From Crassaminicella indica (GTDB lineage: Bacteria > Bacillota > Clostridia > Peptostreptococcales > Thermotaleaceae): a DNA stretch of 64,000 nucleotides. A program made the position numbers and the translations under genes. The first letter of the stretch is position 1. The number at the start of each line of letters is the position of its first letter. The notes under the pieces are model-generated. The model saw only the letters and a list, made by a program, of their open reading frames with translations, was not told the origin of the DNA and ran no database searches. The stretch is taken from NCBI RefSeq assembly GCF_019203185.1, contig NZ_CP078093.1:310001-374000 (forward strand). The letters run 5' to 3'. Of the stretch, positions 1 to 64,000 are shown piece after piece.

Positions 1-2664
1 ATTGTGTTCTATGACAAGTACCGTATTGCCACCTTCTACAAGTCGATTTAATACCCCAATTAATTTATGGATATCCGCAATATGAAGACCTGTAGTTGGT
101 TCATCTAAAATATATAAAGTCTTTCCTGTACTTCTTTTGCTTAACTCTGTGGCAAGCTTTACCCTCTGAGCTTCTCCACCAGATAATTGAGTAGATGGCT
201 GACCTAGTTTTATATAACCAAGACCTACTTCATATAAAGTAGCTAGCTTTCTTTTAATCCCTGGAACATTTTCAAAAAAGCTCAATGCTTCCTCTACTGT
301 CATATCTAAAACATCTGAAATAGATTTTCCTTTATATTTTACCTCTAAGGTTTCTCTGTTGTATCTTTTCCCTTTACACACATCACAAGGCACATAAACA
401 TCTGGAAGAAAATGCATCTCTATTTTGATTATCCCATCTCCTCTACAAGCCTCGCATCTTCCACCCTTTACATTAAAGCTGAATCTTCCCTTTTGATAAC
501 CTCTCATTTTTGCTTCAGGCACTTTTGCAAATAAATCTCTTATCAAATCAAAAACCCCTGTATAAGTTGCAGGATTAGATCTTGGAGTTCTTCCTATAGG
601 AGATTGATCAATGGCTATTACTTTATCAATATACTCAATTCCCTTTATTTCTTTATGCTTTCCAGGTCTAGCTTTTGTACGATGTAAATTCATAGCAATA
701 GCTTTATAAAATATTTCATTTACTAAGGTACTCTTTCCTGATCCAGATACCCCTGTAACACAAGTAAATACTCCTAGTGGAAAATCTACATTGATATTTT
801 TTAAGTTATTTTCCTTAGCCCCTAATACCTTGATCCATTTTCCATTAGGCTTTCTTCTTACCTTTGGAATTTCTATTTTCTTCTTACCAGATAAATATTG
901 TCCTGTAATAGAAGCCTCACATGCTTTAATTTCTTCCACAGATCCTGCTGCGATAATGTTTCCACCATGCTCTCCCGCACCAGGTCCTATATCAATAATA
1001 TAGTCTGCTGCATACATCGTATCCTCATCGTGCTCAACTACAATTAATGTATTGCCTAAATCTGTCAAATTCCTAAGAGTTTTGATAAGTTTTTCATTAT
1101 CCTTTTGATGAAGCCCTATACTTGGCTCATCTAATATATAAAGCACGCCCACAAGGCTTGAACCAATCTGAGTTGCAAGGCGTATTCTTTGAGATTCTCC
1201 TCCTGAAAGAGTACCAGCAGAACGAGAAAGTGTTAAATAATCTAGCCCTACATCTACTAAAAATCCCAATCTTTCATTGATTTCCTTTAATATCTGCTTT
1301 GCAATAATTTTGTTTTTTTCAGAAAACTCTATTTTGGTGAAAAACTCTAACGCTTGTCTAATAGAAATTTCTGTGATTTGTGAAATATTTTTTCCACCAA
1401 TTTTTACAGAAAGAACCTCTGGTTTAAGCCTTGCTCCATTACATGAAGCGCAAGGAGTAAGTCTCATAAACGTTTCAATCTTTTCTCGCATATAATCGGA
1501 GTTGGTTTCTTTATATCTTCTTTCTAAATTATGAATAATACCTTCAAAGGAAGAACGGTATTTCCTCATGCCTCCAAATTTGCTTTCATATGTAAATTCT
1601 ATAGTTTTTTCTCCTGTTCCATATAAAAGCTCCTTCATAAAAGCTTTTGGAAGCTTTTCAATAGGCAATTTTAAATCTACACCATGCTTCTTTGCAAGTG
1701 AATTGATCATTTCAAAATAATAAGTGCCTTCACTGGCATTTGCCATAGGAGCAATACCTCCTTCTTCAATGCTCAAAGAAGGATCTGGAATGACTAGTTC
1801 TGGATCAACTCTTTGAAGATATCCAATCCCATTACAATCACTACAAGCTCCATAAGGACTGTTAAAGGAAAACATTCTTGGCTCTAATTCTTCAATGCCA
1901 ATGCCATGCTCTGGACATGAAAACTTTGTGCTAAAAGTTAAATCTTCTCCATCCATAATACTCACAATCACTAATCCATCAGATAAAGAAAGAGTCGTTT
2001 CAATAGAATCTGTCAATCTATTCTCAATCCCTTCCTTCACAATAATACGATCTATAACTACTTCAATAGTATGCTTTTTATTCTTCTCTAATTTAATCTT
2101 TTCTGCAATTTCTTTTATTTCACCATCTATTCTTACACGAACATAGCCATCTTTTCTAATCCTTTCTAATACCTTTACATGCTCTCCCTTTCTTCCTCTT
2201 ACAATAGGAGCCAATATTTGAATTTTAGTTCTTTCAGGTAAATCCATTATTTTATCTACAATCTGGTCTACCGTCTGCTGTGAAATCTCACGATCACATA
2301 CAGGACAATGTGGCGTACCTACCCTTGCAAATAAAAGCCTTAAATAATCATAAATCTCTGTAACAGTTCCAACAGTAGAACGAGGATTTTTACTAGTTGT
2401 CTTTTGATCAATAGAAATGGCTGGTGACAAGCCTTCTATATAATCCACATCTGGTTTTTCCATTTGACCTAAAAATTGTCTAGCATAAGCTGACAAGCTT
2501 TCTACATATCTTCTTTGCCCCTCTGCATAGATAGTATCAAAAGCTAAAGATGATTTTCCTGAACCACTAAGCCCTGTCATCACTACAAACTTGTCTCTAG
2601 GAATTTCTATGTCAATGTTTTTTAAATTATGTTCTCTTGCTCCTTTGACCACTAATTTTTTCAT
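1..2664 (-). CDS. uvrA: UvrABC excinuclease subunit A (3' end outside window)
   Basis: UvrA is the damage-recognition ATPase of nucleotide excision repair and acts with UvrB on DNA in the cytoplasm. The first 888 residues are present (the family is usually about 940), and the C-terminus runs off the left edge. Two ABC modules are visible: Walker A motifs GLSGSGKSS near the N-terminus and GVSGSGKST in the second half, and signatures [12 protein letters not shown] and [12 protein letters not shown]. CxxC pairs fit the zinc modules, for example CPVCDREI and the CxxCRGDG region. The ATG at 2662-2664 is preceded by a GAGGTGAG ribosome binding site. It lies 10 nt after the uvrB stop, so uvrB-uvrA form one transcript, presumably SOS-controlled by the LexA-like box upstream of uvrB. 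Identification is certain. Confidence 0.97.
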
Positions 2665-2674
2665 ATACTCACCT

Positions 2675-4654
2675 CTACGAAAGCTTTTTCCTTAGCTCCA
2701 TAATTTTATCACGAATTTCTGCTGCCCTTTCAAACTGAAGATTTTCAGCAGCCTCCATCATCTCAGCTTCAAGCCTTTTAATCAAATCCTTTAAATCTTT
2801 TGAATTCATTTCATTAGGATCTTTTTTTATTCCATATTTTTCAGACTCTTCTGCTACCTTTGTAGCCTCAATCACATCTCTTACCTTTTTCACAATTCCC
2901 TTTGGTACAATACCATGTTTTTCATTATATTCCTTTTGTATCCTTCTTCTTCTATTAGTCTCATCTATGGCATGACGCATAGAATCAGTAATCTTATCAG
3001 CATACATAATCACTTTTCCATCTAGGTTTCTTGCAGCACGACCAATAGTCTGAATAAGGCTTGTCTCAGAACGAAGAAATCCCTCCTTATCTGCATCTAG
3101 AATTGATACAAGTGATACTTCTGGTAAATCCAGTCCCTCTCTTAATAGGTTAATCCCTACCAACACATGAAATTTACCTAATCTTAAATCTCTTATAATC
3201 TCCATCCTCTCTATTGTATCTATATCCGAATGAAGATATCTTACCTTAATGCCCACATCCTTAAAATAAGAAGTTAAATCTTCTGCCATTCTTTTTGTAA
3301 GTGTTGTGATTAATACTCTCTGATTTTTATCTATTACTTTATTAATTTCTCCAATCAAATCATCAATTTGTCCCTTTGTAGGTCTTACATGAATTTCTGG
3401 ATCTAATAATCCTGTAGGTCTTATAATTTGTTCTACTATATTTTGTGCATGCTCCTTTTCATAAGGACCTGGCGTTGCACTTACATAAATAATTTGATTA
3501 ATAAGTCCCTCAAATTCTTCAAAATTAAGAGGTCTATTATCATAAGCTGATGGCAAACGAAATCCATATTCAACCAAATTTTCTTTTCTTGATCTATCCC
3601 CCCCATACATACCCCTTATCTGAGGAATTGTAACATGAGATTCATCTACAATAATTAAAAAGTCATCTGGAAAATAATCAATAAGTGTAAATGGTCTACT
3701 ACCTGCTTTTCTTTGAGAAATATGTCTTGAATAATTTTCAATACCCTGACAAAAACCTACTTCTCTTAGCATTTCTATATCATACATAGTTCTTTGCTGA
3801 ATTCTTTGAGCTTCAATCAATTTTTCATTTTCTTTAAAATATTTTACCCTATCCTTCAATTCCTCTTCTATATCATGAATAGCTTTTTCAAGCTTTTCCT
3901 TTGTTGTTACATAATGAGAAGCTGGAAAAATAGATATGTGATGCCGTAGTCCCACGATTTCTCCTGTTACTGTATTCACCTCTGTAATTCGATCAATTTC
4001 ATCTCCAAATAATTCTACTCTAATAGCATTTTCTGATGCACCAGCTGGAAAAATTTCCACCACATCACCTCTAACACGAAAGGTTCCTCGAATAAAATTA
4101 ATATCATTTCGAACATATTGAATCTCAACTAGCTTCTTTAATATTTCATCTCTACTTTTAATCATTCCCGGTCTTAAAGAAAGTACTTGATTTTCGTAAT
4201 CAATAGGATCTCCTAAACCATATATACAAGATACACTCGCTACAATAATTACATCTTTACGTTCAAAAAGTGCTGCTGTAGCTGAGTGTCTTAATTTATC
4301 TATTTCATCATTTATTTGTGCATCTTTTTCTATATAAGTATCCGTATGAGCTACATATGCTTCTGGCTGATAATAATCATAATAACTAACAAAATATTCA
4401 ACAGCATTATTGGGGAAAAATTCTTTAAATTCACTACAAAGCTGTGCTGCTAAAGTTTTGTTATGGGCAATTACTAAAGTAGGCTTTTGTACCTTCTCAA
4501 TCACATTAGCCATAGTAAACGTCTTGCCCGAGCCTGTAACCCCTAAAAGAATCTGATGCTTCATTCCATTATGAATACCATCACTTAAATCTTTTATAGC
4601 TTTTGGTTGATTCCCTGTAGGGCTATATTCTGAAACAATTTCAAACCGTTGCAT
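2675..4654 (-). CDS. uvrB: UvrABC excinuclease subunit B
   Basis: UvrB is the central helicase-like subunit of nucleotide excision repair: it is loaded by UvrA, verifies damage and recruits UvrC. The protein has 659 residues, the normal length. Walker [11 protein letters not shown] lies near residue 40. The beta-hairpin region with [14 protein letters not shown] follows, then helicase motifs DESHVTIPQ and QTIGRAARN, and a C-terminal UVR motif ([13 protein letters not shown]) that contacts UvrA/UvrC. It is first in a uvrB-uvrA operon. A LexA-like palindrome lies 114 nt upstream of the start, consistent with SOS induction. Confidence 0.98.
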
Positions 4655-4767
4655 CTTAATTCACCTCTATCATTCATATAGATAAAGCTTTATTATCCTT
4701 TTCTTTCTATTTACATCTTTCATTATACTATATCTAATTCTCCTAAAAATAAACAAATTTTTGGACA

Positions 4768-4781
4768 CAAACATTTGTTCG
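4768..4781 (-). promoter_or_regulatory. Putative LexA (SOS) box upstream of uvrBA
   Basis: The 14-mer CAAACATTTGTTCG matches the Gram-positive LexA operator CGAAC-N4-GTTCG with one mismatch in the left arm. It sits just upstream of AT-rich promoter-like sequence on the minus strand (TATAAT-like at about 4726). uvrBA is a classical SOS target in Firmicutes. Binding is inferred. Confidence 0.7.
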
Positions 4782-4936
4782 TATTTACAATTATATCCTT
4801 ATAATTTTATAAAGTCAATGAATCTATATAATGTATATGATTAAAATATTCCTTATGTTAAGAAATGGTTTGCAAGAGAATATGAATAGTATATAATTAA
4901 ATAATGAATAATAATAAAAAAACGTAGGTGAATGTT

Positions 4937-6160
4937 GTGATCAAAAATGTAACACAAAAAAATCTTTTATCCTGTGTACTCTCTATATTTATTCCTTTCA
5001 TAATATATAGTTTTTTTAAGCTTAGTGGTATGGATTTTGGATTATTATATCCTACAACCACTGCTCTTCTGATAGGCATATTCTGCTTTCACAAATTGAA
5101 AACCATAAATCAGCTTTTAAACAATATGTTTAATGAAAATAGAGAAATTCAAAAATATAATGAAATAAAAGACGTCATGCTTCAAATCAGTAATTCCATC
5201 GTCCATATAAAAAATATGAATGAACTATTACAGCTTTTTGTAAACAGTACAGTTCAAATCCTAGATAAAGCAGATACAGCAAGTGTTCTCATCAAAAATG
5301 ATGAAGGCTTATTTGAGTTTAAGGCAGCCGTTGGTTTTGATCTATCTAAGGTTTCTAAAATAAAGCTTTCAATTGATGAAACCTTTTTAAACAGAAGCGA
5401 TTACCGAAAATCAACTATTATAGAAAATCCTTCATTATTTAATCATAAAACCATGACAAAATCTCATTATAATTTATTAAAGGATGCATATACTTCAAAT
5501 ATAACCTCTACCATTTGTACCCCTATCATTATTGATGAAGAATTATATGGAATAATCAACGTAAATAGTCTTAATAAAGAGCATATCTTTAATGAAGAAG
5601 ATGTAGTTGTAATGGAATACCTAATAGGACAGCTTGCCGTTGCTATTAAAAATGTACTGCTTTTTGAAAAAACATTATTTTTATCTCGATATGATGGATT
5701 AACAAAAGTATACCATAGGCATTATTTTGATGAACTATTTAGCAACATTTATCATAGAGCACAAAGATATAATGAACAATTCTGTTTGTGTATTGTGGAT
5801 CTAAACAATCTAAAGCATATGAATGATTTATATGGTCATTTAGCAGGAGATATGGCAATCAAACATTTTGCTAATATATTAAAAAAAAATATAAGAACAT
5901 CAGATATTTTAGGAAGATTTGGTGGTGATGAATTCATATTAATATTTTTAAATGCTACAGATGAACAAGTAAAAAACAAAATGGAATCAATATCAAATAT
6001 CATTAATCACACACCATTAACCTTTGATGAGCATGATTTTTATGTTCAATTCAGCTATGGTATTGCAGCATATCCAAAGGATACCCATAATAAAAAAGAA
6101 CTATTAAAGATAGCTGATACTAGAATGTATCAAAACAAAGCAAGAAAAAAAAACATGTAG
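4937..6160 (+). CDS. Membrane-anchored GAF-GGDEF diguanylate cyclase
   Basis: This should make cyclic di-GMP from two GTP. Two hydrophobic segments (about residues 10-25 and 35-50) anchor the protein. A GAF-type sensor domain follows (about 75-235), then a C-terminal GGDEF domain with the intact signature GRFGGDEF. RTSD lies five residues before GGDEF and matches the inhibitory I-site RxxD, so product inhibition is likely. An upstream GTG (4928) is in frame, but the GTG at 4937 has an AGGTG ribosome binding site at the right distance, so I start there (about 407 aa). It is a single gene ending in a terminator shared with the converging PDZ gene. The GAF ligand cannot be told from sequence. 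Confidence 0.9.
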   Translation: MIKNVTQKNLLSCVLSIFIPFIIYSFFKLSGMDFGLLYPTTTALLIGIFCFHKLKTINQLLNNMFNENREIQKYNEIKDVMLQISNSIVHIKNMNELLQLFVNSTVQILDKADTASVLIKNDEGLFEFKAAVGFDLSKVSKIKLSIDETFLNRSDYRKSTIIENPSLFNHKTMTKSHYNLLKDAYTSNITSTICTPIIIDEELYGIINVNSLNKEHIFNEEDVVVMEYLIGQLAVAIKNVLLFEKTLFLSRYDGLTKVYHRHYFDELFSNIYHRAQRYNEQFCLCIVDLNNLKHMNDLYGHLAGDMAIKHFANILKKNIRTSDILGRFGGDEFILIFLNATDEQVKNKMESISNIINHTPLTFDEHDFYVQFSYGIAAYPKDTHNKKELLKIADTRMYQNKARKKNM

Positions 6161-6180
6161 TTTTATTTTACATGTTTTTT
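6145..6180. terminator. Bidirectional intrinsic terminator
   Basis: A 9-bp perfect stem, AAACATGTA/TACATGTTT (6151-6159 and 6169-6177), is flanked by an A-run on the left and a T-run on the right. It serves the converging GGDEF gene and PDZ gene. The stem contains the GGDEF stop codon. Confidence 0.8.
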
Positions 6181-7328
6181 TTCTTTGAAAATTTATTTTT
6201 TATTCCATTTGTAATCTTTTTCAAAATACAACTAGTATTTTGTATATCAAAAACAAACTGTATATCTATAGGTACAATTACAATATCTAAACTATTTATC
6301 CCTCTTTGATAATCTTTATACGTAAAGGTATTGATCTTTCCTCCTTTATCAATAACCTGCATCCATATATATTGTGGATTTTCCTTTAATATAGCTTCTA
6401 GCTCCTCTTGATGATTAATCCAATAACTATTCATTCTAACTATTACATCTCCACGTTTTATTCCCATCCTCTCTCCTACACCATCTTTATTTACATCTAG
6501 TACAGTAACCCCTCTGCTATGTCTTCTAAAAAGAGGTGTTTTTCTTTTTTCTTCCTTTTGTCCATAAATGATTAAGTATTCGTGTCCTACAGGTGAAAAT
6601 ATCGCAGCAATCCACTTAAAAATATATATTTTAGTAGAAAGGATAGATAATAAAAGCAATATAGTACTATAAAGCAATAATCTTTTAGCAGATACCTTAC
6701 ACTTATCTTTTGGTACATTCCCTAATGATATATCACCATACCCAAGAGCTGCAACTACTGTAGCCATTTGCATTGGAAATGGAACAATAAATGGAATAGG
6801 CCAAAATCGCTGCAAATAAAAACCACCAATTACCCCATATTTTTTATCTTTCAAAAATATAGGTAAAGCATCTTTATATCCATCAAAATATATAAGTATA
6901 CTTTCAATCAAATGAAGCACTGCTACAATAGCCATCATCCCTGATACATCTAAATGCAAAAATCCAAATGCTAAACTAAATAAACATAATAATCCCCCTG
7001 AATAGGAAAAACATATATACCGAATATTTATGAGCATAAGTACAATAGCTAAAGGCAGTACATAATAAAAATCCTTTATATGAATCGTAATACCAATAAA
7101 TCTCATCACTATAGTCCCTGCTATTCCACCTATAATTCCTGCTATAGTTGAACGCATTGTCATAGTCCTTGCTGATTGATTATTTTTCCCGAGGATCTGT
7201 ATTCTCATCTTGTTTATTCTTCTATACTGAATATAAACTAAAAAAATAGCTATCCAAAAAATTGGATTTAAAATTATATTTGATAAAGTTAAAAAAGCCA
7301 TTCGTAATAATTTTAAAAATACAGTCAA
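6168..7328 (-). CDS. MinJ-like polytopic membrane protein with C-terminal PDZ domain
   Basis: The 386-aa protein has about six to eight hydrophobic segments in residues 10-235, followed by a PDZ domain (about 270-345, core GVTVLDVNKDGVGERMGI and GDVIVRMNS) and a short basic tail. Length, architecture and position next to a ctp protease and uvrBA match Bacillus MinJ (YvjD), which links the Min division-site system to DivIVA. The role here is inferred from architecture and synteny, not proven. The likely start is a TTG with an AGGGG ribosome binding site 7 nt upstream; the next in-frame ATG is nine codons later. A terminator separates it from the upstream protease, so it probably has its own promoter. 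Confidence 0.75.
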   Translation of the reverse strand: MTVFLKLLRMAFLTLSNIILNPIFWIAIFLVYIQYRRINKMRIQILGKNNQSARTMTMRSTIAGIIGGIAGTIVMRFIGITIHIKDFYYVLPLAIVLMLINIRYICFSYSGGLLCLFSLAFGFLHLDVSGMMAIVAVLHLIESILIYFDGYKDALPIFLKDKKYGVIGGFYLQRFWPIPFIVPFPMQMATVVAALGYGDISLGNVPKDKCKVSAKRLLLYSTILLLLSILSTKIYIFKWIAAIFSPVGHEYLIIYGQKEEKRKTPLFRRHSRGVTVLDVNKDGVGERMGIKRGDVIVRMNSYWINHQEELEAILKENPQYIWMQVIDKGGKINTFTYKDYQRGINSLDIVIVPIDIQFVFDIQNTSCILKKITNGIKNKFSKKKNM

Positions 7329-7388
7329 AAATTTCCCCTTCCTTCTAGGCTATTGTCACATGAACATTATAAATCACATCTATATACG

Positions 7389-7423
7389 AAAAATATTGAT
7401 GTCTCCTTGACATCAATATTTTT
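7389..7423. terminator. Intrinsic terminator after the ctp protease gene
   Basis: A 15-bp perfect stem, AAAAATATTGATGTC paired with its complement around a 5-nt loop (7404-7408), ends in T/A runs in both directions. On the minus strand it follows the protease stop (7435). Confidence 0.85.
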
Positions 7424-7434
7424 CTGCTTATTCT

Positions 7435-8667
7435 TTACTGTTTATTTATTTTCTTTTTCAATACTTCAATACCCTTTTGAAGCTGTACATCTTCCTCATC
7501 AGTTATATCAATTTTATCCTTTAATGCCTCTGGCAGATCAATCACAATATCTGGTTTAATCCCTTTTCCATGAATATAAGTTCCATTTGGTGTAAAGTAT
7601 TGAGCTGTAGTTAACCTAAAGCCACTTCCATCCTTAAGCGGTATAATCTGCTGTACTATTCCTTTTCCAAAGGTTGTTGTCCCAATAAGTGTTCCTGATT
7701 TTGTATCCTTTACAGCACCTGATAAAATCTCTGATGCACTCGCACTTCCTCCATTTACAAGGAGTACAAAAGGATAATCTACTTTATTTTTATCTGATTT
7801 TTTATAATCACGATTACCTGCTCTATCTTGAGTATAGACAATATCCTGCTCTCCTAAAAGTCGATCTGCAATTTTTACACATTCATCTAATAATCCTCCT
7901 GGATTATTTCTAAGGTCAATAATAAGTCCCTTTATATTTTTCTTTTCAAGGTCATCAAGATGCTTCATAAATTCTTCTGCTGATTTTTCATCAAACATAG
8001 TAATTCTTATATAACCTATATCATTCTCTAATATTCTTGATTTTACTGGTGTCAATCTAATCTCTTCTCTTGTAATCGCAACAGTAAATGGTTCTTTTTT
8101 TCCAGGTCTGATAATAGTTAAATTTACCTTTGTACCGTGTTTTCCCTTAATCATATTGACAGCTTCATTCAATTTTTCTGCTGTCGCTGCTGTTACATCC
8201 TTATCATTTACCTTGATAATTTTATCTCCTGTTTTAATTCCAGCTCTCTCTCCCGGCGTATCCTCTATAGGTGCTACAACAGTAATAAAACCATCCTCTC
8301 CACGAGTCATAATCACACCAATACCATCATAGCTTCCCTTTGTATGCTCCATAAAGTTAACAAATTCTCTTTTATTCATGTAGACAGAATATGGGTCATC
8401 TAATGATTCAAACAGTCCTTTAATGATACCATCTTCAAATTTACTCTCATCTACTGGTACATAATAATTTTTTTCTATGTAATCCTTTAAATACAACATT
8501 TTGCTATACTTTTTATTAAGATCCTTAAAATATTCATAATTTTGTTTAGAAATAATAACCTTTTCTCCTATAGTTAATCCAACTATATTTGTCACTGTAA
8601 AGGTAAGTATTCCTGTTATGAGTACAAGTATCATAGCTCCTATTATTGCTCTTCTTTTACTGATCAT
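7435..8667 (-). CDS. S41 family carboxy-terminal processing protease (CtpA/CtpB type)
   Basis: This is a secreted or membrane-tethered serine protease that trims C-termini of cell-envelope proteins. One N-terminal membrane anchor (RAIIGAMILVLITGILTF) is followed by a PDZ domain (about 95-180, GVIMTRGEDGFITVVAPI) and the S41 tail-specific domain. The catalytic serine is in GGSASASEIL and the lysine in TTFGKGIVQQ. The ATG at 8665-8667 has a GGGGTGA ribosome binding site; an in-frame start ten codons upstream lacks one. In Bacillus, CtpB cleaves SpoIVFA during sporulation and sits beside minJ, as here. Which Ctp paralogue this is cannot be settled from sequence alone. Confidence 0.93.
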   Translation of the reverse strand: MISKRRAIIGAMILVLITGILTFTVTNIVGLTIGEKVIISKQNYEYFKDLNKKYSKMLYLKDYIEKNYYVPVDESKFEDGIIKGLFESLDDPYSVYMNKREFVNFMEHTKGSYDGIGVIMTRGEDGFITVVAPIEDTPGERAGIKTGDKIIKVNDKDVTAATAEKLNEAVNMIKGKHGTKVNLTIIRPGKKEPFTVAITREEIRLTPVKSRILENDIGYIRITMFDEKSAEEFMKHLDDLEKKNIKGLIIDLRNNPGGLLDECVKIADRLLGEQDIVYTQDRAGNRDYKKSDKNKVDYPFVLLVNGGSASASEILSGAVKDTKSGTLIGTTTFGKGIVQQIIPLKDGSGFRLTTAQYFTPNGTYIHGKGIKPDIVIDLPEALKDKIDITDEEDVQLQKGIEVLKKKINKQ

Positions 8668-8785
8668 AAAATTCACCCCGAATTCAATTTTTATCAAACA
8701 ACCTATTAAATTTTGTGCTACATAAATATTTTATTCTCAAAGAAAAACGAATATAACAAACTCTTCATAAAAAGTTCACTTATTA

Positions 8786-9625
8786 TTATACCATCTGTTT
8801 TTTTGCTTGAATATAACTTTTCATCTGCTGTATATAACCTTTTGCAATTTTATCAATAACTCTATTATAAACAGAATCCAGCTGAATCTTACCAATACTA
8901 CTAATTGGCAATACATTTACAGAAGTCCCACTCATAAAAGCTCCATCTAAACAGATTATATCCTTTACAGAAATAGCTTTCTCTATTACAGGAATATTTA
9001 AAGCTTTACAAACCTTCATAATGCGATTTCTTGTAACTCCTAACAATACATCTTTTGCAGGAGCTGTAAATACCTCTCCTCCTTTTACAAAAAACATATT
9101 AGATCGACTTCCTTCTGTAATGATTCCTTCCTCATTCACCAATAAAGCTTCAAAAGCATTATTTTCCTTAATTTTTTTATTGATATTTTCTCTAAAAGAT
9201 ATATTCAAAACTTTTGCATTTGGATTTTCTCTTTCAGAATAATATAAAATAGTATGTATTCCTCTTTCATAAACTTCCCTTTCAGGATAATAACTTTTAA
9301 TAAAATAAACCAAAAAATCCTGCTTTGTTTCATTTACCCTACTGCAAAGAAGTTTTACATTTATATTTTTACATTTATTCATAACAATGAGCTTATTTAT
9401 TTCATCTGTAACAGTTTTATCTTCCTTTTGAATATGAAGCCCCAAAAGCAATGCAGATTTTCTCATTCTTTCCAAATGCTCCTCTAAAAATAATGGAACA
9501 CCTTCAATTATTCTAATTACTTCATAAATAACAGGAGAGCCGATTGCTTCAAACCCTTCCATATTTTTCGAATCATATACTTTCCCATTATAAATATAAT
9601 AATCTAAAAAAGCTTCAGACTTCAT
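8786..9625 (-). CDS. Class IV PLP aminotransferase (PabC / IlvE / D-Ala transaminase type)
   Basis: This fold-type IV pyridoxal-phosphate enzyme has about 279 residues, typical of aminodeoxychorismate lyase, branched-chain aminotransferase or D-amino acid transaminase. Visible family features are the N-terminal YIYNGKVYDS, the PLP-lysine region NINKKIKENNAFEAL, ITEGSRSNMFFV (glutamate contacting the cofactor) and LLGVTRNRIMKVC. The substrate cannot be assigned from sequence. The ATG at 9623-9625 has AGGTGA 5 nt upstream. The gene stands alone; a 27-bp palindrome in its upstream region may be an operator. Confidence 0.82.
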   Translation of the reverse strand: MKSEAFLDYYIYNGKVYDSKNMEGFEAIGSPVIYEVIRIIEGVPLFLEEHLERMRKSALLLGLHIQKEDKTVTDEINKLIVMNKCKNINVKLLCSRVNETKQDFLVYFIKSYYPEREVYERGIHTILYYSERENPNAKVLNISFRENINKKIKENNAFEALLVNEEGIITEGSRSNMFFVKGGEVFTAPAKDVLLGVTRNRIMKVCKALNIPVIEKAISVKDIICLDGAFMSGTSVNVLPISSIGKIQLDSVYNRVIDKIAKGYIQQMKSYIQAKKQMV

Positions 9626-9741
9626 ATTCATCACCTCATCATGAAATATTTTATGTGAATCATAAATATCCTAGTTTGATAAGCTATATGACCTCATGCT
9701 CTATTTATTTGTCAATAAACACTTTATGCTTATATTATAAC

Positions 9742-9768
9742 ATATTAGACATTCGATATGTCTAATAT
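9742..9768. promoter_or_regulatory. Perfect 11-bp inverted repeat (possible operator)
   Basis: ATATTAGACAT and ATGTCTAATAT form perfect 11-bp arms around a 5-nt spacer. The site lies between the rRNA/tRNA terminator and the aminotransferase gene, and overlaps TATAAT-like sequence on the minus strand. There is no T-run, so an operator is more likely than a terminator. The binding protein is unknown. Confidence 0.45.
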
Positions 9769-9824
9769 ATTAGGCTCATTCATCCTCCAAGATAAGCAAA
9801 GAAGTATAAACTTAAACAAAAAGT

Positions 9825-9853
9825 AAATAGCAAGCAGAATATGCTTGCTATTT
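9825..9853 (-). terminator. Terminator of the rRNA-tRNA operon
   Basis: Just after tRNA-Phe on the minus strand, AAATAGCAAGCA pairs with TGCTTGCTATTT around a 5-nt loop, followed by ACTTTTTG. It ends the rrn-tRNA transcript. Confidence 0.85.
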
Positions 9854-9857
9854 CAAA

Positions 9858-9933
9858 TGGTGCCCAGAGGCGGAATCGAACCACCGACACGGGGATTTTC
9901 AGTCCCCTGCTCTACCGACTGAGCTATCTGGGC
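9858..9933 (-). tRNA. tRNA-Phe (GAA)
   Basis: The cloverleaf has anticodon loop CTGAAAA, acceptor GCCCAGA/TCTGGGC and an encoded CCA. It is the last gene of the rrn-tRNA operon. Confidence 0.97.
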
Positions 9934-9955
9934 AAATTATTAATTTATATTATTA

Positions 9956-10032
9956 TGGTGGGCCTTCAGGGACTCGAACCCCGGACCTGCCGGTTATGAG
10001 CCGGACGCTCTAACCAACTGAGCTAAAGGCCC
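9956..10032 (-). tRNA. CAU-anticodon tRNA, probably tRNA-Ile2 (lysidine-modified)
   Basis: The anticodon loop is CTCATAA, with acceptor GGGCCTT/AAGGCCC and encoded CCA. The body resembles Bacillus tRNA-Ile(CAU) more than the elongator tRNA-Met in the same cluster (10994-11070), so the CAU is probably modified by TilS to read AUA. It lacks the three G-C pairs typical of an initiator. A Met identity cannot be fully excluded. Confidence 0.8.
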
Positions 10033-10042
10033 TCATACAAAA

Positions 10043-10119
<77 letters not shown>

Positions 10120-10137
10120 TTAATTAAATTTTTGAAA

Positions 10138-10214
10138 TGGTCGAGGTGGCAGGATTTGAACCCGCGGCCCTCTGGTCCCAAACCAGATGCGCTACCAAAC
10201 TGCGCTACACCTCG
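10138..10214 (-). tRNA. tRNA-Pro (TGG)
   Basis: Anticodon loop TTTGGGA, acceptor CGAGGTG, CCA encoded. Nearly identical copies occur at 27020 and 27137. Confidence 0.97.
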
Positions 10215-10232
10215 ATAATTTATGTTAAACAC

Positions 10233-10308
10233 TGGCAGGGGCAGAAGGACTCGAACCCTCGGCACGTGGTTTTGGAGACCACTGCTCTACCAACTGAGCT
10301 ATACCCCT
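10233..10308 (-). tRNA. tRNA-Trp (CCA)
   Basis: Anticodon loop CTCCAAA, acceptor AGGGGTA, discriminator G, CCA encoded. Confidence 0.97.
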
Positions 10309-10327
10309 CCAAATGTGGATAAAGATT

Positions 10328-10403
10328 TGGTGACCCATCCGCGGCTCGAACGCGGGACACCTTGATTAAAAGTCAAGTGCTCTACCGACTGAGCTAATGG
10401 GTC
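10328..10403 (-). tRNA. tRNA-Lys (TTT)
   Basis: Anticodon loop CTTTTAA, 5' acceptor strand GACCCAT, CCA encoded. A second, near-identical copy lies at 26588. Confidence 0.97.
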
Positions 10404-10406
10404 TCA

Positions 10407-10482
10407 TGGCTGGGGTAGCAGGACTCGAACCTACGAATGCCAGAGTCAAAGTCTGGTGCCTTACCGACTTGGCGATACCCCA
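10407..10482 (-). tRNA. tRNA-Gln (TTG)
   Basis: Anticodon loop CTTTGAC, acceptor TGGGGTA, discriminator G, CCA encoded. Confidence 0.97.
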
Positions 10483-10490
10483 GTACTTCA

Positions 10491-10567
10491 TGGCGGGTCC
10501 ACAGGGACTCGAACCCCGGACACACGGCTTAGAAGGCCGTTGCTCTATCCAACTGAGCTATGAACCC
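10491..10567 (-). tRNA. tRNA-Arg (TCT)
   Basis: Anticodon loop CTTCTAA, 5' acceptor strand GGGTTCA, CCA encoded. Together with the adjacent tRNA-Gly it is duplicated at 26747-26901. Confidence 0.97.
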
Positions 10568-10571
10568 TTAT

Positions 10572-10645
10572 TGGAGCGGATGATGGGAATCGAACCCACG
10601 CTACCAGCTTGGAAGGCTGGAGTTCTACCATTGAACTACATCCGC
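10572..10645 (-). tRNA. tRNA-Gly (TCC)
   Basis: Anticodon loop CTTCCAA, acceptor GCGGATG, discriminator T, CCA encoded. Copies occur at 26479 and 26828. Confidence 0.97.
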
Positions 10646-10651
10646 ATATTT

Positions 10652-10726
10652 TGGAGCTGGCGAAGGGAATCGAACCCCCAACCTGCTGATTACAAGTCAG
10701 CTGCTCTACCGTTGAGCCACACCAGC
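10652..10726 (-). tRNA. tRNA-Thr (TGT)
   Basis: Anticodon loop CTTGTAA, acceptor GCTGGTG, CCA encoded. Confidence 0.97.
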
Positions 10727-10735
10727 AAATTAATT

Positions 10736-10812
10736 TGGCGACCCGGAAGGGGCTCGAACCCTCGACCTCCAGCGTGACAGGCTGGCATTCTAACCAACTG
10801 AACTACCGGGCC
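10736..10812 (-). tRNA. tRNA-Asp (GTC)
   Basis: Anticodon loop CTGTCAC, acceptor GGCCCGG/CCGGGTC with one G-U pair, discriminator G, CCA encoded. Confidence 0.97.
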
Positions 10813-10828
10813 ATAATTAAAATTTTAA

Positions 10829-10904
10829 TGGTGGGCGCAATAGGGATCGAACCTATGACCCCCTGCTTGTAAGGCAGGTGCTCTCCCAGCTGAGCTATGC
10901 GCCC
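10829..10904 (-). tRNA. tRNA-Val (TAC)
   Basis: Anticodon loop CTTACAA, acceptor GGGCGCA, CCA encoded. Confidence 0.97.
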
Positions 10905-10908
10905 AAAA

Positions 10909-10983
10909 TGGTGACCCATCCGGGAATCGAACCCGGGTTACCGCCGTGAAAGGGCGGTGTCTTGACCGCTTGACCAATGGGCC
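10909..10983 (-). tRNA. tRNA-Glu (TTC)
   Basis: Anticodon loop CTTTCAC, acceptor GGCCCAT, CCA encoded. Confidence 0.97.
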
Positions 10984-10993
10984 ATATTTTATT

Positions 10994-11070
10994 TGGTAGC
11001 GGCGAGTGGACTCGAACCACCGACCTTCCGGGTATGAACCGGACGCTCTAGCCAACTAAGCTACGCCGCC
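10994..11070 (-). tRNA. tRNA-Met (CAT), elongator
   Basis: Anticodon loop TTCATAC, acceptor GGCGGCG, CCA encoded. The body matches elongator tRNA-Met. It is the first tRNA after the 5S gene. Confidence 0.95.
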
Positions 11071-11080
11071 CCACCTTCAA

Positions 11081-11194
11081 CCAGCGACGACCTACTCTCC
11101 CAAGGCGTCTCCGCCTAAGTACCATCAGCGCTGAAGGGCTTAACTTCTGTGTTCGGTATGGGAACAGGTGTGACCCCTTCGCTATTGCCACTGG
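11081..11194 (-). rRNA. rrf: 5S ribosomal RNA
   Basis: It contains the conserved core CCGAACACAGAAGTTAAGC, and its ends pair as CCAGTGGC with GTCGCTGG. The length of about 114-117 nt is normal. Ends are estimated to within a few bases. It lies between the 23S gene and tRNA-Met. Confidence 0.96.
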
Positions 11195-11260
11195 ATTTTT
11201 TTGAGGACAAGATATATTTTATCTTGTTTTTCACGATTTGTCAACCACTTTTTTATACCC

Positions 11261-11281
11261 TCAAAACTAAACAATGCATAT
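11261..11281 (-). other. 23S processing stem, 3' strand
   Basis: On the minus strand, ATATGCATTGTTTAGTTTTG is complementary to the 23S leader at 14224-14247. The two form the precursor stem cut by RNase III. Confidence 0.7.
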
Positions 11282-11284
11282 TTT

Positions 11285-14206
<2,922 letters not shown>

Positions 14207-14223
14207 AGTAAAAATTGTATTTT

Positions 14224-14247
14224 ATATGCATTGTTCAGTTTTCAAAG
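14224..14247 (-). other. 23S processing stem, 5' strand with boxA-like motif
   Basis: On the minus strand the leader reads CTTTGAAAACTGAACAATG and pairs with the 23S trailer at 11261-11281. The CTTTGAAAACT part resembles the boxA antitermination element of Bacillus rrn operons. Confidence 0.65.
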
Positions 14248-14253
14248 TACACA

Positions 14254-14329
14254 TGGTGGAGACGAGGGGGATCGAACCCCTGACCCCCTGCGTGCAAGGC
14301 AGGTGCTCTCCCAGCTGAGCTACGTCCCC
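14254..14329 (-). tRNA. tRNA-Ala (TGC) in the 16S-23S spacer
   Basis: Anticodon loop CTTGCAC, acceptor GGGGACG/CGTCTCC with one G-U pair, CCA encoded. It is the only tRNA in the internal transcribed spacer; no spacer tRNA-Ile is present. Confidence 0.97.
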
Positions 14330-14347
14330 ATAATTAACTTTTGAAGG

Positions 14348-14376
14348 TTTGATCCTTCAAAACTATACAGTGTAAG
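14348..14376 (-). other. 16S processing stem, 3' strand
   Basis: On the minus strand, CTTACACTGTATAGTTTTGA is complementary to the 16S leader at 15973-16001. The two form the precursor stem cut by RNase III. Confidence 0.75.
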
Positions 14377-14384
14377 TTAAGCCT

Positions 14385-15921
<1,537 letters not shown>

Positions 15922-15972
15922 AAGAATTCGAATTGAACGTTTCTCGTTTATAACGAGTATCTGGCTTAATTT

Positions 15973-16001
15973 CTTACACTGTATAGTTTTCAAAGATCAA
16001 A
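15973..16001 (-). other. 16S processing stem, 5' strand with boxA-like motif
   Basis: On the minus strand the leader reads TTTGATCTTTGAAAACTATA. It pairs with 14348-14376. GATCTTTGAAAAC resembles the rrn boxA antitermination element. Confidence 0.65.
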
Positions 16002-16033
16002 TTTTTACTCAATCGCCGTTTAGCGACTTTTTT

Positions 16034-16062
16034 ATATTAGCACTTTTTGTCGAATCTGTCAA
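16034..16062 (-). promoter_or_regulatory. rrn promoter 4 (proximal)
   Basis: The -35 TTGACA (16057-16062) and -10 TAATAT (16034-16039) are separated by exactly 17 bp, with AAAAAGTTC just upstream. It is the promoter closest to the 16S gene. Confidence 0.85.
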
Positions 16063-16100
16063 GAACTTTTTCGTCGTTTTTTCTCAATAGCGACTTAGCT

Positions 16101-16129
16101 ATCTTAACATCTTCCATTCTTGCTGTCAA
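16101..16129 (-). promoter_or_regulatory. rrn promoter 3
   Basis: The -35 TTGACA (16124-16129) and -10 TAAGAT (16101-16106) have 17-bp spacing. The flanks (AAAAAGTTC upstream, AAGTCGCTA downstream) are shared with promoter 4, so the two look like a tandem duplication. Confidence 0.8.
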
Positions 16130-16171
16130 GAACTTTTTAAATAATTGTTCTTTCAAGCTAAGACAAGAAAC

Positions 16172-16200
16172 ATATTACCACGTTTCTTCTTTTACGTCAA
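16172..16200 (-). promoter_or_regulatory. rrn promoter 2
   Basis: The -35 TTGACG (16195-16200) and -10 TAATAT (16172-16177) have 17-bp spacing. The initial transcribed region contains TCTTGTC, also seen at the two tRNA promoters near 26.9 and 27.2 kb. Confidence 0.75.
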
Positions 16201-16248
16201 CTAGAACTTTTTTCTATTTGACGTTCCCTCTCAAGAGGGACGAAAATT

Positions 16249-16277
16249 AATATACCATGTGTCATAGCAAAAGTCAA
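16249..16277 (-). promoter_or_regulatory. rrn promoter 1 (distal)
   Basis: The -35 TTGACT (16272-16277) and -10 TATATT (16249-16254) have 17-bp spacing. It lies just downstream of the terminator of the GGDEF-EAL gene. Confidence 0.72.
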
Positions 16278-16297
16278 CACCTTTTTTTTTAAAATAA

Positions 16298-16323
16298 GGC
16301 TATTGAAAAATCATTCAACAGCC
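16298..16323 (-). terminator. Terminator of the GGDEF-EAL gene
   Basis: A 10-bp stem, GGCTGTTGAA/TTCAATAGCC (one G-U pair), is followed on the minus strand by TTATTTT. The T-run is interrupted, so strength is uncertain. Confidence 0.65.
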
Positions 16324-16335
16324 ATTCTATATAAT

Positions 16336-19254
16336 CTAAAGATTAATCTTCTCTAAAAAATTATCCTCATATATTTTTTCAGCTTCTAAGGCTTCCACCG
16401 GTTTACTAAATAAATATCCTTGTATATAATTACATCCGGCTACTTTTAAACGTTTATATTGCTCTATATCCTCCACTCCTTCTGCTGCCACTTCTAAATT
16501 CAAACTATGAGCAAGAGATATAATATTATCCATTACTGCAATATTTTCTATTTCTAAGAACTTATCACATAAAGATTTATCCAGCTTTATTTTATTTACT
16601 GGCAAAAATGTTAAATAACTAAGAGAAGAATAACCAGTCCCAAAATCATCTAAAGCAATTTTTATGCCTAAATTCTTTAATTGATTTAAAAATACTATAG
16701 TTTCTTCTTTTTTATCTAAAAAGATACTTTCTGTAATCTCAATTTCTAAACCTTGAGCTTCTACACCGCTTTCCTTTAATGTCTCTTCTAAAAATTTAAT
16801 ATAATCCATATCATTTAACTGTTTTGCTGAAAAATTAATTGCTATAGGCTTTAAAGGCAACCCCTTATTTTTCCATCTTGCTATTTGATGAATCGCTTGT
16901 TCTGTAACCCATCTTCCTATTTGAATAATCATGCCATTTTCTTCTGCTACCTGTATGAATAAATCTGGTGAGATAAAATGCTTTTTAAGCCTTAATAGAG
17001 CTTCAAAGCTTACTATTTTCCCAGTATATGTACAAATTTGTGGCTGGAATACTAATTTAAATCCATCTTCTTTTATTGCATCTCTTAAAATCCTTTCTAC
17101 CTGAATCTGTTCCTTTAATTTTTCTGTCATTTCTTCATTAAAAAACATATAATTGTTTTTTCCTTGATCTTTTACTCGATACATAGCCATATCCGCATTC
17201 ATGATTAATTGATTCACCTTATTGCTATCAAAAGGATATCTAGTAACACCCAAGCTCGCACTTATATAGATTTCATCTCCTTCGATGATAAATTTATTTT
17301 TAAATATTTGAATTATTTTCTTTGCATAATTTTCTATTGCAAACACATTCTCTTCATCTTCTATTAAAACAAGAAATTCATCTCCACCAAATCTTGATAT
17401 AAACATTTTTTCATCCTTTATATTCATTAATTCCTTTGCTACTTTTTTTAGCACTTGATCTCCATATACATGACCTAATGTATCATTTATCTCTTTAAAA
17501 TTATCTAAGTCTATTAGCATCACTGCACCATATTGATTTTGCTCTATTACTCTTTCAAGCTTTTCTAAAAAGCTTCTTCGATTTGGTAGATTAGTTAAAG
17601 AATCGTTATAAGCAAGATGTTTTATACATACTTCTTGCTCCTTTAACTTTGTTATATCTAAAAGAATCCCACTAATAAGCTTTAGATTTTTATTTTCATC
17701 ATAAATCCCTTTTCCACTCACTAATATCCATTTAAATTTATCATTATGATCCTTAATTCTTACTTGAGTATATATTTCTTCTTTTTCTTTATTTTTATAT
17801 GATAAAAATCCTTTCATAAACCTTTTTTGATCTTCTATAGTCAAAATTTGATTTAGGACTTCATTAATTTTTCCTTTTTCTTTGATATTTTTTCCTATAA
17901 TTTTTTTAAATTCTTGAGAAAAATAAATTGTTTCATTATCTATATCTACTTCCCATACAGCACTATTAGTTCCTTCAATGGCAATCTCATATTTCTGCTT
18001 TAAACGCTCTAGCTTTTCTGTATAATTTTGTATTTCATCATATTGGGCACGTAATTCTTCCTCTGATGCAGTCAACTGCTCATAAGCTGCTGTGATTTCC
18101 TCATTCGATGCCTCTAACTTTTCTTGATTTTCCTTTAATGCACATAAATAACTATGAGTTTTATCTAATAAATGATTCATAGAAAGAGTTAATCCAAAAA
18201 AAGTATCCGTATGAATTAAAGGAAGCCTGTAGTCTATATTATTCTCTATGTCTATTTCATTAATCTTTTGATCTAACTGGTTTACAGGTCTTATCACATT
18301 TTTATTTTGCACCCATAAAAATAACAAAAACATTATAAGAGCAATGATAGATGATATTGTAAAAATTGTATAAATAGAAGTATAAACATTTTTCATAGAA
18401 AGTCCTATAACAAATACCCCTATAATTTTTTTCCCATTATAAACAGGTGCTGAAATTTCTAATACCTTTTCATCAATCTTATCATAATACCATTCAATCA
18501 TACTTATTTTTCCTTTAAGAGCTTTTCTTACCTCTTGTTTATCATCATGATTATAAACAATACCAATATCTTCTATATCTCCATCTGCAATAGCTTTCAA
18601 ATTTTTATCTAAAAGTGTTGCATACACTACATCATCTTCCATATATAAATCCTGCACTAACGTTTGGTAACTGAATTTTTGTGTCAACTTTTCTATATTT
18701 TCTGCTAAAATCCCTACCTGAACAAAATATCCATTTTTATTTTTCATAGCTCCATATTTAGTATAAACTCCAGATATAGCATCAGGCCTTATATCCTCCA
18801 TCAATTCTTGATCTTTACTATGTACAAAAGCATCCAAAGGATGTCCTTTAAAGGGAATCCAACCTATATAATCTTTTGTCGAATATAAAATTTCTCCCTT
18901 TTTATTCATCCAATTCAATTCATCTACATGTAGCTTCTTCATTAATTGTATCAAATAATCATTATCCAAATTTTTTTCATTAGCGATTACCATTTCCCCA
19001 GCTATCCTAATCTTATCTTCTAACATTTTATTTATCACATCTAAAGCTTCCCTATTTCCTTCTATTTGTCTTACTGCTTGCTTTAAAAGATTTAGTCCAT
19101 CTTTTTTCTGCTGTGCTAATAATAATTTCTTGCTTATATAAAAGCTTGAAATACTCACCGTAAAAGTAGCTATCAAAGCAATCAATAATGGTAAATAAAT
19201 TAATTTACATTTATTTACTACATTTTGTTGAATATGCTTATTTGATCTTTTCAT
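16336..19254 (-). CDS. Membrane Cache-HAMP-PAS-GGDEF-EAL cyclic-di-GMP protein
   Basis: This 972-aa sensor can in principle make and degrade cyclic di-GMP. A membrane segment (about 16-37) is followed by an extracellular Cache-like sensor (about 40-285), a second membrane segment (about 290-315), a HAMP-like linker, a coiled coil (about 370-430) and a PAS/PAC domain (about 430-555). A GGDEF domain follows with intact SRFGGDEF; no RxxD I-site is seen at the usual spacing. The C-terminal EAL domain keeps FEALLRL, NFSAKQL, EIEITES, DDFGTGYSSLSYL and AAEGVE, all needed for phosphodiesterase activity. Which activity dominates cannot be told. It is monocistronic and transcribed toward the rrn promoters. 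Confidence 0.93.
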   Translation of the reverse strand: MKRSNKHIQQNVVNKCKLIYLPLLIALIATFTVSISSFYISKKLLLAQQKKDGLNLLKQAVRQIEGNREALDVINKMLEDKIRIAGEMVIANEKNLDNDYLIQLMKKLHVDELNWMNKKGEILYSTKDYIGWIPFKGHPLDAFVHSKDQELMEDIRPDAISGVYTKYGAMKNKNGYFVQVGILAENIEKLTQKFSYQTLVQDLYMEDDVVYATLLDKNLKAIADGDIEDIGIVYNHDDKQEVRKALKGKISMIEWYYDKIDEKVLEISAPVYNGKKIIGVFVIGLSMKNVYTSIYTIFTISSIIALIMFLLFLWVQNKNVIRPVNQLDQKINEIDIENNIDYRLPLIHTDTFFGLTLSMNHLLDKTHSYLCALKENQEKLEASNEEITAAYEQLTASEEELRAQYDEIQNYTEKLERLKQKYEIAIEGTNSAVWEVDIDNETIYFSQEFKKIIGKNIKEKGKINEVLNQILTIEDQKRFMKGFLSYKNKEKEEIYTQVRIKDHNDKFKWILVSGKGIYDENKNLKLISGILLDITKLKEQEVCIKHLAYNDSLTNLPNRRSFLEKLERVIEQNQYGAVMLIDLDNFKEINDTLGHVYGDQVLKKVAKELMNIKDEKMFISRFGGDEFLVLIEDEENVFAIENYAKKIIQIFKNKFIIEGDEIYISASLGVTRYPFDSNKVNQLIMNADMAMYRVKDQGKNNYMFFNEEMTEKLKEQIQVERILRDAIKEDGFKLVFQPQICTYTGKIVSFEALLRLKKHFISPDLFIQVAEENGMIIQIGRWVTEQAIHQIARWKNKGLPLKPIAINFSAKQLNDMDYIKFLEETLKESGVEAQGLEIEITESIFLDKKEETIVFLNQLKNLGIKIALDDFGTGYSSLSYLTFLPVNKIKLDKSLCDKFLEIENIAVMDNIISLAHSLNLEVAAEGVEDIEQYKRLKVAGCNYIQGYLFSKPVEALEAEKIYEDNFLEKINL

Positions 19255-19411
19255 ATATCTTCCCCCCTTACCTCATCGACACAAAACGAAACTCCATCTT
19301 TTTACAAATAATACAATCGTATACTCTTTTATTTTATCATTTGTTTCGACATTTTTCCAAGTATTTTCGACAAATTTCGATTATGTCAAAAAAACGGGAA
19401 TATTCACAAAA

Positions 19412-19443
19412 AAGATCAAAGACTTAAAAGCCTTTGATCTTTT
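19412..19443 (-). terminator. Terminator of the aldo/keto reductase gene
   Basis: GATCAAAG/CTTTGATC form an 8-bp stem around a 10-nt loop, followed on the minus strand by TTTTTTG. The reductase stop codon lies at the stem base. Confidence 0.8.
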
Positions 19444-20566
19444 ATCTTTCTATGCTTCTTTCCCACTTTGCAATTTCTTCTAATCTTTTTATAATAGGTA
19501 AATGCTGTGTACAAGCTTCTTCACATTTTCCACACTTTACACAACCCTTTGCTCTTCCTTTTCTAACTGCTAAAAATCCCCATTCACGTATTCTTTTTAA
19601 TTCCTTTTTAAGTTTTTCATCACTTTTACCAAACATCTGCTTATCATTATAAAACTGCATATAAGCAGGGACTGGAATTTGCATTGGACAATCCCAACAA
19701 TATCCACATCCTGTACATACAGCATTCATATTTTCACCTAAATGCTTTTTGATTTTTTCCAAATCCTTTTCAGTAAAAGTAGTTCCTTTATCTGCAATGC
19801 GACAAGCCATATCAATCTGCTCTTTTGTTGTAAAACCATTTAAAGTTACTGTAATTTGAGGAGAAGCTATATTAAAACGAAGAGCTGCTTCTGTAGGCGT
19901 TTCACCATGCATGCTTAAAAAATGTAATTCCTTTTCATGCTTTGCAATAGCTCCTCCTGCTAAAGGATTCATGGCAACTACTCCATATCCATTTTCATAA
20001 GCACTTAATACACCATCCCATCGATAAGGAAAATTTAAAATATTCACGCCTAATAATACTCCCTCAAATTTCCCTTCTTGTAAAATCTCTTTTACTTCAT
20101 GACCTGGTTGATGAGATGAAAAAACAATATGATCAATCAAACCTTCTTCTTTACATTCTAAGAGTCCTTCATATTGCCCTCCTGGTTTCATTGCTAATTC
20201 ATAATGACTCATCTTTCTAAGACACCATACATGATAAAAATTTATTTTATCTACGCCTAGTTTCTCTAAAGATCTTTTTACTGCATCCTTCGCCTTCTCT
20301 TTTGTATCATATTGTGTAGGCATCCCTTTTGTAGAAACATAAAAATCATTTGGCATATCTTTAAAAGCAATTCCAAATATCTTTTCACTCCTATTTTCAC
20401 AGTAATTTGGAGCAGTATCAAAATAGTTAATCCCTTTGCTACTTGCATATCTTAATAATTCTGCATTTTCTTCATCACTTTTAGATATATCAAAGCGCAT
20501 ACCTCCAAAACCAACAGCCGAAACCATTTTTCCTGTTTTTCCATATTCTCTATATATCATCATCAT
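19442..20566 (-). CDS. Aldo/keto reductase with C-terminal 4Fe-4S ferredoxin domain
   Basis: This 374-aa oxidoreductase has an N-terminal aldo/keto reductase barrel (GFGGMRFD, DTAPNYCENRSEKIFG, lysine in VSTKGMP, histidine in FYHVWCL). A C-terminal Cys-rich domain has CTGCGYCWDCPMQIPVP and CVKCGKCEEACTQHLPI, which fit iron-sulfur clusters. Such fused proteins are common in anaerobic Clostridia; the substrate is unknown. Three consecutive ATG codons follow AGGAGG, and the second or third (20563 or 20560) is better spaced than the first. It is a single gene with its own terminator. Confidence 0.88.
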   Translation of the reverse strand: MMMIYREYGKTGKMVSAVGFGGMRFDISKSDEENAELLRYASSKGINYFDTAPNYCENRSEKIFGIAFKDMPNDFYVSTKGMPTQYDTKEKAKDAVKRSLEKLGVDKINFYHVWCLRKMSHYELAMKPGGQYEGLLECKEEGLIDHIVFSSHQPGHEVKEILQEGKFEGVLLGVNILNFPYRWDGVLSAYENGYGVVAMNPLAGGAIAKHEKELHFLSMHGETPTEAALRFNIASPQITVTLNGFTTKEQIDMACRIADKGTTFTEKDLEKIKKHLGENMNAVCTGCGYCWDCPMQIPVPAYMQFYNDKQMFGKSDEKLKKELKRIREWGFLAVRKGRAKGCVKCGKCEEACTQHLPIIKRLEEIAKWERSIER

Positions 20567-20586
20567 TTCCTCCTATTCGATAAATT

Positions 20587-20610
20587 AACCTCCAAATTCT
20601 TTTGGAGGTT
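20587..20610. other. 10-bp perfect hairpin
   Basis: AACCTCCAAA/TTTGGAGGTT pair around a 4-nt loop. It lies between the small ORF at 20629-20760 and the aldo/keto reductase. No T-run follows, so it is a weak terminator candidate. The stem contains GGAGG on the minus strand and could hide or mimic a ribosome binding site. Confidence 0.4.
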
Positions 20611-20628
20611 ATTGTGTAGTATTTATAT

Positions 20629-20760
20629 TTAATTCAAGAAATAATTATTTTCCTTCATGCCAATTCCTTCATTGTCCCAATCTATATTATCACCAGCATT
20701 TTCTAGCAATTTAATAATCTTTTCTAATATTTCAATAGTCCTTTTATCCAACTTATCCAT
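20629..20760 (-). CDS. Small hypothetical protein, 43 aa
   Basis: This short reading frame begins MDKLDKRTIEILEKIIKLLE and ends NNYFLN. The N-terminal half is a predicted amphipathic helix rich in Leu, Ile, Lys and Glu; the tail is acidic. ATG 20758-20760 is preceded by a G-rich stretch (AGGGGGG) nine bases upstream, a plausible ribosome binding site. No Cys and no membrane segment. It lies between the luxS terminator and the aldo/keto reductase. No family recognised. Confidence 0.45.
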   Translation of the reverse strand: MDKLDKRTIEILEKIIKLLENAGDNIDWDNEGIGMKENNYFLN

Positions 20761-20847
20761 TATTTCAACCCCCCTCATCTCTTTACTTCGACAAATAGTT
20801 CAGAATTCCTACATAAATCATTCGACAAATATGAAATTTTTACTAAA

Positions 20848-20878
20848 AAATGAAAAGACCCTGTAATTTCAGGTCTTT
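20848..20878 (-). terminator. Terminator downstream of luxS
   Basis: On the minus strand, AAAGACCTG and CAGGGTCTTT pair with one bulge, followed by TTCATTTTTT. Confidence 0.7.
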
Positions 20879-21000
20879 AGAGGGATTCATAATATATGAT
20901 ATCCTATAAGGCAATAATTGGACCATTTTTGATAATTTTTGAAGTCCCTAAAATATAAATTGTATCTTTTGCATATAACAACAAAGCTCTCACTTTATTG

Positions 21001-21456
21001 CTATTCTGCATAACAGTTAGTTCGAATTCCCTTCTCTAAAATAGATCTAGCATATTCTTTAGCTCCAAACAATGATAAATCTCTATAATTTCCACATTGC
21101 AAATCATTAGATGCAGGAACTTCCTTTGCATCTAAAACCTTCTTCAATGCATACTCCAATGCCTCTTTTATTTCTTCATGCGATCTATCTCCCCAAAGAG
21201 TAACATAAAATCCTGTTCTACAGCCCATAGGAGATATGTCAATAATATCCTCTAGCTGCTCTCTTAAAAATCCTGCTAAAAGATGCTCAAGTGCATGCAG
21301 TGAAGCTGTTGGCATTGCTTCTTTATTTGGTTGAAGAAATCTTAAATCAAATTTTGATACCATATCTCCCTTTTCTCCAGTAAGCACACAACACTTTCTT
21401 ATATATGGTGCAACAACTTTTCTATGATTTAGCTCAAAGCTTTCTACTTTTTTCAT
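21001..21456 (-). CDS. luxS: S-ribosylhomocysteine lyase (autoinducer-2 synthesis)
   Basis: LuxS cleaves S-ribosylhomocysteine to homocysteine and DPD, the autoinducer-2 precursor, in the activated methyl cycle. The metal ligands are all visible: His54 and His58 in SLHALEHLLAG, and the cysteine of LQCGNYRDLS near residue 123. The length of 151 aa is slightly short of the usual 157 or so. The start is clear (AGGAGG, 6 nt before ATG). No methyl-cycle partner gene is adjacent. Confidence 0.97.
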   Translation of the reverse strand: MKKVESFELNHRKVVAPYIRKCCVLTGEKGDMVSKFDLRFLQPNKEAMPTASLHALEHLLAGFLREQLEDIIDISPMGCRTGFYVTLWGDRSHEEIKEALEYALKKVLDAKEVPASNDLQCGNYRDLSLFGAKEYARSILEKGIRTNCYAE

Positions 21457-21535
21457 GAAAATACCTCCTATTCTGACTAAATCTACTATATAGATTCTAT
21501 AAATTTTATCGATTTCCTCTAAAAATTATTACACA

Positions 21536-22549
21536 CTACGTAATAATTTCATACTTAGGTAGCAGCTCATTCATAATATAAAACCTATGGAATATCAATG
21601 CATCTTGAAAATACTTCCAATCAGATTGGTGAAATTTCTCATTTTTATCGTATATATTTTTATTCCTATCTATTACTTTTACTGCTCTTTTAAACCATTC
21701 TCTATCATCATATTCAATTTTTATTTTAAAGCCAAAGAAACCTATCTTTAATTTTTCCTGCCAAAGCTTTACTCTTTCATCAACGATAGCTCTATTTAAA
21801 AGCACCTGTTTTATTGCTTTTTCAATCGTCCTCCATTTTTTTTGAGGTCCATCATAAATTTCAGGTTTTACCATTTTTACATCATTAATTAAATACTTAT
21901 ATATATGATAAGCTGCATTCATTGCTCTTTCTTGGTTATTTACAGTTAATTTCTCTTTCATATTATACCCTTTATATCTCCAAATTAAATATGGTTCATC
22001 AGGATAAATATAAGCTTGCCCATGTCCTATTGCTGGAATGAATTTTTCCTGCAACCATAGAAAAGCTTCTTCATCATCTAATCCATTAATAAGTTCTAAA
22101 TCTTCTACATCATTCTCTTTTCTAAATAACCCATGAAATTTTTGATGTGACCATGTATCTGCATATACGTGTAAGGATACTCCCAATCTATGTATACCAT
22201 AAGGTTTATCTAGTGTTCTTAATGTATCTTCTAGCATTTCCTTAGCTACTTTACTGTTTTGTCTACATATCAATTTTTCATAAAAGTCTTCTCCCTCTAT
22301 ACCTGGCAAAAAATGAAAAGGTAAAAATATATCATATCCCGTACTCTTGCTAAACACATCTAAATCAAGAAATTTATGCGCAGACCTTTGCTGTTCAAAT
22401 CTTCCTCCACTTTGAAATTCTAATACGTGGTTGTATTTTGCATCATCTACATGCTGTGAAGCATAGGCTATTTTTTTACTATATTCATCTTTGATCCCTG
22501 CTAATCTGCAAAGTGTATAAATAGCATAAAAATGAAAGTCAATTTGCAT
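21536..22549 (-). CDS. Uncharacterised DUF6765-like protein
   Basis: This 337-aa soluble protein begins MQIDFHFYAIYTLCRLAGI and contains AYASQHVDDAKYNH, LPFHFLPGIEG and GVSLHVYADTWSHQKFHG. The spaced His/Asp residues suggest a metal-binding helical bundle of the zinc phospholipase C-like type. I recall this pattern as the DUF6765 family, whose function is unknown. No signal peptide or membrane segment. It has a good ribosome binding site (GGGGG, 7 nt before ATG). It is followed by luxS, 80 nt away, possibly co-transcribed. Confidence 0.7.
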   Translation of the reverse strand: MQIDFHFYAIYTLCRLAGIKDEYSKKIAYASQHVDDAKYNHVLEFQSGGRFEQQRSAHKFLDLDVFSKSTGYDIFLPFHFLPGIEGEDFYEKLICRQNSKVAKEMLEDTLRTLDKPYGIHRLGVSLHVYADTWSHQKFHGLFRKENDVEDLELINGLDDEEAFLWLQEKFIPAIGHGQAYIYPDEPYLIWRYKGYNMKEKLTVNNQERAMNAAYHIYKYLINDVKMVKPEIYDGPQKKWRTIEKAIKQVLLNRAIVDERVKLWQEKLKIGFFGFKIKIEYDDREWFKRAVKVIDRNKNIYDKNEKFHQSDWKYFQDALIFHRFYIMNELLPKYEIIT

Positions 22550-22700
22550 AATAATCCCCCTTTAAAAATTATTTCCCTATATTCTATGTCTTTTTTATCT
22601 ATACATGATCAAAATTTATATCTTCTATAAAGAGGATTATTGATTAATTTGTCGAATATTAAAACTAATAACAATTTTCAGTTTTTATGGAGGTGTTGCT

Positions 22701-23999
22701 ATGAACATACTCATCGTAGATGATACAAAATTCAATTTAAAATATGCAAAAAATATATTAATCGAAAATAAAATTGACTGTAATATTATTTTAGCCAATT
22801 CAGGAAAAGAAGCTTTAGCCATTCTTGATTCAGAAGAAATTGATATTGTAATACTAGATATTGTTATGCCCGAAATAGACGGAATAGAAGTTCTAAAGAA
22901 TATTCGAAAAAATACAAAATACTTCAACATACCAGTAATCATGTTTACATCACTTACAGATAAACAAGCTCTAAAAAAGAGTTTTGAACATGGTGCTACA
23001 GACTTTATCAACAAACCAATTGAGCCTATCGAATTCATTTCAAGAATCAAAGCTGCTATAAGAATAAAAAAATATGAAATGCATCTAACACAAACCTTAA
23101 ATACAATAAAAAATCAAAATGAAGAATTATTAGCATTAAACAAAAAACTACAAGAAACACAATACTATCTTATTCAAAAAGAAAAATTAGTAGCAATCGG
23201 TCAGCTTGCAGCAGGGGTAGCCCACGAAATCAACAATCCTATAGGATATGTATCTAGCAATACAGAAACCCTTAGTAAATACATTCATAAAATAAAAACT
23301 GCTATTGATAAATATAAAGAACTGCTCCACTGCCTTAATGACACAAATATTCAATCTGAAGAAATTCAAAATAAAATACAAGAACTTTATGCATTAAGAA
23401 ACAACCTACATTTAGATTTTATTATGAGTGATATAGATAGCCTCATCAACGACTCATTTAAAGGAATCGAAAAAATAACAAAAATCGTTCAAAGCTTGAG
23501 AAATTTCGCTAGACATGACTTAGAAACTGATTTTAATTATTATAATTTAAACGACCTTGTAGAAGAAACTCTTCTATTAATAAAAAACGAAGCCAGATAC
23601 ATTGTTCATATTGAAAAAAAATTAAATGATCTCCCACTCATATTCTGCAATAGAACGCAAATAGGTCAAGTTTTATTAAATATTATGATGAATGCTGTAC
23701 AAGCAATCAAAAGTCAAAAAAGAGAAGAAGAAGGTCTCATGGAAATTTCTACATTTGTTTCTGAAAATTATATTGTATGTGAAATAAGTGATGATGGTCC
23801 CGGAATAGATAAAAATATTATCGATAAAATATTCAATCCATTTTTTACTACGAAAGAAGTTGGAACAGGAACAGGATTAGGTTTGAGTATCTCTTATGAT
23901 ATTGTAGTCAATAAACACGCAGGAGAGCTTTTAGTAAATAGTGAACTCGGGCAAGGAACTACTTTTACAATAAAACTTCCTATTAAAGCAATATCATAA
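22701..23999 (+). CDS. Hybrid REC-histidine kinase
   Basis: This 432-aa cytoplasmic protein has an N-terminal receiver domain (1-120; phosphoacceptor Asp53 in VILDIVMPEIDG), a coiled-coil linker (about 125-160), a HisKA dimerisation domain with phospho-His in LAAGVAHEINNPIGY, and a HATPase domain with N-box LLNIMMNAVQA, G1 DDGPGID, FFTTKEVGTGTGLGLS and G2. There is no membrane segment or sensor domain, so the receiver itself is the likely input. It is first of three co-directional receiver-domain genes with 31- and 29-nt gaps, probably one operon. The start has AGGTG upstream. Confidence 0.92.
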   Translation: MNILIVDDTKFNLKYAKNILIENKIDCNIILANSGKEALAILDSEEIDIVILDIVMPEIDGIEVLKNIRKNTKYFNIPVIMFTSLTDKQALKKSFEHGATDFINKPIEPIEFISRIKAAIRIKKYEMHLTQTLNTIKNQNEELLALNKKLQETQYYLIQKEKLVAIGQLAAGVAHEINNPIGYVSSNTETLSKYIHKIKTAIDKYKELLHCLNDTNIQSEEIQNKIQELYALRNNLHLDFIMSDIDSLINDSFKGIEKITKIVQSLRNFARHDLETDFNYYNLNDLVEETLLLIKNEARYIVHIEKKLNDLPLIFCNRTQIGQVLLNIMMNAVQAIKSQKREEEGLMEISTFVSENYIVCEISDDGPGIDKNIIDKIFNPFFTTKEVGTGTGLGLSISYDIVVNKHAGELLVNSELGQGTTFTIKLPIKAIS

Positions 24000-24030
24000 T
24001 AACTCCATTTCAAAACAGGGGGGATATTCT

Positions 24031-25200
24031 ATGGAAAAAACTATTCTATTTGTAGATGACGAAGAACAAATATTACGATCTTTAAAGCGATTATTTTTAG
24101 ATAAAGATTATCGAATCCTTTTAGCTGCTGACGGAGAAACAGCTCTTAAAATTCTCGATACAGAAAATGTTAATCTTATTGTATCTGATATCAAAATGCC
24201 CGCTATGAATGGCTATGAATTATTGAAAAGAGTTAAGGAAAAATATCCCAAAATATTAAGAGTTGCTTTTAGTGGTTACACAGACAACAACAATATTATC
24301 GAAGCTTTAGAAAATAATTTGGCAAAATTATACATATTTAAGCCGTGGAATAATGAAACATTATTGTCTATTATAGATAAAATATTTAAGTTTGAAGATA
24401 TTTTAAAAAGCAAAAAACTATTCAACCTAATCAATAATTTAGACGATCTTCCAACTTTGCCATTTCTTTATCAAGATATATGTAGGCTAATCGAACAAGA
24501 TGCAGACATGGATAAAATTTCAAAGAAAATTGAAGAGGATCAAGCAATCTCCTCAAGAATTTTGCGTGTTGTCAATTCAGCTTTTTATACAGCAAAAACA
24601 GGATCTGTTAAGGATGCTATCATGTATTTAGGTCTATCCAATGTAAAACACATTGTTCTATCAAATAGTATTTTTTACGCTAAGAAGCTAAACCCTTTTT
24701 TAATAGATCTTTTATGGAAGCATGTAAATTTAACAAATCGAATTGTTATTTTTATCTATAAGAAATTGCTTCAAAAAAAAATACCAAAGACTTATGAATC
24801 TGCTGGACTGTTACATGATATCGGTAAAATTATCTTGCTCAATAATTTTCATGAACAATACACAAAAATATTTAAACATGTTCTACAAGAACCTGAACAC
24901 AAAATAGTAGAGCTTGAAAAGGAAATTATAGGAGTTAGCCATCAAGAAATTGGTGCATATTTATTAGATTGGTGGGAGATTCCACATCCTATTGTAGAAG
25001 CTACTTTATTTCATCACAACCCTTCAGATTCAAGAATCATTAACAAAGAGTTGGTTGCAATTATACATATTGCTGGAGCTTACTCGTGGAAACTATTAGA
25101 TTACACCCAATTTAGCAATATTCAAAATGAAGAAGTGTTTAGCATACTTAATATGAGTAAAGAAGATTTTGAAAAAGCATTCCTTCAATTTCAGTTGTAG
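24031..25200 (+). CDS. REC-HDOD response regulator
   Basis: This 389-aa protein has a receiver domain (1-120; Asp53 in LIVSDIKMPAMNGYE; FSGYTD and FKPWN complete the active site) followed by an HDOD domain (about 140-335: LPTLPFLYQDICRLIEQDAD, ILRVVNSAFY, LLHDIGKIILL, VSHQEIGAYLLDWW). The HD residues of LLHDIGK are retained, which is less usual for HDOD proteins. HDOD proteins often work in signalling without enzymatic activity. The ribosome binding site AGGGGGG is strong. It is probably phosphorylated by the kinase encoded just upstream. Confidence 0.9.
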   Translation: MEKTILFVDDEEQILRSLKRLFLDKDYRILLAADGETALKILDTENVNLIVSDIKMPAMNGYELLKRVKEKYPKILRVAFSGYTDNNNIIEALENNLAKLYIFKPWNNETLLSIIDKIFKFEDILKSKKLFNLINNLDDLPTLPFLYQDICRLIEQDADMDKISKKIEEDQAISSRILRVVNSAFYTAKTGSVKDAIMYLGLSNVKHIVLSNSIFYAKKLNPFLIDLLWKHVNLTNRIVIFIYKKLLQKKIPKTYESAGLLHDIGKIILLNNFHEQYTKIFKHVLQEPEHKIVELEKEIIGVSHQEIGAYLLDWWEIPHPIVEATLFHHNPSDSRIINKELVAIIHIAGAYSWKLLDYTQFSNIQNEEVFSILNMSKEDFEKAFLQFQL

Positions 25201-25229
25201 AATACCTTATAAAGGGAGGGAAGTAGAAT

Positions 25230-26279
25230 ATGAAAAATAATACAGTTTTATTTGTAGATGATGATACACATATTATCAATTCTTTACGAAGAGGCTTATT
25301 TGATGAACCTTATGGAAAAGAATTTGCCTACAGTGGGGAAGAAGCCCTTAAAATAATGGAAAATAACACTATTAGTGTTATTGTTACAGATATGAAAATG
25401 CCTAAAATGAATGGATTAACCCTACTAAAAATTATCAGTGAAAAATATCCTAATGTCGTAAAAATAGTTTTAAGTGGATATACGCAAATCCCACAAGTAC
25501 TAGCAACCATCAATCAAGTAAATATATTTAAATTTATTGCAAAGCCTTGGAATTTAGATAACGAACTCATTCCTATTATCAGACAAGCTATTGAATATTA
25601 TAACCTCACATTAGAACGAGAAAAAATGAAAGCAGAAATCGAAAGAAAAAATACATTGTATACCCAAATATTAAAATCTAGTAATGAAAAATTTTCAGTC
25701 ATGCATAAAGACTATGAAAACATCAGAATGATTGATCAAAGTATTTTTCACTACTTAAAAAATCAATTCATGAAAAAAGATGCTATTTTATTCCAATATA
25801 CTCTAGATTTCATCGAAGAAATGCATGCAAAATATATGAATACTTTACCAACTGTAACAATCAACTTTGATTTAGAAAAAGTAATCACAGAAATAAACAG
25901 TTATATTTCACAAAGCTATTCTAATCCTCCTATTGAAATTCATCAGAAAACTGAAAGCAACATTCAATTTCATGGAAATTATAAACTACTCATCACCTTT
26001 CTAGAGCACTTTATAAAACATGCTCTCAATCATTATCATCAATTAAATTTTACTATTTTTACTGAACCTACTAAAGATGCTACTAAATTGTTTTTCATTA
26101 TTGAACTTTTAGAAAATATATCTCCTAAAAATAATTTTCTTTCCTTAATCCCTTTATTAAATGAATTTTGTCAAATAATAAATGGTAAATTTGAAATCAT
26201 TAAAGAAGATACTAATTATAAGGTTCTATCATTACAAATAGAATACCATTTTACTCAAAACAACAACTCCACAAAATAG
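25230..26279 (+). CDS. Receiver protein with degenerate kinase-like C-terminus
   Basis: The protein has 349 residues. The receiver domain (1-125) has Asp54 in VIVTDMKMPKMNGL. A coiled coil (about 130-165) leads to a region containing SIFHYLKNQF and, near residue 260, YKLLITFLEHFIKHALNHY, which recalls the N-box helix of a HATPase. The end (QIINGKFEIIKEDTNYKVLSLQIE) recalls the last strands of that fold. The glycine-rich G boxes needed for ATP binding are missing, so this looks like a catalytically dead kinase domain. That reading is inference. It is last in the three-gene cluster and ends before a strong terminator. Confidence 0.75.
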   Translation: MKNNTVLFVDDDTHIINSLRRGLFDEPYGKEFAYSGEEALKIMENNTISVIVTDMKMPKMNGLTLLKIISEKYPNVVKIVLSGYTQIPQVLATINQVNIFKFIAKPWNLDNELIPIIRQAIEYYNLTLEREKMKAEIERKNTLYTQILKSSNEKFSVMHKDYENIRMIDQSIFHYLKNQFMKKDAILFQYTLDFIEEMHAKYMNTLPTVTINFDLEKVITEINSYISQSYSNPPIEIHQKTESNIQFHGNYKLLITFLEHFIKHALNHYHQLNFTIFTEPTKDATKLFFIIELLENISPKNNFLSLIPLLNEFCQIINGKFEIIKEDTNYKVLSLQIEYHFTQNNNSTK

Positions 26280-26300
26280 TTACTCCTAATCTTTTAATAT

Positions 26301-26342
26301 AAAATAACCGTTGTAAATATATAATTTTACAACGGTTATTTT
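26301..26342. terminator. Strong bidirectional terminator
   Basis: A 17-bp stem, AAAATAACCGTTGTAAA with its perfect complement, surrounds an 8-nt loop, with A/T runs on both sides. It ends the plus-strand receiver operon and the minus-strand tRNA cluster. Confidence 0.88.
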
Positions 26343-26418
26343 GGCACGCCCTGAGGGACTCGAACCCCCGACGAACTGATTCGAAGTCAGCCACTCTATC
26401 CAACTGAGCTAAGGGCGC
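26342..26418 (-). tRNA. tRNA-Arg (TCG)
   Basis: Anticodon loop CTTCGAA, acceptor GCGCCCT/AGGGCGT with one G-U pair, CCA encoded. Last gene of the second tRNA cluster. Confidence 0.96.
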
Positions 26419-26447
26419 ATATTATTTAATATTATCATATGATAATA

Positions 26448-26471
26448 AAGTTAGCATAAATATGCTAACTT
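26448..26471 (-). other. Hairpin between tRNA-Gly and tRNA-Arg
   Basis: AAGTTAGCAT/ATGCTAACTT pair around a 4-nt loop. A second perfect palindrome, ATTATCATATGATAAT, follows at 26431-26446. Neither has a T-run, so these may be processing or attenuation elements. Confidence 0.4.
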
Positions 26472-26478
26472 GAAAAAT

Positions 26479-26552
26479 TGGAGCGGATGATGGGAATCGA
26501 ACCCACGCTACCAGCTTGGAAGGCTGGAGTTCTACCATTGAACTACATCCGC
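26479..26552 (-). tRNA. tRNA-Gly (TCC)
   Basis: Anticodon loop CTTCCAA. Sequence matches the copies at 10572 and 26828; CCA encoded. Confidence 0.97.
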
Positions 26553-26587
26553 ATATTCTTTATCAGTTATATTCATATTATCATTGT

Positions 26588-26663
26588 TGGTGACCCATCC
26601 GCGGCTCGAACGCGGGACACCTTGATTAAAAGTCAAGTGCTCTACCAACTGAGCTAATGGGTC
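26588..26663 (-). tRNA. tRNA-Lys (TTT)
   Basis: Anticodon loop CTTTTAA. Near-identical to the copy at 10328; CCA encoded. Confidence 0.97.
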
Positions 26664-26668
26664 ACATT

Positions 26669-26745
26669 TGGGGTGGATGATGGGATTCGAACCCACGAAT
26701 GCAGGAGCCACAATCCTGTGTCTTAACCACTTGACTACATCCACC
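26669..26745 (-). tRNA. tRNA-His (GTG)
   Basis: Anticodon GTG. The extra 5' G (G-1, position 26745) pairs with discriminator C, the hallmark of tRNA-His. CCA encoded. Confidence 0.97.
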
Positions 26746-26746
26746 A

Positions 26747-26823
26747 TGGCGGGTCCACAGGGACTCGAACCCCGGACACACGGCTTAGAAGGCCGTTGCT
26801 CTATCCAGCTGAGCTATGAACCC
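26747..26823 (-). tRNA. tRNA-Arg (TCT)
   Basis: Anticodon loop CTTCTAA. Near-identical to the copy at 10491, including the spacer to the next tRNA-Gly; CCA encoded. Confidence 0.97.
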
Positions 26824-26827
26824 TTAT

Positions 26828-26901
26828 TGGAGCGGATGATGGGAATCGAACCCACGCTACCAGCTTGGAAGGCTGGAGTTCTACCATTGAACTACATCCG
26901 C
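26828..26901 (-). tRNA. tRNA-Gly (TCC)
   Basis: Anticodon loop CTTCCAA. Part of the duplicated Gly-Arg pair; CCA encoded. Confidence 0.97.
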
Positions 26902-26943
26902 ATATTGTTTTTATCAGTTTCTTAATTGCCCTGACAAGATAAT

Positions 26944-26972
26944 ATGTTACCATATAATATTAACTCTGTCAA
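26944..26972 (-). promoter_or_regulatory. Internal tRNA promoter
   Basis: The -35 TTGACA (26967-26972) and -10 TAACAT (26944-26949) have 17-bp spacing, directly upstream of tRNA-Gly. TCTTGTCAG follows the -10, as at the promoter at 27231. Confidence 0.8.
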
Positions 26973-27019
26973 CATTTTTTATATTTTTTTGCTTTATGCT
27001 TAAATTTTATAAATAAAAA

Positions 27020-27096
27020 TGGTCGAGGTGGCAGGATTCGAACCCGCGGCCCTCTGGTCCCAAACCAGATGCGCTACCAAACTGCGCTACACCTCG
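27020..27096 (-). tRNA. tRNA-Pro (TGG)
   Basis: Anticodon loop TTTGGGA, acceptor CGAGGTG, CCA encoded. A tandem copy of the one at 27137. Confidence 0.97.
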
Positions 27097-27136
27097 CCTT
27101 AACAATAAACTTTAGCTTAAATTTTTATAGATAAAA

Positions 27137-27213
27137 TGGTCGAGGTGGCAGGATTTGAACCCGCGGCCCTCTGGTCCCAAACCAGATGCGCTACCAAACT
27201 GCGCTACACCTCG
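27137..27213 (-). tRNA. tRNA-Pro (TGG)
   Basis: Anticodon loop TTTGGGA, CCA encoded. First gene of the second tRNA cluster. Confidence 0.97.
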
Positions 27214-27230
27214 CTCCAACTGACAAGATT

Positions 27231-27259
27231 AGTATAATGCATATAAAACGCAAAGTCAA
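27231..27259 (-). promoter_or_regulatory. Promoter of the second tRNA cluster
   Basis: The -35 TTGACT (27254-27259) and -10 TATACT (27231-27236) have 17-bp spacing, about 20 nt upstream of tRNA-Pro. TCTTGTCAG follows the -10. Confidence 0.8.
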
Positions 27260-27390
27260 AATCTAAAATATTGTTTTGTCAACTATTTAACATCATTTTG
27301 GTTGATTTTCTTTTTTATTTAACGTTTTTCTCTTTATCACATCAAATTCTACTCTTTTCATTGTTTTATTATTAACAATATATTCAAATA

Positions 27391-27861
27391 TTATACTTCA
27401 ATAATATCACTATATATATTTTTTCCATCAATCTCAATAATTCCATAGGAAGCCTTAGACCCTCCACGCGGACTAGTAAGGCTTCCCGGATTCATTATCA
27501 ATATATTTTCATGCTTCATATTTACAGGCATATGTGTATGTCCAAACAATACAACACTGCATCCTTCTTGTAACCCTTTGTAATAAATTCTTGTCAGATT
27601 GGATTTTACCCCATACTCATGTCCATGAGTCAAAAATAGCTTATGTTCACCAAGATCTAAAACTTTTTCCTTTTCTACTTCAGCCCTATCACAATTACCC
27701 TTTACACCTACTACTTTTATGTTCATATTCTTAGCAATTGCTAAAGCATCAGGATAATAATCTCCTAAATGAATAAGTAAATCAACTGCTTCCATCTTAT
27801 TTATTATATGTTCTGCTAATTGAATCTTTCCATGCGTATCACTCATTACTATTATTTTCAA
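27391..27861 (-). CDS. YfcE-type metallophosphoesterase
   Basis: This 156-aa calcineurin-like phosphodiesterase keeps the dimetal motifs SDTHG, HLGDYYPDA, VKGNCDRAE, LTHGHEYG and FGHTHMPV. The family hydrolyses phosphodiesters in vitro; the physiological substrate is unknown. The start is a TTG eight bases after AGGAGG. It is last in a conserved gerM-rph-rdgB-yfcE gene order; the gap to rdgB is 12 nt, so co-transcription is likely. Confidence 0.92.
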   Translation of the reverse strand: MKIIVMSDTHGKIQLAEHIINKMEAVDLLIHLGDYYPDALAIAKNMNIKVVGVKGNCDRAEVEKEKVLDLGEHKLFLTHGHEYGVKSNLTRIYYKGLQEGCSVVLFGHTHMPVNMKHENILIMNPGSLTSPRGGSKASYGIIEIDGKNIYSDIIEV

Positions 27862-27873
27862 CTGTACTTCCTC

Positions 27874-28470
27874 CTAAAACAACTCTGCCAATCTTTCTTT
27901 TAATTGTTCTAATGCTCTTGCTCTATGACTAATTTTATTTTTTATTTCTGGTCCTAATTCTGCAAAGGTTTTATCATACTCAGGTACAATAAACAGCGGA
28001 TCATATCCAAACCCACTTTGACCTTTCTTTTCAAAGCCTATAAATCCTTTGCATTCTCCTCTTACACTTATTTTTTTACCATTAGGAAATGCTACAGAGA
28101 TAACCGATACAAATCTTGCTTCTCTTTCTTCCATAGGTACATCTTTTAACATACTCAATAATTTTTCATTATTTTTTTGATCTGTTGCTCCTTCTCCTGA
28201 AAATCTTGCAGAGTATATTCCTGGCCTGTTTCCTATTGCCTTCACCTCAAGACCTGAATCATCAGCAATAGCAATAGCTCCTGTTTCTTTCATAACCTCT
28301 ACTGCCTTTTTCATAGAGTTTTCTTCAAAGGTTTCTCCATCCTCTACTATTTCTAGCTTTTCTAATCCAACCTCATCCATACTTTTTATATCTAAAGGAA
28401 AATTTTTTAGGATATCTTTTATTTCTTCTAATTTATGTTTATTTTTAGATGCAATCACTACTTTATTCAT
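27874..28470 (-). CDS. rdgB: RdgB/HAM1 dITP/XTP pyrophosphatase
   Basis: It hydrolyses non-canonical purine nucleoside triphosphates (dITP, XTP) to monophosphates and keeps them out of DNA. The 198-aa protein shows the family motifs [39 protein letters not shown] and [12 protein letters not shown]. Its start overlaps the end of rph by 8 nt, so the two are translationally coupled. Confidence 0.96.
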
Positions 28471-29236
28471 TTGATTCCTCTCCTATCTCTTCTTCATTAG
28501 CTTTTCCAATTAATTCATCTATTGCTCCTAAAGCTTCTTTTTGCATTTTTATAAGTTCCATATTTCCTTTTTCAGCTAGTTCTAAAAGCTTATTAAGCTC
28601 TTGTCTGCTAAAAGGTGCTTCTTCTCCTGTACCTTGTACTTCTACAAACTCCTTTTGATCTGTCATAATAACATTCATATCTACCTTAGCCTTTGAATCC
28701 TCTTCATAGCATAAATCAAGTACAGGCGTACCCTCTACTACCCCTACACTTATAGCTGCTACATAATTTTTTACAGGAAATGATTTTATTTGCTTTGATT
28801 CATAAAGCTTATATAATCCTTGTGCTAAAGCTATAAAAGCACCTGTTATAGATGCTGTTCTTGTACCTCCATCAGCCTGTATTACATCACAATCTATCCA
28901 TACAGTTCTTTCCCCTAAATCTTCTAAATTTATTACAGAACGTAATGCTCTTCCAATCAATCTTTGGATCTCTTGAGTTCTTCCATCAACTTTCCCTCTG
29001 CTAGATTCTCTTATCTTTCTAGTTTGGGTAGATCTTGGAAGCATCCCATACTCTGCCGTTATCCAACCAGTTCCCTTTCCTTTTAAAAAAGGAGGAACTC
29101 TATCCTCTATAGAGGCTGAACATATTACTTTTGTATTACCCATTTCTATAAGTACTGAGCCTTCTGCATAGGCTAAATAATCTTTTGTGATTGTAACTTT
29201 TCTTAATTCATTTTCTCTTCTACCATCAAATCTCAT
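28463..29236 (-). CDS. rph: Ribonuclease PH
   Basis: This phosphorolytic 3'-5' exoribonuclease trims tRNA 3' ends. The 257-aa protein has the RNase PH signature: [52 protein letters not shown] and [10 protein letters not shown]. It overlaps rdgB and lies downstream of the gerM-like gene. The start has AGGAGATG upstream. Confidence 0.97.
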
Positions 29237-29354
29237 TATTTCATCTCCTATCTTTAATGGTTATCACTATAAGTTATTGTATCATATAAACCAATCTATT
29301 ACATCTTTCTTTAGTGTATCCTTTCTTCAATTCATTTATTTCTATGTACACAAC

Positions 29355-29379
29355 AAAAAACCAGTGGTCTCCCACTGGC
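29355..29379 (-). terminator. Terminator of the gerM-like gene
   Basis: The stem CCAGTGG/CCACTGG with a GAGA tetraloop is followed on the minus strand by TTTTTTG. It separates the gerM-like gene from rph, which must have its own promoter or rely on read-through. Confidence 0.85.
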
Positions 29380-29381
29380 GC

Positions 29382-30410
29382 TTATTCATATTGATTCGCA
29401 AAGGTTGGTACAATAATAGGGTCTTCCTTATTTTCTGTTCCTAAATTCAACTCTTTTCCATCTACAAATAATTTTACTCCTGCAACCTCTGGATATTGCT
29501 CTTTTATAGTCAAGCCAAATAATTTAGCTATACTTTGTGCTGCAACCTTATTATCCACAGCCTCTAATATTTCTTCAGAAAGATTAATACACGCTATACT
29601 TTCATTCATGTCTACACTAACTACACGAGTTCCTTTTGGAATCTCACTATATAAGCCTAATCCTTCTGGTGGACCTTCCACTAAAGCATCTAATGCATCT
29701 AGCATATTTGCTGGTGTTTCATGGTTTTTTTCTACATCTTTTGTAACAGGTACAAAATATGACTCTAATCCATTTGCTGTTCCTTCATAGTATACAACTA
29801 CTTTGTTCTTACTATAATTTTTACCTACATAATTAATATTATCTCTTGTAAGAGCTGTTGCTGTTTTTGTTCCAAATTCAAGCTTTTCAGGAATTTTCCC
29901 ATCAATCATCAACTGAACACGATCAATAGTTGGAAATTCCGTTAACGTATAAGTCACTGCTTTGACTAATGCTTCTTCTTCTTCTTTACTAACATAATTC
30001 AGAAAATCACTTGTAAAATCTACTTTACAAAGACCTTCATGAATACTCATTCCTCGTATTTCTGTGTTTGCTGGAATAACCGGAAGCAATCCAATTTCTT
30101 CAATATCCTTTCTATTAGCAGGATTATCAATCATTGCTCTTAATGCTTGCTTAGCAATACCTCTGCCTTCTGTCCAGGGTATTTTTCTCATAACAGGAAT
30201 TAAGAACCCTTTATCATCTTTATAATATAAAACAGTATTTCTCAACTCATTATCCTTTTGTGCATCATTAAGACTTTCAACAATATTTGAATCACTTTGT
30301 TCTTCATTTTCAAATAATCCTTTTACCATTTGAATTGGATTTGCACATCCAGTAACCCCTATCATCATGCATAGTATTAAACCTACTGCAATTACTCGTT
30401 TCACCTTCAT
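29382..30410 (-). CDS. GerM-like lipoprotein with two GerMN domains
   Basis: This 342-aa lipoprotein has signal peptide MKVKRVIAVGLILCMMIGVTG with lipobox cysteine (TGCANP). Two GerMN repeats follow, about residues 55-185 and 205-330 (compare VLYYKDDKGFLIPVMRKI with VVYYEGTANGLESYFVPV). In Bacillus, GerM localises around the forespore and is needed for sporulation and germination. The same gene neighbour (rph) occurs there, so the assignment is good. It implies endospore formation. Confidence 0.88.
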   Translation of the reverse strand: MKVKRVIAVGLILCMMIGVTGCANPIQMVKGLFENEEQSDSNIVESLNDAQKDNELRNTVLYYKDDKGFLIPVMRKIPWTEGRGIAKQALRAMIDNPANRKDIEEIGLLPVIPANTEIRGMSIHEGLCKVDFTSDFLNYVSKEEEEALVKAVTYTLTEFPTIDRVQLMIDGKIPEKLEFGTKTATALTRDNINYVGKNYSKNKVVVYYEGTANGLESYFVPVTKDVEKNHETPANMLDALDALVEGPPEGLGLYSEIPKGTRVVSVDMNESIACINLSEEILEAVDNKVAAQSIAKLFGLTIKEQYPEVAGVKLFVDGKELNLGTENKEDPIIVPTFANQYE

Positions 30411-30490
30411 CCCCTTCCCTCCTTAACAAATGTCTCTATAAAATTATATTAACGAGGGAAGCATACTATGTCTAAAACTATAAATTTATA

Positions 30491-31012
30491 TTATTTTCTT
30501 TTCATTCTTTTTAAATAGCCACCTTGAATATGCTTCGTATCCATTATAGTAACAAATGCATTTTTGTCAAATTCATTCAATATGTGATTTAGTTTAGGAA
30601 GCATTGTTCTTTGCAAAGCAATATTAAGGATATGTCTAATTCCATCTTTTCCATATCCTTGTATCACTGTAACACCAAAGCCTTCCTTTCTCAATAAATT
30701 AACCAATATTTCTTCATTTTCCTTTGTAATAACTTGTACAGTTACATTCCCTATAGCCATCTTCTGCTCTAAATATATCCCTACAATCTGTCCAGTACCA
30801 AACCCTAATGCATAAGCAATTAAATTTCCTATATGATCTAAATGACTCATCACTTTTGAAAGAACGGTAATATATATCAATATCTCTACAATTCCTAAAG
30901 CAGCTGCTTGAAATTTTTTTCCCCTAACCATTAGAATTGTTCTCACAACACTAATAGACACATCTGCAATTCTTGAAGAAAAAATTAATAAATAACCTAA
31001 AAATAGTTCCAT
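30491..31012 (-). CDS. UPF0316 (DUF5698/DUF2179) membrane protein, YebE type
   Basis: This 173-aa protein has three hydrophobic segments in the first 85 residues, with the family motif RIADVSISVVRTILMVRG, followed by a DUF2179 cytosolic domain (about 100-165). Function is unknown; the DUF2179 fold is thought to bind small ligands. The start has AGGAGG upstream. It is a single gene between the gerM-like gene and the amidases. Confidence 0.88.
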   Translation of the reverse strand: MELFLGYLLIFSSRIADVSISVVRTILMVRGKKFQAAALGIVEILIYITVLSKVMSHLDHIGNLIAYALGFGTGQIVGIYLEQKMAIGNVTVQVITKENEEILVNLLRKEGFGVTVIQGYGKDGIRHILNIALQRTMLPKLNHILNEFDKNAFVTIMDTKHIQGGYLKRMKRK

Positions 31013-31118
31013 TTTATTTCCTCCTTTTTATTTTATCCTAACTCATTATATACTTGTTTTTATATTTGAAGAAGTATATTTTATTAGAAACATTTATAAT
31101 ATTGCAACAATTACTTCT

Positions 31119-31142
31119 AAAAAAAGATGCTTAAATGCATCT
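31119..31142 (-). terminator. Terminator of the shorter amidase gene
   Basis: AGATGC/GCATCT pair around a 6-nt loop and are followed on the minus strand by TTTTTTTAG. Confidence 0.75.
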
Positions 31143-31144
31143 CT

Positions 31145-32512
31145 TTAGTTTAATCGTTCATCAAAATATCTTTTGATTCCATTAAATAAAGCTTGAGCAG
31201 CTTTTTGTCTATATTCTGTTGTACGAATCAAATTTCCTTCTGCTGGATTTGAAATAAACCCAACTTCCGCAATGACAGCAGGCATTTTTGTTTCTCTAAT
31301 CACAACAAACTCTGGTTCATTTTTAATCCCTCTATCCTTTGCTTTTAAAGCTTTAATCATTTCTTCCTGTAATGTTTTTGCAAATCTTTTACAATCTCTT
31401 GTTGGATCATCAACATACAGCATTTCAACTCCAGACACTTTTTTGTTTTCAGCATAATTATAATGCACACTCACAAATACAGCAGCATCTAATTCATTGG
31501 CTACTGCTGGTCTTCCATATAAATCAAGAGTTGTATCATCTGTTCTTGTCATATAAGTTATAAAACCTGATTTTTCTAGTAAATCATTCAATCTTTTTGC
31601 TGTATCTAAAGTCAACTCTTTTTCTACTAGATTTAATGCACTATTGTGAGTACCTGGATCTTTGCCTCCATGACCTGGATCAATAACAATAATTTTCCCA
31701 CGATATGAAGAAGATAAATTCGTCTTTTTATTCGTATAAACAAGAATATCTGTTCCTTCATGCTCAACAAATATATTTTTTAAGCTTTGTCCATCTTCTA
31801 TATCTAAAACAATACGAACAATCTCACCATCTATATCATTTGCAAACTGTGCTGTCCTGATTCTCTTTACACCACCTTGTTTAATAGGGATTTCATTTTT
31901 ATCAATGTTTAGTCTAGCGTTTAATACATCTATAACTACTTTATTTCCAAAATCCATAATATTATATACAGGCTGCTCTTTTGTATGAATAACAATTACA
32001 TCTGAATTGTTTCTTGTTTCTAAATTTATGTTGTTTACACTGTTCAAAGCTTCTTCTATTTTTTCACTATTTGGAAATTCTACCTGAATGGCACTAAGCT
32101 CATTATTAAATGCTACATGATAATCTTTTTTCATAGCTAGATCAATGACAATTCTGCTAACATTTCTAGGATAATCTTCAAAAATAGAACCTCTAATATC
32201 CATTATATGATCCATATTAATTTCTTTTTTTATGATACCGCCATTACCTGTAAAGCTTGGATCAGTCATATTGAATTTAGCATTGGGGATATCTATTATT
32301 AAACGATCATTCCCTCCAAACCTGCTCCCTGGTAAATACATGGTATTGTATGCTACTAACCCTGTAGTTTTAATAAGTATTTTAGACGTAGAACCGTAAT
32401 GATCATATGTAATATCTGTTATATATTGTTCAAGCTTTGCTCCAAAGGAAATTGTACTCATTCCTAGAATAATAGTAAATATAAGCAATATTGAGAATAA
32501 TCGCTTCATCAT
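31145..32512 (-). CDS. AMIN-domain N-acetylmuramoyl-L-alanine amidase (Amidase_3)
   Basis: This secreted zinc amidase cleaves the MurNAc-L-alanine bond of peptidoglycan. The signal peptide is residues 1-24 (ILGMSTISFGA). One AMIN-like domain (about 25-130) and a second (about 140-250) should bind the cell wall. The catalytic Amidase_3 domain (about 270-450) has ligands in DPGHGGKDPG, VEKELTL, SVHYNYAE and AEVGFISN. It is paralogous to the 697-aa neighbour but lacks its N-terminal copper amine oxidase-like domain. It has its own promoter (32591-32620). Confidence 0.92.
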   Translation of the reverse strand: MMKRLFSILLIFTIILGMSTISFGAKLEQYITDITYDHYGSTSKILIKTTGLVAYNTMYLPGSRFGGNDRLIIDIPNAKFNMTDPSFTGNGGIIKKEINMDHIMDIRGSIFEDYPRNVSRIVIDLAMKKDYHVAFNNELSAIQVEFPNSEKIEEALNSVNNINLETRNNSDVIVIHTKEQPVYNIMDFGNKVVIDVLNARLNIDKNEIPIKQGGVKRIRTAQFANDIDGEIVRIVLDIEDGQSLKNIFVEHEGTDILVYTNKKTNLSSSYRGKIIVIDPGHGGKDPGTHNSALNLVEKELTLDTAKRLNDLLEKSGFITYMTRTDDTTLDLYGRPAVANELDAAVFVSVHYNYAENKKVSGVEMLYVDDPTRDCKRFAKTLQEEMIKALKAKDRGIKNEPEFVVIRETKMPAVIAEVGFISNPAEGNLIRTTEYRQKAAQALFNGIKRYFDERLN

Positions 32513-32590
32513 TTTTCCCCCTACTTTAATACTAATTGACTTTATTCAACACTTTATGTATCATTCGACAGCTTTATCCTACTGATTACA

Positions 32591-32620
32591 TTTATATCAT
32601 CTACATGAAACTTATGTCAA
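32591..32620 (-). promoter_or_regulatory. Promoter of the shorter amidase gene
   Basis: The -35 TTGACA (32615-32620) and -10 TATAAA (32591-32596) have an 18-bp spacer starting TAAGTTTCA. It resembles the promoter of the neighbouring paralogue. Confidence 0.65.
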
Positions 32621-32670
32621 TTTCCTTTTAGCAATTGTCATTGAGATTTAATATTGACTATGAAAAGCTA

Positions 32671-32699
32671 AAAGAGATGCACATATTTGCGCATCTCTC
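32671..32699 (-). terminator. Terminator of the longer amidase gene
   Basis: AGAGATGC/GCATCTCT pair with further pairing inward, followed on the minus strand by TTTTAGC. Confidence 0.7.
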
Positions 32700-34793
32700 T
32701 TATTTTAACAGTACTTCATCAAAATATCTTTTTATCCCATTAAATAAAGTTTGAGCAGCTTTTTGTCTATAGCTTTCTGTAACAATTTTCGCTTCCTCTC
32801 CAGCATTAGACATAAATCCCATTTCCGCTAATATTGCAGGCATTTTTGTTTCTCTTATTACAACTAATTTAGGTCGATTATGAATGCCATGATCAACAGC
32901 CTTTAATCCTTTTACCATTTCATTCTTTACAATTCTAGCAAAAGTTTTATTATCTCTTGATTTATCTTCTCCATTATAGAGTACTTCTACACCTCTAATT
33001 TTAGGATTTGGATGCCAATTATAATGCACACTTACAAAAGCATCTGCATTTAATCCATTGGCAATAGCTGCTCTTTCATATAATCCTACATATGTATCAT
33101 CAGCTCTTGTCATGTATGTAGAAAATCCTGCTTCCTCTAACAGCTTATTTAACTTTTGTGCTGTATCTAAAGCAATATGTTTTTCTTTCAATCTACTACT
33201 AGAAGCTCCTGGGTCTTTCCCACCATGACCTGCATCAATAACAACCATTTTCCCGCTATATCTAGAATTTTCTATTTTTTTATTCTTAAATTCAACTTGA
33301 ATATTATATTTTTCATCATCTACTGTTTTAATTTTGTATGTTGTTTCATCTTGTAATCTAATTGTTATATGATAATATTTGCCATCATCATCAATTGCTA
33401 TAGATTTCACCATACTATCATCTATATTCAACGTAGTATCTGCTAGACTTATTTGATCTTTTGGAACTTTTAATAATAATTCATGATTATTATCATTATA
33501 ATCTTCATCATACATATCTCTTTCTTCTAAAGATAATTTTAAGATAGATTTATTTACAGCTTCCTTTTTATAGCTAAACCCTTGAAGTGGCTTACTATTC
33601 ACATACACTAATATGTCCATTCCTTCATCTTCAACAAATATGTTTTCAAAGCTTTGTCCCTTTTCAAGGTCTAATACAACTCGAACAATTTTATCATCCT
33701 TATCATAATTATCATCAGGATTGAATTGAGATATTCTTATCCTTTTTACTCCATTTTTAGAAACTAAAATATTATTTTTATCAAACTTTAATTTAGCATT
33801 TAATATATCTACAACAACACGATCTCCTAGATCTATCACATTATATGCTGGAATCTCATCTGTATGTATCACAATTGCATCTGCATTATTTCTATTTTCC
33901 ATCTTTATACTTTTGACAGTATTTAAGAAATCTACTTTTATTTCATTATTTTCTTCATCAAAAGTAACATCATAACCTCTTGGTAAAGCCAAATCAATAA
34001 CAATCCTAGTTACATTTCTAGGACTCTTCTCAAACAAGGAAGCTCTAATTGTCATAACACCCATATCATATACTTTTTTCTTTATCTCACTTCCTTCTTT
34101 TATAAGCGATGGATCATTTATATCTATATTTGTATTTGGAATATCTAAAATTAATCTATCAGTTCCTCCAAATCTGCTTCCTGGTAAGTAAAGAGGAGAC
34201 AACTTTACTTTTCCTGTAGTCTTAATAACTACTCGGGGAACATCTTTATACTCTCTGAACTCAATTCCAGTGATAGACTGCTTAGGTAAATCAACTGTTG
34301 CTGTAGTAGTTTCTTGTATCCAATTTACATCCATGCCAAGCTGTTCTGCTATGAAACGTAAAGGTACCATTGTTCGATAATTTCCTTGATATCCTAATAG
34401 CTTTGCAGGAACTCCATTAGGAAGTGAACATTCTTTTCCATTTACTATAGCTTTGGCACTGTCAATTTTTAATACTATAGTTTTTTCTTCTGCTAGAATA
34501 GTCGCTTCTTTATTCTTTTGGTCCCATTCTATTTGAGCACCTAGATTTTCAACAACAAATCGAATAGGAACTAATGTGCGACTTTTTCCTTTTATTGTAT
34601 AAAGAAGAGATGGAACATCTGTATAAATATCTCGTCCACCCATCAAAAGATTGACAGCATATACTTCTTGTAGCTTTCCAGACATACCATCTGTAATCTC
34701 TACAACTGTTCTTTCTTGCTTTGCAGCAAAAGCAGTAACACTCATTCCTAAAATCATAATAAACACCAGCAAAACCGACAGTAATCTCTTCAT
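32700..34793 (-). CDS. Cell-wall amidase with stalk, AMIN and Amidase_3 domains
   Basis: This 697-aa secreted amidase has a signal peptide (1-24, cleaved after AFA), a copper amine oxidase N-terminal stalk domain (about 45-170, LVPIRFVVENLGAQIEW and MVPLRFIAEQLGMDVNW), then AMIN-type domains (about 175-395 and 410-505) and a catalytic domain (about 515-690) with DAGHGGKDPGA, KEKHIALDTA, SVHYNWHP and AEMGFMSN. The zinc ligands are intact. It is a tandem paralogue of the next gene; LPGSRFGG is shared. Likely role: peptidoglycan remodelling in growth or sporulation. Confidence 0.92.
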   Translation of the reverse strand: MKRLLSVLLVFIMILGMSVTAFAAKQERTVVEITDGMSGKLQEVYAVNLLMGGRDIYTDVPSLLYTIKGKSRTLVPIRFVVENLGAQIEWDQKNKEATILAEEKTIVLKIDSAKAIVNGKECSLPNGVPAKLLGYQGNYRTMVPLRFIAEQLGMDVNWIQETTTATVDLPKQSITGIEFREYKDVPRVVIKTTGKVKLSPLYLPGSRFGGTDRLILDIPNTNIDINDPSLIKEGSEIKKKVYDMGVMTIRASLFEKSPRNVTRIVIDLALPRGYDVTFDEENNEIKVDFLNTVKSIKMENRNNADAIVIHTDEIPAYNVIDLGDRVVVDILNAKLKFDKNNILVSKNGVKRIRISQFNPDDNYDKDDKIVRVVLDLEKGQSFENIFVEDEGMDILVYVNSKPLQGFSYKKEAVNKSILKLSLEERDMYDEDYNDNNHELLLKVPKDQISLADTTLNIDDSMVKSIAIDDDGKYYHITIRLQDETTYKIKTVDDEKYNIQVEFKNKKIENSRYSGKMVVIDAGHGGKDPGASSSRLKEKHIALDTAQKLNKLLEEAGFSTYMTRADDTYVGLYERAAIANGLNADAFVSVHYNWHPNPKIRGVEVLYNGEDKSRDNKTFARIVKNEMVKGLKAVDHGIHNRPKLVVIRETKMPAILAEMGFMSNAGEEAKIVTESYRQKAAQTLFNGIKRYFDEVLLK

Positions 34794-34867
34794 TTTTTGT
34801 CCCCCTATTATTTTCAGTATTTTATGTACATTTATATTAATTTCAATAGTTTTACTCTACATAAACA

Positions 34868-34897
34868 GTTATATCATTTTGCTAGAACTTATGTCAA
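34868..34897 (-). promoter_or_regulatory. Promoter of the longer amidase gene
   Basis: The -35 TTGACA (34892-34897) and -10 TATAAC (34868-34873) have an 18-bp spacer starting TAAGTTCTA. CAATTG lies just upstream, as at the paralogue's promoter. Confidence 0.65.
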
Positions 34898-34997
34898 CTT
34901 GCTTAACACAATTGTAATTGAGTCTTAATATTACACATAAAATAATGCAGGCTCATGTGTTAAAGCCTACAATTTTAATCCTTCATCATACTTTTAT

Positions 34998-35588
34998 TTA
35001 TAAACAAAATATCCTTTTCCACTCATCCACCTTAAGCATTCTATGATCTGAAATAATATACTCAATGCTAATATCTTTAGGATCTATCTCATGCATTATA
35101 AGCACTTCAGCATCATATCCCTCTATTAGATCAACTCTAGCTTTTAAATTTTCTTTAAAGCTCAATGATGTTTCCCAATATGATTTCAAAAGATTCTTTC
35201 CTTTTATATCTAAATATTTTTTACACGCTTGAAAGTCTTCAACATTTTGAAGTATATAAGGTTCATAAATTTGATTTGCACAATTTTCATTAGCTACCCA
35301 ACACTTTTCTTCATCGATTTTAATAGACAACACCACGCTATGAGAATGAAACTTATGATTTTTAGGATAATTTATACTTGCAAAAATAGCTCTACTTCTT
35401 ATTACCCAACTGGGTATATAGTGTGGTTTTTGTTCATCTATCAATTCATGAAAGCCATCATATTTTGTTTTATAAGTTTCTTTATCATCAAAATTTATGC
35501 CTGCTTTTAATGTTTTCTTTAAATCTGTAAGTTCTATAATATGATAAATCACACGCGTTTCATTGTAATCTGGAAAAAGCATATTCAA
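34998..35588 (-). CDS. Uncharacterised protein, 196 aa
   Basis: I do not recognise the family with confidence. The protein is soluble, with no signal peptide or membrane segment. Near the N-terminus it has RVIYHIIELTDLKKTLKAGI, a YH-x-L-x-G pattern loosely like the start of ADP-ribosyltransferase-fold proteins such as DarT, followed by IPSWVIRSRAIFASINYP and a C-terminal ISDHRMLKVDEW. The resemblance is weak and unverified. AGGAGG precedes a TTG by 4 nt and an in-frame ATG (35580-35582) by 10 nt; either could be the start. It stands alone between the amidases and a small Cys-rich gene on the other strand. Confidence 0.6.
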   Translation of the reverse strand: MNMLFPDYNETRVIYHIIELTDLKKTLKAGINFDDKETYKTKYDGFHELIDEQKPHYIPSWVIRSRAIFASINYPKNHKFHSHSVVLSIKIDEEKCWVANENCANQIYEPYILQNVEDFQACKKYLDIKGKNLLKSYWETSLSFKENLKARVDLIEGYDAEVLIMHEIDPKDISIEYIISDHRMLKVDEWKRIFCL

Positions 35589-35718
35589 ATACCCTCCTAA
35601 AATTTCTAAAAACTAATCTTATAGTATGATTTTTTCATCGTTTCTATACAAATATACATTTTTTTCAATACATCAATTTTATATTTTTTAAAAATACTAT
35701 TATTAGGAGGTTGATCGG

Positions 35719-35898
35719 ATGATTAACATTAACTGCTCTTTACCCTGCTTTTTTGAAAACGATGGAAAATGTGCTTTTACTCATATAACCGCTCTCTCTT
35801 TAACACCTCATCCTGAATGTGCATATTTTACACCAAAGACTTCTTTCATTAATAAAACTCCATCTTCTAATTTTATGCATAACAAAGCCGAAGATTAA
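35719..35898 (+). CDS. Small Cys-rich protein, 59 aa
   Basis: The protein begins MININCSLPCFFENDGKCAF and has four cysteines at residues 6, 10, 18 and 34 (CxxxC-x7-C-x15-C), which suggests binding of a metal ion. AGGAGG lies eight bases before the ATG, an excellent ribosome binding site. The stop lies in the loop of a strong terminator. Short Cys-rich proteins with a similar N-terminus are common in Clostridia; their function is unknown. The DNA is divergent from the 196-aa gene, with which it shares an intergenic region. Confidence 0.75.
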   Translation: MININCSLPCFFENDGKCAFTHITALSLTPHPECAYFTPKTSFINKTPSSNFMHNKAED

Positions 35899-35910
35899 AT
35901 CTTCGGCTTT
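35884..35910. terminator. Strong bidirectional terminator
   Basis: A 12-bp stem, AAAGCCGAAGAT with its perfect complement around a TAA loop, is followed by GTTTTTA on the plus strand. It serves the Cys-rich gene and the converging oppA gene. Confidence 0.85.
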
Positions 35911-35917
35911 GTTTTTA

Positions 35918-37537
35918 TTATTCTATATATGCACGTCCAAAGAACCAATGTCCCATTTTTGTTTTTTCCCAATTCTTTACATGCTCACTTACCATTTGTG
36001 GTCTTGTATAATAATAAATTGGCATAACGATCATCTCATCCATCATCAGCTTTTGAGCATCATATAAAAGCTTAAACCTTTCTTGTCCAGTTAATATTTT
36101 TGAATCTTCGATTAATTTATCATATTTAGGACTATTCCACTGTGCATCATTATTTCCTGAATATGATAGCCATAAATCAAGCATAGTCATAGGATCAGCA
36201 TAATCTCCCAACCAACCAGCTCTTGCAATAGAAAAGTTACCTTGATGTCTTGTATCTTGGAATACTGCCCACTCTTGGTTTGCAAGCTTCACATCAATCC
36301 CAAGATTTTCCTTCCACATAGCTTGAATAGCTTCTGCAACAGCTTTGTGGGATTCACTTGTATTATAGATCACTTCAATCTCTGGAAATCCTTCTCCATT
36401 AGGATATCCAGCTTCTGCTAATAATTTTTTTGCTTCTTCTACCTTTGCAGCATTTGGATCAATCCCATAATCTCCTGCAACTTTTTGGAACTCTTTTCCT
36501 TCTGCATCTAATAATCCTGGTGGTGTAAACCCTGTAGCAGGAATTTGTCCTCCTTTTGTTACCTTCTCCACAATCGCTTTTCTATCTATTGCAAGGGATA
36601 ATGCTTTTCTAACTCTTACATCATCTGTAGGTGCTTTTGTAACATTAAAGATATAATAATATGTTCCTACTTCTGGCCATATCATAAATGTAGGATTTTC
36701 AGCTTTAAGTCTTGGTATTTCTTGTGTTGGCAAATCATCAATTATATCGATTTCTCCTGCTTCATAAGCTGTTAAAGCTGTTGATTGCTCAACAATCATA
36801 AGAGCTTCTATTTTGTCTATTTTGACATCATCTGCTTTCCAATAGTTTTCATTTTTCTCAAGAATAATTCTATCTCCCATGATATAATCTGCCAGTTTAA
36901 ATGGTCCGTTGCTAACAGCTATTTCAGGATTTCTAGCCCAACCTTTTGGATCCTTTTCTACCATATCTTTTCTTACTGGCATATAAGTATAAAAGGTCGT
37001 TAAATTAAGAAAATATGCTGTTGGCGCATTAAGAGTTACTTCCAAAGTTTTATCATCTATAGCTTTTACAGCTACATCATCTAATGATCCTTTTCCTTCA
37101 TAAGCATCTTGTGCACCTTTAATATAGAATAGTTGGAATGCATACTCAGATGGTTCTGGAACTAGATTAGGATCTAACGCTCTTTTCCAAGCATACTCAA
37201 AATCTTGTGCACGCACTGGCTTTCCATCTGACCATTTTGCATCTCTTAAATGGAAAGTATAAGTAAGACCATCATCAGATACATCGTAGCTTTCTGCCAT
37301 AGCTTTTTCAAGCTTTCCATCTCTTTCTCTCATCAGTCCTTCAAAGGTATTATTAATAATATGACCACCATCAGAAGCACTATTTAGCTGAGGATCTATT
37401 GTCTTCGGCTCTGAACTTATATTCCATCTTAATACTACTTCTCCTTTCTTCTCTTCTGGTTTATTTCCTGTACATCCAGTCAAAGCAGTAACAAATAATA
37501 TAACCACCAATATAAAAGCTAAACTTTTTTTAAACAA
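35918..37537 (-). CDS. oppA: Oligopeptide-binding lipoprotein, copy 1
   Basis: This 539-aa SBP family 5 protein captures peptides for the oppBCDF importer. The lipoprotein signal is MFKKSLAFILVVILFVTALT with lipobox TGCTGN. Family signatures are LRWNISSEPKTIDPQLN, RDAKWSDGKPVRAQDFEYAW and IDRKAIV. It starts with TTG, 7 nt after GGAGG. It lies 204 nt downstream of oppF. It is strikingly similar to oppA copy 2 on the other side of the permease genes. Confidence 0.93.
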   Translation of the reverse strand: MFKKSLAFILVVILFVTALTGCTGNKPEEKKGEVVLRWNISSEPKTIDPQLNSASDGGHIINNTFEGLMRERDGKLEKAMAESYDVSDDGLTYTFHLRDAKWSDGKPVRAQDFEYAWKRALDPNLVPEPSEYAFQLFYIKGAQDAYEGKGSLDDVAVKAIDDKTLEVTLNAPTAYFLNLTTFYTYMPVRKDMVEKDPKGWARNPEIAVSNGPFKLADYIMGDRIILEKNENYWKADDVKIDKIEALMIVEQSTALTAYEAGEIDIIDDLPTQEIPRLKAENPTFMIWPEVGTYYYIFNVTKAPTDDVRVRKALSLAIDRKAIVEKVTKGGQIPATGFTPPGLLDAEGKEFQKVAGDYGIDPNAAKVEEAKKLLAEAGYPNGEGFPEIEVIYNTSESHKAVAEAIQAMWKENLGIDVKLANQEWAVFQDTRHQGNFSIARAGWLGDYADPMTMLDLWLSYSGNNDAQWNSPKYDKLIEDSKILTGQERFKLLYDAQKLMMDEMIVMPIYYYTRPQMVSEHVKNWEKTKMGHWFFGRAYIE

Positions 37538-37740
37538 TCATATCCCTCCAATATTTTATATTTTTCATAATCTTATTATAAACAATTATTTCAATCAAAA
37601 GACGGTTTGCTTCTTAATTCACCTCCTTATAAATGACCATCTTAAAAATATTTTAAATTAAATATTTAAAAAATATTCAATAGGTTATTACAAGTTCTTA
37701 ATGAGATGAAATTATCTGAAATCTTTTCGTAAAAAAAATT

Positions 37741-38721
37741 TTATAACAAATGACATGCTGCCATATGTCCACCACCTATATCTTTCATGATAGGTTCATT
37801 TTCAGCACATTTCTTCATTGCATGAGGACATCTTGTGCAAAATCTACATCCTGAAGGAGGATTTAGTGGACTTGGAACATCTCCTTTTAATAAAATTCTG
37901 TGCTTCTCTTTTGATATATCAGGATCTGGAATTGGAATAGCCGATAGTAAAGCTTTTGTATATGGATGAGCAGGATTTTCAAAAATTTCGTCACTGTCTG
38001 CAATTTCAACTAATTTTCCAAGATACATAACTCCTATGCGATCTGATATATATCTAACCATTGAAAGGTCATGGGCAATAAATAAATAGGTCAGTCCTAG
38101 TTCTTCTTGCAAATCGCCTAGCATATTTACTACCTGTGCCTGTATAGAAACATCAAGAGCTGATATAGGCTCATCACATATTATAAATTCTGGCTTTACA
38201 GCTAAAGCACGCGCAATACCTATACGCTGTCTTTGTCCTCCACTAAATTCATGCGGATATCTTATAGCATGATCAGGATTTAATCCTACTTTTGATAACA
38301 AATCATGGATAATTTCTGTTCTAAGCTTTCCTGATGCTAAATTATGAATATCTAAAGCTTCTCCTATAATATCACCAACAGTCATACGACTATTTAAAGA
38401 TGCATAAGGATCTTGAAAAATCATCTGCATTTTTTTTCTAAAGGGATGGAGTTCTCTTTCATTCATCATACCAATTTCCACACCATTAAAAATAATCTCT
38501 CCTTCTGTAGGCTCATATAAACGAATAAGCGTTCTTCCTGTTGTTGATTTTCCACAACCTGATTCTCCTACAAGCCCCAATGTTTCCCCCTTTTTAATAT
38601 AAAAGCTCACATCATCAACTGCTTTTACATACTGTATATCTTTTCCAAAGAACCCCTTTCTTATTGGAAAATATTTTTTCAGATTTTTCACTTCTAGTAA
38701 AATATCATCATTTTTTTTCAT
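37741..38721 (-). CDS. oppF: Oligopeptide ABC transporter ATP-binding protein OppF
   Basis: This 326-aa ATPase has Walker A GESGCGKSTTGR, the signature FSGGQRQRIGIARAL, Walker B IICDEPISALD and the switch His in FIAHDLS. The C-terminal oligopeptide/dipeptide extension has four cysteines (CRFCTRCPHAMKKC), the pattern of the OppD/OppF iron-sulfur motif. Its ATG overlaps the oppD stop (TAATG). It pairs with OppD to power import. Confidence 0.95.
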   Translation of the reverse strand: MKKNDDILLEVKNLKKYFPIRKGFFGKDIQYVKAVDDVSFYIKKGETLGLVGESGCGKSTTGRTLIRLYEPTEGEIIFNGVEIGMMNERELHPFRKKMQMIFQDPYASLNSRMTVGDIIGEALDIHNLASGKLRTEIIHDLLSKVGLNPDHAIRYPHEFSGGQRQRIGIARALAVKPEFIICDEPISALDVSIQAQVVNMLGDLQEELGLTYLFIAHDLSMVRYISDRIGVMYLGKLVEIADSDEIFENPAHPYTKALLSAIPIPDPDISKEKHRILLKGDVPSPLNPPSGCRFCTRCPHAMKKCAENEPIMKDIGGGHMAACHLL

Positions 38722-39743
38722 TATATCCTCCCCCTCTTTACACCAGTATCTACTTCAACTTGAGGAGCATTTTTATGAAGGAGCCAACACATAGAACGAT
38801 GACCTTTTTCTTCCTCAAAATAAGGTGGCTTCATTTCTTGACAGATTTTCATTGTATAAGGACATCTCTCTGCAAAAGGACATCCCTTTGGAGGATTTAA
38901 TAAATCTGGAGGTGTTCCTTCTATTGGAACCAATCTCTGCTTTTCCCCTAAATCCAATCTTGGAATAGACTTTAATAATCCCATAGTGTAAGGATGCTTT
39001 GGATTGTAGAAAATTTGTTCTGTAGTCCCTTCCTCCATAATAAGCCCACCATACATCACAATAATTCTTGTACATACATCTGCTACAACTCCTAAATCAT
39101 GTGTAATCAAAATAATAGAAGTATTAATTTTTTCCTTTAAATCCTTCATGAGTTCTAAAATTTGTGCTTGTATGGTAACATCTAGTGCTGTTGTTGGTTC
39201 ATCTGCTATGAGAAGGCTTGGCTCACAGGATAGTGCCATAGCAATCATAGCCCTTTGTCTCATGCCTCCACTAAATTCATGCGGATAGTTATCTATCCTT
39301 TTTTCAGGAGATGGAATCCCAACAAGCTTTAACATTTCTACTGCCTTTTCTCTTGCTTGCTTCTTACTTAAACCCTGATGGTGCCTTATAGCTTCCATTA
39401 TCTGATTTCCTATAGTATATACAGGATTCAAAGAAGTCATAGGGTCCTGAAAAATCATAGCCATTTCATTTCCTCTAATACGCTGCATTTCTTTTTCAGA
39501 CATATTGACAACATCTTTTCCTTTAAAAGTAATTTTTCCATCTACAATTTTGCCTGGATACTGAAGGAGTCTCATAATAGACATTGATGTAACACTTTTG
39601 CCACTTCCAGATTCTCCAACAATTCCAATAGCTTCTCCTTTATCTAAATGAAAACTTACACCTCTTATAGCCTTGACTTCTCCCACATGAGTAAAGAAAG
39701 AGGTATAAAGGTCCTTTACTTCTAATATTTTTTCATTTTTCAT
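38721..39743 (-). CDS. oppD: Oligopeptide ABC transporter ATP-binding protein OppD
   Basis: The protein has about 340 residues: Walker A GESGSGKSVTS, signature FSGGMRQRAMIAMALS, Walker B LLIADEPTTALD and ILITHDLGVVAD, with the C-terminal Cys motif CPFAERCPYTMKIC. The ATG at 39741-39743 fits the GGGGTGA ribosome binding site; an in-frame GTG at 39752 sits inside that site. It lies 7-17 nt after oppC. Confidence 0.95.
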   Translation of the reverse strand: MKNEKILEVKDLYTSFFTHVGEVKAIRGVSFHLDKGEAIGIVGESGSGKSVTSMSIMRLLQYPGKIVDGKITFKGKDVVNMSEKEMQRIRGNEMAMIFQDPMTSLNPVYTIGNQIMEAIRHHQGLSKKQAREKAVEMLKLVGIPSPEKRIDNYPHEFSGGMRQRAMIAMALSCEPSLLIADEPTTALDVTIQAQILELMKDLKEKINTSIILITHDLGVVADVCTRIIVMYGGLIMEEGTTEQIFYNPKHPYTMGLLKSIPRLDLGEKQRLVPIEGTPPDLLNPPKGCPFAERCPYTMKICQEMKPPYFEEEKGHRSMCWLLHKNAPQVEVDTGVKRGRI

Positions 39744-39759
39744 TATTTTCACCCCTTTT

Positions 39760-40686
39760 CTATTTACGAAGACGTGGATCTAGGGCATCTCTTAAGCCAT
39801 CACCTAAAAAGTTAAACGCAAGCATAGTAATACAAATAGCTATTGACGGGAAGAAAAGCTGATATGGATAAGAACGAAGACCTCCTAACGCATCACTAGC
39901 GAGTGATCCCCACGAAGACATAGGTGCTGAAACTCCAAGTCCTATGAAGCTTAAGAATGATTCTGTAAAGATAGCACTTGGTATCTGCATAGTCATAGTT
40001 ACAATTATTACACCCATAGCATTTGGAATCAAATGTCTATAAAGAATCCTCCATGTACTTGCACCTAATGTTTTAGCTGCTAGTACATATTCTTGTTCTT
40101 TTAAACTTAACACTTGCCCACGTACAATTCTTGCCATTTTCACCCAATAAATTGTTCCTAGTGTAATAATAATACTCTTTAAGCCTGAACCGATTACAAC
40201 CATCAAAATAATAGCATATAGCACTAAAGGAATGGTGGAAATAACATCTACAATCCTCATCATAACATTGTCAATTTTTCCACCCATATATCCTGAAATA
40301 CCTCCATAAAGCACCCCTATAAAAAAGTTCACTAATGTCGCAATAACCGCAACAGTCAAAGAGATTCGTGCACCATATAAAACCCTTATAAACAAATCTC
40401 TACCATGAGCATCTGTTCCAAACCAATGTTCACTACTTGGTCCTTCATTACCTCTTAAAAGATTTTGTTCAGAATACGTGTATGAAGAAAAAATAGGACC
40501 AATAATAGCAAAAGCAAATATAATAATGATCATAAAAAGTCCTAGCATAGCCAATTTATTTTTCTTAAGTCTTCTCCAAGCATCCTGCCAATAGGTCATA
40601 CTTGGACGAACAATTTTTTCTTTTTCTCGATCTTTCATTCCAATAGGCTGCCACATATCCTGTGGAATTTTATTTAGTTCCATCAT
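39760..40686 (-). CDS. oppC: Oligopeptide ABC transporter permease OppC
   Basis: This 308-aa inner-membrane permease has six membrane segments, an N-terminal OppC_N region (AWRRLKKNKLAMLGL) and the EAA-type loop AAKTLGASTWRILYRHLIPNA that contacts the ATPases. It pairs with OppB, 12 nt upstream. Two ATG codons follow the AGGAG site. Confidence 0.95.
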   Translation of the reverse strand: MMELNKIPQDMWQPIGMKDREKEKIVRPSMTYWQDAWRRLKKNKLAMLGLFMIIIIFAFAIIGPIFSSYTYSEQNLLRGNEGPSSEHWFGTDAHGRDLFIRVLYGARISLTVAVIATLVNFFIGVLYGGISGYMGGKIDNVMMRIVDVISTIPLVLYAIILMVVIGSGLKSIIITLGTIYWVKMARIVRGQVLSLKEQEYVLAAKTLGASTWRILYRHLIPNAMGVIIVTMTMQIPSAIFTESFLSFIGLGVSAPMSSWGSLASDALGGLRSYPYQLFFPSIAICITMLAFNFLGDGLRDALDPRLRK

Positions 40687-40698
40687 CTAAGCTCCTTC

Positions 40699-41619
40699 CT
40701 ATTTATCTATTTTAATTCTAGGGTCTATAAATCCATATACAACATCTACAACTAATACCATAACTACTAAGAATATTGCATAAAATATTGTCATCCCCAT
40801 TAATACGGTATAGTCACGATTTCCAACACTTTCCACAAAATGTTTCCCCATACCAGGGATAGCAAAAATTCTTTCTACTACGAATGATCCTGTCAATATT
40901 GCTGCTACAAGTGGTCCTACATACGTTACAACAGGAATTAATGCATTCTTCAACGCATGCTTTACGACTACTGTAAATTCAGGAAGCCCCTTAGCTCTCG
41001 CAGTTCGAATATAATCCTGCTGAAGCACCTCAAGCATACTAGAACGTGTTAGTCTTGCAACAAAAGAAAGAGAAAATCCACTTAAAGCTATAACAGGTCC
41101 AATATAATGCTTCCATGTCTTTAACCCAAAGGATGGAAGTATTCCAAGCTTCGAACTAAATATATAAATGATTAATGTTCCTAATACAAAGCTTGGTATC
41201 GTTACACCTAAAGTAGCAAAAAACATAGCCAATTGATCCTGCCATTTATTTTGCTTTAGTGCAGAAATGATTCCAATAGGTACACCTAATATAAGAACAA
41301 GGATAACAGCAAGTCCACCGATTTTAGCAGAAATAGGAAATCCCTTTTCGATGAGTTGATTTACCGTTACACCCGTACGCTGAAAGGATGGTCCTAAATC
41401 TCCTCTTATAACATCTCCAAGATAATCTATATATTGCTTCCATAATGGTTGATCAAGCTTATATTTTGCTTCTAACGCTTTAATAACAGCAGGCGGCAAT
41501 GCCTTTTCTCTCGTAAAAGGTCCTCCTGGTATAGCATGCATTAAAAAAAATGTAATAGTAATGACTAATAATAACGTAATAATCATTGAAAATGTTCTAT
41601 TTGCAATAAATCTACCCAA
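40699..41619 (-). CDS. oppB: Oligopeptide ABC transporter permease OppB
   Basis: The protein has about 306 residues and six membrane segments. The family N-terminus is FIANRTFSMIITLLLVI, and the EAA-type loop is RTARAKGLPEFTVVVKHALKNA. AGGAGG immediately abuts an in-frame GTG (41628); the TTG at 41617-41619 is properly spaced and is preferred. It is the first gene of oppBCDF, after a 580-nt gap from oppA copy 2. Confidence 0.93.
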   Translation of the reverse strand: MGRFIANRTFSMIITLLLVITITFFLMHAIPGGPFTREKALPPAVIKALEAKYKLDQPLWKQYIDYLGDVIRGDLGPSFQRTGVTVNQLIEKGFPISAKIGGLAVILVLILGVPIGIISALKQNKWQDQLAMFFATLGVTIPSFVLGTLIIYIFSSKLGILPSFGLKTWKHYIGPVIALSGFSLSFVARLTRSSMLEVLQQDYIRTARAKGLPEFTVVVKHALKNALIPVVTYVGPLVAAILTGSFVVERIFAIPGMGKHFVESVGNRDYTVLMGMTIFYAIFLVVMVLVVDVVYGFIDPRIKIDK

Positions 41620-41628
41620 ATTATTCAC

Positions 41629-42158
41629 CCTCCTTTTAAAATTTCAATCGAATATTATAAATCTATTTTTTATGCTATTTACACCTCCTACTTATAAATT
41701 TTATTACAAAATGTTTCACATTTATCATTGAAACTATTTGTTCCTTGTAATTCGTTTTTCAGATAATTTTTATTTTTTATTCATTGTATGATGTATTATT
41801 AATAATAACTGAATTTTTTAGACAATTCAACCAATTAGAGTTAATCTATTTCTTAAATATTTGTAACATTTTCTAAACCTATTGATATAACTAAGTTGTG
41901 CATTTGTAGCATACTACACTCCTATCAAATCTTAAATTCTTAATTTCATTTTAATATTTGCATATCAATTAAGTTTATTTAATTTTTATTCATTTTTGTT
42001 TTTACACTGTTCGTGCTACTTGCACATTTTAATGCATTTTCTTTCATTTTGTTCGTGGTTTGCATACAATTGTAAATAACACCCCTACCTTTTTAAAAAT
42101 CTTTCTTTTTGTAGTTTTCCCTCACTTTTTTTGAATATGTGTCTATTTGATAATATAT
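41629..42158. other. Long AT-rich intergenic region between oppA copy 2 and oppB
   Basis: No recognisable gene. On the minus strand it holds a 19-codon reading frame with a good ribosome binding site (41853-41912, beginning MLQMHNLVIS). It may be a leader peptide or chance. The region should carry the oppB promoter; I cannot place it confidently. Confidence 0.5.
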
Positions 42159-42200
42159 AAAGAAAAAGAATTCTTTTGAAATAAGAATTCTTTTTCTTTT
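42159..42200 (-). terminator. Terminator of oppA copy 2
   Basis: AAAAAGAATTCTT pairs perfectly with AAGAATTCTTTTT around a 7-nt loop, followed by CTTT on the minus strand. Leaves oppBCDF to its own promoter. Confidence 0.8.
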
Positions 42201-42206
42201 AAAATT

Positions 42207-43853
42207 TTATCGTTCTATTGATACATATCCAAAGAACCAGTGTCCCATTTTTGTTTTTTGCCAATCCTTCACATACTCTTTTACCATTTGTGGTCTTGTA
42301 TAGTAATAAATTGGCATAACTATATTTGTATCCATCATTAAAGCTTGTGCTTTATAAAGCAATTCAAATCTTTCTTTTCCTGTTAATAATTTTGATTTTT
42401 CAATCAGCTTATCATATTCAGGATTATTCCATTGACAATCATTATTTCCTGAATATGATAACCATAAATCCAGCATAGTCATTGGATCAGCATAATCTCC
42501 TAACCAACCAGCTCTTGCAATCTGAAAATTCCCATGATGTCTTGCATCTTGGAATACTGCCCACTCTTGATTTTGAAGTTTTACCTCTATACCAAGATTT
42601 TGCCTCCACATTTCTTGAATGGCTTCGGCAATAGCTTTATGTTTTTCTAGCGTATTATAAATAACTGTAACCTCTGGAAAGCCCTTTCCATCAGGATATC
42701 CAGCTTCTGCCAATAATTTTTTTGCTTCTTCTACCTTTGCATCATTTGGATCTATTCCATAATCTCCTGCAACCTTTTGAAATTCTTTACCTTCTGCATC
42801 TAATAATCCTGGTGGTGTAAAGCCTGTAGCAGGTAATTCTCCTCCCTTTGCAATTTCTTCACAAATGGTTTTTCTATCAATTGCAAGCGTCAATGCTCTT
42901 CTAACCCTTATATCATCTACTGGTTTTGCATTTACATTAAATATGTAATAATATGTTCCTACTTCTGGCCAAATCATAAATGTTGGATCTTCTTTTTTAA
43001 GTCTTGGTATTTCCTGCACTGGTATTTGATCAATCACATCTAACTCTCCTGCTTCATAAGCTGTTAGAGCTGTTGACTCTTCTACAATCATCATCGCTTT
43101 AATCTTATCAAGCTTAACCTTATCTGCATTCCAGTAATATTTATTCTTTTTTAAAATAATTCTATCTCCCATAATGTAATTCTCTAAACTAAAAGGACCA
43201 TTAGAAACTGCCAATTCAGGATTTCTAGCCCAACCCTCTGGATCCTTTTCTACCATATCTTTTCTTACTGGCATATAAGTATAAAAGGTCGTTAAATCAA
43301 GAAAATATGGTGTTGGTGCACTAAGAGTTACTTCCAAAGTTTTATCATCTTTGCATTTAATTGATACATCATCTAATGATCCTTTTCCTTCATAAGCATC
43401 TTGTGCCCCTTTAATATAGAATAATTGAAACGCATACTCTGATGGTTCTGGAACTAGATTAGGATCTAACGCTCTCTTCCAAGCATACTCGAAATCTTGT
43501 GCACGCACTGGCTTTCCATCTGACCATTTTGCATCTCTTAAATGGAAAGTATATGTAAGTCCATCATCAGATACATCATAGCTTTCTGCCATACCAGAAA
43601 TAAGTTTTCCATCAATCTCCCTCATCAAGCCTTCAAAAATATTATTGATAACATGACCACCATCAGAAGCACTATTCAGCTGAGGGTCTATTGTCTTTGG
43701 CTCTGAACGTAAATTCCATCTTAATACAGATACATTCTTCGTTTCTCCTTGTACTTCATCTTCTTTCTGCTTATCACTACTACCTACACAGCCTGTAAAA
43801 ACTGTAATGATTAATATCATTACTAAGAATAATACAAAAAATTTTTTTGACAT
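42207..43853 (-). CDS. Oligopeptide-binding lipoprotein, copy 2
   Basis: This SBP family 5 lipoprotein of about 548 aa has signal MSKKFFVLFLVMILIITVFT and lipobox TGCVGS. It is collinear with copy 1 at 35918; a run of about 70 residues in the first third (from DVSDDGLTYTFHLRDAKW onward) is identical. The second ATG (43851-43853) is better spaced from GGAGG than the first. It is upstream of oppBCDF but separated by a terminator and 580 nt. Two paralogues probably widen the peptide range of one importer. Confidence 0.92.
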   Translation of the reverse strand: MSKKFFVLFLVMILIITVFTGCVGSSDKQKEDEVQGETKNVSVLRWNLRSEPKTIDPQLNSASDGGHVINNIFEGLMREIDGKLISGMAESYDVSDDGLTYTFHLRDAKWSDGKPVRAQDFEYAWKRALDPNLVPEPSEYAFQLFYIKGAQDAYEGKGSLDDVSIKCKDDKTLEVTLSAPTPYFLDLTTFYTYMPVRKDMVEKDPEGWARNPELAVSNGPFSLENYIMGDRIILKKNKYYWNADKVKLDKIKAMMIVEESTALTAYEAGELDVIDQIPVQEIPRLKKEDPTFMIWPEVGTYYYIFNVNAKPVDDIRVRRALTLAIDRKTICEEIAKGGELPATGFTPPGLLDAEGKEFQKVAGDYGIDPNDAKVEEAKKLLAEAGYPDGKGFPEVTVIYNTLEKHKAIAEAIQEMWRQNLGIEVKLQNQEWAVFQDARHHGNFQIARAGWLGDYADPMTMLDLWLSYSGNNDCQWNNPEYDKLIEKSKLLTGKERFELLYKAQALMMDTNIVMPIYYYTRPQMVKEYVKDWQKTKMGHWFFGYVSIER

Positions 43854-43936
43854 GTTCATTCCCTCCTTTACTTCTTCTTTATTTCCTTATTACATTCTAT
43901 GCAATCTTGTCCCATTCATGATAACTTTTTCACGAC

Positions 43937-43965
43937 AAAAAAAAAGATGCACAATAAGCATCTTT
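43937..43965 (-). terminator. Terminator of pcrA-ligA
   Basis: AAAGATGC/GCATCTTT pair around a 7-nt loop and are followed on the minus strand by a run of T. Confidence 0.85.
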
Positions 43966-43966
43966 C

Positions 43967-48168
<4,202 letters not shown>

Positions 48169-48294
48169 AAAAAGTCTCCTTTCTTTTATACATTCTTATC
48201 AAATTTTTCCGTCTATATGTAGCTTCTTCATTGTCATTTTAAAACTTCGATAAAAAATAGTATATCATATTTTCTGTACTTTCAGTAGGGGATA

Positions 48295-48308
48295 CGAACA
48301 TTTGTTTT
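48295..48308 (-). promoter_or_regulatory. Putative LexA (SOS) box upstream of pcrA
   Basis: CGAACATTTGTTTT (plus strand) matches CGAAC-N4-GTTCG in the full left arm and three of five positions of the right arm. It is upstream of a TATACT-like -10 on the minus strand. Weaker than the uvrB site but in a fitting place. Confidence 0.5.
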
Positions 48309-48326
48309 ATGATTGCAAAATTGTGT

Positions 48327-48358
48327 AAAAAAAAAGAATGATTATACTCATTCTTTTT
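48327..48358 (-). terminator. Terminator of the opine dehydrogenase-like gene
   Basis: AAAAAGAATGA/TCATTCTTTTT form an 11-bp stem around a 6-nt loop, followed on the minus strand by a T-run. Confidence 0.82.
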
Positions 48359-48384
48359 GTAAATGAAAGAACTAATCTATGCTT

Positions 48385-49488
48385 TTAATATTCATACCCA
48401 TTTTGTAAAAAATCTTTTATTTCTTTTAAATTCATCCCATTAAGTCCCAAATCTTCAACTGTATATCCTGTTTCCCAATAATTTTCATCCTTTAATGATG
48501 ATGCTAAAGTTACTACTGAATCCATTACAGGTGTTTTTACTCCCACTACATGTCCAATATTAGATAATAGTACTAAAGAACAAGGAGTATCTTCTGTTAA
48601 ATATCGATCATTTAAATCCTTAGGACCTTTTAAATCTCTAAAAGATTCACTATCCCTATAGCATTCATAAAGGGTTTCTCTTTTTGGTACATACCCCATC
48701 TTATATAATCTATCTTTCACATCAATAATTTTATAACCAAATTTTTTACAAATTTCCTGTCTTTCTTTATCAATTTTTTCAATTACCTTAGCAACAGATG
48801 GTGTAATTCCCTCTTTATAATGATAATGTTCTCCTTTGAAATACTCTATTTTTCCAGCATTTAAGACAACAGGAGCTGGATGAGATACAGGATTTCCATT
48901 GTTTAAAGATGTTTCTAAAACATCATGAACTAATTCTACAGATGGATAAATCTTTTTTACAATATTGTACATTTCCTCGTTGTATTTCCTCGGAAAAGCC
49001 GCAAAATATAATTTGCTACATTCTAATAATATTTTTACACTAGTTGGTCCTGTCTTCCTACACGCATATGGTAATGTATGCATTTCAGCTATTTTCACTC
49101 CAGCTAGTTTTCCCTTTTCATGCAATACCTTCGATACAATCAGCGCACCGCCTGTACTCCCCGGCGCTAAAACAATTCTATGTCCTCTTTTCAAATATGG
49201 AGCAATCTCTTCTGCAAATTTTTTCAATCCATATGCTGGAAGCACTGTCATAATTAAATCCGTATCCTTTATCGCATCCTCTAAATCTGTCGTAACCTTA
49301 TGAATATCTGCTTCCCCAGTTTGTCCAACACCTGTCAGCACTATTCTTTTTCTTTTAAACAATTCCTCTATCCGACTTGCATATTTTTTATTGGCATATA
49401 AAGTAATTTCATACCCTTTCAAAGTCAAATCTGCAGCTGCAGCAAAAGCACCATTTCCTATTCCGATAATTGTTATTTTTTTTACCAC
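48385..49488 (-). CDS. NAD/NADP octopine/nopaline dehydrogenase family protein
   Basis: This protein of about 367 aa has an N-terminal Rossmann domain (ITIIGIGNGAFAAAADLTLKG, glycine-rich) and the C-terminal opine dehydrogenase domain (about 190-330, LETSLNNGNPVSHPAPVVLNAG with the catalytic-type His). The family reductively condenses amino acids with keto acids; the substrate here is unknown. A GTG start (49486-49488) is better spaced from AAGGTG than the upstream TTG. It is a single gene with its own terminator. Confidence 0.82.
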   Translation of the reverse strand: MVKKITIIGIGNGAFAAAADLTLKGYEITLYANKKYASRIEELFKRKRIVLTGVGQTGEADIHKVTTDLEDAIKDTDLIMTVLPAYGLKKFAEEIAPYLKRGHRIVLAPGSTGGALIVSKVLHEKGKLAGVKIAEMHTLPYACRKTGPTSVKILLECSKLYFAAFPRKYNEEMYNIVKKIYPSVELVHDVLETSLNNGNPVSHPAPVVLNAGKIEYFKGEHYHYKEGITPSVAKVIEKIDKERQEICKKFGYKIIDVKDRLYKMGYVPKRETLYECYRDSESFRDLKGPKDLNDRYLTEDTPCSLVLLSNIGHVVGVKTPVMDSVVTLASSLKDENYWETGYTVEDLGLNGMNLKEIKDFLQNGYEY

Positions 49489-49755
49489 CAAATCACCTTC
49501 CTTGAAAAAAATAATAAAAAATCCATGCTAATTCATATTTTCTATAACATTAGCATTAAAAAATTATTATAAAAAATCATTATTGCACTTGGAAAATAAT
49601 TATTTTGCTACACAAGATGTCTATATTTACAGGAGAGCAACAGAAGAACAAAGGAGAGTTTTGAAAAAGCTTGTATTTTAAAGATTAACTTATTTCTCGT
49701 ATTATGATAAAATTATACCACATTTTTCATTATTTTTCAAAAATTTAGTATATAA

Positions 49756-49996
49756 TATATAGGTAAACAACTTTAAAATGAAATATAAAAGATAGTTCAT
49801 TCCAGATAACTTTTGAAAAAACAAAACTTCATTTCATGAAAAAATACTAAACCTTCAAAACTCACTTTGTTCAAACAATGAAGGTTCTTAACGTATTTTT
49901 TATGAAATTTCAGTAAGTTTTTTTACAAAAGTTATCAAAGTCATTCACTTATCTTTATATATTTCTTTTTTTATGTTGATGTTGTTTACTTATAGG
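49756..49996. mobile_element. MITE-like palindromic element, about 240 bp
   Basis: The two halves form one long imperfect inverted repeat. The left half runs from AGGTAAACAAC through GATAACTTTTG, TTTCATGAAAAAATAC and ACCTTC; the right half carries their complements in reverse order (GAAGG, GTATTTTTTATGAAA, CAAAAGTTATC, GTTGTTTAC). There is no coding capacity. A 63-bp copy of the right arm lies in inverted orientation at 61452-61514. A non-autonomous transposon or the joined ends of a lost insertion sequence fits best; a structured RNA is an alternative. Confidence 0.55.
49932..49995 (+). repeat. Inverted repeat, copy A (partner at 61452-61514)
   Basis: This 64-bp arm, from TTATCAAAGTCATTCACTT to the TTACTTATAG end, matches the reverse complement of 61452-61514 with only a few differences by eye. 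The pair brackets the eut operon and psd. Confidence 0.8.
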
Positions 49997-50016
49997 GATC
50001 CAACTTCAAAGTTTAA

Positions 50017-50190
50017 TTATTTATAAAAGCTTTTTGCATATACAATAGACTTCATTTTGTCTTTAAGAGAATTGAGTTTTTGGTAAACTGATGAAAAATC
50101 ATTAAATAATTCATCTTCTGAACACCTAGCTACTGTTTGATGAATTATATTTTTAACTCTTTTTTAATTTCTTGAGTTGGATCACTATAT
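50017..50190 (-). pseudogene. Decayed coding remnant
   Basis: On the minus strand a 3' fragment reads KNIIHQTVARCSEDELF and ends with IVYAKSFYK and a stop. A preceding piece, SDPTQEIKKEL, is in a different frame, so at least one frameshift lies between them. No start or ribosome binding site is seen. The family is not recognised. The fragment ends about 20 nt before the palindromic element, so an insertion may have disrupted the gene. Confidence 0.4.
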
Positions 50191-50206
50191 ATTAAAAACA
50201 TAATTT

Positions 50207-50236
50207 AAAAATAGCTGGGTACTCCCAGCTATTTTC
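50207..50236 (-). terminator. Terminator of the eut operon
   Basis: AAAATAGCTGGG and CCCAGCTATTTT form a 12-bp stem with a 5-nt loop just after the eutQ stop on the minus strand. Confidence 0.82.
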
Positions 50237-50253
50237 TATAAAAAATTATAACT

Positions 50254-50703
50254 TTACTGTTCAGACCAATTTGCAGGAAATACTATATAAATAAATTTTG
50301 CATATTCACTAGCAGAAAACTGAATAGAAGAATCTTTAGGGATAAATATAATATCTCCTTTATTTCCAACAACTCTTCTTCCATCAATAACAATTTCTAA
50401 AGTTCCTTCTAAAATCACATCTACCTCATCATATTTGAGAGTCCAATCAAAGGTTGAAGCTTTCATTTCCATCACACCACAGCCTAATCTTGGACTTTCT
50501 TTTAGTGTTAAAACATCTTTTAGAAAAACTTTATCTTCAGCTTTTCCTGTGTCAAATTTTTCGAGCTTTACAGTAGATGTCTTAACAGCAATTACACCGC
50601 TAGGATCTATATGTTTTTCAAATTTATCTTGTGAAATATTTATTTTTTCCATAATAATTTTCCTTACGATTTCCTCAATCATTTTAGCATCTATATTTTG
50701 CAT
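50254..50703 (-). CDS. eutQ: Ethanolamine utilization protein EutQ
   Basis: This cupin-fold protein of about 149 aa has ESPRLGCGVMEMKASTFDW, YDEVDVILEGTLEIVIDG and KGDIIFIPKDSSIQF. In enteric bacteria EutQ has acetate kinase activity associated with the microcompartment; that activity here is inferred. An N-terminal helix (DAKMIEEIVRKIIMEKI) looks like an encapsulation or shell-binding peptide. The ATG at 50701-50703 has AAAGGAGATG upstream; the in-frame TTG at 50721 does not. Last gene of the operon. Confidence 0.9.
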   Translation of the reverse strand: MQNIDAKMIEEIVRKIIMEKINISQDKFEKHIDPSGVIAVKTSTVKLEKFDTGKAEDKVFLKDVLTLKESPRLGCGVMEMKASTFDWTLKYDEVDVILEGTLEIVIDGRRVVGNKGDIIFIPKDSSIQFSASEYAKFIYIVFPANWSEQ

Positions 50704-50729
50704 AAAAGCATCTCCTTTCAATTCATTAC

Positions 50730-51833
50730 CTATTCAATAGTTTGGGTAGTTTTATTTTCATCAGCAGTCATATAATAAGCAAGCATTACTGCTGTTACAC
50801 CTGCTACTAATTTCCCAACAATCATAGCAGCAATCATATCTTTGTTTACACCTGCTGCAAATCCTAAATGATCCCCAAATACAAAAGCTGCACTTACTGC
50901 AAAGGCAACATTAATAACCTTCCCTCTATTATCCATATCCTTCATCATACCGAACATAGGAATATTATTTGCAAGGGTTGCAATCATACCTGCTGCTGCT
51001 ATATCAGACATACCCAATAATGCTCCAACTTTCATTAATGGTTTTTTAAGTACCTTTGTTATTACAACAACTAATGGATATGCTCCTGCTAAAACAATTG
51101 CAATACTTCCAATAATTTGAATTCCTTCACTAATAGGTGCCATTCCATGAATAATAACAATTTTTCCTCCTGTCAAGGTTTCGACAATAATAGAAGCTAA
51201 ACCTACAGTAATAACAGCTGTTACCCCTTTACCAAAGTAATTAAATCCTGAAATCATTTTTCCTGGAATCTTCCATAGACCAATTGCAATAAGTATAGAG
51301 AATATAATAATTGGAACTAGATTGCTTAAAACCATACCAATTGAAAAACCCGCAACCAGTCCACCAATAAAACAACCTATAGGAATCGTGATCATTCCTG
51401 CAAGAACACCTTTTGCTAAAAATGGCTGATCCTGCTTTTGAATAATTCCTAACGCTACTGGAATAGTAAATACAATTGTAGGACCCATCATAGAACCTAA
51501 TATCAAACCTGCAAATTCTGCTGCTTCCTTTGTATTAGCCATCTCATGTGCTAACGGATATCCTCCCATATCACATGCCAATAAAGTAGTTGCAAACATA
51601 GATGGATCTGCTCCTAATTTTGTATAAATAGGTACAATAACTGGCTTTAAAACTGTTGCGAGTACTGGAGCTAAAGAAACAACCCCTACCATAGCCAAAG
51701 CTAATGCTCCCATAGCATTAAAGCCTTCTTCAAACTGCTCTCCTAATCCATATTTATTTCCTATGATTCTATCTACTGCGCCTAAAAGCATAAATCCGAC
51801 CATGATATATAAAATAATATCATTAATGCCCAT
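50730..51833 (-). CDS. eutH: Ethanolamine permease EutH
   Basis: This 367-aa membrane protein has about ten hydrophobic segments and the EutH family signature regions MGINDIILYIMVGFMLLGA, ACDMGGYPLAHEMA and FGDHLGFAAGVN. It imports ethanolamine across the cell membrane, which matters mainly at low pH or low ethanolamine. It overlaps the upstream gene by 11 nt, so translation is coupled. Confidence 0.95.
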   Translation of the reverse strand: MGINDIILYIMVGFMLLGAVDRIIGNKYGLGEQFEEGFNAMGALALAMVGVVSLAPVLATVLKPVIVPIYTKLGADPSMFATTLLACDMGGYPLAHEMANTKEAAEFAGLILGSMMGPTIVFTIPVALGIIQKQDQPFLAKGVLAGMITIPIGCFIGGLVAGFSIGMVLSNLVPIIIFSILIAIGLWKIPGKMISGFNYFGKGVTAVITVGLASIIVETLTGGKIVIIHGMAPISEGIQIIGSIAIVLAGAYPLVVVITKVLKKPLMKVGALLGMSDIAAAGMIATLANNIPMFGMMKDMDNRGKVINVAFAVSAAFVFGDHLGFAAGVNKDMIAAMIVGKLVAGVTAVMLAYYMTADENKTTQTIE

Positions 51834-52266
51834 TCTTCAATCCCCCCTTATTTATAATCTCCTCATGTGGTGAAGGAATAACAACAACTTCTATTTTATG
51901 TATTCTAATAAAGTCCTTTGCTAATGGAGAAATAATAGTTTTTTTCCCTACTTGAATCCCTCTTTTTCCATTTTTATATATTTTTCTTAAATCCATCTCT
52001 GAAATAAGCCTTTTATGAGTAAAATCTATCACTTCTTCATCGCATTCATTTTTAGTTTCATATGCTGGTTCTTCTAAAGGCATTCCTTCAATCTTTTTAT
52101 TATTTATTTCTTCTAAAACGATATTTTTTTCCTTTATAGACTTATCCTGTTCCTTCTCACATTCTAAAAGATATTTTTTTTCATCTATCTGTTCCAAACT
52201 ATATAAGCTGCGTATTTTTTTCATTACTTCTCGTGTTACAGCCTCAACAAAACAATTTACATCCAT
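51823..52266 (-). CDS. Eut-associated hypothetical protein (TIGR02536-like)
   Basis: This protein of about 147 aa sits between eutT and eutH, where Firmicute eut operons carry a conserved protein of unknown function. The N-terminus (DVNCFVEAVTREVMKKIRSL) is an amphipathic helix like an encapsulation peptide. The middle is charged and probably disordered. The C-terminal KKTIISPLAKDFIRIHKIEV resembles the N-terminus of EutT (NDIITPAASTYLSDRNIKLV). The second ATG (52264-52266) is better spaced from AGGAGAG than the first. Confidence 0.72.
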   Translation of the reverse strand: MDVNCFVEAVTREVMKKIRSLYSLEQIDEKKYLLECEKEQDKSIKEKNIVLEEINNKKIEGMPLEEPAYETKNECDEEVIDFTHKRLISEMDLRKIYKNGKRGIQVGKKTIISPLAKDFIRIHKIEVVVIPSPHEEIINKGGLKNGH

Positions 52267-52332
52267 TATCATCTCTCCTTACTAAGAACAATTCATTGCT
52301 ATCCCTAAAGGAGTCATATTATTACCATCTCC

Positions 52333-53085
52333 CTATTTATACTTTTGAGCTAACAGCTTCAACATCATAATATAAAAACAGCTACTTAACCGATTCAGTA
52401 ATCTTAAAATATCTTTTCTTTTTATATCACCTTCTCTATCTTTAAATGCATTTATAGCTGCTATTTCTGTTTCCCTTACAACTGTTCTTAGCTCATTTAA
52501 AACAATAAAGCATTCTCCTTCCTTGTAGGAAGGGTAAAAAATATGGTCCACGCCTAAATACTTTTTAGGATTATGAGATTTTTCTCTTATTTCATCTAGA
52601 CTCATTCCTAACAAACTATGTTCTTTAATTTCTTCATCCATTACTTCTGCACGAAGAATCCTTCGTACAACATCCATAATCTCTTCTAAATCCTTTAATA
52701 AATCACCCTTTTTCTCTTTAAAAGCAACAAACTGAGCATAAAGAATTTTTGCTTCTAAACTGTCTATTTTACCTCTGAATAAGATACGAGGATGATCTTT
52801 ATCTACCAGCTTATTTCCATATATCTGTGTCATATGCTCAGGCTTTTTTTCAATAAATCCACCTGAGATACATTCAAATCGCGGGAAAAATTCTTTTTTA
52901 TCTTCTTCCTTATCATATTTATCTTTTTCTTTTAATATCTCATCTTCATACACAAGCTTAATATTTCTATCACTAAGATAAGTACTTGCAGCAGGGGTAA
53001 TAATATCATTTTTATTTATTTTAAAAGTTTTAATGTTTTGATTTCTCAATCGACTTCGCAGCTTAGCTTCGGTTAATACACTCAT
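52333..53085 (-). CDS. eutT: Ethanolamine-associated cobalamin adenosyltransferase EutT
   Basis: EutT makes adenosylcobalamin, the cofactor of ethanolamine ammonia-lyase, from ATP and cobalamin. The 250-aa protein has the Firmicute EutT N-terminus MSVLTEAKLRSRLRNQNIKT with the ITPAASTYL element, and a C-terminal helical PduO/EutT-type domain (about 105-245) with LFRGKIDSLEAKILYAQFVA and LNELRTVVRETEIAAINAF. The enteric EutT His/Cys metal motif is not obvious. It lies 57 nt downstream of eutM with a GC-rich hairpin in between. Confidence 0.85.
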   Translation of the reverse strand: MSVLTEAKLRSRLRNQNIKTFKINKNDIITPAASTYLSDRNIKLVYEDEILKEKDKYDKEEDKKEFFPRFECISGGFIEKKPEHMTQIYGNKLVDKDHPRILFRGKIDSLEAKILYAQFVAFKEKKGDLLKDLEEIMDVVRRILRAEVMDEEIKEHSLLGMSLDEIREKSHNPKKYLGVDHIFYPSYKEGECFIVLNELRTVVRETEIAAINAFKDREGDIKRKDILRLLNRLSSCFYIMMLKLLAQKYK

Positions 53086-53114
53086 ATTGTCACATCCTTT
53101 TAAATTGGATATAC

Positions 53115-53136
53115 TCCCGGACTTTTACATCCGGGA
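53115..53136. other. Hairpin between eutM and eutT
   Basis: TCCCGGA/TCCGGGA form a 7-bp stem with an 8-nt loop, GC-rich for this genome. No T-run follows. It may stabilise the upstream mRNA or mark a processing site, giving more EutM than EutT. Confidence 0.5.
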
Positions 53137-53142
53137 AATGGA

Positions 53143-53427
53143 TTAACCTTCAAGTTTTGGTAAAATGAATTCTACTTCATTATGTGGTCTTGGAATTACA
53201 TGTACAGATAATAATTCTCCTACTCTTTCAGCAGCAGCAGCTCCTGCATCAGTAGCTGCTTTTACAGCTCCTACATCTCCTCTTACCATTACTGTTACAA
53301 GTCCTCCTCCTACTAAAACCTTTCCTATTAATGTAACATTTGCCGCTTTTACCATTGCATCTGCTGCTTCTACTGCTCCTACCATTCCTTTTGTTTCTAT
53401 CATTCCTAATGCATTTGTATTTGCCAT
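53143..53427 (-). CDS. eutM: Microcompartment shell protein EutM
   Basis: This 94-aa single-BMC-domain hexamer-forming shell protein has [41 protein letters not shown] and [16 protein letters not shown], very close to EutM/PduA. The second ATG (53425-53427) is properly spaced from GGGAGG and matches known EutM starts. It packs into the facets of the ethanolamine compartment. Its strong ribosome binding site fits high expression. Confidence 0.96.
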
Positions 53428-53515
53428 AATCATTCCCTCCCCATATTTTTTTATATGAACAACGTAAGAATCAAATAATGAAGTATAAAAAGATAAGAGA
53501 ACACCTCTGATAACA

Positions 53516-53636
53516 TTACTTATCCATATTTAACTTTTCTAATACTTTAGAAACAATCATTGTAATAATCTCTTCATTTTGCTCACAATAATTTTTTATA
53601 ATATGTTTCTATCATACCTATTGCAGCTTTTGTCAT
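53516..53636 (-). pseudogene. Frameshifted remnant between eutL and eutM
   Basis: After a clear ribosome binding site (GGGTGA) an ATG opens MTKAAIGMIETYYKKLL and stops. The next frame continues NYCEQNEEIITMIVSKVLEK to a stop. Joined across an A-run the two make about 40 residues: a BMC-like start (AIGMIET, compare ALGMIET of EutM) and an amphipathic C-terminal helix. It may be a shell-protein gene with an internal deletion plus a one-base indel. A short functional protein with a sequencing error is an alternative. Confidence 0.5.
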
Positions 53637-53647
53637 TTTAAATCACC

Positions 53648-54304
53648 CTAATACTCTGATGGATTTTCAGCAACAAATTTTACTGCTGCAGCAAATGCAT
53701 CACATGCTGCTTTACATGCTGACTGACTTCCAGTTAAAAGGCCTCCTCCAAAATTTGTTTCTGATGGTGGTCCAAAGAAGGTTTTTAATTCTACTGCCGC
53801 AGCTTTCATAGCAGCATCAAGTCCATACATAGCTTCTAATGGAGGTGCAATCAAATAAGCCAACGCCTCCCCTTCTTTTATTCCTGCTGTCTCTGACAGA
53901 TATGAACCTGTTCTAGAAATGCACTGTGCATAATATGGAATAGAATCATCATCATTTGCACTATAGAAGGTTGCCACACCACTTTCAATAAAATCTACAG
54001 CAGCATTTAGTCCACTTCGTACCTCAGCTGGTGTAGGCCCTGCTAAAATACCTATAAATTCTCCAGCCAACTTCGTACTTGCATTAGCAGCTCCTGCATA
54101 CATAGATTTTGCATATACAACTGCTACAGCTGCTTTTTTTGTAGCCTCATCTATAGCTGTATACCCTACATCATCGCAGTCAGTAGTAATTAATCCTAGA
54201 CTTTTATGTTCTGGTTTTAACTCTAAAGCTTTTGCCACTTCTGGATTTATATTTGGAATGATCTTTACACTTAAAACAGTGGTTTTTAAAGGATCATTTT
54301 TCAT
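53648..54304 (-). CDS. eutL: Microcompartment shell protein EutL
   Basis: This 218-aa tandem-BMC trimer-forming shell protein has a central pore thought to gate ethanolamine or cofactors. EutL signatures: IPNINPEVAKALELKP, SLGLITTDCDDVGYTAIDEA, AGPTPAEVRSG, YYAQCISRTGSYLS and FFGPPSETNFGGGLLTGSQSA. The start has GGAGTA upstream. It follows eutC by 23 nt. Confidence 0.96.
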   Translation of the reverse strand: MKNDPLKTTVLSVKIIPNINPEVAKALELKPEHKSLGLITTDCDDVGYTAIDEATKKAAVAVVYAKSMYAGAANASTKLAGEFIGILAGPTPAEVRSGLNAAVDFIESGVATFYSANDDDSIPYYAQCISRTGSYLSETAGIKEGEALAYLIAPPLEAMYGLDAAMKAAAVELKTFFGPPSETNFGGGLLTGSQSACKAACDAFAAAVKFVAENPSEY

Positions 54305-54327
54305 CTTTACTCCTCCTATTTATAAAA

Positions 54328-55200
54328 TTACAATTTCAATTCCACACCGCTAATTTTCTTATCAAGCATTATTTTAATAACTTCAGCTATATGTGCTCCT
54401 GCTTCTACGGGAGGTGTTCCTCCTTTATGAATATTAGAAATAACATTTCTTCTTGATTCTGGCATACCAATTGTTGCCTTATAAGCAATATATGCACTCA
54501 TACTTTCTGCTGTAATAAGCCCAGGTCTTTCTCCAATTAAAACACAAGTAACATCTGCATCTAGTGCCTCAGATATTTCATCCATAGCTCCAACTCTTCC
54601 ATATTTCACAAAGAATGGAGTTCCTACACTTATTCCATAGCTTTCAAGTCCCTGCATGATAGCTGGTAAAACATCTTTTACATTTGCTTCAATAGCTGTC
54701 GAGCTTAACCCATCTGAAACATATATCTGAACTTGAGGTTTTTTATTACATTTATCTTTTATTATTCCTATCTGATCTTCATCAAATTGTTTTCCTAAAT
54801 CTGGACGTGTTAAGAACTCATCTTTATCCTTGCACTTTGTTTTTACACTAAAAAGCTTCAATTCATTAATAAAATCATCAGAAACATCTGTAAACACAGC
54901 ATCTTGTGCTGCAGCATGGTCTGCTCTAAATCGAAGCATAGTATCTGTTTTGTATCTTACACCAGCTCTTCCGACTCCAATTCTAGCAGGCGTATATGCT
55001 TTCATTTTCATATAACCATTTTTATCGTGAGCATCTTCAACTAAAAACCACTCTTTAAGATCCAAAGCCACAAGATCTCTCAAATCTTCATCATATTTTT
55101 GAGTATCTACACTTTCAATTTTATTTTCTACTTGTTCTTTTGCTACCATTTGCGCTATTACTTTTTCAATCAATCTCTTTATATCTTTTTCTTCTAACAT
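54328..55200 (-). CDS. eutC: Ethanolamine ammonia-lyase small subunit EutC
   Basis: With EutB this adenosylcobalamin enzyme turns ethanolamine into acetaldehyde and ammonia. The 290-aa protein has YTPARIGVGRAGVRYKT, LRFRADHAAAQDAVF, VSDGLSSTAIEANV and LIGERPGLITAESMSAYIAY. The N-terminal helix (EEKDIKRLIEKVIAQMVAKE) is a typical microcompartment targeting peptide. It lies 11 nt after eutB. Confidence 0.97.
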   Translation of the reverse strand: MLEEKDIKRLIEKVIAQMVAKEQVENKIESVDTQKYDEDLRDLVALDLKEWFLVEDAHDKNGYMKMKAYTPARIGVGRAGVRYKTDTMLRFRADHAAAQDAVFTDVSDDFINELKLFSVKTKCKDKDEFLTRPDLGKQFDEDQIGIIKDKCNKKPQVQIYVSDGLSSTAIEANVKDVLPAIMQGLESYGISVGTPFFVKYGRVGAMDEISEALDADVTCVLIGERPGLITAESMSAYIAYKATIGMPESRRNVISNIHKGGTPPVEAGAHIAEVIKIMLDKKISGVELKL

Positions 55201-55211
55201 ACCTTCACCTC

Positions 55212-56579
55212 CTATTTATTTAAGAATATAGAAGCGTCTCCTGCTCGCTTCGTTAATTTACCATTTTCATAAATGCCCATATTTTCAAGCCAAGCTTCAA
55301 ATTCCTTTATTGGTCTTAATCCCAATAATTCTCTTAAAGCTGGCGTTTCATGATAACCTGTGCATTGATAATTAAGCATAATATCATCTCCATGTGGCAC
55401 ACCCATAAAGTAGTTGCAGCCTGCAGTAGTTAATAATACAGCTAGATTTTCAATATCATTTTGATCTGCCTTCATATGATTCGTATAGCAAGCATCACAG
55501 CCCATAGGAATACCCGTAAGCTTACCCATAAAATGATCTTCAAGCCCTGCACGAATAACTTGTTTATTATCATACAAATACTCAGGTCCAATAAAACCTA
55601 CTACAGTATTTACTAAAAACGGTTTATATCTTTTCGCAAATCCATAGCACCTTGCTTCCATTGTCACTTGATCTGCTCCAAAATGAGCATCAGAAGAAAG
55701 CTCTGCTCCTTGCCCTGTTTCAAAATACATTACATTCGGTCCTGTAGAAGTTCCTTGTTTTAATACTAATTCTCTGGCTTCCTCTAAAAGTTTTGCTGTA
55801 ACACCAAATGCTTCATTTCCTTTTTGAGATCCTGCTATACTTTGAAAAATCATATCTGTTGGAGCTCCCTGTTTTACAGCCTCCATTTGTGTTGTTACAT
55901 GTGCAAGTACGCATTGCTGTGTAGGAATTGCATATTTTTTCTTAATTTCATCAAATTTTTTAAGAACTTTTGATACATTACTTACTGTATCATCAACTGG
56001 ATTTAGTCCAATAACAGCATCTCCTACCCCATAAGAAAGACCTTCTAAAGTAGCTGCTACAACACCGTCTATGTCATCTGTAGGATGATTAGGCTGAAGT
56101 CTAGCAGATAATGTGCCTTCTAATCCTATTGTAGTGTTGCAATGAGCACTTACTCTCACTTTCTTTGCTCCATAAATCAAGTCTAGATTAGACATAATTT
56201 TAGCTACACCAGCAACCACCTCACTAGTAAGGCCCCTACTAATTCTTCTAATATGATCTCCTGTAGTATTTTCATTTAGAATCCATTCTCTAAATTCTGA
56301 AATACTCCAGTTTTGTATTTCGTCGTAGATACGCTCGTTTACATCATCTTGAATCACTCTTGTTACTTCATCATCTTCATATGGTACTACTGGATTATTT
56401 CTCAAATCTTTTATACATAAATTACTTAAAACTTCCTTTGCTGCAATTCTTTCTTCAGCACTTTCAGCAGCAATGCCTGCTAAATTATCCCCTGACTTTT
56501 CTTCATTTGCTTTAGCTAAAACCTCTTTTATAGAGTTAAAGCTATACACTTTGCCAAATAATTTCGTTTTCAATCTCAC
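55212..56579 (-). CDS. eutB: Ethanolamine ammonia-lyase large subunit EutB
   Basis: This is the catalytic subunit of about 455 aa. Family signatures: MRLKTKLFGKVYSFNSIKEV, GDNLAGIAAESAEERIAAKE, FETGQGAELSSDAHFGADQV, GFIGPEYLYDNKQVIRAGLEDHF and GVPHGDDIMLNYQ. A GTG at 56577-56579 is better spaced from AAGGGG than the upstream in-frame GTG (56588). It is flanked by eutA (9 nt) and eutC. Confidence 0.97.
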   Translation of the reverse strand: MRLKTKLFGKVYSFNSIKEVLAKANEEKSGDNLAGIAAESAEERIAAKEVLSNLCIKDLRNNPVVPYEDDEVTRVIQDDVNERIYDEIQNWSISEFREWILNENTTGDHIRRISRGLTSEVVAGVAKIMSNLDLIYGAKKVRVSAHCNTTIGLEGTLSARLQPNHPTDDIDGVVAATLEGLSYGVGDAVIGLNPVDDTVSNVSKVLKKFDEIKKKYAIPTQQCVLAHVTTQMEAVKQGAPTDMIFQSIAGSQKGNEAFGVTAKLLEEARELVLKQGTSTGPNVMYFETGQGAELSSDAHFGADQVTMEARCYGFAKRYKPFLVNTVVGFIGPEYLYDNKQVIRAGLEDHFMGKLTGIPMGCDACYTNHMKADQNDIENLAVLLTTAGCNYFMGVPHGDDIMLNYQCTGYHETPALRELLGLRPIKEFEAWLENMGIYENGKLTKRAGDASIFLNK

Positions 56580-56596
56580 TGATTTCACCCCTTATT

Positions 56597-58030
56597 CTAA
56601 GAATTAAAAACAAGTGTTTTTATAACAACAGGAACAACCTTCCCATTTGCTAACGGTTTTCCAATATCTACATAATCTCCATTTTCAACTTTGATACTAT
56701 CGATAGATATTATATCCTTCTTAAAATCCAATTGTTTATGTATGGCTTGCCCTAATACCTTCCCTATATCACGCTCTACAATAATCATTAGAGGCTCTTT
56801 TGATGCTATAAGCTCTTCACAGCCGCAAGTAATTGCAGATGCAAGTTCTTGAATCTCTTTAAAGCTAGGATTTTTAGGACCTTTAAAAGCTACTGCCACA
56901 GATTGGCTCTCTTCTTCTAGATGAAACCACTTTAACTTTTGACGGATAGCACTTTCAATCCCTATTTTTCCACTTTTTTCATCATTGATTGAAAGCTTTA
57001 AAATAGGAATATTTTTTATTGGAAAAATATCCTTCGTATAAGTTATTGTACTTCCACTTATATCTGTAGTATGAGATCCAGCTCCTACTACAGTAGCTCT
57101 TATCGTCTCCTTAGGCTTTATGATGTTTAGCCTTCGAAATTTTAGGTGCTTACGTAAAGCTTCTCCAAGCAATATTCCTATATCTCCATATTTTAAAAGC
57201 TCCTGAATATCCTCTTTGTATATACAATCTGCAACACCACCAGAAAACGTAACCCCATCAAAATCATAGCCTTCCTTTATTCCTTTATTGGTTATCATCA
57301 TATTGTAATTTGCATTTCTTTCTTGAATCCCTATAGCTTGTGCTAATACATCAGCCATAGCCTCAGCTATTTTTCTAAGTGTATCAAAAGAAACTAATTT
57401 CCCCTTTTCAATATGAATCCCAAGACTTTTTGTAAGTCTTTTGACTTTATCTGAAATATAACGTACTTTCATACTTTCCTTATCTATTTGAATAAGTCTT
57501 CCTCCAATATCCATGCACCCAGTATCAATAACTTCTCCGTCTTGAAAAACAACTATATTAGAAGTCCCTCCACCAATATCTATATTAACGATCAATTTAT
57601 TTTCATCTTTTGATATCTTATCAGCACCAGCTCCTCTTCCAGCAATAATAGCTTCTAAATCAGGTCCTGCTGTTGCCACAACAAACTCTCCAGCTAAATC
57701 GCTCAAGCTTTTCAAAACTTCTTGTGCATTTTCTTTCCTTGCTGTTTCTCCTGTAATAATTACTGCACCTGTCTTAACCACTTCAAGCTGTACTCCTGAA
57801 TTTTTATATTCTCCTTCAACTATTTCTTTTATTTTTTTACCATCAATAATTCTTTCTGTAATCAGCGGCGTAAAATAGATTTTACTTTTATAAAAAACCT
57901 CTTTTTCTACTATCTTAATTCTTGGAATTGAAAAGCTCGTTGCTGTATTTTCAATAACAATCCCACTAAAAACAAGCTGTGTCGTAGATGTACCAATATC
58001 AATCCCTACGCTTATAATTTTTTCTTTCAA
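56597..58030 (-). CDS. eutA: Ethanolamine ammonia-lyase reactivating factor EutA
   Basis: EutA exchanges damaged cobalamin on EutBC using ATP. This protein of about 477 aa has an actin/Hsp70-like ATPase fold: [17 protein letters not shown] (phosphate 1), [14 protein letters not shown] (phosphate 2) and [16 protein letters not shown] at 58028-58030 follows GGCGGTG at good spacing; GTG at 58039 is an alternative. It lies directly behind an antiterminator-terminator leader, so its expression, and that of all genes after it, depends on EutV. Confidence 0.94.
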
Positions 58031-58068
58031 TAAAAACACCGCCTTAGTTAAAAAAATTTACAAAAAAA

Positions 58069-58098
58069 GCCCAAAACAAGCATATAACTTGTTTGGGC
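58069..58098 (-). terminator. Regulated intrinsic terminator upstream of eutA
   Basis: On the minus strand GCCCAAACAAG pairs with CTTGTTTTGGGC (one bulge) and is followed by TTTTTTTG. Its 5' arm overlaps the second ANTAR hairpin, so EutV binding should prevent it forming. Confidence 0.85.
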
Positions 58099-58135
58099 CT
58101 CTTTGCCTTATTCATAAATACTTCCTCGTATTTAT
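58096..58135 (-). promoter_or_regulatory. ANTAR (EutV) double hairpin upstream of eutA
   Basis: On the minus strand P1 is ATAAATAC-GAGGAA-GTATTTAT (8-bp stem, hexaloop, G at position 4) and P2 is GGC-AAAGAG-GCC (hexaloop with A at 1 and G at 4). P2 overlaps the terminator stem. P1 has G instead of the expected A at loop position 1. Confidence 0.72.
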
Positions 58136-58141
58136 TCTATT

Positions 58142-59542
58142 CTATTTTTTAAAATCAAAGCCAACAATCGTTCCATTAGAATCAGATTGAATATTCATCC
58201 TTCCTCCAAGTTTGTCAGTAACTATACTCTTTACAATATTAAGTCCTAAGCTATTTGGATTTACACATTCATAATCAAAGCCTTTTCCATTATCAACTAC
58301 AGTAATTCTTGAATACAATTCTCCTTTTTGTATATATACTGTAATCTTTCCTTTTGCCTGATCTTCAAAAGCATATTGGATTGAATTTTGAATCAGTTCA
58401 TTTATAATCAATGATATGTCTGTAGCCTTGTCAGAATCTACACGCAACTCATCTCCGATAATTTCCATATCTATCGATTTTTCTTTAGACAAATACCCTT
58501 TTTGCATGCCGTCTATAATCTTTGAAATAACTTTTTTAATATCAACATGATCAATTCCCTGCTGTGCTAAAATTTCATGAGTTGCTGCAATTGATAAAAT
58601 GCGATTTATACTTTCATTTAAAATATTTTTAAATTCCTGATTTTCAATTCTTCTTGATTGCAACCTCAAAAGACTAGCAATTGTTTGCAAATTATTTTTC
58701 ACTCTATGATGAATTTCTTTTATTGCTACAGATTTTAATATCAATTCTTTTTCTTTTTTTCTCATATCCGTTATGTCCTTAATGAAAATTATAAAATAAT
58801 TACGATAAAAAATATATTTTAACTGAAGCGTCAAATTACAAAATTCGATTTCAGATATCCTATCATTTTTTTCTTCAATAATATTTTCAAATAGTTTTTG
58901 TTCTAAAGAAATATTATTAAAATGCATCCCTATAAGAGAATCCATAAATCCTAACTTTTTATAAAGCTGTTCTGCTACTAGATTTGTATAAATAACATTT
59001 CCACTTTTATTAAACATGATAATTCCTTCATCTAAATGATAGGTTATTTCTTTGTCTCTTTCTAGTTCAATGATTTCATTTGTCAATTTTTCATTCATTT
59101 CAGCTAAAAACTCAATTTTTTTATCATGATGCATATCCTCTGTAATATCTTTTTCTACAATCAGTACCCCTATAGTCTTTCCTTCTGCATTTTTAATAGG
59201 ATTAACTGTTTGCTTTACATTAATATTTTCCTGTGTAATCCCTTTTATGTCTCTAGAAGTAATCTCTATTTCTAACGTACGTATAACAGCTGGCTCGTTT
59301 TCTCTTAAAGCAAACTCACCTACTACATTTCCTTCATACATAGATTTACCATATGTAGGCTTTGCTTCAGCTACAACAATAGCCCTATTAGGATCTCTTG
59401 TAGCACAGTCTATAAATACATCTGCATTAACTAAATCTGCAATATTTTGAAGTACTGTTTCAGCACATTCTAATTTAAATATATCTTCGTCTTCTAAATC
59501 AGTATGGATTTTACATAGCTTTCTTAATTTACTCATATGCAT
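58142..59542 (-). CDS. eutW: Ethanolamine-sensing histidine kinase EutW
   Basis: EutW senses ethanolamine and phosphorylates EutV. This 466-aa soluble protein has an N-terminal GAF-like sensor of the type found in PdtaS/EutW kinases (about 1-130, with FIDCATRDPNRAIVVAEAKP), a coiled coil, a PAS-like domain (about 165-265), a HisKA_2 domain with phospho-His in EIHHRVKNNLQTIASLLRLQ and a HATPase (ELIQNSIQYAFED, VVDNGKGFD, SLGLNIVKSI). Its start overlaps the end of eutV by 10 nt. Confidence 0.93.
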   Translation of the reverse strand: MHMSKLRKLCKIHTDLEDEDIFKLECAETVLQNIADLVNADVFIDCATRDPNRAIVVAEAKPTYGKSMYEGNVVGEFALRENEPAVIRTLEIEITSRDIKGITQENINVKQTVNPIKNAEGKTIGVLIVEKDITEDMHHDKKIEFLAEMNEKLTNEIIELERDKEITYHLDEGIIMFNKSGNVIYTNLVAEQLYKKLGFMDSLIGMHFNNISLEQKLFENIIEEKNDRISEIEFCNLTLQLKYIFYRNYFIIFIKDITDMRKKEKELILKSVAIKEIHHRVKNNLQTIASLLRLQSRRIENQEFKNILNESINRILSIAATHEILAQQGIDHVDIKKVISKIIDGMQKGYLSKEKSIDMEIIGDELRVDSDKATDISLIINELIQNSIQYAFEDQAKGKITVYIQKGELYSRITVVDNGKGFDYECVNPNSLGLNIVKSIVTDKLGGRMNIQSDSNGTIVGFDFKK

Positions 59543-60123
59543 AAATCTGACTCATTATAGCTTAAAATAATAATCTCTGAGATTTCTTTCATAGATGTTC
59601 TTTTATCCATACTGAGCTTTCTAAGTTTTACATAAGCTTCCTGCTCGTTAATAGAATATTTATTCATCAGTATTCCTTTTGCTTTTTCTATCTTTTTCCT
59701 TGCATCTAATTTTTCATTCGTTGATTCCAATTTTTTTGTAACCTCTTCTAATTCATTTGCATTAGATAGAGCAATTTCTAATGTGGTCAACAAGCTTTTT
59801 TCATCAATTGGCTTTACTAAATAACCTCTAACCCCTACCTTCTTTGCCTTATCTATAAAATTCTTACTGCTATAGGCTGTCAATAAAATTATAGCTTTTG
59901 CTAATCTTTCATTGCGTATTATTTGTGCCGCATTGATACCATCTAATAAAGGCATCTTTATATCCATAAGTACCAAATCTGGTTTGAATTTCCTGCACAA
60001 TTCAATAACGTCAAATCCATCCTTTGCTTCACCTACCACATTGTAGTTATTTTGAAGAAGCATTTCGATTAAGTCTAGTCTTGTAATAGGATCATCTTCG
60101 GCTATTACAATCCTTTTTTTCAT
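59533..60123 (-). CDS. eutV: ANTAR response regulator EutV (antiterminator)
   Basis: This 196-aa protein has a receiver domain (1-120; Asp54 in LVLMDIKMPLLDG) and a C-terminal ANTAR RNA-binding domain (about 135-190, IEKAKGILMNKYSINEQEAY). When phosphorylated by EutW it dimerises, binds double hairpins in nascent mRNA and blocks terminator formation. Target sites of this type lie upstream of eutV itself and upstream of eutA. It is the first gene of the operon. Confidence 0.94.
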   Translation of the reverse strand: MKKRIVIAEDDPITRLDLIEMLLQNNYNVVGEAKDGFDVIELCRKFKPDLVLMDIKMPLLDGINAAQIIRNERLAKAIILLTAYSSKNFIDKAKKVGVRGYLVKPIDEKSLLTTLEIALSNANELEEVTKKLESTNEKLDARKKIEKAKGILMNKYSINEQEAYVKLRKLSMDKRTSMKEISEIIILSYNESDLCI

Positions 60124-60236
60124 TATTTTTCCCCCTCATAAACCTCTACTTATATTCTCTATATTATATTTTTATATACTGCATTAATTCATTTATTCCT
60201 TCTCTTTTAAATAAAATTTACCTATTTAAAACAAAA

Positions 60237-60272
60237 GGAACCTATAGATGTTGAAAAACATCCATAAGCTCC
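60237..60272 (-). terminator. Regulated intrinsic terminator in the eutV leader
   Basis: On the minus strand a 16-bp stem with three G-U pairs, GGAGCTTATGGATGTT against AACATCTATAGGTTCC around a 4-nt loop, is followed by TTTTGTTTT. The 5' arm overlaps ANTAR hairpin P2. Confidence 0.85.
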
Positions 60273-60299
60273 ATTGCTCTCTTACACTTCATTGTGCAA
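60266..60299 (-). promoter_or_regulatory. ANTAR (EutV) double hairpin in the eutV leader
   Basis: P1 is TTGCAC-AATGAA-GTGTAA and P2 is GAGC-AATGGA-GCTT on the minus strand. Both hexaloops have A at position 1 and G at position 4, the published ANTAR consensus. P2 overlaps the terminator stem, as needed for antitermination. Confidence 0.85.
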
Positions 60300-60312
60300 T
60301 TAATTTATATAT

Positions 60313-60341
60313 ATTTTACCTTATTGTGTTATTTGTGTCAA
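60313..60341 (-). promoter_or_regulatory. Promoter of the eut operon
   Basis: The -35 TTGACA (60336-60341) and -10 TAAAAT (60313-60318) have exactly 17-bp spacing. The transcript would begin about 10 nt before ANTAR hairpin P1, giving a leader of about 180 nt. Confidence 0.8.
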
Positions 60342-60431
60342 TATTTAGATTTTTTATTTTCTGAATTTTCTTTCAGTAATAATTGTTTTAATATTTCATG
60401 CTTCTAAGGAATAATTTACTATTTGCATATT

Positions 60432-61325
60432 TTATAATTTTTTTCCTATACGCTCTCCCATATTCACCTTTGTTTCTATTCCTTTTTGTGTATTCTTTAA
60501 AATATCCTCATCAACCTTTAATTGCCCTTCCTTTAAAAACAAAACAACTGTTGACCCTCCAAATTTAAAATAACCTTTTTCTTCTCCTTTATGAACATGA
60601 ACTTTAGGAGTATATGTCTGTATGATAGATCCAACACAGGTTGCCCCAACCTCAGCAAATACTATTTCTCCAAAATTATCAGACTCAAATATAGTTATTG
60701 CTCTTTTGTTTTGACAATAAACTTTGGCAATCCTTTGAAGAGCTATAGGATTTACAGAATAATACATACCTTTTATATTTTTAGCTTCATAAGGCACTCC
60801 ACTATCAGGAAAATGGAATCGATGGTAGTCTGCTGGACATAATCTTATTACTATACACACTCCATTATGATATATTTGAGCCATATTTTTATCATGAAAA
60901 AATTCTTCTAGAGTATAAAAAGACCCCTTCACTTGAATTACTTGATCCTTATGAATATTTTCATAAGCAAGTACTCGTCCATCTGCTGGAGAAGTTAAAT
61001 GATTTTTTTCCATATCAATAGGTCTTGCTTCATTTTTTAATTTTCTTGCAAAAAAATCATTAAAGTTTTTGTATTCATCAATATTTTCTATTTCAGCTTC
61101 ACTCATATCAATAGAAAGCTTCTCTACAAAATCTGCTATCTTTTTTTTACTAAAAACAGTATCCTGAAATTTTCCATATATAGATGAAAATATTTTTTTC
61201 TTCACAAAAGTATCGAGAATTGCATTTCCCATGTCTGTATCATAAATCCATTTTAAAAATTTATCTCCCGCTACAATTTCTTTTATCTTTTTTCCAGTTT
61301 TTCTTTCTATATAATAAATATCCAT
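60432..61325 (-). CDS. psd: Phosphatidylserine decarboxylase proenzyme
   Basis: Psd makes phosphatidylethanolamine by decarboxylating phosphatidylserine at the membrane. The 297-aa proenzyme has the motifs [44 protein letters not shown] and the self-cleavage site FGGSTVVLF, where the serine becomes the pyruvoyl group. Start is ATG after GGGTGATG. It sits upstream of the eut promoter on the same strand, about 300 nt from eutV. No partner pssA is adjacent. Confidence 0.95.
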
Positions 61326-61451
61326 GTATCATCACCCTTATCCATTTTATAATCCTATTTGATTGTATCACATCTCATAATAAATTCATTGGATAAATCT
61401 AATTTATAAGTAATAAATTTAGCTTATTTGCGTCAAAATAAATATGTAAAT

Positions 61452-62907
<1,456 letters not shown>

Positions 62908-62944
62908 AAAAAACTTCTTTGGAAATTCCAAAGAAGTTTTTTTA
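62908..62944. terminator. Bidirectional terminator after gdhA
   Basis: AAAACTTCTTTGGAA and TTCCAAAGAAGTTTT pair almost without loop and end in TTTTT. It serves gdhA and the converging HD-GYP gene. Confidence 0.85.
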
Positions 62945-64000
62945 TCCTATAACTTTTTTAAAAGAATTTTTTTCTCCCATTTGACGAGGAACACATGCAT
63001 TAGGTACTTCATACATTAAGCCTTCAATCACTAAATTAGTTTCTTTCATCAAATCAATAGTCTCCATTTCCACTGTAACAGCCTTTTGTCTTACAACTTT
63101 AACTTTCGGTCTTAAAGGAAACTCTGATTTTACTTCCTCTACTACACCAATATCTCCATTGCTTAATTTTACCATGCTCCCAACTGGATAAGGAATCACC
63201 TTTTTGGCAAAAAGCTTTACCATTTGAAAATCAAAATATCTACCTGCACTCCCCATAATAAATTCTAAAGCTTCATTAGGAGGCACTGCTGGTTTATATG
63301 GAGTATCAGAAACCATAGCATCATAAGCATTTGTAATTGCAACAATTTTTGCTAATTTGTTAACCTTATCTCCTTTATATCCATTAGGATATCCGCTTCC
63401 ATCTACTTTTTCATGATGCTGATAAGCAATCAATTTGATATTAGCACTTAATGCATAATTTTCTTTTAAATAATCATATCCCTTCTTTGCATGCTCCCGA
63501 ATTATTTTTAATTCTTCCTCTGTTAATGCTCCCCTTTTTAAAAGAATTTCTTTTGAAATAAAAGCTTTACCAATATCATGCAGCATAGCTCCTATACATA
63601 AATCATATAACTCATTTTTGTTAAGTCCAGCTTCTACTCCTAAAATCAAAGACAGTACAGCAACATTTACAGAATGTTGATAGGTATAATTATCTATATT
63701 CTTAATATCTACTAAATTTACTAATAAATTATTACTAGCTAAAATTTCTTCTACTATTTCTTTAGATATTTTATTTAATGATTCAATATTTTTTTCTCCT
63801 GTTTCTTTTAACCTTTTAACTTTCACTGTATTATTGCCTTGATTCATATACTTATTCAAATGATCAAAGGTATCCTTAATAGTTTTGATTGCTGTATTTC
63901 TCAATCTAGGACTAATAACATCTTCAATTTCACCATCACTATATTCATCATTAATATATATGCTATATATTCCATTTTCCTCAATTTTCTTCACAAGGTT
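62942..64000 (-). CDS. HD-GYP domain protein (5' end outside window)
   Basis: This is a likely cyclic-di-GMP phosphodiesterase. HD-GYP domain: HSVNVAVLSLILGVEAGL, GAMLHDIGKAFI (HD), HAKKGYDYL, YQHHEKVDGSGYPNGYKGD (HH and GYP) and ITNAYDAMVSDTPYK. A small beta domain follows (about 280-345). The visible in-frame GTG at 63994 lacks a ribosome binding site. The visible N-terminus (ENGIYSIYINDEYSDG) matches the middle of the usual N-terminal domain, so I infer that the protein starts upstream of the window, about 40 residues earlier. Confidence 0.88.
   Translation of the reverse strand, partial: NLVKKIEENGIYSIYINDEYSDGEIEDVISPRLRNTAIKTIKDTFDHLNKYMNQGNNTVKVKRLKETGEKNIESLNKISKEIVEEILASNNLLVNLVDIKNIDNYTYQHSVNVAVLSLILGVEAGLNKNELYDLCIGAMLHDIGKAFISKEILLKRGALTEEELKIIREHAKKGYDYLKENYALSANIKLIAYQHHEKVDGSGYPNGYKGDKVNKLAKIVAITNAYDAMVSDTPYKPAVPPNEALEFIMGSAGRYFDFQMVKLFAKKVIPYPVGSMVKLSNGDIGVVEEVKSEFPLRPKVKVVRQKAVTVEMETIDLMKETNLVIEGLMYEVPNACVPRQMGEKNSFKKVIG

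Follow-up and report, generated by a model that had tools for sequence, protein, structure and literature searches.

Genes of the eut locus

The window, which is the whole stretch of Crassaminicella indica DNA that was analysed (64,000 nucleotides), encodes on its minus strand the response regulator EutV and the sensor kinase EutW, followed by eutA and a series of other genes of ethanolamine utilization (Table 1). The genes eutL and eutM were named from the BMC domains, size and place of their products, and the matches of eutT, eutQ and the TIGR02536-like protein are below the NCBIfam cut-offs. The last of these, a protein of 149 aa encoded between eutT and eutH (51823-52272, minus strand), matched only the C-terminal part of TIGR02536, a family named as a hypothetical ethanolamine utilization protein, with 47 bits against a cut-off of 152.6, and had no Pfam match at E values up to 0.001.

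Table 1. Features of the eut locus and of a second ANTAR gene (window positions unless a locus is named).
Feature	Position	Strand	Description	Basis
eutV promoter	60313-60341	-	TTGACA-17-TAAAAT; 11 of 12 consensus matches	consensus match only
Leader of eutV, P1	60282-60299	-	TTGCAC-AATGAA-GTGTAA; 6 bp, hexaloop AATGAA (A1, G4)	sequence, fold, descriptor, R1
Leader of eutV, P2	60266-60279	-	GAGC-AATGGA-GCTT; 4 bp, hexaloop AATGGA (A1, G4), bases in common with terminator	sequence, fold, descriptor, R1
Leader of eutV, intrinsic terminator	60237-60272	-	GGAGCTTATGGATGTT-TTTC-AACATCTATAGGTTCC; 16-bp stem and tetraloop, then T-rich tail TTTTGTTTTA	fold and terminator scan
eutV	59533-60123	-	receiver and ANTAR response regulator, 196 aa	Response_reg and ANTAR over Pfam cut-offs
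eutW	58142-59542	-	sensor kinase: GAF_PdtaS, HisKA_2, HATPase_c	domain search
Second leader, P1	58114-58135	-	8 bp, hexaloop GAGGAA (G1 in place of A1; G4 present)	R1 and folding
Second leader, P2	58096-58107	-	3 bp, hexaloop AAAGAG (A1, G4)	R1 and folding
Second leader, terminator	58066-58102	-	overlaps P2, followed by T run	folding and descriptor (16 positions, 2 mismatches)
eutA, eutB, eutC, eutL, eutM, eutT, TIGR02536-like protein, eutH, eutQ	50254-58039	-	behind second gate	
Second ANTAR protein	L001 1486-2055	-	directly behind glutamine synthetase-like gene	

EutV of C. indica keeps Asp54, and its best relative of solved structure by sequence is PDB 6wsh/6ww6 (E = 1.8e-56 for 6wsh), labelled 'Response regulator', which we infer to be the Enterococcus faecalis EutV of PMC8934654. 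The available part of that EutV-RNA structure paper places the residues compared here at the RNA interface; nine of the 11 RNA-contact residues are kept in C. indica (R142, K143, K147, K149, E160, Y164, R168, M172 and R175), and the other two, N173 and R177 in E. faecalis, are D173 and S177, at positions that also vary among 10 aligned relatives.

No acetaldehyde dehydrogenase is encoded in the window. EutE-like dehydrogenases are present in a separate choline cutC/cutD microcompartment locus of the genome (L127/L128, G000:C1:1398000-1432000), where the sole EutN-type vertex protein detected in this genome is also encoded, and the eut ammonia-lyase may depend on this cut locus.

Leader upstream of eutV

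Between psd (phosphatidylserine decarboxylase; 60432-61325) and eutV, the minus strand carries a promoter-like sequence (TTGACA at 60341-60336 and TAAAAT at 60318-60313, with a spacer of 17 nt), two hairpins, P1 and P2, and an intrinsic terminator. An earlier note on this DNA had placed these features, and its coordinates for all of them proved exact to the base on re-reading and folding; the loops AATGAA and AATGGA with A1 and G4, and the 16-bp terminator that shares bases with P2, were likewise found as it had described them. Both loops (60299-60266) satisfy the hexaloop rule of EutV-type leaders (A at position 1, G at position 4), P2 overlaps the 5' arm of the terminator as is expected of that type, and the gene directly downstream, eutV, encodes the cognate ANTAR response regulator. 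The linker between P1 and P2 is 2 nt and the two loop starts are 18 nt apart, compared with a minimum of 19 nt in the 38 rows of the covariance model R1 (described below) and with 16-17 nt in three Bacillus-type descriptor matches that were left out of R1. The sequence features that define an EutV/ANTAR leader are present, and its hairpins are spaced at the short end of the range.

About 113 nt of leader separate the end of the terminator from eutV, which might suit an attenuator responding to some other ligand, or a leader peptide. Such a device is extremely improbable here: only about 7 nt lie between the expected start site and P1, and no Rfam riboswitch was found in the window at the gathering score.

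The whole leader folds with a free energy of -31.7 kcal/mol (z = -6.4), a value that none of 200 shuffles equalled, and this low free energy is mostly due to the terminator. With the terminator half left out, P1 and P2 fold as described above, and 7 of 200 shuffles fold equally well. With both strands of the window counted, there were five dual hairpins with ANNGNN loops, while 100 shuffles gave 4.84 on average, and a meaning for dual hairpins by themselves was rejected because this count is at chance. The combination of a dual hairpin with an overlapping terminator was found once in the window by a descriptor scan that demanded A1; the 100 shuffles contained four in total with terminators of 8 bp or more, and none when a mismatch-free terminator of 12 bp or more was required. 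This combination thus exceeds chance. The promoter is one of two sites scoring 11 of 12 in the 14 kb scanned, in which 68 promoter-like sites were found and 69.0 were expected, a total at chance.

The chance-level count of dual hairpins alone would also fit a leader that is no leader at all, in which the hairpin is a mere terminator of the upstream psd and P1 and P2 arose by chance, and no other terminator-like site among those listed lies between the end of psd (60432) and the leader. We consider this very unlikely indeed. Psd and the hairpins are separated by a promoter-like site, and the terminator stands between this site and eutV; the pattern of loops, closing pairs and P2 scores 33.2 bits in a model that was never trained on this leader; and homologous leaders are present in relatives. 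Since no terminator-like site is listed for psd in 60342-60431, its transcript would be either cut or passed on by the eutV leader.

Covariance model searches

The covariance model R1, which is distinct from the published model, was built in this analysis from 38 related eut leaders, excluding those of the window. Its rows were drawn from 44 plus-strand descriptor matches, of which three were dropped as doubtful or oddly spaced and three more, of the Bacillus type with a spacing of 16-17 nt, were left out at alignment. The helices vary in sequence and pairing is kept in 95.8% of cells, in rows that were chosen for having hairpins; because A1, G4 and a terminator were required of every row, the pair counts and the preference of R1 for A1 lean on this selection.

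In the held-out search the eutV leader was matched at 60300-60265 with 33.2 bits (E = 1.5e-5), and so passed, with the model built here, the covariance check that the earlier note had proposed. A second match (58134-58094) reached 30.3 bits (E = 6.5e-5), and the next in the window had 13.5 bits. In the 2.76-Mb genome the same two sites ranked at the top, followed by a third at 19.2 bits (E = 0.83), among the 150 of 2092 first-look candidates that were scored.

The wider sample comprised 28 loci from the genomes of relatives (a list that also includes the window's own locus) and 80 named loci, which we divided by our own judgement into 45 eut-type or near loci and 35 other loci of ANTAR relatives; L004/L032 and L023/L068, whose contigs are equal in length, are probable duplicates, and L021/L022 are near twins. 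In the 45 loci R1 had 75 matches with E no higher than 0.3, some of the weaker of which may be chance; 72 were on the strand of eutV and three on the other, and 36 were members of the model. In the 35 other loci there was no match at E up to 0.3. EutV matches at E up to 1e-30 were found in 26 of 98 genomes, with the window's own counted; the genus has three further genomes in this set, and all of them lacked such a match. Among the EutV-bearing genomes of the same order, 19 of 21 had an R1 match at E up to 0.1 and two had none. A plasmid search returned a single match, of 274 bases, in Acetoanaerobium noterae.

The genome encodes another ANTAR protein, whose gene (C1:243107-243268) lies just behind one that reads, by eye, as glutamine synthetase (glnA). 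According to the available text of PMC3369931, ANTAR proteins recognise similar loops, and the eutV leader might in principle be opened by this protein, which would tie the eut genes to nitrogen status instead of ethanolamine. This is very unlikely, as the leader abuts eutV and resembles the eut leaders of relatives, and the 19 kb around glnA contain no comparable R1 site (best 10.4 bits). A weak dual-hairpin candidate with a 7-bp terminator, also scoring 10.4 bits by R1, was noted upstream of the glutamine synthetase-like gene (L129 near 11129, minus strand).

Second leader upstream of eutA

The 30.3-bit match belongs to a second leader in the gap between eutW and eutA (58135-58066, minus strand as a whole), which is absent from the earlier note and was overlooked also by the descriptor that demanded A1; it was revealed by R1 and by a relaxed descriptor. 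As in EutV-type leaders, its P2 and the 5' arm of its intrinsic terminator overlap, and G4 is present in both loops, with A1 in one only.

Loops with G at position 1 (G1) were found in other leaders too, and for this reason G1 is no ground for dismissing the second leader. Loop sequences were taken at set distances from the ends of each match in 107 rows: the 75 matches of the eut-type loci and 32 of the 36 matches in the loci of relatives (two cut by the ends of loci and two with E values of 0.81 and 0.96 were dropped). Among the 75, G1 occurs in loop 1 of eight and in loop 2 of nine, and seven lack G4 in loop 1; among the 32, G1 occurs in loop 1 of one and in loop 2 of 12. In none of the 107 rows, some of which are duplicates or weak, is G1 present in both loops together. 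Matches before eutA had G1 in loop 1 in four of 26 cases, compared with none of 20 before the eutV unit. That G1 occurs in either loop, though never in both, suggests an A1 rule looser than usually stated. In E. faecalis, changing loop position 1 lowered induction (available text of PMC3369931), and the second leader of C. indica, with G1 in its P1 loop, is possibly the weaker gate.

Leaders in related eut loci

The dual hairpin with its terminator was found again in the eut loci of relatives. There were 42 related loci with eutV and either eutA or eutB, in 34 of which eutV is followed by eutW. A leader is present within 1250 nt of eutV in 18 of the 31 eutV-eutW loci with at least 1200 nt of upstream sequence each, and none is present there in the other 13, although six of these (L036, L057, L058, L065, L066 and L077) have an R1 match further upstream. 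A leader precedes eutA in 23 of 33 eutV-eutW-eutA loci and is lacking in 10. Small genes taken as eutS-eutP, or as eutS, usually lie between the leader and eutV in relatives, where eutG, eutS and eutP were named from their size and position. The window's arrangement looks like this common layout without eutS and eutP.

A leader directly before eutV, with no same-strand ORF of at least 50 aa between them, was found in L007 and L008 (genomes G014 and G010, of one genus of the window's family); in L060 the leader is 99 nt before eutV, and the cases of L010 (14.3 bits by R1) and L013 (15.7 bits) are weaker. The idea that the layout in the window is uniquely autoregulatory was therefore rejected, leaders near eutV being common in relatives and leaders directly before eutV being present in other genomes.

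In Clostridium thailandense (L042), a single stretch of 12.9 kb contains three eutV-like matches together with R1 matches that, read at fixed offsets, have no G4 in the first loop. Within the family of C. indica, one genus has two genomes in which R1 matched a third site, outside the eut loci (G007:C52:15584-15623, 27.4 bits; G013:C13:846317-846356, 25.7 bits), possibly a further target of EutV or a sponge.

Proposed regulation of the operon

The stretch upstream of eutV is very probably an EutV-type ANTAR antitermination leader. That such a leader precedes the regulator's own gene, as the earlier note had it, is well supported by the held-out score, by the receiver-ANTAR gene downstream and by the recurrence of such leaders in related eut loci, with no R1 match at E up to 0.3 in the 35 other loci of ANTAR relatives. 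The same note had extended positive autoregulation to the whole operon through this one leader. The layout with a leader before eutV holds, but a single leader for the whole operon was rejected, since a second leader with its own terminator precedes eutA. With one leader before eutVW and one before eutA, the operon has two gates, the second of which must be passed by transcription of eutA and the genes after it.

Binding by EutV, the start site, ethanolamine as the signal, read-through and autoregulation in vivo are what we infer from this architecture, and the sequence of events would be as follows. RNA polymerase would start a few bases before P1; in the absence of a signal, the 5' arm of the terminator would capture the bases of P2, and transcription would stop before eutV. 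When ethanolamine is sensed, EutW would phosphorylate EutV, dimers of which would hold P1 and P2, so that no terminator forms and eutV-eutW is transcribed; more EutV would then yield more EutV. Because the first gate also controls eutV and eutW themselves, the initial EutV and EutW must come from basal read-through. The polymerase would then meet the similarly built leader before eutA, and the genes for enzymes, shell and transport would pass through two gates.

The available text on E. faecalis describes the same antitermination mechanism, with EutVW-dependent induction from the eutS leader (PMC3369931): once phosphorylated, EutV holds on to the hairpins, which keeps P2 out of the terminator and lets the polymerase continue (PMC3369931, PMC8934654). 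Alteration of the linker length, including its reduction to 3 bases, lowered induction in that system (PMC3369931, as far as available). Positive autoregulation of eutV is plausible from the layout, and earlier work already implies that a leader of this kind can mediate it, considering the eutS leader of E. faecalis as described in the available text together with the gene order of Enterococcus mundtii, in which a leader precedes a 115-aa gene (taken as eutS) and eutV. A narrow literature search, conducted below the level of full texts, brought up no test of whether eutV is autoregulated by the leader that precedes it. The leader is real, its anatomy was correctly read, and it is ordinary in kind, a switch of a known and well-described type; one more eut operon can thus be placed under EutV antitermination, with two gates rather than one.

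Possible B12 input

In E. faecalis and Listeria, the EutX/Rli55 sponge combines an AdoCbl riboswitch with an EutV site, and the available text of the 2018 review that describes it (PMC5821096) asks whether Clostridium has an EutX-like B12 sponge outside the eut locus. The window contains no EutX-like layout, having no cobalamin riboswitch at the Rfam gathering score. No strong ANTAR site was found beside the genome's seven cobalamin riboswitches (R1 scored at most 11.0 bits in the 3-kb loci around them), and no third strong ANTAR site was found among the 150 of 2092 first-look R1 candidates that were scored, so that the lack of a match is not proof that a sponge is absent. As these searches found no sponge, the question raised in that part of PMC5821096 is testable in this genome. 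A pared-down eut operon is conceivable, with two ANTAR gates set by EutV alone and no B12 sponge, in which acetaldehyde from the ammonia-lyase would be handled by the aldehyde dehydrogenases of the cut microcompartment, perhaps inside the cut shell, although we hold this combined scheme to be doubtful.

An AdoCbl riboswitch followed by an ANTAR dual hairpin was found in three control loci, which yields candidate EutX-like RNAs in Enterococcus mundtii (L062 7907-8273), Pontibacillus litoralis (L055 280-663) and Levilactobacillus angrenensis (L066 8292-8634). Two very similar genomes from the order of C. indica (G019:C2:39714-40211 and G030:C3:397352-397841) each have a cobalamin riboswitch on the strand of the eutV unit, at 271 and 263 nt, respectively, upstream of its leader, which is possibly a B12 input.

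Comparison with known systems

The eutV leader had no Rfam match at the gathering score. The best weak match was to Listeria rli56 (RF01483, Cis-reg), full-length, with 25 bits (E = 0.018 for 146 nt), and membership in this family was rejected because its gathering threshold is 47. We take rli56 to be located near the Listeria eutV; a literature search for rli56 and eutV together found no paper.

Judged against the available text of PMC3369931, the window's leaders resemble those of eutP, eutG, eutS and eutA of E. faecalis in having two hexaloop hairpins, with P2 lying over an intrinsic terminator; G4 is present in all four loops of the two leaders, and A1 in three of the four. Also shared with E. 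faecalis are the encoding of EutV and EutW in the same operon and the leader before eutA. Unlike the E. faecalis arrangement as described there, the leader in the window directly precedes eutV with no eutS or eutP between them, its spacing is tight (18 nt between loop starts), the eutA leader has G at position 1 of the P1 loop, and no EutX-like B12 sponge was found.

Close parallels are also in the loci of Clostridioides difficile, Romboutsia, Clostridium, Maledivibacter and others (L032-L064). These loci differ from the window in that small genes taken as eutS and eutP, or as eutS, usually lie between the leader and eutV, and in some of them a third leader is present still further upstream. 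Of the C. difficile leaders, one stands before a 376-aa gene (taken as eutG), one before eutV-eutW and the 116-aa and 149-aa genes ahead of them (taken as eutS and eutP), and one before eutA; 14 nt at P2 of the window (AGAGCAATGGAGCT) are common to one of the C. difficile leaders (L049:7601-7637). Many of the loci in this group resemble the window in that the eutVW unit and eutA are each preceded by a leader.
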